56,242 nucleotides of DNA from Defluviitaleaceae bacterium (GTDB taxonomy: Bacteria > Bacillota > Clostridia > Lachnospirales > WRAX01), in NCBI GenBank assembly GCA_009780415.1, contig WRAC01000013.1, forward strand, positions 1 through 56,242, in the 5' to 3' direction. The position numbers and the translations under genes were made by a program. Shown one piece after another: positions 1 to 56,242 of the stretch (its first letter is position 1; every line of letters begins with the position of its first letter). The notes under the pieces are model-generated. The model made no database searches and had not been told where the DNA came from. It was given only the letters and a program-made list of their open reading frames with translations.

Positions 1-53
1 ACCTTGGACACGTCTTTGAAATCGATCAAAGGGCTTCCGTTTGGTTCAAGCAT
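1..53 (-). CDS. potA: ABC transporter ATPase, N-terminal fragment (potA-like)
   Basis: This is the first 17 codons of a gene that runs off the left edge. The ATG at 53 follows a GAGGGG ribosome binding site with about 8 bases of spacing. The peptide (MLEPNGSPLIDFKDVSK) has the usual opening of an ABC ATPase of the spermidine/putrescine PotA type. The call rests mainly on context: an XRE-cupin regulator lies 30 bases upstream in the same direction, and this order (regulator, potA, potBCD) is common in Clostridia. Too little is visible to exclude another ABC ATPase. Confidence 0.5.
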   Translation of the reverse strand, partial: MLEPNGSPLIDFKDVSK

Positions 54-83
54 ATATTCAACCCCTCAATTTAGAAGCTTTGG

Positions 84-623
84 TTAGAAGCTTGGCGGCG
101 ACGAAACCCACAGCAGCACCGCTTCGGTTTTTGCGTTATTTTGTACATAGTGCGGATCGTTTGCCTTATAATAAAAACTCTCGCCTTTTCTTACCTTGTT
201 TTTTGCCTTGCCAAGATGCAGCGTTATACTGCCGCTTAAAACATATCCGAATACCTCGCTCTCGTAAGGCGGGTAGATTTCAGACTTTCCGCCCGGGTCA
301 AGGCGCAGCAGTATCGGTTCCATTTCGTTTTTCTGAGCGTTTGGTATCAGCCAGTCGATGGTATGCCCCAAAATAGCGTTGTTGCGTTCAAAGATATCGT
401 CGCGGGTAAATACCACCCGCTCGTTTTCGTCGCTGTTGAAAAAGTCTTTGAGGTTTGAACCAAGGCAATCCAATATATCCATCAAAGTCGCGATGGACGG
501 GCTGACCTTATCACGCTCAAGCTGGGAGATGAAGCCTTTTGACAAGTCGCACCGCCCGGCAAGCTCTTCCTGTGTCAGGTTCATTTTTATGCGCAGTTGC
601 TTTATCTTGCCGCCCAGTTCCAT
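84..623 (-). CDS. XRE-family regulator with C-terminal cupin domain
   Basis: This is a 179-residue cytoplasmic transcription factor. Residues 5-60 form an XRE helix-turn-helix (IKQLRIKMNLTQEELA, then SKGFISQLERDKVSPS). Residues 105-175 form a small cupin_2 barrel (LRLDPGG, GYVLSGSITLHLG, DPHYVQN), the usual ligand-sensing half of this family. Proteins of this build commonly precede polyamine uptake genes and respond to putrescine or spermidine, which fits the potA-like start 30 bases downstream. A perfect 6-bp inverted repeat lies 30 bases upstream and is the likely autoregulatory site. Family assignment is firm; the ligand is inference. Confidence 0.9.
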   Translation of the reverse strand: MELGGKIKQLRIKMNLTQEELAGRCDLSKGFISQLERDKVSPSIATLMDILDCLGSNLKDFFNSDENERVVFTRDDIFERNNAILGHTIDWLIPNAQKNEMEPILLRLDPGGKSEIYPPYESEVFGYVLSGSITLHLGKAKNKVRKGESFYYKANDPHYVQNNAKTEAVLLWVSSPPSF

Positions 624-652
624 AATACCGCCGCTTCCGTTAAAACTAAATA

Positions 653-669
653 GTAAACTTCATGTTTAC
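653..669. promoter_or_regulatory. Candidate operator of the XRE-cupin regulator
   Basis: GTAAAC-ttcat-GTTTAC is a perfect 6-bp inverted repeat with a 5-base spacer, 30 bases before the start of the XRE-cupin gene. ACTAAA(C) motifs flank it on both sides (645-650, 674-680), so the dyad is partly extended. Its position in front of the leftward gene and about 75 bases from the rightward promoter suits autoregulation. Binding is inferred. Confidence 0.5.
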
Positions 670-745
670 CGATACTAAACTTTTCGCCAAGAGAAATTAA
701 ACCATATTTAGACAGGAAAGTCAACTACTTTTTTCGTATATTTCA

Positions 746-774
746 TTGACTTTTGCTATTGTATAAGATAGGAT
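746..774 (+). promoter_or_regulatory. Sigma-A type promoter for the ABC exporter
   Basis: TTGACT at 746-751 and TAGGAT at 769-774 are separated by 17 bases. They lie about 50 bases before the exporter gene start and fit a vegetative promoter. Confidence 0.55.
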
Positions 775-825
775 GTAAAAGGCTAAATATGCATATCAGC
801 GATTTTAAAAGGAAGGATCAACCGG

Positions 826-3438
826 ATGCTAATATTAAAAGATATCCATAAGCATTATAGGCTGGGCGAAATTGTTATTGAAGCCTTGAAAGGCGTTAGT
901 ATACAATTCAGAAAGAATGAGTTTGTTTCAATACTCGGGCCGTCGGGCTGCGGGAAAACTACGCTGCTGAATATTATCGGCGGGCTTGACCGCTATACGG
1001 AAGGGAATTTGGCTGTAAATCAGCAAGGCACGGAGAAATTTACCGACAGTGATTGGGACACATACCGCAACCGCAGGGTAGGCTTTGTGTTCCAAACCTA
1101 TAACCTTATCCCGCATCAGACGGTTCTCTCGAACGTGGAGCTGGCCCTTACGCTTTCAGGCGTTTCCAAAGCCGAACGCAGGCGCCGCGCGATAGAGGTG
1201 CTGGAGAGGGTAGGGCTTGGCGACCAGCTTTATAAAAAACCCAACCAGATTTCCGGCGGACAGATGCAGCGCGTCGCCATCGCGCGTTCGCTTATAAATG
1301 ACCCGGAGATACTGCTGGCGGACGAACCCACGGGCGCGCTGGATTCGGAAACAAGCGTGCAGATTATAGATATCCTTAAAGAAATTGCGAATGACCGGCT
1401 TGTGATAATGGTTACGCATAATCCCGATATTGCGGAGAAATATTCGACAAGGATTGTGCGGCTGCTGGACGGTAAGGTTATAAGCGATACCGACCCGTAT
1501 ACCGGCGGCAGGGCCGACGGTGAAATAACGGAGGACACCAAAAAGCAAAAAAAGCCCCATATGAGCTTTTCTACCGCTTTTTCGCTTAGCATTAACAACC
1601 TGTTAACGAAAAAGACCCGGACATTCCTGACGTCTTTCGCGGGCAGCATAGGCATTATCGGCATTGCCCTTATTCTGGCGCTGTCCAGCGGTATGCAGGC
1701 TTATATCTCAAGTGTTGAGCAGGATACCCTTTCGAGTTATCCTATTATGATTGAGCAAGTGACTATGAATATGAACGCCATGTTTACGGTTATGGGCGAT
1801 ATGCACGATTTCAGCGGCAGCCGCGAGCGCGAACCGGGCATGGTTTATTCCGACGATATTATGATAAGGGTAATAAACTCCATGCTGCGTGAGCTGCAAT
1901 CAAACGACCTGGAATCGTTCAAGGCTTTTCTTGAAAGCGAGGAAAGCGGGATCGCGCCTTTGGTTAACGATATCAAGTATGGGTACAGCACTCCGCTGAA
2001 TATATTTAAGTCCGATACATCGGACGGTGTTGTTCAGGTGAACCCGAACCAGCTTTTTGACATTATGGGAGTCGGGTACATTATGGATAACCCCGGCGCG
2101 CAGATGGGTATGCCCGGGCAGGCCGGGATGATGGGGCAGGTGGAGGTTTGGAGCGAGCTGCACGGAAACGGCGAACTTCTGGCGGCGCAGTATGACGTTA
2201 TGGCAGGCAGGATGCCGCGGCATTTTGACGAGGTTGTTATCATCACGGACAGGCGCAGCAGGATAAATGATTTTTCCTTGTACGCGCTGGGTTTGATGGA
2301 CCCGGGCAAGCTGACGGATATAATGAGGGTGATAGTTGAAGGAAACGAGGTTGAAAGCGAGCAGGTTTCGTTTACTTATGACGAATTGCTGGCGCTTACG
2401 TTTAAGCTTGTTTTAAATACGGATTTTTTTGAGAATATAAACGGTACTTGGGTCAATATGGGCGAAAACGAGGCGTATATGAAAAACGTAGTTGATAACG
2501 CGCAAGAGGTGAGGGTGGTCGGCGTCCTGCGTCCTGCCGAGAATTCCGCATTGCCCGCGCAGACCAGCGCAGTCGGCTACAGGCCGGATTTAATGACCCA
2601 TTTGATAACGGCCGTAAACAGCAGCCAAATAGTGCGTGACCAAAAAGCTGATTCTGAGATAAATGTCTTTACGGGCAGAGCTTTCGACGACTATACTGAC
2701 CCGCGCGAGGCGTTTGATATGACCTCATTAACGCCGCAGCAGATTATCGGCTTTATGACGATGGGCGAGGATGAGATTATGGCTATGATGCAAGCTTACA
2801 TCCCGCAGCCAAGGGCGACGTACGAGGATAACCTGCTCCTGTTGGGCGTGTCCGACTTGAATAATCCCGGCAGCATAAACATATTTCCGAAAGACTTCGC
2901 TTCAAAAGATTCGATTATTGATATCATCAGCGCGTACAATGCCCGGATGGAAGCCGAGGGAAAGGATGAATCGGTAATCCAATACACGGATTTTGTCGGG
3001 CTTTTGATGTCCAGCGTCAGCAATATCATAAGATCAATCAGCTATATATTGATAGCCTTTGTCGCGATATCGCTTGTTGTATCTTCAATAATGATTGGGA
3101 TAATCACCTACATCTCCGTGTTGGAGCGCACAAAAGAAATCGGAATCCTGCGCAGCATAGGCGCTTCCAAACGCGATATCTCGCTTGTGTTTAACGCGGA
3201 GACTCTGACTGTGGGCTTTGTGGCGGGGATGCTGGGTATCGGCGTTACACTGATGCTATGCATTCCCGCGAATATGATTATTAAGGCCTTGAGCGGTATC
3301 GCGGGGGTTGCGGTTCTGCCGCCTGCCGGCGGCGTGATATTAGTAGTAATCAGCATGACGTTAACCTTGATAGCCGGGCTTATTCCTTCCAAAATCGCGG
3401 CGAATAAGGATCCGGTGGTGGCGCTTAGGACAGAATAA
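826..3438 (+). CDS. MacB-type ABC exporter, ATPase fused to FtsX-like permease
   Basis: The 870-residue protein joins an ATPase to a permease. Residues 1-225 are an ABC ATPase: Walker A GPSGCGKTT at 38-46, signature SGGQMQR near 144 and Walker B LLADEPTGALD near 160. A first membrane segment lies near residues 265-290, then a very large extracellular part of about 430 residues, then three membrane segments near 735-860, the FtsX/MacB arrangement. Family members export peptides, lipoproteins or antimicrobials by a mechanotransmission mechanism. The extracellular part is longer than in typical MacB and has a Met/Gly-rich stretch. The start follows GGAAGG. It has its own promoter and a terminator directly downstream, so it appears monocistronic. 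The substrate is unknown. Confidence 0.9.
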   Translation: MLILKDIHKHYRLGEIVIEALKGVSIQFRKNEFVSILGPSGCGKTTLLNIIGGLDRYTEGNLAVNQQGTEKFTDSDWDTYRNRRVGFVFQTYNLIPHQTVLSNVELALTLSGVSKAERRRRAIEVLERVGLGDQLYKKPNQISGGQMQRVAIARSLINDPEILLADEPTGALDSETSVQIIDILKEIANDRLVIMVTHNPDIAEKYSTRIVRLLDGKVISDTDPYTGGRADGEITEDTKKQKKPHMSFSTAFSLSINNLLTKKTRTFLTSFAGSIGIIGIALILALSSGMQAYISSVEQDTLSSYPIMIEQVTMNMNAMFTVMGDMHDFSGSREREPGMVYSDDIMIRVINSMLRELQSNDLESFKAFLESEESGIAPLVNDIKYGYSTPLNIFKSDTSDGVVQVNPNQLFDIMGVGYIMDNPGAQMGMPGQAGMMGQVEVWSELHGNGELLAAQYDVMAGRMPRHFDEVVIITDRRSRINDFSLYALGLMDPGKLTDIMRVIVEGNEVESEQVSFTYDELLALTFKLVLNTDFFENINGTWVNMGENEAYMKNVVDNAQEVRVVGVLRPAENSALPAQTSAVGYRPDLMTHLITAVNSSQIVRDQKADSEINVFTGRAFDDYTDPREAFDMTSLTPQQIIGFMTMGEDEIMAMMQAYIPQPRATYEDNLLLLGVSDLNNPGSINIFPKDFASKDSIIDIISAYNARMEAEGKDESVIQYTDFVGLLMSSVSNIIRSISYILIAFVAISLVVSSIMIGIITYISVLERTKEIGILRSIGASKRDISLVFNAETLTVGFVAGMLGIGVTLMLCIPANMIIKALSGIAGVAVLPPAGGVILVVISMTLTLIAGLIPSKIAANKDPVVALRTE

Positions 3439-3450
3439 ATCAAACAACGT

Positions 3451-3484
3451 AAAAGGGGCGGAACACAAGGTCCGCCCCTTTTAC
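3451..3484. terminator. Hairpin terminator between convergent genes
   Basis: AAAAGGGGCGGA and TCCGCCCCTTTT are complementary around the loop ACACAAGG. The stem has A-rich and T-rich flanks on both sides, so it can serve the rightward exporter gene and the leftward NlpC/P60 gene. Its core resembles the palindromes at 8700, 17441 and 40316. Confidence 0.8.
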
Positions 3485-3496
3485 GCTGCCATTTTC

Positions 3497-4801
3497 CTAC
3501 GATATAACCCGGCAAGCGTTTACATAAGTCCTGTTATAATATGATTCGCTCAAGCTGGAGATTACTACGCCGCGCCTGTTGGAGCTGGACGAGTGGATGA
3601 ACTCGTCGTTACCGATATAGATGCCAACGTGGGATATCCTGCTGCCTCCTGATGTAGCGAAGAATACCAGATCGCCGGGTTTAAGTTCGCTCCGTGCGAT
3701 GATGGTGCCGTTTTTAATCTGGTCCCTTGACGAACGGTTTAACGTGATGCCGACGGATTTATACACCGTATACACGAACCCGGAGCAGTCAAACCCCGTG
3801 TTGGCGCTGGTTCCGCCCCATCTGTAGTTTGCGCCCAGATATTGCTTGGCGTTGCTGATAATCTGCGCGGACAGGCTGTTTTGCGCGGGGACTGCTTCCT
3901 GCGCGTCCTGCGCGGAATTTGATTCACCGTTGAAATATGTAAACCGTGAGCTTACATACCCGGATTCGCCGTGGTATGTAACGTAATGCCAGTCCGAACC
4001 CATTTCGATAACCTCAAGCTTGTTGCCGTTCGGTATGCTTTTGATTATTGAGGAGCTTGCGTTGGGTAAAGTCCGCATATTCAAGCCGTTGGTGCTTCCA
4101 ACAACCGTCAGGTAATCATGCGTCCTCATCGTAAGGGCGTTTGCTTCGTGCTCCACATCCAGATATACGACAAAAGGCGTAGGCCCGTATTCCTGTAAAT
4201 GTTCCAAAAGCCCGCCCAGTATGTCGGTTTTGTAAATATACGCGGACTGTCCGCCTAGATCAATGGCGTAATAATCGCCGTAATAACCGATTACGTTGAG
4301 GATTGAACCCATAGGCACCGATGCCGATACGGCGGAGAAGGGGGTAGGCTCGGTGAGTAAAAACGCGCCGTTTGCGCTGATAAGTCCCTCGGCTTGTATT
4401 ATAGCCACCGAGGATAAGGGTATGTACACTGTTTCGCCTTCATGAGTGAATGTAATCCAGCCGTCCTCTTGCGCTTCAATGTCAATAACTTCGCCTTCTT
4501 CAAGGAAAAAGGCTATTCCCGCGCCGAGCCATGGGTTTGTGTATGCTTCCGCGAATTCATCAGATACAACGGCGATTGACTGCGCCTGCAGCTCCGTAAT
4601 GTAATATGTACAAGCAATCAAGAATCCCAGCAAAACACCGGTCAGCGCCTTACATACCGCGCCACGGACAGATGGCCGCGCGCGCTGCTTCCAACCTGCC
4701 CTGCTCGGAACCTTCGATTCCTGCCCGGGCGGGCAAGCGGCCTCACCAATCGCCGTGCGCGCGACTATTAAGAGTGGCGCGGTATACATACCCCGTATCA
4801 T
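3497..4801 (-). CDS. NlpC/P60 peptidoglycan hydrolase with SH3 repeats
   Basis: This 434-residue secreted or membrane-anchored cell-wall hydrolase cleaves peptide stems of peptidoglycan. The C-terminal NlpC/P60 domain (about 315-434) has the catalytic cysteine in GFDCSGFVYTVYKS and the histidine in SRISHVGIYIG. Upstream are SH3-like wall-binding repeats; a clear one (LNMRTLPNASSSIIKSI) lies near residues 235-295 and weaker ones near 80-200. A hydrophobic segment near residues 50-72 (ALTGVLLGFLIACTYYI) follows an unusually long Arg/Pro/Ala-rich N-terminus. The ATG at 4801 is preceded by GAGGTGAG, which supports that long start. A strong promoter lies upstream and the gene stands alone. Confidence 0.92.
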   Translation of the reverse strand: MIRGMYTAPLLIVARTAIGEAACPPGQESKVPSRAGWKQRARPSVRGAVCKALTGVLLGFLIACTYYITELQAQSIAVVSDEFAEAYTNPWLGAGIAFFLEEGEVIDIEAQEDGWITFTHEGETVYIPLSSVAIIQAEGLISANGAFLLTEPTPFSAVSASVPMGSILNVIGYYGDYYAIDLGGQSAYIYKTDILGGLLEHLQEYGPTPFVVYLDVEHEANALTMRTHDYLTVVGSTNGLNMRTLPNASSSIIKSIPNGNKLEVIEMGSDWHYVTYHGESGYVSSRFTYFNGESNSAQDAQEAVPAQNSLSAQIISNAKQYLGANYRWGGTSANTGFDCSGFVYTVYKSVGITLNRSSRDQIKNGTIIARSELKPGDLVFFATSGGSRISHVGIYIGNDEFIHSSSSNRRGVVISSLSESYYNRTYVNACRVIS

Positions 4802-4838
4802 TCGTACTCACCTCAAATGTTACAATTATATTACAATT

Positions 4839-4867
4839 ATTATACGAATTATTAAGGTATATGTCAA
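4839..4867 (-). promoter_or_regulatory. Strong sigma-A promoter for the NlpC/P60 gene
   Basis: On the minus strand, TTGACA (4862-4867) and TATAAT (4839-4844) are both perfect consensus with a 17-base spacer, about 38 bases before the start codon. The surrounding 4802-4910 gap is very AT-rich and holds nothing else I can identify. Confidence 0.85.
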
Positions 4868-4910
4868 TAATATTTTGTAAATATTAATAAACAATATTTT
4901 CCAAGGAATT

Positions 4911-5639
4911 TTACTGATTTTTTACATAAAAACTCCTTGTACCGGCGAATATCATCATAATGCCGGAGAGACCAAATAATATTTTTCCCAGAACAAACGA
5001 TACGGGTACGGAAAAAGCCGGCTCGCCATCGGGGCCCAAAGGCAGCGTAAGCGGATATTCGCTGAAAAAGCGGCTTCCGAACAGGTCAATAAACGCGGGC
5101 AGCGGTAATGAGCCGATTATTAACGTGGCCGCCATTACCGCGTATATTATATTAGGCTGTAAGCCGCCCGCCAATAAACCCACACCCATAATAAACAGCA
5201 TTGCCGGTAGGAGCGTCAGCAAAATTGGTATGAGGAAAGCGCCGAACCCGTAAAACCGGAACACCGTACCGTAGAATACCAGGCTGAGCGCGATTACGGA
5301 CAGAGAGATTATAACGTATCCGGCCGCCATCGCAGCGCATTTGACAAGGGTGTATTTCCCGGGGTCCGTTGGGGTGGCGAACGTCAGCTGTTTTACCTGT
5401 TTTTCGCTTGCAGAGTACATAAACGTAATGAAGAAGAGCATGGCGGTCAGAAGCAGGGGCAGCACACCCGCAAGGTACGCGCCGTAGCTCCAGCTTGAAA
5501 ACGGGGCAGTGTACGCAACCCCAAGGATTATATTTCCGCGCAGCGTCATGAAGCTGTATATCAAGGTTACGGCAAGAAGTATTAAGAAGAATTTATTGAT
5601 TATCAGCCGCTTAAGCTCGTATTTGAATATTTTAATCAA
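4911..5639 (-). CDS. ABC-2 type transporter permease subunit
   Basis: This 242-residue integral membrane protein has about six hydrophobic segments and a short basic N-terminus (KIFKYELKRLIINKFF), the pattern of ABC-2 permeases. The start is a TTG at 5639 that follows GGAG and overlaps the end of the preceding permease-peptidase gene by 8 bases, so translation is probably coupled. It is the last gene of the exporter operon and would pair with the other permease and the ATPase. The substrate cannot be told from the sequence. Confidence 0.8.
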   Translation of the reverse strand: MIKIFKYELKRLIINKFFLILLAVTLIYSFMTLRGNIILGVAYTAPFSSWSYGAYLAGVLPLLLTAMLFFITFMYSASEKQVKQLTFATPTDPGKYTLVKCAAMAAGYVIISLSVIALSLVFYGTVFRFYGFGAFLIPILLTLLPAMLFIMGVGLLAGGLQPNIIYAVMAATLIIGSLPLPAFIDLFGSRFFSEYPLTLPLGPDGEPAFSVPVSFVLGKILFGLSGIMMIFAGTRSFYVKNQ

Positions 5640-7791
5640 GTTTAAGCTCCTCCTCGGTAAGCCCGCAGGCGTCCAGAAATTCTTGATATGTCATTATTTC
5701 GTAAATGTTGGAGTTTGCTAATTCAAATAAAATCGCGTCGAAGATTTCTTCGCCTCCAACCAATTCCTCCGCTTTAAGGATTTTAAGCGGCATAAGGGAA
5801 TACTTCGCGACCTGGGTTTCGCTGACCCTTATATGTGCCGCGAAGGACTCGGGCATGATGCTTAGATATTCGGGGTTGCGGCGGTAGAAGTTACGGTTCA
5901 TGGAATCGACGGCCCGCTGCCATGCCTCGACATAATTCACCCGCGCGTATTCCTCACCGTATTTTTCCTTATACAAACGGTAGGTTGTGTAAACGGTAAG
6001 GCCCTCGGAGCTCCATTCGGGATGGATGCCATCATCCCAAATCATCCTGTTCAGCCCCCACCATTGATGGATGATCTCATGCGCCAATATTTCCATGCCC
6101 GCCGCGCCTTTCCACGGATCTGTCAGCGAATAAATGGAAAACGTAGTTTCGCCCATGTTGCTTACCCCGTGACCGGCGCCGCCGCCCATATTAAACGCGC
6201 TGGTTTGAATCAGCTTTAGCCGGTCATCCAATAAATAATGCAATGGGCCGAAACGCTCGGTGCAGAAATTGAATACGTCGATTAAAACCTGGTCGATGTT
6301 GTTTTCCTCAAGCAATTCCGTGAATTTGGCATGGTGATAGAACTCAACCGTAATATCATTTGCTTCCACTAAACGGTATACATAGTCAGACGCGTAAATG
6401 TTTAAATTATCACTGTGATGCGTGAGCGTCCATGTCTTTGTCCCGTCATTATTATCCAAAACGCCGGCAATTTCGCCCCTTGCGGCAAATAAAACCAAGT
6501 CACCGGGCAGAACTATTGCTGCCGTGACATCGGCGTTGCTTATCCCCATCGTGGGTATAAGGGAACCGGTTCTTAAATCCACATTTTCCCGGCTTATCTC
6601 ATCGCCTCCCATGATTAGCGTGCTAAGGCCCCAAAGCATGGGATAACCGCCGTATTCAATAACCAGCTCCATCTCACCCCCGTGGGGAATGGCGAATTCT
6701 ATATGTTTGGTGGTTAACTGGTCGTTTTTTAAGTCGGTAAACGGTATGGGCACGCCATCCAGCGTCATTGAATATACCGTGTACCCGCTGTTGATGGAAA
6801 ACCTTCTCATCGCATCGCTTGTGTTTTCGGTAATGTTATAGGTTATGCGCCCTTTCATGCGTCCCCTGTTAAAATCGGGCGTCACTTCCGCCGATACCGC
6901 CGACGCGTTTATCCTTTCGCCGAGGTCAAAAAGCATATCCCAATCCACCTCTATCGGGGCATTATTATAAAAGGGCTGGGTTTGGTAATGGTATACGCCA
7001 AGCAGAATCATAACCGTTCCAATTGCAGGAAGGTAGAATTTTTTTATATTCCGAGGGATAGAGCCGAAAACGCCCTTTTCATACTTACGCGTGAACATAA
7101 ACGACACAAGCCATGCCCCGCCCAGCAGCAAAAGCCATAGCTGGCGGTTATAAATACCCATGCGAAAAGGTTGGGCGTTTCCGAAAGCGTCGGAAAAGAC
7201 ATATAAGTTCGGGTTTATCCAGCGCAGGAGGAAATCATCGAATATTGGCCGGTTGAAAGCTAGATATGCACAGGCCAATACAGCTATGAAACTTACGTCC
7301 ACCCTGCGGAAAGCCAAATAAAACACTGCCGCGAAAAGGCTGCCCATCCACATGCCGGGTATCATAAAAATCGAATAAGCTTTTATGTACAGCCCTAAAT
7401 CAAAAAACTCTTCCATACTGTATGCCGTATAGGGCAGATATGCCAGCATTACCGCCAGCCCCGTTGCAAGGGAAACGGCGGTTATGGCGCCCATGCGCGC
7501 GGCATGGAGCGCCATAGGCGGCGCTATCGCGTCCGTCAGCACGGAGGTTTTGTATTTGCGTACCCTGTCAAGTTCAAGGAGCGTGAACAGCGCGAATAAA
7601 ACAGGCACGGCCATCATACCGGTCATAACGGGATTGATTATCATTTGAGTGGAAGCGGTCTGTATCGGGTTCAACACGAAAAACGTAAAACCGAGTAAAG
7701 GGGAAATTGCCGTCAAAGCCGCGAATAACCAAGCGGATTTCGACTTGAATATCCTGATTGTTTCCACCCGCAGGTAGGACAGAAACCCCAT
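5632..7791 (-). CDS. ABC-2 permease fused to M1-like metallopeptidase domain
   Basis: The protein has about 719 residues. Roughly the first 260 form an ABC-2 membrane domain with six or so segments. The rest is extracytoplasmic and contains a zinc peptidase motif HEIIHQWWG, followed 20 residues after the second His by the EGLT glutamate, as in M1 aminopeptidases (which normally have 18). The M1 exopeptidase motif GAMEN is not clear; GAGHGVSNMGE sits in its place. The best start is the ATG at 7791 with GGGAAG upstream; a TTG at 7812 is possible. It overlaps the ATPase end by a few bases. Related permease/M1 fusions are known in Bacillota and Bacteroidota, without a settled substrate. Peptide processing coupled to export or sensing is inference. 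Confidence 0.82.
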   Translation of the reverse strand: MGFLSYLRVETIRIFKSKSAWLFAALTAISPLLGFTFFVLNPIQTASTQMIINPVMTGMMAVPVLFALFTLLELDRVRKYKTSVLTDAIAPPMALHAARMGAITAVSLATGLAVMLAYLPYTAYSMEEFFDLGLYIKAYSIFMIPGMWMGSLFAAVFYLAFRRVDVSFIAVLACAYLAFNRPIFDDFLLRWINPNLYVFSDAFGNAQPFRMGIYNRQLWLLLLGGAWLVSFMFTRKYEKGVFGSIPRNIKKFYLPAIGTVMILLGVYHYQTQPFYNNAPIEVDWDMLFDLGERINASAVSAEVTPDFNRGRMKGRITYNITENTSDAMRRFSINSGYTVYSMTLDGVPIPFTDLKNDQLTTKHIEFAIPHGGEMELVIEYGGYPMLWGLSTLIMGGDEISRENVDLRTGSLIPTMGISNADVTAAIVLPGDLVLFAARGEIAGVLDNNDGTKTWTLTHHSDNLNIYASDYVYRLVEANDITVEFYHHAKFTELLEENNIDQVLIDVFNFCTERFGPLHYLLDDRLKLIQTSAFNMGGGAGHGVSNMGETTFSIYSLTDPWKGAAGMEILAHEIIHQWWGLNRMIWDDGIHPEWSSEGLTVYTTYRLYKEKYGEEYARVNYVEAWQRAVDSMNRNFYRRNPEYLSIMPESFAAHIRVSETQVAKYSLMPLKILKAEELVGGEEIFDAILFELANSNIYEIMTYQEFLDACGLTEEELKLD

Positions 7792-7792
7792 A

Positions 7793-8647
7793 TTACTCAC
7801 TTCCCTTCTCAATCAAGTACATATAGGCGTCCTCCAGCGTCGGCTCCGCCGGTTCCGCGAAATAGGGAAGCTTTTCGGCAATGATGCGGCAGATAACGCC
7901 CCGGGCGGTATTTATGCGCGAGGTTATCTGATACCCGGCGGTGTTGCCGCCGTTTTGCTCGCAAATCCCCACATGGCCGTGGGCGGCTTGGATCAATTCA
8001 TCGGGGCCGCCGTCGAACAGGATGCTGCCGTGGTTCATAACAATCAGCCTGTTGCAGATGGATTGCACGTCCTCGATGATATGTGTGGACAGCAAGACAA
8101 TCTTATCCCGGGCGTTATGAGAAAAAAGGTTGCGGAAGTTGATCCGTTCTTCCGGGTCCAGCCCTACCGTGGGTTCGTCCAGAATAATCAGCCGGGGGTC
8201 GCCTATCAAGGCCTGCGCTATACCGACGCGCTGCTTCATTCCTCCCGACAGGGATCGTATTTTCGTTTTCTTCCTATCGCCGAGATTTGTTTCGTTTATG
8301 GCTTTGGCAATCGCCTCGCGCGGTTTTTTGATGCCTTTAAGCGCCGCCATATAATCCAAAAACTGCCATACAGTCAGTTCGTCGTAAAGCCCGAAGGTTT
8401 GCGGCAGATAACCTAAAACGCTTTTCAAGTATTTTTCATTGTTATTCAGCGGCTTGCCATCCAGCGTTATACCGCCGGCCGTTGGCAGCAGCGCCGCCGC
8501 CAGCAGCTTCATAAGCGTGGTCTTTCCCGCGCCGTTGGGCCCCACAAGCCCTATCATATTGGGACTTGTGAAGTCCATTGTCACATTGTCCAGGGCCTTT
8601 TTTCCGCCCTTATAAGTCTTTCCGACATTCTGCATGGATATTGTCAT
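7793..8647 (-). CDS. ABC transporter ATP-binding protein
   Basis: This is a cytoplasmic ATPase of about 284 residues that powers the two downstream permeases. It shows Walker A GPNGAGKTTL, signature LSGGMKQRVGIAQAL, Walker B LIILDEPTVGLD and the H-loop STHIIED, all of the DRA/CcmA type that pairs with ABC-2 permeases. I choose the ATG at 8647 because GAGGAGGAC lies just upstream. An upstream in-frame ATG at 8698 would put the BlaI-type operator inside the coding region. It is the first gene of the three-gene exporter operon. Confidence 0.92.
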   Translation of the reverse strand: MTISMQNVGKTYKGGKKALDNVTMDFTSPNMIGLVGPNGAGKTTLMKLLAAALLPTAGGITLDGKPLNNNEKYLKSVLGYLPQTFGLYDELTVWQFLDYMAALKGIKKPREAIAKAINETNLGDRKKTKIRSLSGGMKQRVGIAQALIGDPRLIILDEPTVGLDPEERINFRNLFSHNARDKIVLLSTHIIEDVQSICNRLIVMNHGSILFDGGPDELIQAAHGHVGICEQNGGNTAGYQITSRINTARGVICRIIAEKLPYFAEPAEPTLEDAYMYLIEKGSE

Positions 8648-8666
8648 GTCGTCCTCCTCATATTGA

Positions 8667-8694
8667 TCACTACAAACGTAGTGACGATAGCCAA
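8667..8694 (-). promoter_or_regulatory. BlaI-type operator and tentative promoter of exporter operon
   Basis: CACTAC-aaac-GTAGTG at 8668-8683 is a dyad with perfect 6-bp arms that closely resembles BlaI/MecI/CopY operators (TACA-nn-TGTA core, one mismatch). It overlaps a weak candidate -10 (TAGTGA, 8667-8672) whose -35 would be TTGGCT (8689-8694, 16-base spacer). It lies 20 bases before the ATPase start. A repressor bound here would block the exporter operon. The operator is well supported by the second copy at blaI; the promoter boxes are tentative. Confidence 0.65.
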
Positions 8695-8699
8695 ACATA

Positions 8700-8720
8700 G
8701 GGGCGAACTGTGATCACCCG
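8700..8720 (-). repeat. Imperfect REP-like palindrome
   Basis: GGGCGAA-ctgtg-ATCACCC is an imperfect palindrome and a near match to the element at 40316-40334. On the minus-strand RNA it still folds (one G-U wobble, one terminal mismatch). It lies between blaR1 and the exporter operon and may weaken read-through from blaIR, but it has no T-tract. Confidence 0.45.
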
Positions 8721-8741
8721 GTTTAAGCTGATTTTAAAACA

Positions 8742-10106
8742 TCAATATCTAAACGGCGTGAGTGCGCGGCTGAAGCTCCAGTAACCGTCTAAGCCGTTCA
8801 TTAGTTGCAGCGCGCTGTTCGCGGTAAACATATCCGTTTTCGATTCAAACGACGGCATATCGATTATCATATACCGGTCCGATGTTATTTCGCCGTCAAT
8901 AATTAAATCAGCGCAGTCATAGATAAAACTATGTATTACACCACGGAAGCTTGTGCCAAAAGCGTGTTTGGAGAAGGAAAGGTCATCAGGCGGCGCATCG
9001 GTAAAACCGATTAATTCAAAGGCGTGCCGCTCGTTTGAAACGGTTTCGCCAATCCAGACCACGGCGTATGCGCTTTCAGCATTATCGGTGACCGCTATCG
9101 CGTACGCCGTCAAAATATCTGAATGCGGTGATAATACGGACGCGGATATGCTGGAAACGGACGAAATGCTCACCATGCCAATAGGCAGCATAAGCACGGC
9201 CAAAACAACCGCCGTTATCCGCGAACTAATTGTCGGCTTACGCAAACGCATTATATTGACAATCCTGTTTTTTATATCCGGCGAGGCCAGCGGCATGGAA
9301 AACACCGGGCGGACGGGCAGCACCGGGGCAAGCTCCACAAGCGCGCGGGCATATTCGGCCTTGCTTTCATATCCAATGCTCTTCACAACCGCCGCGTCGC
9401 AGCGGAACTCCATATCCATCTTTATTAATATCCGGCACAGCCAAACCAGCGGATTAAACCAATGGATACATACAAGCCCAAGCCACAGCACGTTAAAAAG
9501 GCTGTCAAAATGGCGTATATGCCGGATTTCGTGGATTATGGCGTGTTTGGACTGTATGTTGCCTTTTGCGGGAAAATCCAAGGGCAGTATTATTCTGGGC
9601 TTCAACACCCCGAATGTTATCGGCGTTTTTACATGCTCAGACGTATGTATTGTGACGCGCCGTTTAACGCCGCTCAGATATGCGTTATATTCGGCGCTGT
9701 AAAAGGTCTTCGCGCCGGAAAAATATCTGCCCAGGCGTATGCGCTGGATCAGGAAGAAGCAAGCCAGCAAAACCATTCCCGCGGCCCAAATTATTTCCGG
9801 CAAATAGCCCGCTGTTTTGTATGCGGCGTTTGCTTCGCCCGTAATATACGGTATAGTATCAAAAACAAAAGTATGCTGGATGATTGTAGTCGTGATATTA
9901 TACATCGCCGGTGAAACGACGAACTGAACGGGCGCGTAATTAGGGATAAATAACGGCCATATAAACGCGGCAAACACGCAGACCCATAAAACGGCCGTCA
10001 GCGAATGGGGCAGCTTCCGCCGCGCGAAAGGGCGGATAACCATAACAAACAACGCCATTACGCTTGCCGAAACAGTCGCCTGAAGCACATACGTGAATGT
10101 CGTCAT
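8742..10106 (-). CDS. blaR1: BlaR1/MecR1-like M56 membrane metallopeptidase sensor
   Basis: This 454-residue membrane sensor-protease has several transmembrane segments in the first half and the M56 zinc motif HEIRH, followed by EFRCDAAV with a downstream acidic ligand. Members of the family cleave the BlaI repressor when their extracellular part detects a signal. Here the tail after the last membrane segment (about residues 315-454) is only about 140 residues and shows none of the SxxK/SxN/KTG motifs of the penicillin-binding sensor. The signal may therefore not be a beta-lactam, or partner proteins may supply it. The start overlaps the blaI stop (ATGA), so the pair is translationally coupled. 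Confidence 0.9.
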   Translation of the reverse strand: MTTFTYVLQATVSASVMALFVMVIRPFARRKLPHSLTAVLWVCVFAAFIWPLFIPNYAPVQFVVSPAMYNITTTIIQHTFVFDTIPYITGEANAAYKTAGYLPEIIWAAGMVLLACFFLIQRIRLGRYFSGAKTFYSAEYNAYLSGVKRRVTIHTSEHVKTPITFGVLKPRIILPLDFPAKGNIQSKHAIIHEIRHIRHFDSLFNVLWLGLVCIHWFNPLVWLCRILIKMDMEFRCDAAVVKSIGYESKAEYARALVELAPVLPVRPVFSMPLASPDIKNRIVNIMRLRKPTISSRITAVVLAVLMLPIGMVSISSVSSISASVLSPHSDILTAYAIAVTDNAESAYAVVWIGETVSNERHAFELIGFTDAPPDDLSFSKHAFGTSFRGVIHSFIYDCADLIIDGEITSDRYMIIDMPSFESKTDMFTANSALQLMNGLDGYWSFSRALTPFRY

Positions 10107-10489
10107 AACGATACATCCCCGCTGTCGATCAGTTTCAGCAGAATATTTTTCTCCGCTTGGGAAATCGGCTTTTTATCCAGAAATGCCTGTACGAACATAC
10201 CGATTGAACCGTCGTACAAACGCTCCACCATGTCGGCGGCTTCGTCGCGGAGTATCTCATCCTTTCCATGCACGGCGGAGCAAATAAAACCGGGATCCCT
10301 GCGCTTGACGGCGCCTTTCTTGATAAGGCGGTGGAGGAAGGTGTATGTAGTGTTCTTCTCCCAGCCAATCTCGTCGCGGGCGGCATCCGCTATTAATGTG
10401 GCTCTGGCTTCGCCTATCCTCCACAATATATCCATCACCATTATTTCGGAATCGCTTAACTTAGTATTAACAAGGATACCCCCTCTCAC
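10103..10489 (-). CDS. blaI: BlaI/MecI/CopY-family repressor
   Basis: This small winged-helix repressor (about 125 residues) shows the family opening KLSDSEIMVMDILW, recognition-helix region TLIADAARDEIGWEKNTTYTFLHRL and a C-terminal dimerisation part. It should bind the two TACA-nn-TGTA dyads at 10487 and 8668 and be cut by the adjacent BlaR1-like protease. The start is unusual: an ATG at 10531 would overlap the gene's own promoter. GTG at 10489 is the first in-frame start after the predicted transcript start, nearly leaderless. A good AGAGGGGG motif further in is followed only by an out-of-frame TTG. I give the GTG as the best guess. Confidence 0.85.
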   Translation of the reverse strand: MRGGILVNTKLSDSEIMVMDILWRIGEARATLIADAARDEIGWEKNTTYTFLHRLIKKGAVKRRDPGFICSAVHGKDEILRDEAADMVERLYDGSIGMFVQAFLDKKPISQAEKNILLKLIDSGDVSL

Positions 10490-10502
10490 TACATTTGTAA
10501 TG
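10487..10502. promoter_or_regulatory. BlaI-type operator at blaI
   Basis: CACTACATTTGTAATG is a dyad with the TACA-tt-TGTA core of BlaI operators and outer CA/TG pairs. It overlaps the last bases of the -10 box of the blaI promoter, the classic arrangement for autorepression. Confidence 0.75.
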
Positions 10503-10528
10503 ATATCATGGGGTATATGTATTGTCAA
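10500..10528 (-). promoter_or_regulatory. Promoter of blaI-blaR1
   Basis: On the minus strand, TTGACA (10523-10528) and TATCAT (10500-10505) have a 17-base spacer. The -35 box lies inside the last codons of the upstream membrane-protein gene, and the -10 touches the BlaI operator. Confidence 0.75.
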
Positions 10529-11222
10529 CATATTTTTTACGCAGAAGGCATAGCTTATCTTCGCACCGGCGGCATTGCAGGTTTTCGTTGGTTTCTTGCG
10601 TAAAGTAATTGGGTTTTGTATAAAACGCTACTTCCCAGCGTATCAAAACGGTTAGCGAGAGCAGAATCAGGCTTATCGAATAAACGCTGGGATACAGTAT
10701 CATGGGTATACACATCATAAAATAATCCCAATTATAAATGCGGCATACAACGCAGCAGCGGTTCCGCATGAATAAAACTTGAAAAGGGCAGAAGATAAGT
10801 ATAAAAACAAGGTCGAATACAGCGTAAGCAAGTACGATAAGCAAAACCGCCGCGGGAGTCAGCAAACCCAATTGATGAAGCAGGAAAAGCACGGTTGCGG
10901 TGATTAAAAACCAGGAAGAAATGCTTAAAAGCGCGCCTTTTTGCGTTTTCTTGCTTTTTGGAGTAATAGCGGATAAGGGAGCGGGGCTGTAAGAGCAGGT
11001 GAAGTGCTTGCGCGCTCCCATGGAGATACGTTTATTTGGGATAATTCGATACAGCATATCAACGGTAAGTGAAATCCAAATAATAAAGAGAAATAACGCG
11101 TTAAGCCCTATATCCGGAATTACGGTAAAATTTAATTTATCAACATCGGCAAAAAACAGGTAAAATGCCATGGCAAACAGAAATACCCGGAATATAAGCT
11201 TACATACATGGCGAAGGAACAT
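10506..11222 (-). CDS. Conserved membrane protein with CxxC motifs, function unknown
   Basis: This 238-residue protein has about five or six hydrophobic segments. Near the middle is a cysteine motif RCCVVCRIYNWDY, and near the C-terminus CRRCEDKLC. Together they could form a metal or Fe-S site on one face of the membrane. I recognise this motif layout from uncharacterised membrane proteins in Clostridia but know no function. The C-terminal codons contain the blaI -35 box. It follows the EamA gene by 36 bases in the same direction and may be cotranscribed with it. Confidence 0.75.
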   Translation of the reverse strand: MFLRHVCKLIFRVFLFAMAFYLFFADVDKLNFTVIPDIGLNALFLFIIWISLTVDMLYRIIPNKRISMGARKHFTCSYSPAPLSAITPKSKKTQKGALLSISSWFLITATVLFLLHQLGLLTPAAVLLIVLAYAVFDLVFILIFCPFQVLFMRNRCCVVCRIYNWDYFMMCIPMILYPSVYSISLILLSLTVLIRWEVAFYTKPNYFTQETNENLQCRRCEDKLCLLRKKYVDNTYTP

Positions 11223-11258
11223 TCTACTGATGCGGATCCCCTCTCTTCCAATTATATA

Positions 11259-12134
11259 TTACCATAATGTAACAATAATTGGAAGCAAAGTTCCCGCCGT
11301 TAATAACGCAAGCCCGGTAAGGCTCCGCTTAGAAAACCGTTCGCCCAGGAACAGCCGGGCAAAGCCCATTGTTAATACAACGCTTAATTTATCTATAGGC
11401 ACAACATGGCTGGCGTTCCCAAGCTGCAATGCCCTGTAAAAAAACAGCCAGCTTGCGCCGGTGGCCGCACCGGACAGCAAAAGGAACATCCAGCTTCTCC
11501 GGTCTATTTTTCCTATGTTTTTTTGGCCTTTGGTAATGAAAACCATCAGCCAGCTCATGGGCACAACAGCCATCGTCCTTATAGCCGTACCCAAATTCGC
11601 CTCAATGTTTGCAATGCCTATCCTTCCCAAAACCGCCGTAAGGCTGGCAAAAACCGCCGCCAACAAAGCGTAGAACAGCCAGCCGCGGCGGTTTTTGACA
11701 CCCTTATCCTTTTTCAAGTCCAGCATCAGCCATGTACCCGCCGCCATAAGCGCCATTCCCGCAACCGTAAATCCGCCCATAGGCTCGCGCAGAAAGATAA
11801 AGGCCAAAATCATGGTCAGGATCGTACTGCTCTTGTCTATGGGAACCACACGGTTCACGCTGCCGAGTTGAAGGGCGCGGAAAAAACAGAGCCATGAACC
11901 CCCGGTCGCCGCGCCCGACAGGATGAGGAAAATCCACGTCCTGCCGTCCACATGCCGGATATGGCTGCCGGAGCCCGCGACAAGCACCATAAGCCACGCG
12001 AAGGCTAATACAACCATCGTACGTATGGCTGTAGCCAAATGAGAATCAACGTTTCTCAGGCCGATTTTTGCCAGAATCGTCGTCAGCGCGGCAAAGACGG
12101 CTGACCCTGCCGCGTGAATAATCCAGTTTTCCAT
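11259..12134 (-). CDS. EamA/DMT-family transporter
   Basis: This 291-residue inner membrane protein has two EamA repeats of five membrane segments each. The repeats are visibly homologous: each carries a near-identical stretch (SGAATGGSWLCFFRALQLG in the first half, SGAATGASWLFFYRALQLG in the second) followed by VVPIDK. Family members export amino acids or other small metabolites; the substrate is not evident. The start follows GAGG. It begins 3 bases after the HAAS gene stop, so it is probably in the PadR-controlled operon. Confidence 0.92.
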   Translation of the reverse strand: MENWIIHAAGSAVFAALTTILAKIGLRNVDSHLATAIRTMVVLAFAWLMVLVAGSGSHIRHVDGRTWIFLILSGAATGGSWLCFFRALQLGSVNRVVPIDKSSTILTMILAFIFLREPMGGFTVAGMALMAAGTWLMLDLKKDKGVKNRRGWLFYALLAAVFASLTAVLGRIGIANIEANLGTAIRTMAVVPMSWLMVFITKGQKNIGKIDRRSWMFLLLSGAATGASWLFFYRALQLGNASHVVPIDKLSVVLTMGFARLFLGERFSKRSLTGLALLTAGTLLPIIVTLW

Positions 12135-12137
12135 TTA

Positions 12138-13220
12138 TCAATCCTCAATTATATCTATTATTTTACTTACTTTACCCAGCGGCGGTCTGAACGTTTTATA
12201 TATGGCAACGCCGCATTCAGCCAAGCCGCTTATCACAACTATGATAATGATTATAATAAATACAATGCCCGCCGGGTTATCAAACGCGCCGTGGAATGGG
12301 ACGGCGTACCGGATGTTTTCAAAGGCGTCCCACATGAAGGAGGGGAAGAAATCAGGCAAATCGTTGTTAAATATAACCGGTCTGCTGAATATATACAATA
12401 CCGCGCAAATACCGGCCAGATTGCTCATTATAACTGCCGCGCAGACAGCGGGTGTCCAGCGCCGGACAATTATCTTCATAAAATATTCCGCCGCGCCAAA
12501 TAAAGCGGAGATAATGATGGCGGGGATACAAGCCTTGAGGAAATCAACGTGGAAGGTATTTAGGATTATTCTATCGGCTCCAAAATTTATAAAAACGGCG
12601 GGCATAATCCCAACGCATACCATAACGGCTATCATCGAAAACACAACCAAAACGATCAGACCGCCAATGCTTTCGGTCAGCGGGATGGCGTTTTTGCCCT
12701 TTTGCGGCACCGCCGGGAGGTCTTGGGGCTTCCACTCCCGCTGTACGCTGCCCGCGCCGCTTGTTCTTTCGTAGATTATGAAACCGACGGTTGTCCAGAA
12801 CGCGGCTTGGAACGCGGCATTTAAACCCATTGATAATCCTCTTGTTACCGTGTCTCTGATTATTCTTGTCATGAAACGGGATATGGCAGCCGCCTCCGTG
12901 CCGAAAGCGTTTATTATACCCATAATAACGCCGATAGCGAGCGCAATGCCGCCGATTGCGAAAACCACTATTTTAAGCACGCTGATGTATTCATCATATA
13001 CCGCCGGGGATATAAGATACCTTTGTTTTTGCATGTATTTGCCCGCCAGTAAAGACGGCGGCCCGAACTGGCTGATTACGGCCATTTTAGCGTTGTCGTC
13101 CGCGTCGTCCGGCAGCATGTCGTAGATGTTGGCCCTAAGTTCGTTGCCGACCTCCTCCCTGTCCTTTTCGGGGAGCCGCCGCGTTACATCGTACAGATAC
13201 CGCTCAATTACGTCTGTCAT
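12138..13220 (-). CDS. HAAS-domain membrane protein
   Basis: The 360-residue protein has an N-terminal HAAS-type cytoplasmic domain (about 1-65; RYLYDVTRRLPEKDREEVGNE, then MLPDDADDNAKMAV). About seven hydrophobic segments follow. HAAS proteins are almost always encoded next to PadR regulators, as here, and are thought to be signalling or anchoring partners. The start follows GGAGGG at 13220 and overlaps the end of padR by 17 bases. The role of the membrane part is unknown. Confidence 0.8.
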   Translation of the reverse strand: MTDVIERYLYDVTRRLPEKDREEVGNELRANIYDMLPDDADDNAKMAVISQFGPPSLLAGKYMQKQRYLISPAVYDEYISVLKIVVFAIGGIALAIGVIMGIINAFGTEAAAISRFMTRIIRDTVTRGLSMGLNAAFQAAFWTTVGFIIYERTSGAGSVQREWKPQDLPAVPQKGKNAIPLTESIGGLIVLVVFSMIAVMVCVGIMPAVFINFGADRIILNTFHVDFLKACIPAIIISALFGAAEYFMKIIVRRWTPAVCAAVIMSNLAGICAVLYIFSRPVIFNNDLPDFFPSFMWDAFENIRYAVPFHGAFDNPAGIVFIIIIIIVVISGLAECGVAIYKTFRPPLGKVSKIIDIIED

Positions 13221-13560
13221 AGTATTCGTCCCTCCTGCAAATGTTTGCGATGCTTTTCTGCATTTTTTCCCATTCCGTTATCAGCTCGGCATATATTTTG
13301 ACGCCTTTTTCGCTGATGGCATAATACTTTCTAGGCCTGTTTTCGCTTGTGTCCCAAACGCTGACTAGAATCTCCTGGCTGTCAAGCCTGCGTAAAAGCG
13401 GATATAATGTGTTTGCCTCTATGTCTATCCCCTTGCTTTGCAAGGTTTGAAGCAAATCATAACCATAACGCGGACCGTCTAAACAGCCTAATACCGCCAG
13501 CATCAGGCTTCCACGCCTTAGTTCTGTTACAAAGCTCTGTACTTGTTCATTTTCAGGCAC
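13204..13560 (-). CDS. PadR-family transcriptional regulator
   Basis: This is a winged-helix repressor of about 118 residues. It shows LRRGSLMLAVLGCLDGPRYGYDLLQ, the recognition region ANTLYPLLRRLDSQ, the wing ENRPRKYYAISEKG and a C-terminal dimer helix. I choose a GTG at 13560 because GAGGTGAT lies 6 bases before it; the longer in-frame ATG at 13608 falls on the promoter. It likely represses its own operon with the HAAS protein and EamA transporter, and the inducer is unknown. Confidence 0.9.
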   Translation of the reverse strand: MPENEQVQSFVTELRRGSLMLAVLGCLDGPRYGYDLLQTLQSKGIDIEANTLYPLLRRLDSQEILVSVWDTSENRPRKYYAISEKGVKIYAELITEWEKMQKSIANICRRDEYYDRRN

Positions 13561-13578
13561 AGTAATCACCTCAAAACT

Positions 13579-13608
13579 ATTATATTGTATGACGCACACT
13601 ATTGTCAA
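13579..13608 (-). promoter_or_regulatory. Promoter of the padR operon
   Basis: On the minus strand, TTGACA (13603-13608) and TATAAT (13579-13584) are perfect consensus with an 18-base spacer, 19 bases before the chosen GTG start. Confidence 0.8.
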
Positions 13609-13683
13609 GATAAATTATTCAGAAAATAAAATATTATTTTTAACCACAGAAAACACAAAAAAACACAAAATAAAAACATGAAA

Positions 13684-13714
13684 ACAGGCCCGGGAGGGGG
13701 ATTCCAAGGCCTGT
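13684..13714 (-). terminator. rpsU terminator
   Basis: ACAGGCC (13684-13690) pairs with GGCCTGT (13708-13714). On the minus strand the stem is followed by TTTTC and further T-rich sequence. It lies 33 bases after the rpsU stop. The rest of the 13609-13746 gap is AC/A-rich with nothing else identified. Confidence 0.65.
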
Positions 13715-13746
13715 CTTGTGTTACACGTGATATTTAAACATGTATC

Positions 13747-13923
13747 TTAGTTATATCTGCGTTTTCTTGCTGCTTCCGATTTCTTTTTACGGCGAACGCT
13801 GGGCTTGTCATAATGCTCACGTTTGCGAACTTCGCCCATTATCCCGGCTTGCGCGCAGCTTCTTTTAAAACGTTTCAACGCACTGTCAAAGGATTCGTTT
13901 TCCTTTATTCTTACTTCCGACAT
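13747..13923 (-). CDS. rpsU: 30S ribosomal protein S21
   Basis: This is the 58-residue small-subunit protein S21, near platform h26 and the anti-Shine-Dalgarno end of 16S rRNA. The sequence opens [20 protein letters not shown], has [16 protein letters not shown] in the middle and ends in a basic [13 protein letters not shown] tail, all typical. The ATG at 13923 follows GGAGGGA; a longer in-frame ATG at 14013 lies on the promoter and is rejected. It is monocistronic with its own promoter and terminator. Confidence 0.97.
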
Positions 13924-13984
13924 CAAAATCCCTCCCTCCGTACGCTGACTGCAATATCCATCGCAAAAAATGGACAGTAAATAG

Positions 13985-14013
13985 ATTATACACAAATTGT
14001 TAGCGTAAGTCAA
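13985..14013 (-). promoter_or_regulatory. rpsU promoter
   Basis: On the minus strand, TTGACT (14008-14013) and TATAAT (13985-13990) have a 17-base spacer, about 60 bases before the rpsU start. Confidence 0.8.
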
Positions 14014-14053
14014 TCTTTTTTCAGGTAATTTTCCATAATTTAGTTAAAACATA

Positions 14054-14305
14054 TTATGGCTGCTCAAAATCCTGATCATGGGCGAAGCCTTCGTTGTTTT
14101 CGGTTTCTGTATCCTCATCCTCATCCTCGTCATCGTCGTCAAAAAGCTCGTCACCGAAGAAATCATCGTCGAAATCACAATCACAACGCAGTGTTTTAAC
14201 GGCCTTAACTATAACCGCGGCAATAAAAGCCAAGAACACCGCCGCCCCTGCTAAAATTAATATTTTCTTGATAATACTGCCGTCCTTAGAATTACAGCAT
14301 TTCAT
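14054..14305 (-). CDS. Small membrane protein with acidic tail, unknown
   Basis: This protein of about 83 residues is made of a cysteine pair (KCC), a short basic stretch (KKI), one membrane helix (about 14-36) and a C-terminal tail of about 40 residues rich in Asp and Glu, including DDDDEDEDEDTE. The ATG at 14305 follows AAGGAGGA. It starts 2 bases after the stop of the Nudix gene, so the two form an operon. The topology suggests a cytoplasmic acidic tail; I know no function. Confidence 0.65.
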   Translation of the reverse strand: MKCCNSKDGSIIKKILILAGAAVFLAFIAAVIVKAVKTLRCDCDFDDDFFGDELFDDDDEDEDEDTETENNEGFAHDQDFEQP

Positions 14306-14307
14306 GA

Positions 14308-14775
14308 TTATCCTCCTTTTTGCGGTTCCCTGCGCGGCCCTGAGTAGCCCCGCGCAGCCCAAATTCCGTCATATTCATTATATGCGCGGTTCATGATCTG
14401 CCTTTCGTCATGAAATTTCAAAAGATGGAAGGCTTCATGCCGCTTGTAAAACCCGGCGTCCGAGAAAAATTCTTCGGCCTGGGGCTTGCTGACGAAGGTA
14501 TTTGACAACATCAGGTACCAGTGTACGGTTTTATTTACCATATCTCCCGATACCCGGAAATTGTATTGCGTTTTGCCTATATATTTAACAATTTTTGCCG
14601 TTATGCCCGTTTCTTCCTTAACCTCACGGAGCGCGGTCTGCTTGAAGCTCTCGCCTTCTTCCACCGAACCCTTTGGAAGCACCCAGCCCAGATATTTGCC
14701 GTTTTGGTTTTTATATAACAGCAGAACCTTACCCCTGTTTATCACAACACCCCCGCAGCTTACCGCTTCACTCAC
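14308..14775 (-). CDS. Nudix hydrolase
   Basis: This 155-residue hydrolase acts on a nucleoside-diphosphate-linked substrate. The Nudix box is complete: GSVEEGESFKQTALREVKEETGI (G-x5-E-x7-REVxEExG) at about residues 36-58. The start is GTG at 14775, with GGAGG seven bases before it. It shares an operon with the small acidic membrane protein. The substrate cannot be assigned. Confidence 0.93.
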   Translation of the reverse strand: MSEAVSCGGVVINRGKVLLLYKNQNGKYLGWVLPKGSVEEGESFKQTALREVKEETGITAKIVKYIGKTQYNFRVSGDMVNKTVHWYLMLSNTFVSKPQAEEFFSDAGFYKRHEAFHLLKFHDERQIMNRAYNEYDGIWAARGYSGPRREPQKGG

Positions 14776-14840
14776 ATATTATCCTCCGTTCGCGGCGTGT
14801 TAATATAACCTATAAAGTATAACCCATTTGCGTGCTCGTT

Positions 14841-15521
14841 TCAAGCTTTTCTTTTAAAAGGTGAAATCTCCAGGTGTCTTTCCATCTGACGCAAGCCGTT
14901 ATGCCACATAAAAATCATCAGCGGAACGAACAACACCAACAGAACCGGCTGCTGCGACAGGAGAAGGAAATCGTATGCGCCGTGCAGCAGCCACGTGGCT
15001 GTGAACGCGTTGACCAGATACCCGGCGCGGCGGCTTGGGTCAAAGCGCGCCATAGCAAAATAGTACCCGGTGGTAACGGCGAACAGCGCGTGGGCGGGAA
15101 TGGATATGGACGCGCGAATTAAGGCCGTACCCAGGCCGCCAAGCTCCGGGTGAAAGATATAGAGAATATTTTCCAGCCACGCGAACCCAAGGGCGATAAA
15201 AACCGAATATACAATGCCATCGAAAGGCTCGTTCAGGTTCGCGTTATACCAAGTAAGCAGGAACAAAGCCAGAAACTTGAATGCCGTTTCCGTCAGCGCC
15301 GCTACAACTACACCGCTGAAAAAGGCCTCGCCAATGATTCCGGTAACTGGCATAAAACCGGCTATTACCATTTCTGTCTGGATAATGGGATAAGTTATCG
15401 CCAAACCCGTGATAACGCCTACAACCAGCAACCGCAGCGGTTCTTTCTCGTACCTGTCGCGTATATAAACATAGAAAAGCACCGCCAGAACCGGCGCGAT
15501 GCCAATTGTAAAAAGCAACAT
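14841..15521 (-). CDS. PrsW-like intramembrane metalloprotease
   Basis: This 226-residue polytopic membrane protein belongs to the PrsW family. It has the early cytoplasmic DRYEKEPLRLL motif, then ALTETAFKF, FDGIVYSVFIALGFAWLENI with the paired glutamates, and SIPAHALFAVTTGY with the conserved His. In Bacillus, PrsW makes the first cut of the anti-sigma factor RsiW in response to cell-envelope stress. No anti-sigma gene lies nearby, so the substrate here is open. The 15522-15642 gap contains the divergent lipoprotein promoter. Confidence 0.88.
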   Translation of the reverse strand: MLLFTIGIAPVLAVLFYVYIRDRYEKEPLRLLVVGVITGLAITYPIIQTEMVIAGFMPVTGIIGEAFFSGVVVAALTETAFKFLALFLLTWYNANLNEPFDGIVYSVFIALGFAWLENILYIFHPELGGLGTALIRASISIPAHALFAVTTGYYFAMARFDPSRRAGYLVNAFTATWLLHGAYDFLLLSQQPVLLVLFVPLMIFMWHNGLRQMERHLEISPFKRKA

Positions 15522-15582
15522 GCAATCCCGCCTTTTTTATTAGTTTGCTTTTAATCCGGCATGTTTATACAATGAATTGGAT

Positions 15583-15611
15583 TTGACTTTTGCACGTATA
15601 CATGTTAGAGT
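15583..15611 (+). promoter_or_regulatory. Promoter of the acidic lipoprotein pair
   Basis: TTGACT (15583-15588) and TAGAGT (15606-15611) have a 17-base spacer, about 32 bases before the first lipoprotein start. Confidence 0.6.
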
Positions 15612-15642
15612 TAAAGAATAAATAATGATTGGAGGCTACATA

Positions 15643-16551
15643 ATGAAGAAACGCTTTTTTACGCTTTTTGCTCTTGTTTTTTCCGCCGCTTTGCTGTTCG
15701 CGGCTTGCGGCTCCGGCGCTGAGTTCGGGGATAGTTTCGCGGAAGCCCTTGCGGTATATGAAGAAAATGACTTTGACGCGGAGGTACTGGTACAGCTTAC
15801 TCCAATGGAGATTGTTGAAATTGCCGCGGAACTGAGCGCTACGGAGACGTCTTCAGTAATAGCGACGCAGATTTTTGTCTTAATGGATTTAATGGGTTTG
15901 ACCATGGGTACGGTTGAATTGGATATAATCACGGCCGTTATCGCTGATGACGGGGAAGTCGCCGCTTTCGCGATGGAGATGTTTTTGAGCATGGATATGC
16001 TGGGAATGGAGGAGCAGGAATTTATTACGCTGTATTATTATGATGGCGTAGCTTATTCATATATCGACGGAGTGGAGGAGATATTAGAAACGGAATTTGA
16101 TGTGTTTAAGGAGGAATTTGATGAAATGCTGCAAGAATTCGGTATGGGCAGTATAGGCCTTGATTTTACCGAATTGGAAGAAATAACCGAATTGGTTGAT
16201 TTCTATGTCACCGATGACGGCATTATAATGGAGTTTGTGCTGGACGGCACGGCCTTTGGCGCGATGGACGGCCTTATTGGGGATTTCATGGACGGTTTTA
16301 TGGGTGAGATGATCGGCATGGAGGAGGGTCTGTCCTTCGGCGATGTTATGCTTACGGTGGGTATTGACTATGATGGATACCTCAGAAGCGTAACCATTGA
16401 AACCGTGATATCCGTGGAAATGGAAGAACTGCCTGGTTTTGCGATTGGTGTTGGGGTCTCTTTCACACAGTTGTACGCTGCTTTGGGTGATGAAGTAGAG
16501 ATTGAGTTGCCTGATGATTTGCTTGAGTATCAATTAGTTGATTCATTTTAA
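15643..16551 (+). CDS. Hyperacidic Met-rich lipoprotein, first paralog
   Basis: This 302-residue secreted lipoprotein has a signal peptide (KKRFFTLFALVFS) and lipobox LLFAAC, with the anchored cysteine near residue 22. The ATG at 15643 follows GGAGG. By my reading the mature part contains only one Lys (FKEEFDE) and one Arg (GYLRSVT) against dozens of Asp/Glu and many Met. Recurring pieces (YYDG, FxLDG, IDYDGYLRS) suggest an extended beta-sheet lipid-binding fold of the LolA/LppX kind, but this is inference. It is paralogous to the next gene, 12 bases downstream. I do not recognise a characterised family. Confidence 0.85.
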   Translation: MKKRFFTLFALVFSAALLFAACGSGAEFGDSFAEALAVYEENDFDAEVLVQLTPMEIVEIAAELSATETSSVIATQIFVLMDLMGLTMGTVELDIITAVIADDGEVAAFAMEMFLSMDMLGMEEQEFITLYYYDGVAYSYIDGVEEILETEFDVFKEEFDEMLQEFGMGSIGLDFTELEEITELVDFYVTDDGIIMEFVLDGTAFGAMDGLIGDFMDGFMGEMIGMEEGLSFGDVMLTVGIDYDGYLRSVTIETVISVEMEELPGFAIGVGVSFTQLYAALGDEVEIELPDDLLEYQLVDSF

Positions 16552-16563
16552 AGGAGGATTATA

Positions 16564-17421
16564 ATGAAAAACAGATTTTTTGCGCTTATCGCGCTGGTAA
16601 TTGCCGCTTCGATGACGTTCGCGGCCTGTGACGCCGCTTCGTTTGAGGGCTTTGAGGAAGCCGTAGGGATTTACGCGGATAACGGCTTCGATATGGATGA
16701 GCTGCTTGAGCTCCCCGCTATAGATATCGTGACGGTCGCCAGTGAGATTATCGAGGAAACCGGTTCTTACTTAGTTGAAATGATGATGTTTATGGAGATG
16801 CACATGATGGGCTTAACCATTGACATGGAGATGTTCACGGTTGCGGCCTATGCTTTTATTGATGGTGAAAATCTTGAATTTGCGTCAGAATCGCTGGTTA
16901 CCGCGTCAATGCTGGGAATGATAATTGAAGAGGAATTTACCGCGCTTTACTACAGGGACGGTGTAATGTACACATATGAGCTGGGTGAAATGACCATTAT
17001 GGAATTTGATATGGAGTCCATGATAGATAATATTAATTCCATGACGCCGGCTTTGATGGAGGATTACACCCTGACAGGTTTTGAACTAACAGAGGACGGC
17101 GTTCTCATGGAGTTTGCGATCAGTGATGATTTGATTGACAACAGCCTTGATTTGCTTATGAACACGGGCTTTGGGGATATAATGGGTATGGATGCGGAGG
17201 TACTGGAGGTACTGGATGATTTAGAATTATCGTTCTCAAATATGTCCATGACGGTGCTGATTGGTTTTGACGGCTACATTAGCATTATGATAACCGAAAT
17301 GTCCATGTTTATGGTAGTTGAGGGCTTGGAAACAGAAATGGACATCTTAGTAATAATGGAATACACCCAAATCGGCGGAGTGGAAGTGGAGTTTCCCGAT
17401 AATTTGGAAGATTACAAATAG
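16564..17421 (+). CDS. Hyperacidic Met-rich lipoprotein, second paralog
   Basis: This 285-residue lipoprotein has the same layout as its neighbour: signal peptide KNRFFALIALVIAAS, lipobox MTFAAC, then EAVGIYADNGFD matching EALAVYEENDFD in the first copy, LYYRDGVMYTYE, and a C-terminal half with IGFDGYISI and VEFPDNLEDY. I count about 31 Met, one Arg and one Lys in the roughly 265-residue mature part. One stretch (MMMFMEMHMMG) is nearly all Met. The start follows AAAGGAGG. Tandem duplication with strong divergence is clear. Function is unknown; metal or hydrophobic ligand binding at the surface is a guess. Confidence 0.85.
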   Translation: MKNRFFALIALVIAASMTFAACDAASFEGFEEAVGIYADNGFDMDELLELPAIDIVTVASEIIEETGSYLVEMMMFMEMHMMGLTIDMEMFTVAAYAFIDGENLEFASESLVTASMLGMIIEEEFTALYYRDGVMYTYELGEMTIMEFDMESMIDNINSMTPALMEDYTLTGFELTEDGVLMEFAISDDLIDNSLDLLMNTGFGDIMGMDAEVLEVLDDLELSFSNMSMTVLIGFDGYISIMITEMSMFMVVEGLETEMDILVIMEYTQIGGVEVEFPDNLEDYK

Positions 17422-17440
17422 AGCGATCCGTGACTGCATA

Positions 17441-17475
17441 AGGGGGCGCACATAGTGCGCCCCCTGAATTTTTGT
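17441..17475 (+). terminator. Terminator of the lipoprotein operon
   Basis: AGGGGGCGCAC and GTGCGCCCCCT form a perfect 11-bp stem around ATA, followed by GAATTTTTG. It is a strong intrinsic terminator 20 bases after the second lipoprotein stop. Confidence 0.9.
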
Positions 17476-17520
17476 TATATGGATAATGTTAAATCAAGCA
17501 CATACGAAGTTAAGAACCTA

Positions 17521-19236
17521 TTAATTGGGAATTAGAACAATCCCCAAAACCTTCATTTGAACATTAGAATATCCGTTATACTCATTCACATCTATATTAA
17601 AAGCAATATCCATCTTTAAAGGAAAACAGGCATCCAGCGCGGAGGCGAATTCATCGTACTTGCCAAACGCAATGCCCTTGAGTTTGCGGGATGTGCCAAA
17701 GGTAAACCTAAGCGTTTTTTTATCCGAGCCTATGCGGTCAATTGATTCGCATATGATGTTTCGCATGGTGAAAACCGGCTCGGGGGTATCCGGCCCGAAG
17801 GGCGCCAGCCGCGCCAGTTCCAGGGCCAGCTCCATTGTTACGTCCTCCGGGCATAAATCCGCGTCGATGTAGAGTTTTTTTACAAAATCGGCGTCGGTCA
17901 GAGTACAGGCGCCGTTCAGCCGTTTTCTCAACTCATCTATGTATTCCTCGCGCATGGTCAGGCCCGCCGCCATTTCATGCCCGCCGAAACGCTTGAAAAA
18001 CTTCCTGTGCGCGTACAACTCCTCAAAAATGTTATAGCCGCTTACAGACCGCGCCGAACCCTTTACATATCCCGGCACCGAAGCCTTTGTCAGCACAATT
18101 GCCGGATGGTTTGAGGTATCTTTAACGCGCCCGGCCACAATTCCGGCAATGCTTTCGGGCATATCCGCGTCAAATAATACGTAAACATTTTGGTTTTCCA
18201 AACGGACGGCCTCAATCATCTTCTGGGCGTAATTGGACGTAAGGCGCTTGCGTTCGTCATTCAGCCCGGATAACACCCCAGCCAGTTCATATGCCCGTTC
18301 TTTATCACTCACCGAATCGCCCAGTAAAAAAAGCTCCACGGCCAGATCAGCTTTTTCCAGTCTTCCCGCCGCGTTTATGCAAGGCCCTATAATATACCCC
18401 GTTTCATATACGCCGATTTGCTTGCCCAAAAGGCTGCGAACTAAAAGGAGCGCGTTCAGCCCCGGATTTGAGATTCCGCGGCTTATAGCCGCCAAACCGT
18501 TTACCGCTATTACACGGTTTTCATCGGTCATCGACACTATATCGCAAACAGTGGCAAGCCCGGCAAACGCAAGCAACTCGCTGTCCATCTCATGAAAGTC
18601 CGCCCCGGCGTGTTTAAACAATTCCTCCGCGAATTTATAACACAAAGCCGCCGCGCACAGATGCTTGAACGGATACGCGCAGTCCGCGCGCTTGTGGTCT
18701 ATAATGGCGTTGGCTTCCGGTAATTCCTCGCCGGGTTCGTGATGGTCTATAACAACCACGTCCATATTAAGCTCCCGGGCCAGCCTTATTTCCTGTACCG
18801 CTGATATGCCGTTGTCGCAGGCGATAATAAGCTCTGTACCCGATTTTGCCAAAACCTCGACAGCGGCGGCGTTCATGCCATAACCCTCGTCCTCGCGCCC
18901 CGGTATATAGTACGAAACAACACCGCCAAGGCTCCTTATCGCCTTGACCAGAATAACCGTGCCGGAAACGCCGTCAACGTCATAATCCCCGTAAACCGTT
19001 ATCTTCTTGCCCGTTATTATGGCCCCGTATGTAATCGAAACGGCCTTGCCCATATCCATGAGCAAAGCCGCATCATACATAAACTTACGTGCCGGGTTAA
19101 GAAATTTTATGGCGGAATTCTTGGAGCGTATACCACGGTTTGCAAGCACTTTAGCTGTTATGGGACGGACGCCAAGGGTCTTTGACATAAGCTCCAAATC
19201 CGCGTCCGTTTCAAGATAGACCCATTCTGCGTTCAT
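17521..19236 (-). CDS. recJ: Single-stranded-DNA exonuclease RecJ
   Basis: This 571-residue DHH-family 5'-3' exonuclease acts in RecF-pathway recombination and mismatch or base-excision repair. DHH motif I is GDYDVDGVSG and the DHH triad itself is VVIDHHEPG. The DHHA1 motif GGHEMAAGLT lies near residue 415, followed by a C-terminal OB-like domain. The length matches short Clostridial RecJ. The ATG overlaps the secDF stop by 4 bases, so the two are translationally coupled. Confidence 0.95.
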   Translation of the reverse strand: MNAEWVYLETDADLELMSKTLGVRPITAKVLANRGIRSKNSAIKFLNPARKFMYDAALLMDMGKAVSITYGAIITGKKITVYGDYDVDGVSGTVILVKAIRSLGGVVSYYIPGREDEGYGMNAAAVEVLAKSGTELIIACDNGISAVQEIRLARELNMDVVVIDHHEPGEELPEANAIIDHKRADCAYPFKHLCAAALCYKFAEELFKHAGADFHEMDSELLAFAGLATVCDIVSMTDENRVIAVNGLAAISRGISNPGLNALLLVRSLLGKQIGVYETGYIIGPCINAAGRLEKADLAVELFLLGDSVSDKERAYELAGVLSGLNDERKRLTSNYAQKMIEAVRLENQNVYVLFDADMPESIAGIVAGRVKDTSNHPAIVLTKASVPGYVKGSARSVSGYNIFEELYAHRKFFKRFGGHEMAAGLTMREEYIDELRKRLNGACTLTDADFVKKLYIDADLCPEDVTMELALELARLAPFGPDTPEPVFTMRNIICESIDRIGSDKKTLRFTFGTSRKLKGIAFGKYDEFASALDACFPLKMDIAFNIDVNEYNGYSNVQMKVLGIVLIPN

Positions 19237-21410
19237 GCGGCAGTATCCGGCTTCTTCCGAGATTCAAAGACATGCAGAATACTCCCTGCCAGACACACCG
19301 ACGTATACACGCCGAATATTATGCCCAGCATGATGGGCAGGGCAAACTCACGTATGCTCTGCACTCCGAAGATAATAAGGCAGAGGACGGGGAACAATGT
19401 GGACACGGTTGTATATAAGGAACGTGTAAGAGTCTGGCTTACGCTTTTGTTTATCAACACTCCGGAATCCTCGCGGGGGAGAAGCTTTCTGTTTTCACGG
19501 AGACGGTCGAAGAGGACGATTGTGTCATTGGACGAATATCCCAACACCGTAAGGATCGCGATTATAAACGAGTTGTTCAGCGTAATGCGGAATATTGCGT
19601 AAAAACCGATAAGTACCAAGGTGTTTACCAGCAGTTTAATGATGGTGGACGCGCCGATTTTAACATCCCTGAAACGGAACGCGATGTAGCAGAACATTGC
19701 GCCCAGCGCGGCGAAGACTGCGGTTATGGCGGTGCGTTGCATTTCACCTGAAACGGTTGCGCTGACATCCTGGGTAGTAATGTCGTCGTTGTGAAGCTGC
19801 GGATAAGCGTTTTTTAAGGCATCCTTCAATTCCCCCAGGGTTTCCGTCCCGGACGAGCGCATCGTTATTTGCAGCTCCGACGCGCGGTTTACCGATTGGA
19901 CGCGCGGCTGCTGGCCCGTTACCTCATTTACGATCCGAGCCACATCGTTCCTGTTGACCTCCCGCCCGAAGTCAACGGTCATAGACGTGCCGCCGGCGAA
20001 TTCAACGCCGTAGCTGAACATTCCATTGCCCATCGGGCCGTTTACGGCGATAAATACCAGCGACAGCGCAAGCAAAACGGCGGGAACGATAAAATGTATC
20101 TTTTTGTTTTCAACAATCCGTAAAGGTTTTTGCCTTAATGAATCCAATTTAAAGATATTAGAACCCACCGCGTACTGGGAGGGTTTGTTTATACCTATTG
20201 CGTAGAAGCTTTTTAATATAGTGCGGGTAATAATAATCGCCGTGAACATGGACACCGCTATACCTATACAGAACGTGACGGCAAAGCCCTTTACCGGGCC
20301 TGTTCCCAGTGCATAGAGGATTACGCCGGCTATAAAACTGGTTATATTACTGTCTATTATAGCGGCGAAGGCGCGTTTGAAAGCCGTATCCATAGCGGAG
20401 CGGAAGCTGCGGTTTGTGTCGCCCAGTTCTTCCTTCAACCGCTCAAAGATGACGATATTCGCGTCTATTGCCATGCCAACGGAGAGTATGATACCGGCAA
20501 TACCGGGCAGTGTGAGCGTAACGTTGAACGCGCTAAGTATAACAAGCATAAGTCCCACATATATAATGAGCGCCAAGTCAGCCGCAAGCCCGGCGGCTTT
20601 ATAAACTGCCGCCATAAAGATTAATATAAGCGCCATGCCTATCAAGCCCGAAATAATGCTGGCGTTAAGCGCGGTTTCGCCAAGGGTTGCGCCGACGCTG
20701 TACCATGTCATAACCTCAAGGGAAAACGGCAGCGAACCCGCGCGGATCAACGCCGCCAGCTCTTCGGCGGACTGCGGCGTGAAATTGCCCTCTATTACGC
20801 AGCTGCCGTCCGTTATAACCGTGCCTACCACCGGGGAGGACAGAATCTCATCGTCCATCAGTATATATATAACATTGCCCATATAATTGCGCGTGGCTTC
20901 CGCGAACAGGGCGGCGGCATAGTCGTCAAATTCCAGCGCGACAAGGTTAATTACGCCCTTTTGCGGGTCTTGGTATGTTTCCCTTTTGGCGCTTCTTATG
21001 TGCGAACCGTCGAAGATAACCTCACCGGGGCCGTCCGGGCCGGGCGCCGCGAAGGTTACAAGAGCTGTGCGCCCGATGTCCTCGATGGCGCGCTCCGCGT
21101 CGTCAACGCCGGGAATGTCAACCTGGAAACGGTTGCTGCCAACCGTGGCGACGGGAGCTTCGGTATACCCGCGCCTGTCAAGGCGTTCGCGTATCATAGT
21201 CATTACGCTGGACATTTCTTCCGTTGAGGGGTTGGCTTTGTCCGCCTGGTAAACGATGCTTACGCCGCCCGCCAAATCCAAGCCCTGTTTGATGTTACGG
21301 ACGCTTAAAACATCATTGCCGATACCTGTGAATGAAATGGTTATCAACCCGGCGGCTACCACGGCAATTGCTATTAATGTGTACAAACCCTTGCGCTTTA
21401 CGTTAGGCAA
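19233..21410 (-). CDS. secDF: Fused protein-export membrane protein SecDF
   Basis: The 725-residue fusion of SecD and SecF uses the proton motive force to assist late steps of Sec translocation. The SecD half (1-410) has one N-terminal membrane segment, the P1 domain and the motif GLDLAGGVSIVYQ. Its channel signature GIAGIILSVGMAIDANIVIFE lies near residue 310. The SecF half (about 440-725) has YGVEFAGGTSMTVDFG and LTVLGYSSNDTIVLFDRLRE. Fused SecDF is usual in Bacillota. It heads a leftward operon with recJ. Confidence 0.96.
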   Translation of the reverse strand: MPNVKRKGLYTLIAIAVVAAGLITISFTGIGNDVLSVRNIKQGLDLAGGVSIVYQADKANPSTEEMSSVMTMIRERLDRRGYTEAPVATVGSNRFQVDIPGVDDAERAIEDIGRTALVTFAAPGPDGPGEVIFDGSHIRSAKRETYQDPQKGVINLVALEFDDYAAALFAEATRNYMGNVIYILMDDEILSSPVVGTVITDGSCVIEGNFTPQSAEELAALIRAGSLPFSLEVMTWYSVGATLGETALNASIISGLIGMALILIFMAAVYKAAGLAADLALIIYVGLMLVILSAFNVTLTLPGIAGIILSVGMAIDANIVIFERLKEELGDTNRSFRSAMDTAFKRAFAAIIDSNITSFIAGVILYALGTGPVKGFAVTFCIGIAVSMFTAIIITRTILKSFYAIGINKPSQYAVGSNIFKLDSLRQKPLRIVENKKIHFIVPAVLLALSLVFIAVNGPMGNGMFSYGVEFAGGTSMTVDFGREVNRNDVARIVNEVTGQQPRVQSVNRASELQITMRSSGTETLGELKDALKNAYPQLHNDDITTQDVSATVSGEMQRTAITAVFAALGAMFCYIAFRFRDVKIGASTIIKLLVNTLVLIGFYAIFRITLNNSFIIAILTVLGYSSNDTIVLFDRLRENRKLLPREDSGVLINKSVSQTLTRSLYTTVSTLFPVLCLIIFGVQSIREFALPIMLGIIFGVYTSVCLAGSILHVFESRKKPDTAA

Positions 21411-21496
21411 AATTCTCTTCCTTCCCGGTGTTTAAATAAACTAAAACACGCAAATCATTATAACATAAAATAATTTTTATGCAATATAATAATACT

Positions 21497-21525
21497 TTGA
21501 TTTTTTTCGGTTTTTGTGTTATAAT
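21497..21525 (+). promoter_or_regulatory. carD promoter
   Basis: TTGATT (21497-21502) and TATAAT (21520-21525) have a 17-base T-rich spacer, 45 bases before the chosen carD start. Confidence 0.7.
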
Positions 21526-21569
21526 ATAAGATAAGGAAAATTGTGCGGAAATTGGTAAGGGGTGAAGTT

Positions 21570-22064
21570 GTGTTTGCCATTGGTGACAAGGTAGTTTATC
21601 CGCTGCATGGCGCGGGCATAATTGAAGGTCTTGAGGAAAAGAGGATTGACGGGGCGGTGCAGAACTATTACGTGCTGCGCCTGCCTGTCGGCAACCTCAA
21701 GATCATGGTGTCTGTAAAAAGCGCCGAGGGCATGGGCATCCGCAGAGTTATGCCCAGCGGAGAGCTTCTGGACGCGATGGCAAGCGTTATTACGCTTCCC
21801 GTAAAAATGAACGATAACTGGAATTTGCGTTATAAAGAAAATATGGAAAAAATCCGTACAGGCTTTATCAGCGAGGCCGCGGAAGTGTTCCGTAACCTCC
21901 GCCTGCGCGAACGTGAACGCGGACTAAGCTCGGCGGAGAAAAAGATGCTCACTACGGTGAAACAAATAATCCTGTCAGAGATCATCCTCTCTCACGACAT
22001 AGAAAAATCGTTCGCGGAGGAGATTCTTGAAAATACCTTCCGTGATGTTGTGGATGTGGTATAA
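21570..22064 (+). CDS. CarD/CdnL-family transcription regulator
   Basis: This 164-residue regulator binds RNA polymerase beta and stabilises open promoter complexes. The N-terminal Tudor-like RID domain is clear (FAIGDKVVYPLHGAGIIEG, NYYVLRLPVGNLKIMVS), and a helical DNA-binding C-terminal domain follows (ERERGLSSAEKKMLTTVKQI). I choose a GTG at 21570 because AGGGGTGA lies five bases upstream; an upstream GTG at 21543 has no binding site. It is monocistronic. The 22065-22198 gap downstream holds a small palindrome (22129-22143) without a T-tract. Confidence 0.93.
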   Translation: MFAIGDKVVYPLHGAGIIEGLEEKRIDGAVQNYYVLRLPVGNLKIMVSVKSAEGMGIRRVMPSGELLDAMASVITLPVKMNDNWNLRYKENMEKIRTGFISEAAEVFRNLRLRERERGLSSAEKKMLTTVKQIILSEIILSHDIEKSFAEEILENTFRDVVDVV

Positions 22065-22193
22065 CGCGGAGGCAGCCTTCCCGGCCGCCCGCTTGCCAGA
22101 ACCATACCCGTTGTCCATACCGTTTGGAAGGGCATAATGCCCTAAGAAGTACACGCTGTAAAATATTTATGTTATTATTGTTAATCCCTTCAC

Positions 22194-22228
22194 AAAAACC
22201 GCAGGGCCTGATTCAATCATCCCTGCGG
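22194..22228 (-). terminator. smpB terminator overlapping the gene end
   Basis: CCGCAGGG (22199-22206) pairs with CCCTGCGG (22221-22228). On the minus strand the stem is followed by TTTTTG. The upstream arm lies within the last codons of smpB. Confidence 0.8.
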
Positions 22229-22710
22229 TTCGTTCTTTCCCTGAACTCATGCTCCTCGTCGCGCTTGCGGTCACGTTCCGCGATAGCGTCGCGTTTGTCG
22301 TACAGTTTCTTACCCTTCGCCAGAGCGATGTCTATTTTAACATAGCTCCCTTGAAAATACGCCCTCAGCGGCACAACCGTGTAGCCTTGACGCGTTATCG
22401 CGCCGTTCAGCTTATTTATTTCCCAGCGGTTCAGAAGAAGCCGCCGCTTGCGCAGGGGGTCGCGGTTAAAGATGTTCCCATGCTCGTAGGGGCTGATGTG
22501 CATGTTTACGACAAATGCCTCGCGCCCGGCGATTTCGATGTAGCTGTCCTTGAAATTGCAACGCCCGGCGCGCATGGATTTTACTTCCGTGCCCGAAAGC
22601 TCGATCCCGGCCTGATACGTGTCCTCGATATAATAATCGTGGTACGCCTTCTTATTTTGGGCGATATTTCGTATAACGGTCTTTTTTTCTTGGTTCTGGT
22701 TGGTTTGCAT
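22213..22710 (-). CDS. smpB: SsrA-binding protein SmpB
   Basis: This 165-residue trans-translation factor delivers tmRNA to stalled ribosomes. It has [29 protein letters not shown] at the start of the OB barrel, [11 protein letters not shown] in the middle and the basic tail [20 protein letters not shown] typical of SmpB. The ATG at 22710 follows GGAGAAGG and shares one base with the stop of the TM2 gene. The tmRNA gene is not in the adjacent gap, which is too short to hold it. Confidence 0.96.
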
Positions 22711-23180
22711 CAGCGCAGCCTTCTCCCGTAAGCGTCGCGGTAATAGCCGCACAGTATGGCAATCAAGTCTAAAATCCAGCCTATGCCGAACATTCCGCCC
22801 GTCAGCAGCCATAAAACGCCCGTACCGATTTTGCGCACATAAAAACGGTGAAACCCGGCAACCCCGAAGAATAGGCACAGCAAAAGCGCAAGCACCCTGT
22901 TGTACGGGCTGAACCCGTAAATGGCGTAGTCATGGACGTAAACCGCCGGCATCGGCGGCCCGCAATAACGCTCATCGTAGGGCTTTTCCTCATAAGGGTT
23001 CGGCGGGTCCGGCGGGCCTGTGTAACGGTAGCCGCCGCCCGTATTCTGGAACAGAAGCTTGACATGCTCCTTGCAGAAAAACTTACCGTCCACCTCTACC
23101 AAGCAATCCGCGCAAAACAGCTTGCCGCAATGCACGCAAGCTCCTTTTGCCATCCCCTGGCTATGAATATGGCAATACAT
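22710..23180 (-). CDS. TM2-domain protein with N-terminal zinc-binding motif
   Basis: This is a 156-residue protein. Residues 1-40 carry a B-box-like metal site (C3, H6, C15, C18, C23, C26, C36, H39). A Pro/Tyr-rich linker follows. The C-terminal half is a TM2 domain with two membrane helices ([17 protein letters not shown], then [19 protein letters not shown]). TM2 proteins are widespread small membrane proteins of uncertain role. The stop codon overlaps the smpB start by one base, so expression is coupled. The 23181-23266 gap upstream shows no convincing promoter. Confidence 0.82.
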
Positions 23181-23266
23181 ATCATCATCTCCTAAATAAC
23201 AACAGTATATCTTTTGATAATATGTACGGCGCCTTTCACATAAAGTTTACGAAAAACGCCATTTTG

Positions 23267-25678
23267 CTAAAACACAAAATTAACTAATTTATTAGGCACA
23301 TAAATTTCTTTCAAAGGCTGTTCCTGCGGGAATTTCGGCTTTGCCGCCGTTCTTGCCGCCTTAATAATTTCTTCCTTGTCTGAACCCGCCGGCACGGAAA
23401 TATTTTCGCGCACCTTGCCGTTTATCTGGATAACAATAGTAATTTCATCCACACGTAATGCGCTTTCATCGCATACAGGCCATTTTTGCGCGAACAGCGG
23501 CGTGCTATGGCCGGTGATTTCCCACATTTCGGCGGATGTAAAAGGCGCGAAGGGGGCAAGTAGTATAATCAAGGTTTCCAGCGTTTCCTTGTCCACTCCG
23601 CTTGATTTTGATAAATCAAGCAGTTTGTTAACGCCTTCCATAAACGCGCTTACGACGGTATTGAACGAAAAGGCCGCCAGTCTTTCAGTCACGTCCTTAA
23701 TCAGCTTGTTCCGAGCGAAAAGCAGCTCCTTCGTAGGCTTCGCGGTTTTGCCCGCGTTTTCTGACACCAGCTTCCAAGCTTTGCCCATAAATCGGAACAC
23801 GCCCTCGATACCGTTTTCGTCCCACTCCGAATCCATCTCCGGCGGGCCGACAAACAGGATATACAGGCGCGGCACATCCCGCCCGTAACACGCAATGATA
23901 TCGTCTGGCGAAATGTAGTTGCCCTTGGATTTGCTCATTTTCGAACCGTTTAAATTGATCATGCCGTTGCAGAAGAAGCGCTTGAACGGCTCCTCAAAGT
24001 CCACAACGCCGATATCGTAAAGGAACTTGGTATAAAACCGCACATACAGCAGATGCAGCACGGCATGCTCAACGCCGCCAATATATAAGTCCACCGGCAC
24101 CCATTTCTTCATGGCCTCCGGGCTTATAGGGGCTTCGCTGTTATGCGGGTCGGCGAAACGCAGATAATACCATGACGACCCGGCCCAGTTGGGCATGGTG
24201 TTGGTTTCGCGTTTTGACGCCGCGCCGCATTGCGGGCAGGGCGTGTTTACCCATTCCTCTATGCGGGAAAGAGGCGATTCGCCCGTATCCGAAGGTTTGT
24301 AGGATTCGACATAGGGAAGCTCTACCGGCAACTGAGCGTCCGGCACGGGAACAACGCCGCAGATCGGGCAGTGAATCAGCGGGATTGGCTCTCCCCAATA
24401 GCGCTGGCGGGAGAAAACCCAGTCACGGAGCTTGTAGTTGACCGTTTTTTTACCCAGGCCTTCTTTTTCCAGGTGATTCGCAACGGATTCGATAGCGTCC
24501 TTGCTTTTCTGCCCGTTAATGAACCCGGAGTTCACCATCACGCCTTCACCCGCGTAAGCGGCTTCCATTATGCCTGTATCATCTTCATCCCTGGCAATAA
24601 CGCGCCTGATTACAAGTCCGTATTTGCTTGCAAACTCAAAGTCCCGCTCGTCATGGGCCGGTACAGCCATTATCGCGCCCGTGCCGTAATCTATCAGCAC
24701 ATAATCCGCTACCCAGATTGGCATATCTTCGCCGGTTACGGGGTTTACGGCATACGCGCCGGTGAAAACGCCGGTTTTATCCTTCGCTGCCATGCGGTCG
24801 ATGTTTGATTTTGCGCTGGTTTCATTAATATATTGTTTTACCGCTTCATAATGAATCGGGTCGGACACTTGCAAAGCAAGCTCATGCTCAGGGGAAAGCA
24901 CCATAAACGTCGCGCCGAACAGAGTATCCGGACGCGTTGTAAACACCGTAATCTCCTTATCGGTACCTTTTACATCAAACGTAATCTCAGCTCCGTAGCT
25001 TTTGCCTATCCAGTCCGTCTGCATCTTTTTGACTTTATATGACCAGTCCAGCCCGTCTAAATCATTAAGCAGCCGCTCCGCGTAAGCGGTTATGCGCAGC
25101 ATCCATTGGCGCAGATGCTTTTTCGTGGCGGTCTCCCCGCAGCGTTCGCAACAACCGCCCACGGATTCCTCGTTTGCAAGAACGACCTTGCAGCTAGGGC
25201 ACCAGTTCAGCAGCATATCCTTTTCATAAGCCAGGCCTTTTTTAAACATCTGAATAAAGATCCATTGCGTCCATTTATAGTAAGCTGGGTCGGAGGTGTT
25301 TATCTCGCGGCTCCAGTCTAAGGCCGCGCCGATGTCATCCAACTGCTTTTTAAACGTAACAATGCTTTCCGCAGTGGTTTTCGCCGGATGCACGCCTGTT
25401 TGGATGGCGTAGTTCTCAGCCGGAAGACCGAAGGCATCCCATCCCATCGGCTGCATTACGTAATTGCCCTTCAGCATCTGGTGGCGGCACATAATATCGT
25501 TTATTACATAAGGCCGCCAATGCCCCACATGCAGTCCGGTACCCGACGGATACGGGAACATGGCGAGGTAATACAGGCTGGGTTTGCCGTCGCTGTAGAC
25601 ATTAACGGGTTCATCGGCGAACCGTTTCATCCATTTTTTATCGATTGCTGAAAAATTAAACCGTGTATTTGCATCCAT
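23267..25678 (-). CDS. leuS: Leucyl-tRNA synthetase
   Basis: The 803-residue class Ia synthetase charges tRNA-Leu. The HIGH-like motif is in PYPSGTGLHVGHWRPYV near residue 45. A zinc-binding cysteine set lies at WCPSCK...CCERCG. The CP1 editing domain has TTRPDTLFGATF and the editing-site VPAHDERDFEFA. KMSKS is in GSKMSKSKGNY near residue 570, followed by the anticodon-binding and C-terminal domains. The start follows GAGGAATT. No T-box leader is present: only 48 bases separate it from the upstream gene. Confidence 0.98.
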   Translation of the reverse strand: MDANTRFNFSAIDKKWMKRFADEPVNVYSDGKPSLYYLAMFPYPSGTGLHVGHWRPYVINDIMCRHQMLKGNYVMQPMGWDAFGLPAENYAIQTGVHPAKTTAESIVTFKKQLDDIGAALDWSREINTSDPAYYKWTQWIFIQMFKKGLAYEKDMLLNWCPSCKVVLANEESVGGCCERCGETATKKHLRQWMLRITAYAERLLNDLDGLDWSYKVKKMQTDWIGKSYGAEITFDVKGTDKEITVFTTRPDTLFGATFMVLSPEHELALQVSDPIHYEAVKQYINETSAKSNIDRMAAKDKTGVFTGAYAVNPVTGEDMPIWVADYVLIDYGTGAIMAVPAHDERDFEFASKYGLVIRRVIARDEDDTGIMEAAYAGEGVMVNSGFINGQKSKDAIESVANHLEKEGLGKKTVNYKLRDWVFSRQRYWGEPIPLIHCPICGVVPVPDAQLPVELPYVESYKPSDTGESPLSRIEEWVNTPCPQCGAASKRETNTMPNWAGSSWYYLRFADPHNSEAPISPEAMKKWVPVDLYIGGVEHAVLHLLYVRFYTKFLYDIGVVDFEEPFKRFFCNGMINLNGSKMSKSKGNYISPDDIIACYGRDVPRLYILFVGPPEMDSEWDENGIEGVFRFMGKAWKLVSENAGKTAKPTKELLFARNKLIKDVTERLAAFSFNTVVSAFMEGVNKLLDLSKSSGVDKETLETLIILLAPFAPFTSAEMWEITGHSTPLFAQKWPVCDESALRVDEITIVIQINGKVRENISVPAGSDKEEIIKAARTAAKPKFPQEQPLKEIYVPNKLVNFVF

Positions 25679-25726
25679 AACATCAATTCCTCTATCGAAA
25701 ATAAGTAATAAGTCATATTATCATAT

Positions 25727-26299
25727 TTATTCAAGGATTTCAAACAAAAACTCGCAGCGTTTCTCCCCGCCGGTAATCAACGGCGAGGACACAATCTCTT
25801 TCAGCTTCAGCTTTACGCCGAGGGCGTGTTCGTTGTGGTAGCGGATATGCCCGCCGCAGCAGCCGCAGAATGAAGACGGGACTTCAACCGACGGATTTTC
25901 TTTCAAAAGCCTGCTTATTTTTCTGCATATACACCTGTAATTGCCTTCTTCGCCATAAGCCCAGGCAATGGTAAGGGTACCGTCGCCATTTATTTTTTTA
26001 TCCAAACCTTTATGCGGGCCGTTTTCCCTCAGTAACGCAAGTTTTTCCTCTATGGGCTTTCCTTCGTGCATTTGCCCGAATTCCCGGTGCTCCTTATCCG
26101 TCGCGCCCGATTTTGCGCAGCCCTGCTCCGTCATTACGGCCAGGCATTGTTCCTTTGAAAGAAGCGATTCCATCTGACGGAGGAAGGCGGTAACTTCCTC
26201 CGGAGGACTGCCCTTGGTTTTGGGGAAATCAAACCGGGCAACCGTATCCGGGGGCATTTTATCCTGTATTGTTTTTATTATTTCCTTTAGATTAGGCAT
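25727..26299 (-). CDS. Conserved cysteine-rich cytosolic protein, unknown
   Basis: This is a 190-residue soluble protein without signal or membrane segment. It has eight cysteines, including the single ones in MTEQGCAKSG and NYRCICRKIS and the dense FCGCCGGHIRYHNEHALG followed by KRCEFLFE. The C-terminal pattern (SxFCxCCGGxxxY, SPLxxGGxxCxF) looks like a conserved ligand- or metal-binding half. I do not recognise a named family. The start follows AAGGAGA. It lies 13 bases after an Fe-S aldo/keto reductase gene in the same direction. Confidence 0.7.
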   Translation of the reverse strand: MPNLKEIIKTIQDKMPPDTVARFDFPKTKGSPPEEVTAFLRQMESLLSKEQCLAVMTEQGCAKSGATDKEHREFGQMHEGKPIEEKLALLRENGPHKGLDKKINGDGTLTIAWAYGEEGNYRCICRKISRLLKENPSVEVPSSFCGCCGGHIRYHNEHALGVKLKLKEIVSSPLITGGEKRCEFLFEILE

Positions 26300-26312
26300 G
26301 GGAATATTCTCC

Positions 26313-27470
26313 TTAGCGCTTCATAAATTTTTTAGCCGCAAACCGTATAGGCCTGTACCAAAAACCTTCCATCCGTTTTCTAACCCCACGAAGTTCTTTG
26401 CGCACCTCTATCCCCTGAGGGCAAAGCGGCTCACATTTGCCGCAGTCCGAACAGAGGCTTGCGTTCGTGCCGTGGGTGCGTATTATGTAAAAACCCAGAG
26501 CTTGGTAGCTTCCCAGCGCCCTTTGATTATAAAGGTCAAAACATTGCGGTATATCAACCCCGCGCGGACACGGCATACAATAGCCGCAGCTCGTACAGGG
26601 CACGGAGGTTTGCTTGCGAAAAACATCAATAACCCTATTATATACTTCAAATTCTTTTTCATTAAGCATCCCCGGCTCTGATTCCTCCGCGGCCCGGATG
26701 TTATCCCGAAGATTTTGCATATCCTTCATCCCGGACAGCACCGTAAGAATCCCCGGCTGGTTCCACAGCCACCTCAGCGCCCATTCCGCCGGATGGCGCT
26801 TTACGGGATATTTGTTGAAAATGTCCATAACGCCGGAAGGCAGCCGCTTTACATTGGCAAGCGTTCCCCCGCGCAGCGGTTCCATAATAACAACCGGCAC
26901 ACCCTTACCCGCGGCGTATTCAAGCCCCCTGCGCCCGGCCTGCGTGTGCTCGTCCACATAATTATACTGAATCATACAGAAATCCCAGTCAAAAGCGTCT
27001 ATCAAAGCGACAAACGCGTCTGTCCCGCCATGGTACGAAAAGCCGAAATTCTTAATTTTACCGGATTTTTTCTTTTCCACTATCCATTCCAGAATACCAA
27101 GGCTTTTTAAACGCTCCCAGTCGTTTACGCCCGTCAGCATGTGGATCATGTAATAATCGACAAATCCGGTACGCAAACGCTCCAGGCTCACGTTGAAAAT
27201 ACGCTCCGCGTCCGCCGGCTTACCGACTAGGTACGTCGGCAGCTTTGTGGCGATTTTGACTTTATCGCGCAGCCCTGTCCGCTCAAGCAACCGCCCAAGG
27301 GTCGCCTCGTTGCCCGGATAGATATAGGCTGTGTCGATATAATTTACGCCCTGTTCAACCGCGAAACGCAGCATTTCCTCGTTTTTGGCGTCGTTTTTGT
27401 TAATGCGCATATAACCGAAGCTCAATGCCGATATGCTGTCCGAGTTTTTGGGATTTTCTCTGTATTTCAT
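26313..27470 (-). CDS. Aldo/keto reductase with C-terminal ferredoxin-like domain
   Basis: The 385-residue oxidoreductase has an AKR (alpha/beta)8 barrel in residues 1-280 (FAVEQGVNYIDTAYIYPG with catalytic Asp/Tyr, IATKLPTYL with Lys, DYYMIHM with His). It is followed by a 4Fe-4S dicluster-like part: CTSCGYCMPCPRGVDIPQC and CSDCGKCEPLCPQGIEV. Such AKRs are common in anaerobes and presumably couple ferredoxin-type electrons to carbonyl reduction; substrates are unknown. The start follows AGGAG. It lies 9 bases after the response-regulator gene. Confidence 0.93.
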   Translation of the reverse strand: MKYRENPKNSDSISALSFGYMRINKNDAKNEEMLRFAVEQGVNYIDTAYIYPGNEATLGRLLERTGLRDKVKIATKLPTYLVGKPADAERIFNVSLERLRTGFVDYYMIHMLTGVNDWERLKSLGILEWIVEKKKSGKIKNFGFSYHGGTDAFVALIDAFDWDFCMIQYNYVDEHTQAGRRGLEYAAGKGVPVVIMEPLRGGTLANVKRLPSGVMDIFNKYPVKRHPAEWALRWLWNQPGILTVLSGMKDMQNLRDNIRAAEESEPGMLNEKEFEVYNRVIDVFRKQTSVPCTSCGYCMPCPRGVDIPQCFDLYNQRALGSYQALGFYIIRTHGTNASLCSDCGKCEPLCPQGIEVRKELRGVRKRMEGFWYRPIRFAAKKFMKR

Positions 27471-27479
27471 AAAATACTC

Positions 27480-28112
27480 CTATTTAAGCTTTTGTAAAAT
27501 AAGATCGAGCATTTGAATGATTTTTTCCTGGCCGTTTAATATTTTATCAAGCGCGGATTCCGTAAACATTGATTCTTGATATAAAAAGCCAAGTTTTTCA
27601 AGAATATCACCGACGTTGAAGTGGCCCGCGTTTACATCCACAACGTAAGAGATCAGCTCGCTTATTTGATCCTGGGATATGGGCAGATCTTCATGGGATT
27701 CGCATTCATCCGCCAGCGCGCTTAGCAGCTCCGTATCAAAGGTCCATTCATTATCCAATGCGCTGTTTACCGTGAAAAGAAACCTGTCCCTCTGGAAAGG
27801 CTTGGAAACAAAGTCCATGGCCCCGCCCATCAAAGCCTCCACAACATTTTTCAGCGTCCAGTGGGCCGAGCACATAATGACCTTGGCATCCGGCTTATGC
27901 CCTTTTATATACTTTAATGCCGTAACTCCGTCCATGCCGGGCATAGTGATATCCAAAATCGTAATATCAGGCTTCAGCGCCCTGTGTTTTTCAATGGCCT
28001 CAACGCCGTTGGAAGCTTCGCCGACTATGATATAATTGTTTTCTTCCAGTATTTTTCTTTGCATCAGGCGGACTGTCGCCGCATCCTCAACAAGCAGTAC
28101 CTTCCTACTCAT
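27480..28112 (-). CDS. CheY-like response regulator with helical C-terminal domain
   Basis: This response regulator of about 210 residues has a receiver domain in 1-120 with acidic pair E9/D10, phosphoacceptor D54 (TILDITMPGMDG), S82 and K104 (FVSKPF). The remaining 90 residues are helical with no helix-turn-helix, GGDEF or other output motif I recognise, so it probably acts by protein contact. The ATG at 28112 follows GGGAG; an upstream ATG at 28169 coincides with the -35 box. No histidine kinase gene is nearby. It heads a leftward run leading to leuS and smpB. Confidence 0.88.
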   Translation of the reverse strand: MSRKVLLVEDAATVRLMQRKILEENNYIIVGEASNGVEAIEKHRALKPDITILDITMPGMDGVTALKYIKGHKPDAKVIMCSAHWTLKNVVEALMGGAMDFVSKPFQRDRFLFTVNSALDNEWTFDTELLSALADECESHEDLPISQDQISELISYVVDVNAGHFNVGDILEKLGFLYQESMFTESALDKILNGQEKIIQMLDLILQKLK

Positions 28113-28140
28113 ATAAAAAAACTCCCTTCCCCATACAATT

Positions 28141-28169
28141 ACTTTATATAAATTCATCTGTTTTGTCAA
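28141..28169 (-). promoter_or_regulatory. Promoter of the response regulator operon
   Basis: On the minus strand, TTGACA (28164-28169) and TAAAGT (28141-28146) have a 17-base spacer, 29 bases before the chosen start. It is back to back with the promoter at 28178. Confidence 0.65.
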
Positions 28170-28177
28170 GTTTGCTT

Positions 28178-28206
28178 TTGACTTAGTTTACGCAATATGA
28201 TAACAT
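28178..28206 (+). promoter_or_regulatory. Promoter of the NIF3-like gene
   Basis: TTGACT (28178-28183) and TAACAT (28201-28206) have a 17-base spacer, 21 bases before the chosen ATG. Confidence 0.65.
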
Positions 28207-28226
28207 ATTGTTATGGAGGGATTCTA

Positions 28227-29048
28227 ATGGAAGTTAACACAACCGATTTAATGAACGCGGCGCTTAGGCTTGCCGGGCTGACAGCCATACCGGTGGATTC
28301 GGACATTATGGTTCCGGGGAAGGATATAAAGAAGGTTCTTGTGGGCGTTGACATGGACACGGCGGAAATCCTGCTTGCGAAAGAGCTTGGCTGTGACTGC
28401 GTTGTCAGCCACCACCCCAAGAATACCAACGCCGCTTACGCGGATATAATGGACCATCATATCGACAAGCTTGTTGAATGCGGCGTACCCATAAATAAGG
28501 CTCAAAGGGTTCTAAAAACGCAAAAGGAAGCCGTCGCGCTGAACAGGCATGTCGGCAACACAGACCGTTTCGCCTCTGCCGCTAAACTGCTGGGTATGCC
28601 CTATATGTGTATACATACGCCCGCCGACCTTATCAGCGAGGCCGCCGTCCAGAAGGTAATGGACGAAAAGCTTGGGCAGAATCCGAAGGCTGCGCTGAAG
28701 GATGTCTTGGACGCGTTAAACGAAATCGGCGAGTATAAGAAATCCGAGGTAAAAAGCGAAATCAGATGCGGCGCCGAAAAGAACTTTGCCGGGAAAATAT
28801 ACGTTTCAATGTCCGGCGGCACAAACGGCGGCCCGGAGGTATTAAAGGCGTATTTTGAAGCGGGTATAGGCACGATAATTCAAATGCACGCAACGAAAGA
28901 CGACGCAAAGGCCGCAACCGACCAAAACATCGGCAACCTGATCGTGACTCCGCATATGGCAAGCGATTCCATCGGGATGAACGTAATCCTAGACGAATGG
29001 GAAAAAATGGGCGTCGAGGTAGTAGTAATGTCCGGCATAGTCAGATAA
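28227..29048 (+). CDS. NIF3/YbgI-type dinuclear metal-centre protein
   Basis: This 273-residue soluble protein is of the NIF3 (YbgI/DUF34) family. It has VLVGVDMDTAEILLAKELGCDCVVSHHP, the metal-binding HHP motif, then NKAQRV, HVGNTDRF and the late MHATKDDAKAATDQ. Family members form toroidal hexamers with a two-metal site; proposed roles include GTP cyclohydrolase I-like activity and metal homeostasis, without consensus. The ATG at 28227 follows GGAGG. It stands alone between its promoter and a hairpin before yabP. Confidence 0.82.
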   Translation: MEVNTTDLMNAALRLAGLTAIPVDSDIMVPGKDIKKVLVGVDMDTAEILLAKELGCDCVVSHHPKNTNAAYADIMDHHIDKLVECGVPINKAQRVLKTQKEAVALNRHVGNTDRFASAAKLLGMPYMCIHTPADLISEAAVQKVMDEKLGQNPKAALKDVLDALNEIGEYKKSEVKSEIRCGAEKNFAGKIYVSMSGGTNGGPEVLKAYFEAGIGTIIQMHATKDDAKAATDQNIGNLIVTPHMASDSIGMNVILDEWEKMGVEVVVMSGIVR

Positions 29049-29093
29049 AAAATATGCATTTCCCGCCTCCTGCATGTATACATATATTGTATA

Positions 29094-29128
29094 GCGTTTC
29101 ATCTTTCGCGGTATAAAAGATGAAACGC
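29094..29128 (+). other. Perfect 13-bp hairpin in front of yabP
   Basis: GCGTTTCATCTTT (29094-29106) is perfectly complementary to AAAGATGAAACGC (29116-29128) across a 9-base loop. No T-tract follows on either strand, so it is not a typical terminator. It ends 2 bases before the yabP ribosome binding site AGGAGG (29131-29136), so it could affect yabP translation or mRNA stability, or end the NIF3-like transcript poorly. Confidence 0.6.
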
Positions 29129-29145
29129 ATAGGAGGTGGCTTTAA

Positions 29146-29430
29146 ATGTTTGAAGCTCCAAAACCGGTGAAGGCGCATGGCATAGTATCCGAAAACCGCG
29201 AATCCGCACGCATTTCAGGCGTGTCGGAGGTTCTTTCCTTTGACGAGGACAGCGTCGTATGCAAAACTGACCTGGGCGTTCTTGCTATAAAGGGCAGCGG
29301 CTTACGGGTATCCAGCCTGAACACCGATACAGGTGTGCTGGAAATTACCGGACAGATTGATTCCTTTGTTTACGAGAGCGGGCATGGTTATAAATCCAAA
29401 CAATCGGTGCTTGGCAGGATTTTTAAATGA
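29146..29430 (+). CDS. yabP: Sporulation protein YabP
   Basis: This 94-residue YabP/YqfC-family protein has the diagnostic repeat ISGVSEVLSFDEDSVVCKTDLG then LAIKGSGLRVSSLNTDTGVLEITG. In Bacillus it is made in the mother cell under sigma-E and needed for normal spore cortex. AGGAGG precedes the ATG. Its stop overlaps the yabQ start. This gene and yabQ identify the organism as an endospore former or its close descendant. Confidence 0.93.
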   Translation: MFEAPKPVKAHGIVSENRESARISGVSEVLSFDEDSVVCKTDLGVLAIKGSGLRVSSLNTDTGVLEITGQIDSFVYESGHGYKSKQSVLGRIFK

Positions 29431-29927
29431 TACTTTCCATGTCCGGGCAGGCTATGCTTTTTTTGACGACGGTCGTAATCGGCCTGGGAGCGGGCCTCTT
29501 TTACGACTTGTTCCGCATACTGCGCCTGTACATAAAACACCGGGCCATCGTCATCCACGCCGAGGATTTAATATACTGGCTGGCTGTAGCCGCGGTTACA
29601 TTCTATATTTTCCTGAACAGGCACTACGGCGAGATACGAGGTTTTTGCTTCGTTGGGGTCGGTTTGGGCATGGTTATATATTTTACGGTGCTTAGCGGGT
29701 TTTTCCTGCGCGCCGCCTGCCGGTTGATTAATTTACTGCTTAAAATCATTAACCGCGTAATCAGGATTTTAACAGCGCCTTTAAGGGCTTTTTACCGTCT
29801 TATGAGGAAACCCCTGCGATATTTGAAAGAAGTAATAAAAAAGGTATTGCAAAATATCGGGAATTATGTAAAAATTAAGATGCTGTCTTTTAGAAGGGAT
29901 ATGCGGATTATACTAAAGAAGGTTTAG
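29427..29927 (+). CDS. yabQ: Spore cortex biosynthesis protein YabQ
   Basis: This 166-residue membrane protein has four hydrophobic segments in the first 100 residues (MLFLTTVVIGLGAGLFYDLFRILR, AEDLIYWLAVAAVTFYIF, RGFCFVGVGLGMVIYF) and a basic, probably cytoplasmic tail. YabQ localises to the forespore outer membrane and is required for cortex formation. The ATG overlaps the yabP stop (ATGA). Confidence 0.9.
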   Translation: MILSMSGQAMLFLTTVVIGLGAGLFYDLFRILRLYIKHRAIVIHAEDLIYWLAVAAVTFYIFLNRHYGEIRGFCFVGVGLGMVIYFTVLSGFFLRAACRLINLLLKIINRVIRILTAPLRAFYRLMRKPLRYLKEVIKKVLQNIGNYVKIKMLSFRRDMRIILKKV

Positions 29928-29930
29928 CTT

Positions 29931-30266
29931 ATGGGTTATGAAGCCGAGCATGAAAGCGAATATATAGACGAATATCCCGGTCACGGCGGCACAGCGGGCA
30001 GGCGTGTCGGCGCTTTTTTCGTCGCGCTTGTCCTGATAGGTCTGGTTTGCGTGCTTTTCGTGTTTTTTAGATACCAATACGGCATCCTAGTCTCCGTTGA
30101 ACATGATATCACCGCTGTGCGGCGTGATATTGAAGAGCAAAACGAGATTACCCAAACCCTTATGCACGAAAAAGCCATGCACGGCAGCGCCGAGTATTAT
30201 GAAAAAATCGCCCGCGACCGTCTCAACCTTGTTTACAAAAACGATATAGTTTTCAGAATCCGGTGA
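29931..30266 (+). CDS. divIC: Septum formation initiator DivIC/FtsL family
   Basis: The 111-residue bitopic divisome protein has a cytoplasmic N-terminus of about 24 residues and a membrane helix near 25-46 (VGAFFVALVLIGLVCVLFVFF). A coiled coil (VEHDITAVRRDIEEQNEITQT) follows, then the family ending YYEKIARDRLNLVYKNDIVF. It pairs with FtsL and DivIB at the septum. Its place after yabP-yabQ is the classic gene order. The last 14 bases overlap the end of the convergent YcaQ-like gene. Confidence 0.92.
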   Translation: MGYEAEHESEYIDEYPGHGGTAGRRVGAFFVALVLIGLVCVLFVFFRYQYGILVSVEHDITAVRRDIEEQNEITQTLMHEKAMHGSAEYYEKIARDRLNLVYKNDIVFRIR

Positions 30267-31434
30267 TACCGGCCAGTTCACATCTATTAAACATGGCAAA
30301 ACGCTTGAAGCAATTCGCGATCATTTCACTTGAACCGGCATCACGCTCATAAAACGGCTCAAACCAGCAATTTTTAACTGTCAAAAGGTTGTTTTTATAA
30401 TCGGCGGTTATCTCAGCGCGGCCTATTAACCTGTCTCCTAACAATAGCGGCAGGATATAATATCCATATTTTCGCTTTTCCGCTTTTCTGTAGATTTCCC
30501 ATGTGTATTCAAACTCAAATAAGGCTTTTATAAGTTTTCTGTCCCACAGGAAGCTGTCCAGAGGCGCGAGCAGCTCGCATCTTTTATTATGGTCGGATCC
30601 GGCGGAGTGCAGAATAGCCCGGTCACCGGAAAGGCAGTACAGCTTGTCCTTCATGCCTTCCACATTTAGTTCCGTTATTTTTCCCTCGTTAAGAAGCTCC
30701 TCAAAAACCCTGTTCCGCTCCGTTTTGATTCCCTCAATCTCAAGGAACGCGTCGGAGGGTTTGTTCCATAAAAACCCGACTGCGCCGATCCTCCGCAGCA
30801 CACGCCATTTAATATAGTCAATCTCATCAGGCAGCGGATCCGGCGCGTTTAGTAATTCCGGCGATAAATATCTTTCCGCCAGATCATAAAACTTACGCGT
30901 CCCATTTTTACGGCAAATGATCAATTCGCCTATGAAGTACATATACTCCAGAGAAGCCCGCGGAATGTTTTTACTGGGGCTGTATGACAGATTCCAGTGC
31001 CAGTCGATTTTTTCAGCGATATTTATATCGGAAGAGCACACCGCGCCATTATCGCGTATTATTTTGCGGACATACTCCATAACCCCGACCATATCGGGAT
31101 ATTTCGCGCCGTACCTGATAAATTTTTCGCGGTAACGCCGGAAATAGGGCCAATCAGCTTTTAATATAATCGACATGCATTTATCAAAGTAATCAAGTAA
31201 CTCCCGGTCTGTATACAAAAGCTCGTCCAACATATCTTTTGTAAATCCTAAAACACGGGATTGTAAAACAATCTCCGCGTTTTTGCCGCAAACGTCGACA
31301 GGGTCAAACTGAACACATCCGGCCTGATGAAAAAAATCAAGCGCGCCTTGTTTACCCATGAATTTATGATCCCCAAGGAGACCTTGTTTCAAAAGCATAA
31401 AACGGCGCGCCTGTTGGTTTGTTATGTAATCCAT
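30253..31434 (-). CDS. YcaQ-like winged-helix DNA glycosylase
   Basis: This 393-residue protein of the HTH_42/YcaQ family unhooks interstrand crosslinks or bulky alkylated bases. The N-terminus has winged-helix elements and CVQFDPVDVCGKN, in which QFD matches the QxD catalytic motif of this group. Further family patterns are LLDYFDKCMSIILKADWPYF, LLAPLDSFLWDRK and YYILPLLLGDRLIGR. The start shares one base with the stop of the LysM-G5 gene, so it is coupled to the surface-protein operon, an unexpected partner. Confidence 0.85.
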   Translation of the reverse strand: MDYITNQQARRFMLLKQGLLGDHKFMGKQGALDFFHQAGCVQFDPVDVCGKNAEIVLQSRVLGFTKDMLDELLYTDRELLDYFDKCMSIILKADWPYFRRYREKFIRYGAKYPDMVGVMEYVRKIIRDNGAVCSSDINIAEKIDWHWNLSYSPSKNIPRASLEYMYFIGELIICRKNGTRKFYDLAERYLSPELLNAPDPLPDEIDYIKWRVLRRIGAVGFLWNKPSDAFLEIEGIKTERNRVFEELLNEGKITELNVEGMKDKLYCLSGDRAILHSAGSDHNKRCELLAPLDSFLWDRKLIKALFEFEYTWEIYRKAEKRKYGYYILPLLLGDRLIGRAEITADYKNNLLTVKNCWFEPFYERDAGSSEMIANCFKRFAMFNRCELAGITGF

Positions 31435-32717
31435 TACGACCCCGTCCCCCTTACGACCTGTTGAGGGATCGGTTCTTCAATATATGTCCATCCCACTTCC
31501 TCGCGTGAGATTAAAATCCCATTTTCGTAGATTAGATGTTCCGTTACGGCCCTGCTGCCGTCTCTGCCCTGCGTTACAACATTTGAGTAGTTTCTTGGGC
31601 GGGAGGGATCATCGTGGGTCAGCACTTCGAACTTCACCGGTTCAACCGTTATCTGCTGTGCAACTGTTCGGACGGAAACCAGCGCTTTCGGGCGCATTAT
31701 GATAAGTTCCTGGCCTATGCTCAGGTTATGCGGGCGGATGCCCGGGTTCAGCGACAGGATAAAATCCTCCGACATGTCGTATTTCAAGCGGATTGAAGTT
31801 AAATTTTCGCCGCTTACGACGGAATGCACATCCTCAACACGGGACGGCGTCGTCAATATACTCCGCGCCGTGTTGTATGTCATGCGGTTGGAGATATCCA
31901 TAAAATCCAGTATTACTTCAACATGCTCGATAAAATCATTAAACAGTATGAGCCTGTCGTCTTGCCAATACTCGTTCAGGATATCGTTCAAAAGCCTGCG
32001 GGCTTCGTCCTCATTTTTCACGATGGCTTTGCTATCGCCGTCCACGGTAATTACAGCCACCTGAACGCGGAAATTAGCGCGGCGCGCGATATCCGACACG
32101 ACAAGGTCCATTTGCTTAAAATCCCGGCTCCTTACAGGCTCAACGCTTATGTCGTCAAAACAGCGCACAGGTTCCGTTACTTCCTGTTCAAGCCTCCTGA
32201 CAACCAATTCCATAACATTTTCCCTGGTCAGCTCAGGATGCCCGCGCATTTCTACAATACCTATAAAATCACCGTTTAAATTTATTATGTAAGCATTCGG
32301 CCTGGACATAATAAAAATTGCAAAAAGCAGTACAGCCATACCCAGTAAAACAGCCCCGCCCGCTGCCGCCGCTAATTTTGCCCGCGGCTCAAGTGATTTG
32401 AAGAAACCGCCGATCAAACCCAAAAGATTGCCGATACCCCTTAAAAGCGCGACCAGCACCAAAAGCAGCAGTCCAAGCAGTTTAATAAATATGTTACTGT
32501 TTTTCCTTCGTATGGTTTTTTGCTTTCCGGCGCGCATACCGGGCCTTTGCTGCGGGGGGTTCTTACGCGGTACGCCTGGATTGCTTTTTGGCGCGGGGCC
32601 GCGTATGGGGGCTTTCCCGCGCGGCGGAGGGCTGCCCGGGCGTTTGCCTTTGTTACCCGGTCTTGCCGGATTTCTTGGCACGGGTTTTTTATTTGAACCG
32701 GACAATCCTCTCACCAC
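31434..32717 (-). CDS. Membrane-anchored LysM and G5 domain protein
   Basis: The protein has up to 427 residues. The first 75 are a Pro/Arg/Lys-rich cytoplasmic segment, followed by a hydrophobic stretch and a membrane helix near 118-142 (AAGGAVLLGMAVLLFAIFIM). The extracellular part ends in a LysM module (HSVVSGENLTSIRLKYDM...LSIGQELIIMRPK) and a G5 domain (about 350-427). Both bind wall sugars. Many relatives carry an M23 peptidase after G5; here the protein stops after G5. The start is uncertain: GTG at 32717 sits close to its AAGG site, and a TTG at 32705 is possible. It is the fourth gene of the SLH operon. Confidence 0.85.
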   Translation of the reverse strand: MVRGLSGSNKKPVPRNPARPGNKGKRPGSPPPRGKAPIRGPAPKSNPGVPRKNPPQQRPGMRAGKQKTIRRKNSNIFIKLLGLLLLVLVALLRGIGNLLGLIGGFFKSLEPRAKLAAAAGGAVLLGMAVLLFAIFIMSRPNAYIINLNGDFIGIVEMRGHPELTRENVMELVVRRLEQEVTEPVRCFDDISVEPVRSRDFKQMDLVVSDIARRANFRVQVAVITVDGDSKAIVKNEDEARRLLNDILNEYWQDDRLILFNDFIEHVEVILDFMDISNRMTYNTARSILTTPSRVEDVHSVVSGENLTSIRLKYDMSEDFILSLNPGIRPHNLSIGQELIIMRPKALVSVRTVAQQITVEPVKFEVLTHDDPSRPRNYSNVVTQGRDGSRAVTEHLIYENGILISREEVGWTYIEEPIPQQVVRGTGS

Positions 32718-32739
32718 CTTAAATCAATACTAGGGTTGA

Positions 32740-34752
32740 TTAATGCTGTAAGATCGTTATATGCGTAATATAATTGACATCTCTGCGCGAATCGTGGGCA
32801 TAGACCAGATATAAACTCATATCCTGCCTAAGGCCTGTTGAGTTAACCCGCGCGCCGTTTGTGGAATCCACAATGGTCATGTCGCTGTCAAAGTAAAAAG
32901 CTCTGTACTCATTTGAATCAAGGGCGTTTTGCATATAAATCCGGTCAGATCTGATGGAGCGCAGGAAACCCGTCAATGTTTCGGTATGCTCATCATGAAG
33001 CAAAAGTACGTTATCAATTTCCTGGCTGTCCAGCCCGAGCCGTACCATACTGCCAATCTGATAATCAAAGAGATCAACGCCGCTCAACGGTATAACCGGA
33101 TAAGTAATTTCCCTGCCGGTGCCTGCGCCTGTTAAGGCAACGCCTGTTAACTCAGCGTATGCGGCGGATACGGTGAGTTTTGTGATTACCACGTCAACCA
33201 TCGAACGGGTGCCGCGCGCGCCCACGGATATGATTTGGCTGAACTCGGCAGTGATTTCAACATGGTCGCCGATACGGATATCGTTCCAACTGGGCAATCC
33301 TATATGGTCTGTGCGTGTTATGGACGTCCGTTCCGTTGTGACAAGCTCATGGGTACGGCCCATGTTATCCTTTACGGTCAGGATGCCCGCGCCTGTGGCC
33401 TCGACGGCCCTTTTCCCCGTGACCGTGCCGATTATATTACGGTATTTATCTTCAAGGTGGATATCGAAAACAGTGCTGCCCGCTATAGTCAAAGTAGCGA
33501 TATCGCCCGGGTTGATTTGCAAATAGCCGATAGGGTTTGAGCCGCGGCTTATCTCGCAGTAATCGTCCAGCAGGAAGGTGCGCTGCTCCTCAATAATCTC
33601 ACCCAAAGTATTTATGATCCTTACCTCTACGTCAATATATTCGAGGCCGTTAATTATCTTTGTACCTATTACGATACCTTCTATCACGGTTTCCGTAACC
33701 GCGCCCGGGTCAATCGGGATGTTCGGGATATTCGGTATGTTATTGCCGCCGCCGGACGGCGTGTCCTTGGAATGGCTTATCGCGACAAGCTCCAGCACAT
33801 CGCCGCTTAGAAGCACAGCCGCCACATCCATTTTCGTTTCAAGCCGGTCAAAGAACGCGGGGTCGCCGTCAACTACGATGCTGGCGTTATTTAGGACGGG
33901 GAAGATAGTTCTTTCGCCGTTAAACAGATTGCGTACCTCTATCGCCCTGAAAGACGAGTGAACATGCGTAATTTCGCCGATCATGGTTGAATAATTACCG
34001 CCCGGTTGCTGCGTGCCGGGCTGCTGCTCCTGCTGGTTTCCGCCAAAGCCCAGCAGATTAATGGTTTTGTCGAGTAAAACCGCCATAGCCGCCTTTGAAA
34101 GGGCGTTTCTGGGGTTGAAATTGCCGTGTGCATCGCCGGTTATCATGCCAATATGCCGCATGTAGTAAATATAAGGTTTTATCGGGATTTCTATATCATG
34201 GTCATCCGAAAACAAGCTGGACGGTACAAATGAACGCGCCACGTCTTCGGCGTCCAGCAGCCTTACCAAGAAAACGCAGAATTCATCGCGCCGAAGAGCC
34301 AAAATACCCTCGGAATCGCTCTGGATAACGATAAAATGCTGTAAATCAAGCGGGGTCAGGATGCCCAGTTCCAAAAGGTAGGCAATCTCCGTATCGTACT
34401 CGCTTCTCCAGCGGGCAAGATGCTGTGAAATCTGTTGAATAGTGCCTATGTGTTTTTGGTATAGCTGTTCATAATAAGTATGTTCCTCAAATGTGGCGCC
34501 AAACGATTTATAACCCGCTAAGGTAGCCAGAATCCGCGACATTTCAAACTTATTAATCATTTCGTTAATCCCGAATCGGTCAACGGTTTGCCCTGTCATC
34601 AGCCCCAGGTTTGTGACTTTGTCAATAGAGTTGTAAGCCCAGTGCCCTTCCGGTACGTCTTGAAATGTGAGGCCGTATGCCGTGCCGCTAAAAATTCCGC
34701 CGGCGATCACAAACGCAATAAGGGCAGCGGCAACTTTCTTTAACATCCTCAT
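32740..34752 (-). CDS. S-layer homology domain protein
   Basis: This secreted protein of about 670 residues has a signal peptide (MLKKVAAALIAFVIAGGIFSGTAYG) and three SLH repeats in the first 250 residues. The repeats show FQDVPEGHWAYNSIDKV, YDTEIAYLLELGIL and MRHIGMITGDAHGNFNPRNALSKAAM. A Gln/Pro/Gly linker (QQEQQPGTQQPGG) follows, then a long beta-rich region. SLH repeats bind pyruvylated secondary wall polymer. The ATG at 34752 follows GGGAGG; a longer in-frame start at 34806 is rejected. It is the third gene of the surface operon. Confidence 0.9.
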   Translation of the reverse strand: MRMLKKVAAALIAFVIAGGIFSGTAYGLTFQDVPEGHWAYNSIDKVTNLGLMTGQTVDRFGINEMINKFEMSRILATLAGYKSFGATFEEHTYYEQLYQKHIGTIQQISQHLARWRSEYDTEIAYLLELGILTPLDLQHFIVIQSDSEGILALRRDEFCVFLVRLLDAEDVARSFVPSSLFSDDHDIEIPIKPYIYYMRHIGMITGDAHGNFNPRNALSKAAMAVLLDKTINLLGFGGNQQEQQPGTQQPGGNYSTMIGEITHVHSSFRAIEVRNLFNGERTIFPVLNNASIVVDGDPAFFDRLETKMDVAAVLLSGDVLELVAISHSKDTPSGGGNNIPNIPNIPIDPGAVTETVIEGIVIGTKIINGLEYIDVEVRIINTLGEIIEEQRTFLLDDYCEISRGSNPIGYLQINPGDIATLTIAGSTVFDIHLEDKYRNIIGTVTGKRAVEATGAGILTVKDNMGRTHELVTTERTSITRTDHIGLPSWNDIRIGDHVEITAEFSQIISVGARGTRSMVDVVITKLTVSAAYAELTGVALTGAGTGREITYPVIPLSGVDLFDYQIGSMVRLGLDSQEIDNVLLLHDEHTETLTGFLRSIRSDRIYMQNALDSNEYRAFYFDSDMTIVDSTNGARVNSTGLRQDMSLYLVYAHDSRRDVNYITHITILQH

Positions 34753-34795
34753 TTGTATCCTCCCTGAAATTGGATTATATATAAAAATGAAATAA

Positions 34796-36325
34796 TTACC
34801 AGGCAAAATGGACTATATGCTCGGTGTAATCTATTAACAATTCCGTGCGCATGTAATCGATCAAACGGTTGATGATAGCCGCGCCGGCAGCCTTGGTCAT
34901 TTCAAGCCCCGGGTTAATAGTGCCGTCAAGCTGCGGCGTGATAAGACCGATGCGGCGTCCGGCGTACAGCGCCTGCTTTGCCCATGGGGAGATGTCGGCA
35001 TCGTCTGAAAAGGGCGTCATGTTGGTCGGCTCAATGCCCAACCGGAGCAGTCCCAGCGCCGTAACCACCATATGCACTGCTTCCTCGATAGTTACATAGT
35101 CGTCGGGGCAGAATTGCCCGCCGCCTTTGCCCACAACCAGGCCGGAATCCCATGCAGCCATTATATAGGCGTAGTCGGGGCGCTCTCTGGTGATATCGGG
35201 GAAAACGATTCTTTCGGAATCACGCCTTCTGTTGCTTGAGGGCTGCGGCGGCTCAATTGGAATCTTCAGCGCCTTTACCAGCATAGTGACAAATTGGGAG
35301 CGCGTGATAAGAGAGCTGGGAACGAACATCGGCACGGGCTGGTCAAGCACGCTCAGCGCGTACAGGCGGGCTATGTCCTGATGCGCCCAGTCCGCCGCGT
35401 ACATAGATGTATCCACGTATGGCAGATTATCAAAAACATTGATGGAATCAAGGTTTGCCGTGCCGTAAAGCGGGGTGCCGTAAAACTGGTTCGGCAAATG
35501 ATAGATATTATAAGCCAGGCCGCTCTCGGTGGTCAGGACTTCCTGATAATTGCCGGGAAAGCTGATGAGCTGCGGTTCGTTCCGGCTGTATTGCAAGGTC
35601 TTAAACGCGCTTACGCTGGGGCGGACTTCATAGGCCATCTGCCATTCATCGTTAAGAACCTGCTCGCTGATGCGATGGGTCTCCGCGTGTGACCAGGCCG
35701 TTTTATATCCCCAAAACTGGCTGTTCCCCTCAATCGTCGTACTGAGGCCGCCGCTGAAATAAACGGCCCGGTACGAGGTGTTGCCTTTGTAATACATCAC
35801 GCCGGCTGTGTGGTCCTCCAGCACGCTGACGTCAAAAAACGAAAGCGCCGGGTCAAGCACAAAGGTCTGTCCATCAACAACAATAACCTCCGACCAACCT
35901 GCCACGCTGAAGCTTTTAATGACCTGCTCAAGTTCGCGGATCCTGTACCACTGCACGTCAAAGACTATGTTACGGTCAAGTATGGCATTAGCGTCCGTGG
36001 CATTTCCCGGGAAAATATCGTAAGTAACGCGGTACTGGCCGGAATCGGCGTCGTTAACGGCCCCGCCCTTTCTGATGGATATCTGGCCCGTAAATTCCGC
36101 CGGCCTGCCGCCTATAAAGATAATTTCGCTGTATGACGAGCTAATGGGCGCGGTGGCGCTGGCGGCGGCGTTGCCGGCAAGGATTTCCTCGATTGCCTTC
36201 GGCAGTGGTACGCCTTCGGTGATGCCGCCAAAGAACCCCATATCCCCCGGACTGGCCCAGACGGAAACGGAAAGAGCCGAAAATACGCATATAAAAACAA
36301 TTAAGCTTACTATATATTTTCTCAT
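34796..36325 (-). CDS. S-layer homology domain protein, C-terminal SLH
   Basis: This secreted protein of about 509 residues has a signal peptide (MRKYIVSLIVFICVFSALSVSVWA), a beta-rich middle and three SLH repeats in the last 190 residues (ADWAHQDIARLYALSVLDQP, YAYIMAAWDSGLVVGKGGGQ, PWAKQALYAGRRIGLITPQ). Domain order is the reverse of its two operon neighbours. The ATG at 36325 follows AAGGAGG. It probably anchors to the wall by its C-terminus and presents the N-terminal part outward. Confidence 0.9.
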   Translation of the reverse strand: MRKYIVSLIVFICVFSALSVSVWASPGDMGFFGGITEGVPLPKAIEEILAGNAAASATAPISSSYSEIIFIGGRPAEFTGQISIRKGGAVNDADSGQYRVTYDIFPGNATDANAILDRNIVFDVQWYRIRELEQVIKSFSVAGWSEVIVVDGQTFVLDPALSFFDVSVLEDHTAGVMYYKGNTSYRAVYFSGGLSTTIEGNSQFWGYKTAWSHAETHRISEQVLNDEWQMAYEVRPSVSAFKTLQYSRNEPQLISFPGNYQEVLTTESGLAYNIYHLPNQFYGTPLYGTANLDSINVFDNLPYVDTSMYAADWAHQDIARLYALSVLDQPVPMFVPSSLITRSQFVTMLVKALKIPIEPPQPSSNRRRDSERIVFPDITRERPDYAYIMAAWDSGLVVGKGGGQFCPDDYVTIEEAVHMVVTALGLLRLGIEPTNMTPFSDDADISPWAKQALYAGRRIGLITPQLDGTINPGLEMTKAAGAAIINRLIDYMRTELLIDYTEHIVHFAW

Positions 36326-36342
36326 AATTAAGCCGGACCTCC

Positions 36343-39300
36343 TTAATTCAAAACTCTGATAATCCATCCGTCAACATCCGTAAATGGCCCGTCGATTACC
36401 GACGTAAGCGCCACGGTATTAAAAGGCCGTATTTCGGAAGTCATTATCAGCACCTGATCGCCAGCGCTAAGATCCGAAAGCGTCACGATGCTGTTATCCC
36501 TGGCGATAAGGGTGTTGGCGTACGTATTTATCCGCAGTGTATTATACTCGCTGATAATGGTTTCCCATGTGTTCGTGCCGGGGACGCGTATGACAACGTT
36601 ATTGTCCACGGCGGGAAGCCTGCGCCAGAGACCGGTCAGCGGTTCCTCGTACTCAACGTCCCTTATGCCGAATCCGTCTCCGTCAATCTCGTAAACGGTG
36701 CCCCTCATGGCCCCGTTCGCGAAGGGGGCGGCAACCACAAAGGCCGCGCGCGTTCCGTCCGCGACTATGGTGTAGTAATTGTCCACAACCGTGCTCTCAG
36801 TATATCCGATAAAGGTATCGGGCGGCACAAAACCGTCCTCATCCCAGAAAATCGTCCTGTGGTCGATTTCGTAAATACGCTGTACGGGCGTATATCCCCA
36901 CTGCGTACTGAACAGTGTGCTCATGCTGTATACGGTAAAGCTTCTGCCGGCATGGCCTTCGTTAACGGACATCACGCCGCCGCGGGCGAACATCAGCGCG
37001 GGGGTGCCGGGGGTGTCGGTTATTGTAACGATAGCCGCCAGGCCTTCGCCGTTCAGAACAACGCTGACATAATCGCCGGGGTAGATATCCCTGCCGGAAA
37101 CCAGCCGCCCGTGGCGTACAACGATGGTGCCGGCGTCGGTTGCTATGCTGCCGGGCTGTGACAGGATCCCGAAGCTCCCGCCGCCTGTGGCGGATACAAC
37201 CGTGTCCGGCGCGAGGGCGGTATCCCTGCTGTCGCGGAAACTTACCATCCTCACCCGTTCGCCCAGAAAACTGGATTCAAGCGCGATATAAACCGTAACG
37301 TCCGTGCGTCTCAGGAAGCGCGCGGCTTCGTCCTTTGAAATACGCGCCCCGTTGTTATAAAACTCGATATCCCTGCCGCTGAGGTCGTAGGTTTCCACGT
37401 TAAGGTAATCCGTCCAGCCCCGCGCCCTGTCATGGATCATCGCGTTTTCAACAATCATGCGCCATTGGATATCATCGAACCTTAGTAAATTACCTTTGAC
37501 GGTGGAGCTGATATGCCGTTCCGGGCCTTCGATATTTAACTCTTTTACCGTCTCCGTAACGACACCCGGGGCGATAACCGCTTCATTTACCAAAAGCCTT
37601 ACCCAGTCGCCTTCCATTAAATGGTAAACGCTTGACGGCCTGCCGTCCTTGGTAACAAAAATCTTGTTGGCGACGCTGAACCAAGCGGTGCGGAAGTTCT
37701 CATATTCTACCAATATCTCCGTAAACCCGGAACCGCCGCGGATTGAGATGACCTTGCCGTAACGCGCGGTGTAGTTTGTAACCGCGCTGATTGCGGTGAT
37801 TACGTCGGGATCGTCCGGGTCGGTTACGAAAAATACTAAATCGCCCGGCTCGACGGCGGAAATTGTCGTAATAAGGGGGTTGTACCCGAAATGCGGGAAA
37901 ATCTGCGCTATATAGCCGATATTGTCGCTTGTCTCATAATATTCGCGTTTTTGCACTACCATATCGTTCTCGTAATAACGTTTTATCACGGTTGCGCCGC
38001 CGCGTTCAAGGATCGTCATAAACCCGAACGCCGGGTCGTTCTCAAGCACCACGCCGCTGCCCTGGGCGATAACCACGGGTTCTCCCAGATACGTTATACG
38101 CACCGCTATATTTCCAAGCAAGGTAATCCTCACGTGGCTGGAAATAGGCATATTTTCGGGGCTTACGATATCACCGTCGGCGTTCCCGCTCAAACCGTGC
38201 ATAATCAGGAAATCCCTGCCGCCTTCGGAAAAGCCCATACCGGATACAAAATTGTAGGTATGGAGGTTTCCGTCGATCTGCCGAAGCACAATCTGGTTGC
38301 CCGGTATATTAACGGAATGAAGGACGCCTTCGACATTGGTTTCAAGGCTTGTGCCAAGAACATGGGCGTAAATAACCTGATTGGCGGCGGGGTTGACAAG
38401 GTATTCGATAACGTCGCCCGGTTCAAGGGCCTGAAGCCCGACGATCTCCCAATTTTTATACACAATCGCGTCAAGGGTTTGCACCCGCCCTTCCGCGTTG
38501 ATCGCGCCGCTGAACCGGAGAACATCTTTTAATCCCGCCGAGGTACGAACCAGAATCTGGCGTTCGGCGGCAAAAGCGGCTGTTTCAAGGCCGCCGCTGT
38601 CGATAATACCCGCGACGACGCCGGTTTTTTTCTGTATTCCTATTAAACCGTAATATATATCGTCCATCGCGCGCAGTATGACGGCCATAACCGCGCGGGT
38701 TACATAATCATGGGGGAGGAAATTGCCCAGGTAACCGTCCATTATGCCGTTTGAGAGCATCGCCTCAACCGCCGGCAAATGCGCCGGATTAATCTCCGTC
38801 CAGTCCGCGAACATGTATAAATGTTGTACGGTTGGGGGATTGACCCAAAGGTTTGTGTTTATGGTCTGTAAACCCAGATATATTAATAATGCCAATTCCT
38901 CGCGGGTTACGGGGTCCCAAGCCCGGTACGCGAACGCATCGGGCAAAAACGCCTCAGCCGCCGCCGCTCCCAGGCTGTTATACAGCGCCTGCCGCTCCCT
39001 TACTTCATAAAGCGCGTCCTGATAATTCAGCGGGGTAATTATATTAAGAGAAGACGCGAAGTACATGTACGAAAGTTCCATTAATGTTTCCATGGGAACG
39101 CCGGGGGGAAGCTGCGCCTCGATGCCCGTAAGCTGCTGTATGGCCTGCCATTCGTAACCCAGCGCGCGCATGATATGCCCGACCGCGTAGGATTTGGACA
39201 CAAAGTCTCCGGGGAAAAAGCTGTTCCCGTATCCCTTCACCATATCCAACGCTCCCAGGCGCGTAACGGCTTCCTGCGCCCAGAAATATTCATCCATATC

Positions 39301-39462
39301 CGTAAACATTAGGTTAAAACGTATTTCGGAAGTTTCCTGACGGCCCGAATACAGCCTGTCCACCGGGTCCGACTCAATGAACTGGTCGATAAAACCCCCA
39401 AAAACCGTTGCTGTAGGTAAAATAATTATTATTGTTAGGAAAAAAGCGAGAAAACGCTTCAT
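36343..39462 (-). CDS. Large S-layer homology domain protein
   Basis: This 1039-residue secreted protein has a signal peptide (KRFLAFFLTIIIILPTATVFG). SLH-type repeats fill about residues 50-285: FTDMDEYFWAQEAVTRLGALDM, then WDPVTREELALLIYLGLQ, then LPAVEAMLSNGIMDGYLGNFLP. About 750 residues of repeated beta-rich modules follow, with recurrent GDxVxxxV/L-like turns (LEPGDVIEYLV, VEPGDLVFFV, IYPGDYVSVVL, LSAGDQVLIM). It is the first gene of the operon and a candidate major surface protein. GAGGTGA precedes the ATG. Confidence 0.92.
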   Translation of the reverse strand: MKRFLAFFLTIIIILPTATVFGGFIDQFIESDPVDRLYSGRQETSEIRFNLMFTDMDEYFWAQEAVTRLGALDMVKGYGNSFFPGDFVSKSYAVGHIMRALGYEWQAIQQLTGIEAQLPPGVPMETLMELSYMYFASSLNIITPLNYQDALYEVRERQALYNSLGAAAAEAFLPDAFAYRAWDPVTREELALLIYLGLQTINTNLWVNPPTVQHLYMFADWTEINPAHLPAVEAMLSNGIMDGYLGNFLPHDYVTRAVMAVILRAMDDIYYGLIGIQKKTGVVAGIIDSGGLETAAFAAERQILVRTSAGLKDVLRFSGAINAEGRVQTLDAIVYKNWEIVGLQALEPGDVIEYLVNPAANQVIYAHVLGTSLETNVEGVLHSVNIPGNQIVLRQIDGNLHTYNFVSGMGFSEGGRDFLIMHGLSGNADGDIVSPENMPISSHVRITLLGNIAVRITYLGEPVVIAQGSGVVLENDPAFGFMTILERGGATVIKRYYENDMVVQKREYYETSDNIGYIAQIFPHFGYNPLITTISAVEPGDLVFFVTDPDDPDVITAISAVTNYTARYGKVISIRGGSGFTEILVEYENFRTAWFSVANKIFVTKDGRPSSVYHLMEGDWVRLLVNEAVIAPGVVTETVKELNIEGPERHISSTVKGNLLRFDDIQWRMIVENAMIHDRARGWTDYLNVETYDLSGRDIEFYNNGARISKDEAARFLRRTDVTVYIALESSFLGERVRMVSFRDSRDTALAPDTVVSATGGGSFGILSQPGSIATDAGTIVVRHGRLVSGRDIYPGDYVSVVLNGEGLAAIVTITDTPGTPALMFARGGVMSVNEGHAGRSFTVYSMSTLFSTQWGYTPVQRIYEIDHRTIFWDEDGFVPPDTFIGYTESTVVDNYYTIVADGTRAAFVVAAPFANGAMRGTVYEIDGDGFGIRDVEYEEPLTGLWRRLPAVDNNVVIRVPGTNTWETIISEYNTLRINTYANTLIARDNSIVTLSDLSAGDQVLIMTSEIRPFNTVALTSVIDGPFTDVDGWIIRVLN

Positions 39463-39483
39463 TAAGTCACCTCTATCCGCGTC

Positions 39484-39513
39484 ATTATATCATAATGGTA
39501 CATTATACGTCAA
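39484..39513 (-). promoter_or_regulatory. Promoter of the SLH operon with internal dyad
   Basis: On the minus strand, TTGACG (39508-39513) and TATAAT (39484-39489) have an 18-base spacer. Between them is an inverted repeat ATAATG-gta-CATTAT (39492-39506) that could be an operator. The -35 overlaps the end of the Pr6Pr gene. Confidence 0.7.
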
Positions 39514-40219
39514 TATCCCTTGTCTGTGCGGAAAATGAATAAATTCTGGCAAACCCGCGAGGCAATTTATCCAGCGCGAAAAAGACGTACCCAACGGCGG
39601 AAAACGCCAGCATACAGAGGGTTACATGACCCATTACCGAGAAGGGGCCGTATATGTCAAGATCCAAAAAGAAGTAGGGGTACCGCAGCCCGGCGGAGTT
39701 CAGCGGCGCGCCAACCTCCGCGCGTATCATAATGAAGACAAGGTACGCGAAGGGCAGAATCAGCCACTGTAGCGGCTCGAACCAGCGGACGCGCTCTTTT
39801 TCGTCAAACAGCAGCCAGTCCGCGATCAGCATCAGCGGGGTGAAATAATGCACCAGAATATCGGTTAAGCCGTGGACCGCGTAGTTCAGGCTGACGTCCA
39901 TGGTAAAAAGCAGCGGCGCAAGCACAAAATGGTAAACCAGCATGGTTACCGTAATCATCATAATTAAGGCGCGTTTTAAGCCGGGGAGTAAAGTTGATTG
40001 CCCATAAACTCCATGACGTGCGATGCCGCAAGCCGTATGCGCCGCCGACGCCAGTAAATATGCGAAAACGGCGATATTACTGAGATTTGTATAATATATC
40101 AGCATCCCGGTTTGAAAACCGCCGCCAAAGATATTGGACATGGCAGCCATACCGTACCCGCAGCCGCTCAAGGCCGCCAAGCGGAAAACAAGCGCCAGCC
40201 CCCTGTTTTTTATGTACAT
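39503..40219 (-). CDS. Pr6Pr-family integral membrane protein
   Basis: This 238-residue protein has six hydrophobic segments. The pattern MLIYYTNLSNIAVFAYLL, then FVLAPLLF, then GLTDILVHYFTPLMLIADWLLFDEK matches the Pr6Pr family (FAR-17a/AIG1-like), whose role in bacteria is not established. The conserved HY in the fourth segment is present. GAGGTAGAC precedes the ATG. It stands alone. Confidence 0.8.
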   Translation of the reverse strand: MYIKNRGLALVFRLAALSGCGYGMAAMSNIFGGGFQTGMLIYYTNLSNIAVFAYLLASAAHTACGIARHGVYGQSTLLPGLKRALIMMITVTMLVYHFVLAPLLFTMDVSLNYAVHGLTDILVHYFTPLMLIADWLLFDEKERVRWFEPLQWLILPFAYLVFIMIRAEVGAPLNSAGLRYPYFFLDLDIYGPFSVMGHVTLCMLAFSAVGYVFFALDKLPRGFARIYSFSAQTRDIDV

Positions 40220-40315
40220 AGTCTACCTCGGATTTTATGTAATATTAATTCTATGCAAATTTATTATACATTAGATTTTGGCTTGAATAAATAATAAAAA
40301 TATGTAAAAGAATAC

Positions 40316-40335
40316 GGGCGAACACAGTTCGCCCC
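40316..40335 (-). terminator. GGGCGAA palindrome, terminator of the GNAT operon
   Basis: GGGCGAA-cacag-TTCGCCC is a perfect 7-bp stem 23 bases after the acetyltransferase stop. On the minus strand it is followed by GTATTCTTTTAC, a weak T-tract. The element matches the palindrome at 8700-8720. Confidence 0.6.
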
Positions 40336-40357
40336 TACGCCTGTCGTTGCCCGTGAT

Positions 40358-40858
40358 TTATAAAATAATCCTCATAACATCCTCGTGGGACATAACCTCG
40401 CCGGTTTTTTCAAAGCCTACGCTTTCATAAAGCGCGATGACCACGTCGTTATGCGGTTCAACGCAAGTATAAAAGGCAATGTTACCCAAGGAATCGCGTA
40501 CATTTTCCAGCAAACGCAAGAGAGCGGCCTTGCCGTAGCCCTTGCCCTGATGTTTCGCGTCAATCATGAAACGCAGCAGTATCCAGCGGTGTGTCTCAGG
40601 ATCCAGATAATACATAATGAAGCCGACCATAACGCCGTCGGAGTAGATGCAGTATGGGTATATATTTTCCGGCCTTTCGCTGAATTTCCACTGAAGAAGG
40701 GAGTACCAGTTCTCGGAGACGAACTCCTCCTGCGCGCTGGTAACGGACATATCGACGCAAGCTTTCCAATTATGGCTGTCTACAGGCCGGAGCTGAACCT
40801 CTGGTAAAGCGCGTTCTTCCTTTCCAATATCTCCGCTGTTTTCAATGTTATTATCCAT
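40358..40858 (-). CDS. GNAT N-acetyltransferase, diamine-acetyltransferase-like
   Basis: This 166-residue acetyl-CoA-dependent acetyltransferase has the acetyl-CoA loop KHQGKGYGKAALLRLLE and the late strand/helix VIALYESVGFEKTGE. The N-terminal VQLRPVDSHNWKACVDM and YPYCIYSDGVMVGFIMYYLD resemble spermidine/diamine acetyltransferases such as SpeG and BltD/PaiA. The substrate assignment is tentative. It is the last gene after rho and the cyclophilin. Confidence 0.88.
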   Translation of the reverse strand: MDNNIENSGDIGKEERALPEVQLRPVDSHNWKACVDMSVTSAQEEFVSENWYSLLQWKFSERPENIYPYCIYSDGVMVGFIMYYLDPETHRWILLRFMIDAKHQGKGYGKAALLRLLENVRDSLGNIAFYTCVEPHNDVVIALYESVGFEKTGEVMSHEDVMRIIL

Positions 40859-40877
40859 TTAATCACCAGTGCTTGTT

Positions 40878-41657
40878 TTATTTGAATTCTGTAATTTCAA
40901 CAGACAGAATCGAAACATCCTCTAATGGCCTGTCGTTGCGGTCTTTCGCTACGGCTGCGATAGCGTCGATAACATCCCAGCCGTCGGCGACCTGGCCAAA
41001 GACGGAATGCCTGGAGCCCCTGCCGATACCCGGCCAATCCAGGTGCGGCGTGCCGCCATGCTCGACATAGTGCCTGATAAATTCAACCGGGATGCGGTCG
41101 CGTAAATTGTAAGGCGTCGCCCAGCCCTGCCAGTCCAGGAAAAATGGGTACTTGGCGTCCGCAATGGCTTTTTTGAATTCATCCTCAAGGTCGATTATCC
41201 TGCCGTCGCTGGTTTGAACGGCCCCAAGACCGCCGCTGTGTACAATAAAAAATTGGCTGCCGTTGGTGCCGGGCCCGGCGTTTGCCATGGAAACCGCGCC
41301 GCGTATATGATGGTAGCCAACGCTTGTCTCGTCCTCGAAACGGCCTCCCCAGATGCTTTCGCCGCCGCGGCCCGTACCTGTGGGGTCGCCGGTCTGCAGC
41401 ATGAAATCCTCAATGACGCGGTGGAAGATAACGCCGTCGTAATAGCCGTTTTTGGCGTGGGTGGTGAAGTTTTCAACGGCTTTGGGCGCGGCTTCGGGAA
41501 AAAGGCGTATCGTGATATCGCCCATCGAGGTTTTGATAACGGCAATGGGGTCGCCGGCTTTGGGGTCTTGAAGCTGCTCCCAGGCTGTGGCTTTATTACT
41601 GCATGATGACATAATGATTGCTCCAAACATTAATAATATAAGTATTATTCTTTTCAT
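40878..41657 (-). CDS. Cyclophilin-type peptidyl-prolyl isomerase lipoprotein
   Basis: The 259-residue extracytoplasmic foldase has a signal peptide with lipobox (GAIIMSSC, anchored Cys near 19). It is followed by a cyclophilin domain: KTSMGDITIRLFPEAAPKAVENF, FHRVIEDFMLQTGDPTGTG, SMANAGPGTNGSQFFIV, and the late HSVFGQVADGWDVIDAI. An insertion of about 40 residues between the core strands (DSKY-like region, residues 165-210) is longer than in minimal bacterial cyclophilins. It lies 15 bases after rho. Confidence 0.94.
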   Translation of the reverse strand: MKRIILILLMFGAIIMSSCSNKATAWEQLQDPKAGDPIAVIKTSMGDITIRLFPEAAPKAVENFTTHAKNGYYDGVIFHRVIEDFMLQTGDPTGTGRGGESIWGGRFEDETSVGYHHIRGAVSMANAGPGTNGSQFFIVHSGGLGAVQTSDGRIIDLEDEFKKAIADAKYPFFLDWQGWATPYNLRDRIPVEFIRHYVEHGGTPHLDWPGIGRGSRHSVFGQVADGWDVIDAIAAVAKDRNDRPLEDVSILSVEITEFK

Positions 41658-41672
41658 TGGTAATTTCCTTTC

Positions 41673-43139
41673 CTAGAAAGAAAGTGCTTTCAAACCTTTT
41701 AAACCATAAATAAAATCTTGATTAGTCTTTGTTTTTAAGAGCATTTCCGTAATTTCCTCCGTAAGTTCGGCTGTGCTGGCTCCCCCCATTGCGCGGCGCA
41801 GGGCGTAAAGCGCGTCAAGCTCCGCATTGGTAAGAAGCAAATCCTCGCGCCTTGTGGCGGACTTATTTACATCTATGGCGGGGAAGATGCGTTTTTCGCT
41901 GAGCCGCCTGTCCAGAACCAATTCCATATTACCCGTGCCTTTGAATTCCTCAAAGACCATATCGTCCAGACGGCTGCCTGTTTCGACCAAAGCCGTGGCA
42001 AGGATGGTAAGCGAGCCGCCGCCGTCGATGTTCCTTGCCGCACCGAAGAATTTCTTGGGCATGTAGAGAGCGGCAGGGTCCAAACCGCCGGAAAGGGTGC
42101 GCCCGCCGGGCGGGATGGTGAGGTTGTATGCCCGGGAGAGGCGGGTGATTGAATCCAGCAGAATCACTAGGTCTTTGCCTTGCTCAACCATGCGCCGGGC
42201 GCGCTCCATAACGACCTCGGCCACTTTTATATGATGCTCGGGCGTTTCGTCGAATGTTGAGTAAACGATATCGGCTTTGCTATTTGTGATAGAGCGCTGC
42301 ATATCCGTTACTTCCTCGGGGCGCTCGTCGATCAGCAGGATGATGAGATTTATGTCAGGATGGTTTTTTGTAAGGGCGTTGGCAATTTTTTTCAGCAAAA
42401 TGGTTTTACCTGCTTTTGGGGGCGATACTATCATACCGCGCTGACCTTTGCCTATCGGCGCGATGAGATCGATCAGTCGCGTGGCGGTGTCGGATTGGGA
42501 ATATTCCAAATGCAGCTTTTCATCCGGGAAAACGGGGATAAGGTCTTCAAAATTTGGACGCCTGTGCACCGTTTCGGGCGCATCGCCGTTCACCGCTTTT
42601 ACGAACAGAATAGCGTTGAATTTGTCGGTTTCCTTGGCGTTACGGAGGCTTCCCCGGACGCTGTCGCCGGGGCGCAGATTGAAACGGCGTATCTGGGACG
42701 GAGAGATATAGATATCCCTCGGGCCTTGCAAATAGTTGGCTGTGCGCAGGAAGCCGTAGCCTTCCGGCATGATTTCGAGGATGCCCTCGCCGATCTCGCC
42801 GCTGTCAAGCTGTTCCATATATATCTGCCGCTGCTCGCGGGACTGGAAAACATGGCGTTTGTTATCCTGCTGGACGGGAACATCGGTTGCGGGCTCCTCC
42901 GGTTTTTCAAATGAAACAACCACTTCTGGAATTACTAGATTCGGTATTGGTTCAAGGTTCGCGCAGGGCGGCATAACTTCAACCGGTAATTCAACTTGGT
43001 GAGCGGGAGTCTGTGTCTGTGCGCCCAAACTGTCAAGCAATTCGCGCAGCTCCGTTTTACGGTATTTAACAATGTTTTTAACGCCTTTGGCTTTTGCGAT
43101 TTCCCGAAGCTCCGGGAGTTGAAGCCCTTCTAAACTCAT
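41673..43139 (-). CDS. rho: Transcription termination factor Rho
   Basis: This 488-residue hexameric RNA helicase ends transcription at Rho sites. The Rho_N helical domain ([21 protein letters not shown]) is followed by a linker of about 70 residues and the RNA-binding cold-shock fold ([29 protein letters not shown]). The ATPase has Walker [15 protein letters not shown], Walker [17 protein letters not shown] and the Q/R-loop region. The start follows GGAGG. Gene order LysM protein, rho, cyclophilin, GNAT suggests one operon. Confidence 0.97.
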
Positions 43140-43187
43140 AAATCCTCCGATACACCGGGCATCCGCAGATCGCCCGTGTAATAATTA

Positions 43188-44492
43188 TTAACGCGGGATC
43201 AGCAGTGATTGACCTATTCTCAGCTGTTCCGTTGTAAGATGGTTAAAATTATAAATCTCTCTCCAGCGCGTTCCGTCACCGTAAAACTGATTGGCGATAC
43301 GGGTCAGGGTATCGCCCGAAACCACTGTGTATTCTATCGGCCCCATCGGAGCCATAGGCGTGGGCATGGGATTGCCCGGTAAACCGAGGCCTACATGCCC
43401 GCCGTTATCACCGTCGCCCGGATCTGTGATATCATTGCCGGAGTTTTGAGCCAGTCCCTGGTAATAGGCAAGATCGCCCTCCGCTGTTTTTAAATCATCC
43501 TGCAGATTGGCAATATTTAGCTTCAGATCGGTGATTTCCGCTTCCGCGGCCGCAAGATTTGCCAAGGCCTCGTCAACATCACGCGTTTCACCCCTCAGGG
43601 ACATGTTTTGCAAGAAAAGGAAAGCGGACAGCGCGAATAAAATTATCGAAACAACAACCATAATGACGCGCAGATCCATAATCATGCTGACGGCGTCCCC
43701 GCCGTCGTCTGCGCGGTTTTCCGCCTCGAAAAACTTGCTCCCCCTGACATTGCCCTTTACGGGAATCCGACCAGTTGATGATACCGGGTATTTCGGAACG
43801 GCTCGCGGCGGCGCGGGTTTTATGGGTTCGCCGGTTTTTTCCGAGACCGCCTCAGCCTCGCGTACGCGCCCGTCGGGATAGGCCATGTTTCTGGCGCGCG
43901 TTCGCCCTGTATCGGCGCGCGAATCCTTTGGTGGCGCTTTGGCGCGGCTTTCGTCGGTTTTATCGTCTTTTATTTCAACTCGCCTGTCGTCCCTTCTATC
44001 TCCCGTGTCGGTTCTTTTTTCAGGCTTGCCGTCTGTTTTCTGTTCGCGTCTCACGGCCGGGTTGCGCGAAGCATCCCTCACCATCTCCTTTTCGCGCGGC
44101 ATTACGACTTTTTTGTTTTTTTCTTCCGCGTTTTCCCGGGACATAGCTTTTATGTACTCGCTATAATCCTCATTTTCCGGGTTGAATGAATCTTTTTTTG
44201 ACGCGGGCAGGGGTTCGCCGCTGACCGGCTCCGTCGCTGATTCTCCTTTTGCGGGTTCATCCTCGGCGGAGAGGTCGTCCTGCTCGCTGAAATACTCGCG
44301 TACCTTATATTCGCGCACCGGCACACGCCTGGGCGACGCGGCTTCATCGCGGACATCTACAATATCGGATGCCGTACCCTCACTCCCGCCGTCTTTTTTT
44401 TCACCGCCAAACAAGCCGCCGACAGCGGCAACCGCCATATCATCGTCATATATATTTTCGTCGGTTTTATCATTTAATTCATCGTATCCCAT
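43188..44492 (-). CDS. Membrane-anchored LysM protein with charged linker
   Basis: This protein has about 434 residues. The first 260 are low-complexity and strongly charged (many Lys/Asp/Glu/Arg) and probably cytoplasmic. A membrane helix lies near 275-300 (LRVIMVVVSIILFALSAFLFL), followed by a short coiled coil (LANLAAAEAEITDLKLNIANL), a Gly/Pro linker and a C-terminal LysM domain (YTVVSGDTLTRIANQFYGDG...LRIGQSLLIP). It likely links cytoplasmic partners to the cell wall. The ATG at 44492 follows AAAGGAGG. It is the first gene of the rho operon. Confidence 0.85.
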   Translation of the reverse strand: MGYDELNDKTDENIYDDDMAVAAVGGLFGGEKKDGGSEGTASDIVDVRDEAASPRRVPVREYKVREYFSEQDDLSAEDEPAKGESATEPVSGEPLPASKKDSFNPENEDYSEYIKAMSRENAEEKNKKVVMPREKEMVRDASRNPAVRREQKTDGKPEKRTDTGDRRDDRRVEIKDDKTDESRAKAPPKDSRADTGRTRARNMAYPDGRVREAEAVSEKTGEPIKPAPPRAVPKYPVSSTGRIPVKGNVRGSKFFEAENRADDGGDAVSMIMDLRVIMVVVSIILFALSAFLFLQNMSLRGETRDVDEALANLAAAEAEITDLKLNIANLQDDLKTAEGDLAYYQGLAQNSGNDITDPGDGDNGGHVGLGLPGNPMPTPMAPMGPIEYTVVSGDTLTRIANQFYGDGTRWREIYNFNHLTTEQLRIGQSLLIPR

Positions 44493-44526
44493 GCCAATCC
44501 TCCTTTGTACATACCTAGCTATGTTA

Positions 44527-44555
44527 ATTCTAACCATTTTTAAGGCACTTGTCAA
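44527..44555 (-). promoter_or_regulatory. Promoter of the LysM-rho operon
   Basis: On the minus strand, TTGACA (44550-44555) and TAGAAT (44527-44532) have a 17-base spacer, about 35 bases before the LysM protein start. Confidence 0.75.
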
Positions 44556-44596
44556 TGTTTTTCAATCAGAAACCCTTTATTAACACAAAAAACCTA

Positions 44597-44625
44597 TTTA
44601 CAACCTCTCTTTTTTTATGTATACT
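44597..44625 (+). promoter_or_regulatory. mecA promoter
   Basis: TTTACA (44597-44602) and TATACT (44620-44625) have a 17-base spacer, 42 bases before the mecA start and divergent from the LysM-rho promoter. Confidence 0.65.
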
Positions 44626-44666
44626 GTTTTTAAGCATATAAAATGACGCAAAAAGGGGCGCGCCAT

Positions 44667-45314
44667 ATGAAAATAGAACGAATCAGCGACGAACAGATAA
44701 AATTCATCCTTAATAAGGACGATTTAAACTTCCATAATTTAAAGATAACGGATTTGGCGCATGGAAACGCGAAAATGCACGAGCTGTTTCGCGAGATGAT
44801 GACGCAGGCGATGGTCGAGTACGAATTTAATACCGACCCGAACACCCCGCTGATTGTGGAGACGGTGCCCCTGCCGAACGACAGCATCATGATTATCGTG
44901 ACAAAGGCCGCCGCGCAGGAGTATATCGAAAGCAAGTTCAACATACAGCCCAAAGCCAGGGAAGAGCGGAAATACAGGCGCAAGCCGTTTATTGAGCCGC
45001 CTTTGTCAAGGACGGAGAGTAAAGAGACGCCGGTGTGTATTTACATGTTTAAATCGCTTGATGAAATCGGCGCGGCGGCGGCGCGGCTGAACGGCAGCTT
45101 CCGCGGGCCGAACTCCGTTTACAAAAAGCAAAATAAATATTACCTTGTCTTGCAAAATGAAAACAACATTAATAAAATGGAGCATTTTGAGGCCGTTTTG
45201 ATGGAATACGGGCAAAAGCACTCCACATCCGTGATTTATAAGCTGCATCTGGACGAATACGGGGAAGTTTTGGTGCAGGACTCAGCAATAGATAAACTGG
45301 CCGATATTTATTAA
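44667..45314 (+). CDS. mecA: Adaptor protein MecA
   Basis: This 215-residue adaptor brings substrates to the ClpC-ClpP protease; in Bacillus it controls competence and sporulation regulators. N-terminal substrate domain: KIERISDEQIKFILNKDDL, then LAHGNAKMHELFREMMTQA. The C-terminal ClpC-binding domain starts near 120 (CIYMFKSLDEIGAAAARL) and ends LHLDEYGEVLVQDSAIDKLADIY. A linker rich in basic residues lies between. The ATG at 44667 is preceded by AGGGGCG. Its end overlaps the convergent methyltransferase gene by 4 bases. Confidence 0.94.
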   Translation: MKIERISDEQIKFILNKDDLNFHNLKITDLAHGNAKMHELFREMMTQAMVEYEFNTDPNTPLIVETVPLPNDSIMIIVTKAAAQEYIESKFNIQPKAREERKYRRKPFIEPPLSRTESKETPVCIYMFKSLDEIGAAAARLNGSFRGPNSVYKKQNKYYLVLQNENNINKMEHFEAVLMEYGQKHSTSVIYKLHLDEYGEVLVQDSAIDKLADIY

Positions 45315-46438
45315 TTTTTAGGTTTTTCCCCGTAAAACTGGTAATAGTCCGTTTTAATCGGGCCGTTGAATAATTTTCTTTTTGCGTCGGCCTTCCTGCC
45401 GTAAACGCGTTCAAAATCCTCGTCGGGTGTTATGACATAAACCGACCAGGATTTTTTATTTTTCGTAAGCGCTGACAATGCCTTAAAAACCTCTCTGGAT
45501 TCGCTTTTTTCGCCAACGCGTTCGCCATAGGGCGGATTGGTAATAAGAACGCCTGATTCAGCGGGTAAAACCTGCGCCCCGATGTCACGCGCGGTAAAAT
45601 CCACGCAATCGGCAACTCCGGCATTGGCGGCGTTTTGACGGGCCAGCCTGATTGATTCCGGATCTATATCGGAAGCGTAAATAAGCGGTTTTATGGAGCT
45701 AACTGCCTCCCGAGCCTCCTCGCGCGCCTCGCGCCACAATTTTTCGGAAACCTGCGGCCACCGTTCGGACGCAAAACGCCTGGTCAGCCCCGGGGCGATA
45801 TTCCGTGCCATAAGCGCCGCCTCGATAGCGATTGTGCCGCTGCCGCAAAGCGGGTCGAAAAGGACGCGGTCTTTCTTCCAATAACTCAGCTCAATAAGAG
45901 ACGCGGCCATGGTTTCCTTAATTGGCGCGCCCGTTGTTGACGGCCTGTAGCCGCGTCTGTGCAAACCGACGCCGGTGGTGTCAACGGTAAGGGTTGCGCG
46001 GTCCCTAAGCAGCGCGACCTGTATTTTGAACTCAGCGCCTGTTTCAGGAAAAAAATCTTGCCGGTATTTTAATTTTAATTTTTCAACAACAGCCTTCTTG
46101 ACAATGGCCTGACAGTCGGAAATGCTGAAAAGTTTTGATTTAACGGACTTTCCCACAACCGTAAATTTTCCGTCGCGCGTAATAAGATCATCCCATGGCA
46201 GCGCCTTCGTCCGCTCAAACAACTCGTCAAACGTAAACGCCTCAAATTCGCCCGCAATAAGCTGAACCCTGTCAGCCGCGCGCAGCCATAGGTTTGCCTT
46301 GGGTATGGCGTCAAAACCGCCTTTAAACTCGATGCGTCCGTCGCTTGCGGCGGTTATAGGGAAACCAAGCCGCGCTACCTCGCGTTTTACTGTGGCCTCT
46401 AATCCGAATGCGGCGGTTGCTATAAATGTGTATGGCAT
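45311..46438 (-). CDS. THUMP-domain RNA methyltransferase, RlmL-like
   Basis: This 375-residue SAM-dependent methyltransferase has an N-terminal ferredoxin-like/THUMP RNA-binding part (about 1-155) followed by the catalytic domain with DPLCGSGTIAIEAALMARNIAPG and the active-site TNPPYGERV. It matches the class that makes N2-methylguanosine in 23S rRNA (RlmL N-terminal half, YpsC in Bacillus). The start follows GAGG. It is monocistronic. Confidence 0.93.
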   Translation of the reverse strand: MPYTFIATAAFGLEATVKREVARLGFPITAASDGRIEFKGGFDAIPKANLWLRAADRVQLIAGEFEAFTFDELFERTKALPWDDLITRDGKFTVVGKSVKSKLFSISDCQAIVKKAVVEKLKLKYRQDFFPETGAEFKIQVALLRDRATLTVDTTGVGLHRRGYRPSTTGAPIKETMAASLIELSYWKKDRVLFDPLCGSGTIAIEAALMARNIAPGLTRRFASERWPQVSEKLWREAREEAREAVSSIKPLIYASDIDPESIRLARQNAANAGVADCVDFTARDIGAQVLPAESGVLITNPPYGERVGEKSESREVFKALSALTKNKKSWSVYVITPDEDFERVYGRKADAKRKLFNGPIKTDYYQFYGEKPKN

Positions 46439-46494
46439 AATTACCTCTTTTGTGTTTTTTGTGTTACAGCGCGGCGCACGCTCCGTATCAATGG

Positions 46495-46522
46495 TTGCAT
46501 TATATCACTAATCTGTTATAAT
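46495..46522 (+). promoter_or_regulatory. Promoter of the endonuclease III-like gene
   Basis: TTGCAT (46495-46500) and TATAAT (46517-46522) have a 16-base spacer, 24 bases before the start codon. Confidence 0.65.
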
Positions 46523-46545
46523 GTCAAAAAACTTAGGAGACAGGT

Positions 46546-47190
46546 ATGAGCATAGATTTAATACATATTTACGAACTTCTGCGGAATCGCTACGGTGACC
46601 TGAACTGGTGGCCCGCCAAGTCGCCATACGAGGTTATCGTAGGTGCGGTTCTGACGCAAAATACGAACTGGTCAAATGTTGAAAAGGCGCTGGCTAATTT
46701 TGACGGTGATCTATCACCAACGCTGGTTGAAAATATGGACGAAACCACCCTGAGAGAAAAAATACGCCCAGCCGGGTTTTTCAACCAAAAGACGGATTAT
46801 TTAAAAACCATAACCGATTGGTATAAAAAATACTCATATGACCCGGAAACGGTGAAAAAGCAATATCAAACGCGGCTAAGGGGCGAACTGCTGTCTGTTA
46901 AAGGCATCGGGCGCGAAACAGCGGATTCAATACTGTTGTACGCGTTCGGGTTTCCGGAGTTTGTTGTTGATGCCTACACAATGCGCTTGCTGGCGCGTTT
47001 CGGCGAACCGGAAAGGAAATATGAGGATTTAAAGGCCGTATTTCAATCACAACTCCCAAAAGACGCCGCGTTATATAACAATTATCACGCCTGCATTGTA
47101 ATCAACGGTAAGGAGCATTGCCGGAAAAAGCCGGTTTGCGGGGGCTGCCCGCTGCATGGGATGTGTCCGTATCCAAAGGGGACGGTTTAA
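46546..47190 (+). CDS. Endonuclease III-like HhH-GPD DNA glycosylase
   Basis: This 214-residue base-excision repair enzyme has a helix-hairpin-helix (LLSVKGIGRETADSILL), the catalytic Asp in FVVDAYTMRLLARFG and a C-terminal Fe-S motif C-x5-C-x2-C-x5-C (CRKKPVCGGCPLHGMC). The lyase Lys of true endonuclease III (GRKTA) is Glu here (GRETA), and the first cysteine spacing is 5 rather than 6. It may therefore be a monofunctional glycosylase, for example of the 3-methyladenine group. AGGAGA precedes the ATG. The decarboxylase gene starts 1 base after its stop. Confidence 0.9.
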   Translation: MSIDLIHIYELLRNRYGDLNWWPAKSPYEVIVGAVLTQNTNWSNVEKALANFDGDLSPTLVENMDETTLREKIRPAGFFNQKTDYLKTITDWYKKYSYDPETVKKQYQTRLRGELLSVKGIGRETADSILLYAFGFPEFVVDAYTMRLLARFGEPERKYEDLKAVFQSQLPKDAALYNNYHACIVINGKEHCRKKPVCGGCPLHGMCPYPKGTV

Positions 47191-47191
47191 A

Positions 47192-48592
47192 ATGCGGCCT
47201 GTATATGATTTTATTAATGAATACTTGCAAAAAGAAATTTACCCGTTCCACATGCCGGGTCACAAGCGGAACCGGGCATTTTTGCCGCCGGGGATTTTGG
47301 ATATGGAGATAACGGAGATTCCCGGTTCGGATAATCTGCTTGCCCCGGAGGGCATTATCCGGGAGCTTGAGGAACGTACCGCGGTTGTTTTTGGCGCGGA
47401 TATAAGCTTTTTAGGGACGAATGGCTCGACGGGCGGTCTGCTGGGTGGGCTGATGGCTGTCAATAAACCGGGCGCGCCTGTTATAATTGCGCGGAATTGC
47501 CATAAATCGGTATATTCGGCGTTGGTATTGACCGGGCTAAGGCCGGTATACATTTTCCCCGAAATGACCGATATAAATATAGCGGGGGGGATAAGCCCGG
47601 AAAATGTGCGCATGGCGTTGGAAATGAATCCGGGAGCGGCGGCGGTTGTTGTAACAAGCCCCACATACGAGGGTTTTATATCTGATATAGCCGCTATAGT
47701 AAAGATATCTCATACATACGGCGTGCCGTTAATCGTTGATGAGGCGCATGGAGCAAACCTTAATTTCGCGCCGGAGTTTCCTGAATCCGCGGTAAAGCTT
47801 GGTGCGGATATCGTTGTGCAAAGCCTGCATAAACAGCTCCCGATGTTTTCGCAAACGGCTGTGACGCATGTCAATACAAAGCTGATGGACGCGGAGCTTG
47901 TAAAGAAATCGCTGAATCTGGCGCAAACAACCAGCCCGTCCTACATGTTCCTTGCGCAGATTGACTATGCTTTGAATCTTTTGCGAGAAAATCCTGATAT
48001 AATCCGGGATTATGTTTCGCTTCTTTCAGAATACCGGTTTAAATTCCCGCGTGAAGGCGGAATAAGGATTTTTGGGGAAGAATACGCGGGCCGCTCTGCT
48101 ATATTTGCTATAGATCAAACAAAACTCTTGTTACGCAGCGATTATAGCAACATTGCGGGATCGGGCCTGGAGCGGCTGCTGGCTGAGGATTACGGCATCC
48201 AGATAGAAATGAGCGGTTTAAGGCATATTATAGCCATGACAACCTTTGCGGACACGCGGGAAGGTTTTGAGAGATTAAACAAGGCGGTTTGCCGGATAAA
48301 TGAAAACGGCGATGCTGTTGAAAGCACCGCCAAAACAAGGAGGCTGCCTATACCGCCGCGCCCGGAAACCGCGATGACGCCGCGCGAAGCGTTTTATCAA
48401 AAATCGCGAAGGGTAAAAATGACGGAAGCTGAAAGCATGATATCGGCGGGGTTTATCATACCTTACCCGCCGGGTTCGCCGCTGATTGCGCCGGGAGAGA
48501 TAATAACGGGCGGGATGATTGATTATATCGCGCGGTGCGTTGAAGACGGAATCACTGTTGTCGGGGCGGATTGGGCTGATATTGTGGTTTAG
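47192..48592 (+). CDS. Orn/Lys/Arg decarboxylase family protein
   Basis: This 466-residue PLP enzyme makes cadaverine, agmatine or putrescine from a basic amino acid. It has the family opening YPFHMPGHKRN, the FLGTNGSTGG loop, the VDEAHGA motif and the PLP lysine in VVQSLHKQLPMFSQTA. The C-terminal domain is present (YPPGSPLIAPGE). It is a short form without the N-terminal wing domain, like YaaO/SpeA of Bacillus. The ATG at 47192 follows AGGGGA and lies 1 base after the glycosylase stop. Which amino acid is used cannot be read from the sequence. Confidence 0.93.
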   Translation: MRPVYDFINEYLQKEIYPFHMPGHKRNRAFLPPGILDMEITEIPGSDNLLAPEGIIRELEERTAVVFGADISFLGTNGSTGGLLGGLMAVNKPGAPVIIARNCHKSVYSALVLTGLRPVYIFPEMTDINIAGGISPENVRMALEMNPGAAAVVVTSPTYEGFISDIAAIVKISHTYGVPLIVDEAHGANLNFAPEFPESAVKLGADIVVQSLHKQLPMFSQTAVTHVNTKLMDAELVKKSLNLAQTTSPSYMFLAQIDYALNLLRENPDIIRDYVSLLSEYRFKFPREGGIRIFGEEYAGRSAIFAIDQTKLLLRSDYSNIAGSGLERLLAEDYGIQIEMSGLRHIIAMTTFADTREGFERLNKAVCRINENGDAVESTAKTRRLPIPPRPETAMTPREAFYQKSRRVKMTEAESMISAGFIIPYPPGSPLIAPGEIITGGMIDYIARCVEDGITVVGADWADIVV

Positions 48593-49050
48593 GCCTTATA
48601 TTTGGCGTAAAGCTGCGACATCAGATTCGCGTGGCGCAATTCGTCGGTTATTATCTCGAACAGGATATCGCGGTAATCCAGGTTCAGAAGGGCCTGGTAG
48701 ATCTGACGGTAAAATTCGACGTCGCTAAGTTCGTCGTGCAGCCGTTCCTCGAATATTTCATGCAAAGAGCCTTTTGGCTCAACCGGCTCCGGCGGGGTGT
48801 GCGGCGGCAGCATTCTTGTACCGGCGATGTTGAAATATAATTCCTCATACAGGCGCCGGTGCTTGGCCTCATCTAAGGCAATATTATGTACCGTCTTTTT
48901 ATCGGCTCCTTCCAGCATGTCGGAAAGGCGTGTATAGTATTTTACCGCCGCCGTTTCGCCGTCCGCCGCGTGCGCGATCATCTCAAGGAGCTTGCGGTCT
49001 AAAAGCCCCGGCTTGTGGCTTTCGTGATATGCGTTTTCTGCGTTATCCAT
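48589..49050 (-). CDS. Ferritin-like (rubrerythrin-type) protein
   Basis: This 153-residue four-helix protein has metal-ligand patterns in each helix pair: HAADGETAAVKYYTRL and ALDEAKHRRLYEEL (ExxH), then RLHDELSDVEFYRQI and IITDELRHANLMSQL (ExxH). This is a di-iron site like rubrerythrin or ferritin-like proteins, without the rubredoxin tail. It probably serves oxidative stress defence or iron handling. GAGGTG precedes the ATG. Its end overlaps the convergent decarboxylase gene by 4 bases. Confidence 0.85.
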   Translation of the reverse strand: MDNAENAYHESHKPGLLDRKLLEMIAHAADGETAAVKYYTRLSDMLEGADKKTVHNIALDEAKHRRLYEELYFNIAGTRMLPPHTPPEPVEPKGSLHEIFEERLHDELSDVEFYRQIYQALLNLDYRDILFEIITDELRHANLMSQLYAKYKA

Positions 49051-49130
49051 TTATACACCTCGATTTTTTGTCATTACTTAACATATATATGATTGTAGAA
49101 ATAGATTATGCTTTTCGGGAGGCGGCTTTT

Positions 49131-50717
49131 TTGGAAAGAATGGACATAAATACCGATTCGCCGTTATACGCAAGGAGCGCTGACCGCCCGGCGGAGACGC
49201 AGGTTCAGGCGGCTGCCGCGCCTGTTAAAGAGGAACCTCCGGTTCAAGCCCTTACGCCCGAACAAAATCTTCTTGACGCATTGAAGCTTCTTGGGTTTAA
49301 GCCTGCCCCGGAGAATCTGCGGCTTGCGGAGAAACTTTTGCAAAACGGCATGCCTGTAACGGACGCGAACCTGCGCGGTTTGAACCGTGCGGTAAAGCTT
49401 GCGGGAGACATGGATCAGGCCGCTTTTATACTGCGCAACACGCTGCCCTTAAACGCAAAAACCGCCGAGCTTGTAAAGGGGTTTGCTTCAAATGAGTTTA
49501 AGGTTCTGGCTTTAATTGAAGATATTGTGAAAATAGTTCAGGACTTGCCCGAAGGGGATATCAAGGACAGGCTTATCGCTGTGCTGGCGGGTGAAAAACC
49601 AGGAAATGCGCAGCAAACCGCGCCCCAGCCCGTGGCTCAGGAACAAATGCAGCCGCCGGTACAGAATCAAACGCCGATTCAAGGGCAAACCGCTGTACAG
49701 GATATATCCACTCCTGTCAAGGATGTTCAAGCAGAAGCAGCAACGGAATCGATGCCAAAATCTGCGATGGAGGCGAACGCGGTCAAGCAGGCGGGTGCGG
49801 AAAAAGCGCAAAGCCAAGCGGAAAACAACAAACCGGAAATGCCTGTAAACAATTTGAATGCGAAGCCGGAAGCTGAACACCGGGAGAATGCCGCTCCCCG
49901 TCAATCCGGCTCAATGCCGCCCAACACGGAGAACGGCGGCGTACAAAGTAAACCAACGGCCTTTTCTATCGCGGATAGCGTGGAAATCGTACGCCAAGCT
50001 ATAAATAGAAGCGCGGAATCGACGGTTGAGAGGGCTTTTCTTGACAGTAATGCTGGTAAACTTATATCCGAAGCAAAGCCCGGACAGCCTCAAACCGCGC
50101 CGCAGGTTGAAAAACCGAGTCTGTTTACTCAGGTTATGGAAAGATTTGCAATGGATCCTGAGAAGGATGACAGAAGCGACCTGAACACGCGGTTAAGCAA
50201 TTTACGCGAGGCGGTTGCGGAAGCAAAGCTGACGTTGGCAGATGGGGAAGGACATGAGCGGCTTGGGGATACGCTGAACCGGTTGGAAAACTGCTTGGAT
50301 TTTTTTTGTGATTTAAAGCGTATGGTATACATGCAGATACCGCTGTGGAACGGTGATGAGGCGAATGATATGGGCCTTTATGTGTTTCGTGACAAGGGCA
50401 GGAAAAGCGGGGGAGGGCAGGGGAAGCAAAGCGCCCTGCTATCGCTTGATTTCGCGTATATTGGGCATTTTGAGGCTTATATTCAAAAGATTGGCCAGGG
50501 GGTAAGCATCCGTTTTGTGACTGAGGATGGAATAAAATCCCTTGTTTTAAGTAGTGTGGGTGAGCTGGCGGAAAGGCTGGCGAGTAAGGGATACCGGTTG
50601 GATTCCTACATTTTTGCCGAAAGCGGTGAACCCTTTGCCCTGACGGATTCAGAGCCTGCGGATGATAACGGCGGGATAAAGCCCACGAAGCTGGTTAATT
50701 TAGATTTAAAAGCGTAA
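49131..50717 (+). CDS. FliK-like hook-length-control-type protein
   Basis: This protein of about 528 residues consists of a helical N-terminal part (LTPEQNLLDALKLLGFKPAPENL...), a long Gln/Pro/Ala/Asn-rich middle (about 150-320) and a compact C-terminal domain. The last domain (SLDFAYIGHFEAYIQKIGQGVSIRF...LAERLASKGYRLDSYIF) resembles the FliK/Flg_hook C-terminal fold. No flagellar gene lies nearby. Start choice: TTG at 49131 with GGGAGG 8 bases upstream; ATG at 49140 or 49089 are alternatives with weak sites. The role is tentative. Confidence 0.7.
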   Translation: MERMDINTDSPLYARSADRPAETQVQAAAAPVKEEPPVQALTPEQNLLDALKLLGFKPAPENLRLAEKLLQNGMPVTDANLRGLNRAVKLAGDMDQAAFILRNTLPLNAKTAELVKGFASNEFKVLALIEDIVKIVQDLPEGDIKDRLIAVLAGEKPGNAQQTAPQPVAQEQMQPPVQNQTPIQGQTAVQDISTPVKDVQAEAATESMPKSAMEANAVKQAGAEKAQSQAENNKPEMPVNNLNAKPEAEHRENAAPRQSGSMPPNTENGGVQSKPTAFSIADSVEIVRQAINRSAESTVERAFLDSNAGKLISEAKPGQPQTAPQVEKPSLFTQVMERFAMDPEKDDRSDLNTRLSNLREAVAEAKLTLADGEGHERLGDTLNRLENCLDFFCDLKRMVYMQIPLWNGDEANDMGLYVFRDKGRKSGGGQGKQSALLSLDFAYIGHFEAYIQKIGQGVSIRFVTEDGIKSLVLSSVGELAERLASKGYRLDSYIFAESGEPFALTDSEPADDNGGIKPTKLVNLDLKA

Positions 50718-50805
50718 AACGAAGGAAATCGGAGTAATATTAAGCATTCGATAATAGAGGTTGTGTATTTTAGGAAATATGACCTAATATGAGAAAATAT
50801 AAGTC

Positions 50806-50834
50806 TTGCAATAATTTGGATTATTAATTATATT
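50806..50834 (+). promoter_or_regulatory. groESL promoter
   Basis: TTGCAA (50806-50811) and TATATT (50829-50834) have a 17-base spacer and lie just before the CIRCE element. Confidence 0.75.
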
Positions 50835-50844
50835 ATTAAAAGTG

Positions 50845-50871
50845 TTAGCACTCGATTGATGTGAGTGCTAA
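50845..50871. promoter_or_regulatory. CIRCE element (HrcA operator)
   Basis: TTAGCACTC and GAGTGCTAA flank a 9-base spacer, an exact CIRCE consensus. HrcA binds here and represses the chaperonin operon until heat shock. hrcA itself is not in the window. Confidence 0.97.
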
Positions 50872-50906
50872 CAAAAAGATAAATATGTTGAGGAGGCAAA
50901 TCTAGA

Positions 50907-51191
50907 ATGAAATTGAAACCATTGGGCGACAGGGTTGTTATCAAGCAGCTTAAAGCCGAGGAAAAAACGAAATCCGGCATAGTCCTGCCGTCTAACGCGA
51001 AGGAAAAGCCGCAGGAAGCCGAAGTTATCGCGGTTGGCCCCGGCGGTGTAGTTGATGGGAAAGAGATTAAGATGGAAGTAGCGCCCGGCAACAAGGTTAT
51101 TTATTCAAAATACGCCGGTACCGAAGTCAAAATCGACGAGGAAGAGTATATTATCGTGCGCCAGAGTGATATTTTGGCAATTGTCGAGTAA
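50907..51191 (+). CDS. groES: Co-chaperonin GroES
   Basis: This 94-residue protein is the heptameric lid of the chaperonin. It has [20 protein letters not shown], the mobile loop [27 protein letters not shown] and the ending [21 protein letters not shown] precedes the ATG. It is under CIRCE control. Confidence 0.98.
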
Positions 51192-51193
51192 GT

Positions 51194-52972
<1,779 letters not shown>

Positions 52973-53002
52973 AAGCAAGTAATAGGTAATAGGTAAAAAG
53001 AT

Positions 53003-53371
53003 ATGGTAATTGGTGTTGGTATTGATATGATTGAAATATCTCGAATCGAAAAAGCGGCTTCTAAAGCCGCTTTTTTGAGTAGGGTTTTCAGTGGGCGGGA
53101 GTTGGAGTTGTTTCGTGAGCGCGGTGAGAATATAAAAATCCTTGCGGGTTGCTTTGCGGGTAAGGAGGCTGTGTCTAAGGCGCTGGGCACGGGGTTTGCC
53201 GGGTTTTGGCCTTCTGATGTTGAGGTTTTAAGGGACGGAAACGGCAAGCCCTTTGTTGTTTTGAACGGGAAGGCGGGGGAGATTGCGGCGGATTTAGGAG
53301 TTAGGACTTGGCATATTAGTATAACAAATACCGCGGAATACGCCGCGGCATTTGTGATTGCTGAGATGTAG
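53003..53371 (+). CDS. acpS: Holo-[acyl-carrier-protein] synthase
   Basis: This 122-residue enzyme transfers phosphopantetheine from CoA to acyl carrier protein. It has VIGVGIDMIEISRIEKA with the metal Asp, FAGKEAVSKALGTGF with the catalytic Glu/Lys, and WHISITNTAEYAAAFVI near the end. The ribosome binding site is weak (GGTAAAAAG). It follows groEL by 30 bases. Confidence 0.95.
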   Translation: MVIGVGIDMIEISRIEKAASKAAFLSRVFSGRELELFRERGENIKILAGCFAGKEAVSKALGTGFAGFWPSDVEVLRDGNGKPFVVLNGKAGEIAADLGVRTWHISITNTAEYAAAFVIAEM

Positions 53372-53375
53372 GCTG

Positions 53376-53822
53376 CTATTCCGGCTGATCGGGTTTATCT
53401 ATGGAATTCCATGGGTCAAACTGGTAATCCTTCTCGTCCTCGTTATTAATATCGGATTTATCCAATTTCCTGTTTATTTCTGTCACATTGCGCACCAATA
53501 AGACGAAGAGCAGCGCGAATTCGTACAATATTCTGTTCAAGGCGTTTCCGGCTAATGCGCACAGGAAGAATACCGCCGGGCGGCCGGTGAAAAGCGCAAG
53601 AAAACCGAACACCGTCAGGAACAGCGCGGACAGCAAATGCAGCCACTTCAACAGCCCTTCGGCTACAAAGCCGTTGAAGTGCAGATAATCGTACAGCCAG
53701 CTCAGCGCTTTGTTCGTATATTTCTCGCCGCTTTTTCTGCGTAAAAACGTCAGGTAAATAGCGAAGCTGCCGATTATCGAGAGAATAGCTATGATGATTG
53801 CGAGTATACATAATGTGTCCAT
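53376..53822 (-). CDS. Small membrane protein, function unknown
   Basis: This 148-residue protein has an N-terminal membrane helix (LCILAIIIAILSIIGSFAIYLTFL), a middle amphipathic stretch, two more hydrophobic segments (LLSALFLTVFGFLALFTG and ILYEFALLFVLLV) and an acidic C-terminal tail. The ATG at 53822 follows GGATGTG; an upstream ATG at 53843 has no site. I recognise no family. The 53823-53892 gap shows nothing clear. Confidence 0.65.
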   Translation of the reverse strand: MDTLCILAIIIAILSIIGSFAIYLTFLRRKSGEKYTNKALSWLYDYLHFNGFVAEGLLKWLHLLSALFLTVFGFLALFTGRPAVFFLCALAGNALNRILYEFALLFVLLVRNVTEINRKLDKSDINNEDEKDYQFDPWNSIDKPDQPE

Positions 53823-53892
53823 TAAAGTCACATCCTTTAACATTTATTGATTTTAATCTACCATAGGAAAAGCGGAAATGTCAATAGCGGTT

Positions 53893-54366
53893 TTATTGAT
53901 TTTGTAAAAATCCCGCGTCCGCTTGTTTATCGGCGTTTTCGATGGCGGCTCTCGCAAGCTCGTCGCAGCGGTTGTTTAATTCGTTCGAGGCATGGCCCTT
54001 TACCCATATTAGCCGCGCGGAATGTTGTGACAGCAAGGTCAGCAGCCGTTCCCAGAGGTCGGAATTCAGAGCTTTTTCCTTGTTGTTACGCATCCAGCCG
54101 TTTTGGCGCCAGCGGAGCGCCCATCCCTTTGTAATGCCGTCCACGAGATAGCGTGAATCGCTGTACAGATTGATTTCACAAGGTTCCTTTAAAAGCTCCA
54201 GCGCGGTGATGGCGGCAAGGAGCTCCATCCTGTTGTTTGTGGTAAGGGTGAAGCCGCCGTTTATTTCTTTTTTTGCCGTTTTATACAGCAAAACAGCGCC
54301 GTATCCGCCCGGGCCGGGGTTTCCTGAACACGCGCCGTCGGTATAGATGTCGATTGATTTTGGCAT
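53893..54366 (-). CDS. rnhA: Ribonuclease HI
   Basis: This 157-residue RNase HI cleaves RNA in RNA-DNA hybrids. The catalytic acidic residues are in place: Asp in IDIYTDGACSGNPGPGGYG, Glu in TNNRMELLAAITAL, Asp in LYSDSRYLVDGI and Asp in NNRCDELAR. VKGHASN carries the conserved His. AAGGAGAAA precedes the ATG. Confidence 0.97.
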   Translation of the reverse strand: MPKSIDIYTDGACSGNPGPGGYGAVLLYKTAKKEINGGFTLTTNNRMELLAAITALELLKEPCEINLYSDSRYLVDGITKGWALRWRQNGWMRNNKEKALNSDLWERLLTLLSQHSARLIWVKGHASNELNNRCDELARAAIENADKQADAGFLQNQ

Positions 54367-54380
54367 TGGTAAATTTCTCC

Positions 54381-54409
54381 TTGATTAAATCCTCTCGGTT
54401 CATTATACT
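54381..54409 (+). promoter_or_regulatory. Promoter of the zinc peptidase-queT operon
   Basis: TTGATT (54381-54386) and TATACT (54404-54409) have a 17-base spacer. The -10 is part of a perfect 14-base palindrome (54404-54417). Confidence 0.6.
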
Positions 54410-54441
54410 ATAGTATAAATTAAAAGTACAGGCGGGATTAC

Positions 54442-55158
54442 ATGGATTTGGACTGGTACACGCTTACCTATATCGGGGCTGTTTTGGCGGCTTTAATGTC
54501 GCTGTTCGCATCGGCTAAGGTACGCGGCGCATACAAAAGATACAGCGCGTACGAAAACAAAAAGGGGATAACCGGCGCAGAGGCGGCGCGGGAGCTTTTG
54601 GAGGCCGCCGGGGTGCATGATATGAATATCGAAATGGTTGACGGCGTTTTAACCGACCATTATGATCCCCATACCGAAACGCTGCGGTTATCGCGTGGCG
54701 TTTACGAAGGGAAGAATATCAGCTCCGTCGGAATCGCCGCGCATGAGGCCGCCCATGCCATACAGCATTTTGAAGGTTACGCGCCGCTTACGGCGCGCCA
54801 GAGTTTTGTGCGGTTCGCTAACATCGGGTCGCGGATGTCCATACCCATTGTATTGATAGGGATTTTCTTTCTTTCTGTTGATTATGGCACAATGTTCGGT
54901 GAACTGCTTATACACGCGGGGTTATTATTATTTACCGCGGTTGTGGTGCTTTCGCTTATTACGCTGCCCGTGGAATTTAACGCTTCCGCCCGAGCCGTCG
55001 CGATGCTGGAATCCCGGGATATGCTGACCGAGGATGAATTGGACGGGGCGCAGCGCGTGCTTTCTGCGGCGGCCTGGACGTACATCGCGGCTACGCTTAG
55101 CGCGGTGATGACGCTGATCCGCCTGCTGTTGATCACCAGAGGCGGCAGGCGCAGGTAA
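54442..55158 (+). CDS. YugP-type membrane zinc metallopeptidase
   Basis: This 238-residue membrane protein is of the YugP/DUF peptidase family. It has an N-terminal helix (TLTYIGAVLAALMSLFASA), the cytoplasmic GVHDMNIEMVDGVLTDHYDPHTETLRLS, the zinc motif GIAAHEAAHAIQH, two more helices and a C-terminal membrane segment. The substrate is unknown. Its stop overlaps the next gene's start by one base, so expression is coupled to the radical SAM gene. Confidence 0.9.
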   Translation: MDLDWYTLTYIGAVLAALMSLFASAKVRGAYKRYSAYENKKGITGAEAARELLEAAGVHDMNIEMVDGVLTDHYDPHTETLRLSRGVYEGKNISSVGIAAHEAAHAIQHFEGYAPLTARQSFVRFANIGSRMSIPIVLIGIFFLSVDYGTMFGELLIHAGLLLFTAVVVLSLITLPVEFNASARAVAMLESRDMLTEDELDGAQRVLSAAAWTYIAATLSAVMTLIRLLLITRGGRRR

Positions 55159-55865
55159 TGGAAAGATACGGCGTTATCAATAATAAAATCCAACGTGAAA
55201 TCGTGCTGCTCAAAGGCAAACCATGCGCATGGGGCCGCTGTCTGTTTTGCGATTATACGGATGACAACACCGTTTGCGAACATGAAGCGTTATGCGTTAA
55301 TACCGCGGCGCTTTCACAAGTGCGCGGGATGTTCGGGCGGCTTGAGGTTGTAAATTCCGGGAGCGTGTTTGAACTGCACGGATCGACGCTTGATGAAATC
55401 CGCAAAATCGTGGCGGATAAAGCCATCAGCGCGTTGTTTTTTGAATCCGCGTGGATGTATCGCGGCAAAATTGAACAATTGCGGGAAAGCTTTAAACCGG
55501 TTGATTTGATGTTAAAATGCGGAATTGAGACGTTTGACGATAATTTTAGGAATAATGTAATGAACAAGGGTATTGATTTTGCGCATCCCCGTGAAGTGGC
55601 GGAGTATTTTGATTCCGTATGCCTGCTGGTGGGGCTTGAGGGGCAGACGCGGGAAATGGTGGCGCGGGATATAGATATTCTGACAACATTTTTTAAGATG
55701 GGCTGCGTTAATATTTTTGTGGAAAATACTACGGGAATAAAATCCAATTCCGGATTGATCGAATGGTTTATAGCAACGTACGGGAGGATGGATAATTATC
55801 CCGGCATTGATGTTTTGTGGGACAATACTGACTTCGGCGTAGGAGGAACAGAAGATGAAAAATAA
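55158..55865 (+). CDS. Radical SAM protein, likely queuosine lyase QueL-like
   Basis: This 235-residue protein has an N-terminal cysteine motif C23-x4-C28-x2-C31 (CAWGRCLFC), one residue longer than the classical radical SAM CX3CX2C. TIM-barrel-like pieces follow (VVNSGSVFELHG, ALFFESAWMYRG, LMLKCGIETFDDNFRN, LLVGLEGQTRE). A queT gene starts inside its last codons. A radical SAM enzyme that frees queuine from queuosine nucleotides (QueL) is known from Clostridioides difficile salvage, and size and context fit. Function is inferred from context; another radical SAM role is possible. Confidence 0.6.
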   Translation: MERYGVINNKIQREIVLLKGKPCAWGRCLFCDYTDDNTVCEHEALCVNTAALSQVRGMFGRLEVVNSGSVFELHGSTLDEIRKIVADKAISALFFESAWMYRGKIEQLRESFKPVDLMLKCGIETFDDNFRNNVMNKGIDFAHPREVAEYFDSVCLLVGLEGQTREMVARDIDILTTFFKMGCVNIFVENTTGIKSNSGLIEWFIATYGRMDNYPGIDVLWDNTDFGVGGTEDEK

Positions 55866-56242
55866 CAAGTTTGCAAGTTTTATTAAAGAGGCTTTTTACA
55901 TGACAAAGGAAACATGGGAAATCCCTAAATCGGCCAAGCCACGGCTGGCGCGGCGGCTTGCCCTGACCGGGATTACCGCGTCGGTTTATACTGTGCTTAG
56001 CCTGTTTTTCCCATATCTGGCATACGGGCAGATACAATGCCGTTTTTCCGAGGTTTTGAACTTGCTTGCGTTTATAAACCCCGTTTTTGCGCCGGGTATA
56101 ATCCTTGGCTGTTTTATCACTAATTTATTTTCGCCTTTTCCTTTGGACTGGCTGTTTGGTACGCTGGCAACGGCGGCGGCAATGTTTTGCATAACACGGA
56201 CGAAAAGGCTTATAATAGCGTCCCTTTGGCCTACGGCTTTTA
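55855..56242 (+). CDS. queT: QueT-family transporter, N-terminal part
   Basis: The first 129 codons of this gene are visible; it runs off the right edge. AGGAGGA (55841-55847) precedes the ATG, which overlaps the radical SAM gene by 11 bases. The peptide has a basic N-terminus, a membrane segment (LTGITASVYTVLSLFFPYLAYG), the family motif GQIQCRFSEVLNLLAFINP and APGIILGCFITNLFSPFPLDWLFGTLATAAA. QueT proteins import queuosine precursors (preQ0, preQ1 or queuine) as ECF S-components or relatives. No preQ1 riboswitch is visible upstream. Confidence 0.85.
   Translation, partial: MKNNKFASFIKEAFYMTKETWEIPKSAKPRLARRLALTGITASVYTVLSLFFPYLAYGQIQCRFSEVLNLLAFINPVFAPGIILGCFITNLFSPFPLDWLFGTLATAAAMFCITRTKRLIIASLWPTAF

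Follow-up and report, generated by a model that had tools for sequence, protein, structure and literature searches.

What would a BlaI/BlaR1-type pair control, and what would it respond to, when it stands beside a transporter? Such repressor-protease pairs are known above all as the switch that turns on penicillin resistance, with BlaR1 cleaving BlaI upon a signal, and to our knowledge nearly everything learned about BlaI-M56 pairs stems from beta-lactam resistance. In the stretch of Defluviitaleaceae DNA analysed here (contig WRAC01000013.1, positions 1 to 56,242; "the window"), a BlaI-type repressor and an M56 protease precede the genes of an ABC exporter that carries its own peptidase. We interpret the locus as a switch that acts locally and would turn on the exporter under envelope stress: quite probably the five genes form a self-contained autoregulated operon, in which BlaI would act through two operators (O1 and O2), the M56 protease would relieve repression, and the exporter would be induced.

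Organization of the operon

The operon comprises five co-directional minus-strand genes (blaI, M56 protease, ABC ATPase, permease-M1-type peptidase fusion, and second permease), with the following features:

10500-10528, minus strand: blaI promoter; -35 TTGACA (10528-10523), 17-base spacer, -10 TATCAT (10505-10500)
10487-10502: candidate operator O1, CATTACAAATGTAGTG, overlapping the end of the blaI -10 box; position conserved in L129 and L130
10103-10474, minus strand: BlaI-type repressor (blaI), 123 aa; TTG start behind AGAGGGGG
8742-10106, minus strand: M56 (BlaR1-type) membrane protease, 454 aa; Peptidase_M56, 154.5 bits (Pfam)
8667-8684: candidate operator O2, TCACTACAAACGTAGTGA, a perfect dyad of 18 bases
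7793-8647, minus strand: ABC transporter ATPase, 284 aa; ABC_tran, 118.5 bits
5632-7788, minus strand: 718-aa fusion of a permease and an M1-type metallopeptidase, with HEIIH at residues 570-574 (6081-6067)
4911-5639, minus strand: second permease subunit, 242 aa; also 3' of the fused permease in the relatives that were read

The repressor holds a Penicillinase_R winged-helix domain (73.8 bits against a Pfam cut-off of 22.6) and can be aligned to MecI (1okr/1sd6). Its gene shares an ATGA with that of the M56 protease, as the preliminary description of this DNA had reported (10106-10103), and 94 bases separate the M56 gene from the ATPase gene. The second permease has no match in Pfam. An Rfam scan returned no match, and PADLOC returned generic ATPase matches only. 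The description had also placed the exporter where a beta-lactamase would be expected, which is true of this operon: the partners of the pair are ABC and M1-type proteins, neither a beta-lactamase nor PBP2a is encoded in it, and the beta-lactamase-family genes of the genome lie on other contigs. A beta-lactamase-family protein of 159.7 bits is encoded at C37:4298-4975 (L207), on a contig that carries none of the four BlaI genes.

Promoter and candidate operators

The blaI promoter matches the consensus at 11 of 12 bases, has a TG ahead of its -10 box, and is the top promoter-like site of the region; its layout is common to L129 and L130. Both dyads that had been pointed out are present: the first (10487-10502) includes the final three bases of the -10 box, and the 16-base core of the second (8668-8683) lies 20 bases 5' of the ATPase, whose ATG is at 8647. 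O1 and O2 agree in 14 of 16 bases, with CAYTAC-N4-GTARTG as their common motif; assuming equal base frequencies, the chance of a 14/16 match to O1 inside the 94-base gap is about 4 in 100,000. The motif proposed earlier, TACA-nn-TGTA, fits O1 only, since O2 reads TACA-AA-CGTA, and the genome-wide scan that had been suggested for it showed that it is not rare: TACANNTGTA occurs at 19 genome sites versus 34 for the reversed control, and was dropped as uninformative. In our pattern searches of the 2.53-Mb genome, exact CAYTACNNNNGTARTG gave two matches, O1 and O2, both in this operon; with one mismatch permitted, the genome count was about that of the control. A third candidate site, at C2:79236 (CACTACAAGCGTAGCG), falls within a reading frame of 723 residues and was dismissed as a chance match.

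The five-gene order is repeated in two genomes of the same order, G203 (L129) and G150 (L130), and in both TCACTACACGYGTAGTGA (TCACTAC-N4-GTAGTGA) sits on the blaI -10 box. Exact TCACTACNNNNGTAGTGA is found in four of the order's 392 genomes, namely this one, G203, G150, and G165; the first three carry the operon and G165 does not. The reversed control matched a handful of genomes, so that the background is around chance level. The recognition helix of BlaI is nearly identical in the three operon carriers, and none of the regions fetched for exporters with another kind of control contains CTAC-N4-GTAG. The BlaI branch of this operon has a fourth member, L030, whose blaI promoter has two CTACAARCGTAG sites around it; one of these has a 13-base stretch, ACTACAAACGTAG, in common with O2. 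The upstream dyads of three further BlaI proteins in the window's own genome are different or not clear. The operator type thus belongs to the BlaI branch of this operon. The three homologues (L112, L113, and L114, on contigs C1, C50, and C51) are varied in themselves: C1 BlaI has tandem TACA-nn-TGTA dyads, C50 BlaI has an TAGTCTATAATTAGACTA dyad resembling the C. thermocellum type, and C51 BlaI has no clear short dyad. Apparently, BlaI homologues within one genome use separate operator codes.

Control of the exporter

Comparison gives good support to the proposal that BlaI controls the exporter, because the five-gene order recurs in two other genomes, the promoter operator is conserved, and the operator is nearly missing from the rest of the order's genomes. 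The earlier claim that the BlaI-M56 pair induces the exporter thus stands as far as BlaI control is concerned, on gene order and the kept operator. A role for O2, as an independent promoter-operator for instance, is unsupported by comparison, because our promoter scan of the region found no good promoter beside it and a counterpart before the ATPase is absent in G203 and G150.

These same two results favour the explanation that BlaI acts on the exporter through nothing but read-through from its own promoter, with O2 as an RNA hairpin or a relic and not an operator, as does the folding of O2 into an 8-pair stem just 5' of the ribosome-binding site. Against it, O2 is only two bases in 16 away from O1, it has 13 contiguous bases in common with a promoter operator of L030, and the fold energy of the leader is ordinary (z -0.8). 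We consider read-through alone unlikely, though the best placed of the alternatives.

In the mechanism that we propose, dimeric BlaI would bind O1 at its own promoter and O2 ahead of the exporter genes, where O2 may be a roadblock or a weak internal promoter-operator, and this binding would keep the expression of blaI-M56 and the exporter low. Once activated, the M56 protease would inactivate BlaI by cleavage, like BlaR1, and the operon would be induced. The induced product would be a two-permease ABC exporter with its M1-type peptidase facing outside. Together they are expected to clear away or break down a peptide or another envelope-active compound, most likely the one behind the inducing signal.

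The exporter and its peptidase

The fusion of a permease to an HExxH peptidase was rightly recognized before, the motif reading HEIIH. The Peptidase_M1 score of the fused permease (20.5 bits) is under the Pfam cut-off of 27.7, and the nearest solved relatives of the peptidase part are leukotriene A4 hydrolase-type proteins, the best of them at E 6e-7. HExxH is retained in 14 of 15 aligned sequences; H570, E571, and H574, together with the downstream E595, are conserved in all homologues but one. In place of the canonical GAMEN exopeptidase motif, which is absent, most homologues have GGxAxxxxxxxxE. From the charge pattern we infer that the peptidase domain faces outside. In one relative (L125, from G147) the M1-type domain has no HExxH and reads STEIIQ; the G147 exporter may work without peptidase activity.

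Exchange of regulators beside the exporter

Of 79 loci sampled by way of M56, 42 were scanned for the gene that follows it, and this gene is an ABC ATPase in one of them, so the linkage of M56 to an exporter is rare overall. The comparison was for this reason made from the exporter side, with the fused permease as the query in a search of the order. Sixteen exporters have readable neighbourhoods: eight lie beside a two-component system, two in a Bce-like module, three beside BlaI-M56, one beside BlaI alone, and two beside no regulator. The exporter is thus regularly accompanied by a local sensor. Apart from the three operons described above, they are distributed as follows:

Response regulator and histidine kinase: G003 (the window's own family), G147, G215, G059, G351, G537, G498, G1076
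Bce-like set (ATPase, FtsX permease, response regulator, and kinase without extracellular domain): G553 (L168), G729 (L169)
BlaI alone: G679
Nothing obvious: G424, G1090

Pfam confirmed the domains of kinase and regulator in a sample of these genomes, and in the remainder they were read from the sequence; in G238, G653, and G473 the neighbourhood is incomplete or interrupted by the end of a contig. L098 (Candidatus Pararuminococcus gallinarum), in which BlaI-M56 is followed by an unrelated ABC exporter, was left out of the count.

The BlaI-M56 pairs of the three operons group together (SH-aLRT 96), a grouping to be taken with caution as the tree has long branches and the tree tool issued a warning. 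Their exporters form no clade (AU p 2.4e-4 under LG+G4), and such a clade is also rejected under a mixture model with the longest branch left out (AU p 3.4e-7). Since the pairs group while their exporters do not, the pair probably became attached to this exporter repeatedly, or else exporters were exchanged under the pair; either would be the simplest reading. Sensor and pump seem to behave as exchangeable modules, and the exporter exemplifies the exchange of regulators during evolution.

A sensing role for BlaI-M56 is plausible, because sensor kinases replace the pair beside the same exporter elsewhere. The presence of the ABC-M1 exporter inside the Bce-like modules L168 and L169 is a hint that it takes part in defence against peptide antibiotics, and from this occurrence and the precedent of BlaR1 we infer that the inducer is an envelope or peptide signal. 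In a much less likely reading, the M56 protease would have no sensor of its own and would follow the state of the exporter or of its extracellular peptidase, the proteolysis of BlaI being set off by the working pump or by the cutting of peptides; most kinases beside the exporter elsewhere have an extracellular domain of their own, of roughly 95-145 residues, which argues mildly against the exporter as a general sensor. Were it true, exporter-state sensing would be the repressor-protease counterpart of Bce flux sensing.

The M56 protease

Eight residues of the M56 protein (H192, E193, H196, D201, E233, D237, Y252, and R281) are invariant in 30 sequences. The catalytic set of BlaR1 consists of H201, H205, D210, E242, D246, Y261, and R294 (PMC9834060), and from the alignment offset and this invariance its equivalents are H192, H196, D201, E233, D237, Y252, and R281. 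The protein has the membrane gluzincin core, HExxH plus ExxxD, by which BlaR1/MecR1 proteins are defined; the predicted core is confident, and BlaR1 entries were the sole confident matches in a fold search. On these grounds the core is BlaR1-like, with a complete predicted active site. In an alignment read by eye, the P1' Phe of the BlaR1 autocleavage loop is apparently Leu here. The repressor, aligned to MecI, keeps the Phe at its cleavage position (N101-F102 in BlaI), with Ala before it.

The tail is different. The preliminary count of about 140 residues past the last membrane segment is borne out (139 residues), but SxxK, said to be missing, does occur as SFSK at tail residues 377-380; it stands alone and is not conserved in G150. 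No penicillin-binding sensor domain was found in Pfam or NCBIfam scans, the tail has no significant match among 96 other M56 tails, and its structure prediction (pLDDT below 50) gives no confident fold, so that no recognisable sensor was found in these 139 residues. In G203 the M56 protein has a tail of only about 50 residues.

Could this nevertheless be a circuit for beta-lactams or peptidoglycan damage, with M56 responding directly or via a muropeptide and the exporter as an auxiliary resistance device? The proteins do belong to the BlaR1 and BlaI families, a peptidoglycan dipeptide acts as co-inducer for BlaI in B. licheniformis (PMC3305447), and the M. tuberculosis homologue, mentioned as having no equivalent sensor domain, is yet treated as a beta-lactam responder (PMC9834060). 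We regard it as improbable all the same: M56 has no penicillin-binding domain here, and the best beta-lactamase-family gene is on another contig (C37) and has no exact CAYTACNNNNGTARTG site. That the pair regulates only itself beside an independent exporter is very improbable: BlaI-M56 pairs are abundant among Clostridia, where most of them adjoin other genes, but the five-gene order is kept in three genomes with non-sister exporters, O2 lies directly 5' of the exporter, and no other promoter was found when looked for before it.

Relation to known systems

The proposed operon-wide switch shares with BlaI/BlaR1 and MecI/MecR1 of Staphylococcus and Bacillus licheniformis the adjacent genes for a repressor and an M56 gluzincin protease, the dyads over the blaI promoter, the complete catalytic residues, and an extracellular loop of similar length between membrane segments 2 and 3. 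It differs in having no penicillin-binding sensor domain, beta-lactamase, or PBP2a, in its target (an ABC exporter), and in being a same-strand operon where those systems are divergons. BlaI regulons without a beta-lactamase were already reported in C. thermocellum (PMC8457756); these are likewise small and autoregulated, include BlaR1-type genes, and have no reported beta-lactamase target, whereas their half-sites are GTCTAT/GACTAT, their targets are others, and an exporter-peptidase is not reported among them. As in M. tuberculosis BlaI/BlaR, the M56 protease is without an equivalent sensor domain (PMC9834060), the targets being different.

With the BceRS-BceAB peptide-antibiotic modules the locus shares the (here predicted) combination of a sensor and an ABC exporter for envelope defence, and the ABC-M1 exporter itself is found in such modules in L168 and L169. 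Here, however, a repressor and a protease take the place of the kinase and response regulator, and Pfam finds neither an FtsX-type BceB permease nor a BceS-like kinase in this operon. The peptidase has HExxH and the downstream glutamate in common with M1 metallopeptidases (leukotriene A4 hydrolase relatives); unlike them it is fused to an ABC permease, probably faces outside, lacks the canonical GAMEN, and scores below the Pfam cut-off. Our searches of the open-access literature turned up no description of BlaI controlling an M1-fused ABC exporter, or of the exchange of its regulators. The case offers a defined operator, a small regulon, and natural controls, i.e. the same exporter under kinases, in a Bce-like module, or under BlaI-M56, and makes it testable what sensorless M56 proteins detect.

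Neighbouring genes

The gene for a 238-residue membrane protein with no match in Pfam (10506-11222, minus strand) covers the -35 box of blaI with its 3' end and may share a transcript with the operon. On the other side, an SH3-NlpC/P60 cell-wall hydrolase (3497-4801, minus strand) lies 3' of the exporter on the same strand, in a position that is not kept in L129 and L130. Farther on, as judged from the translations only, are an 870-residue ATPase-permease fusion, MacB-like in appearance (826-3438, plus strand), and, divergent from it, an apparent XRE-cupin regulator (84-623, minus strand).
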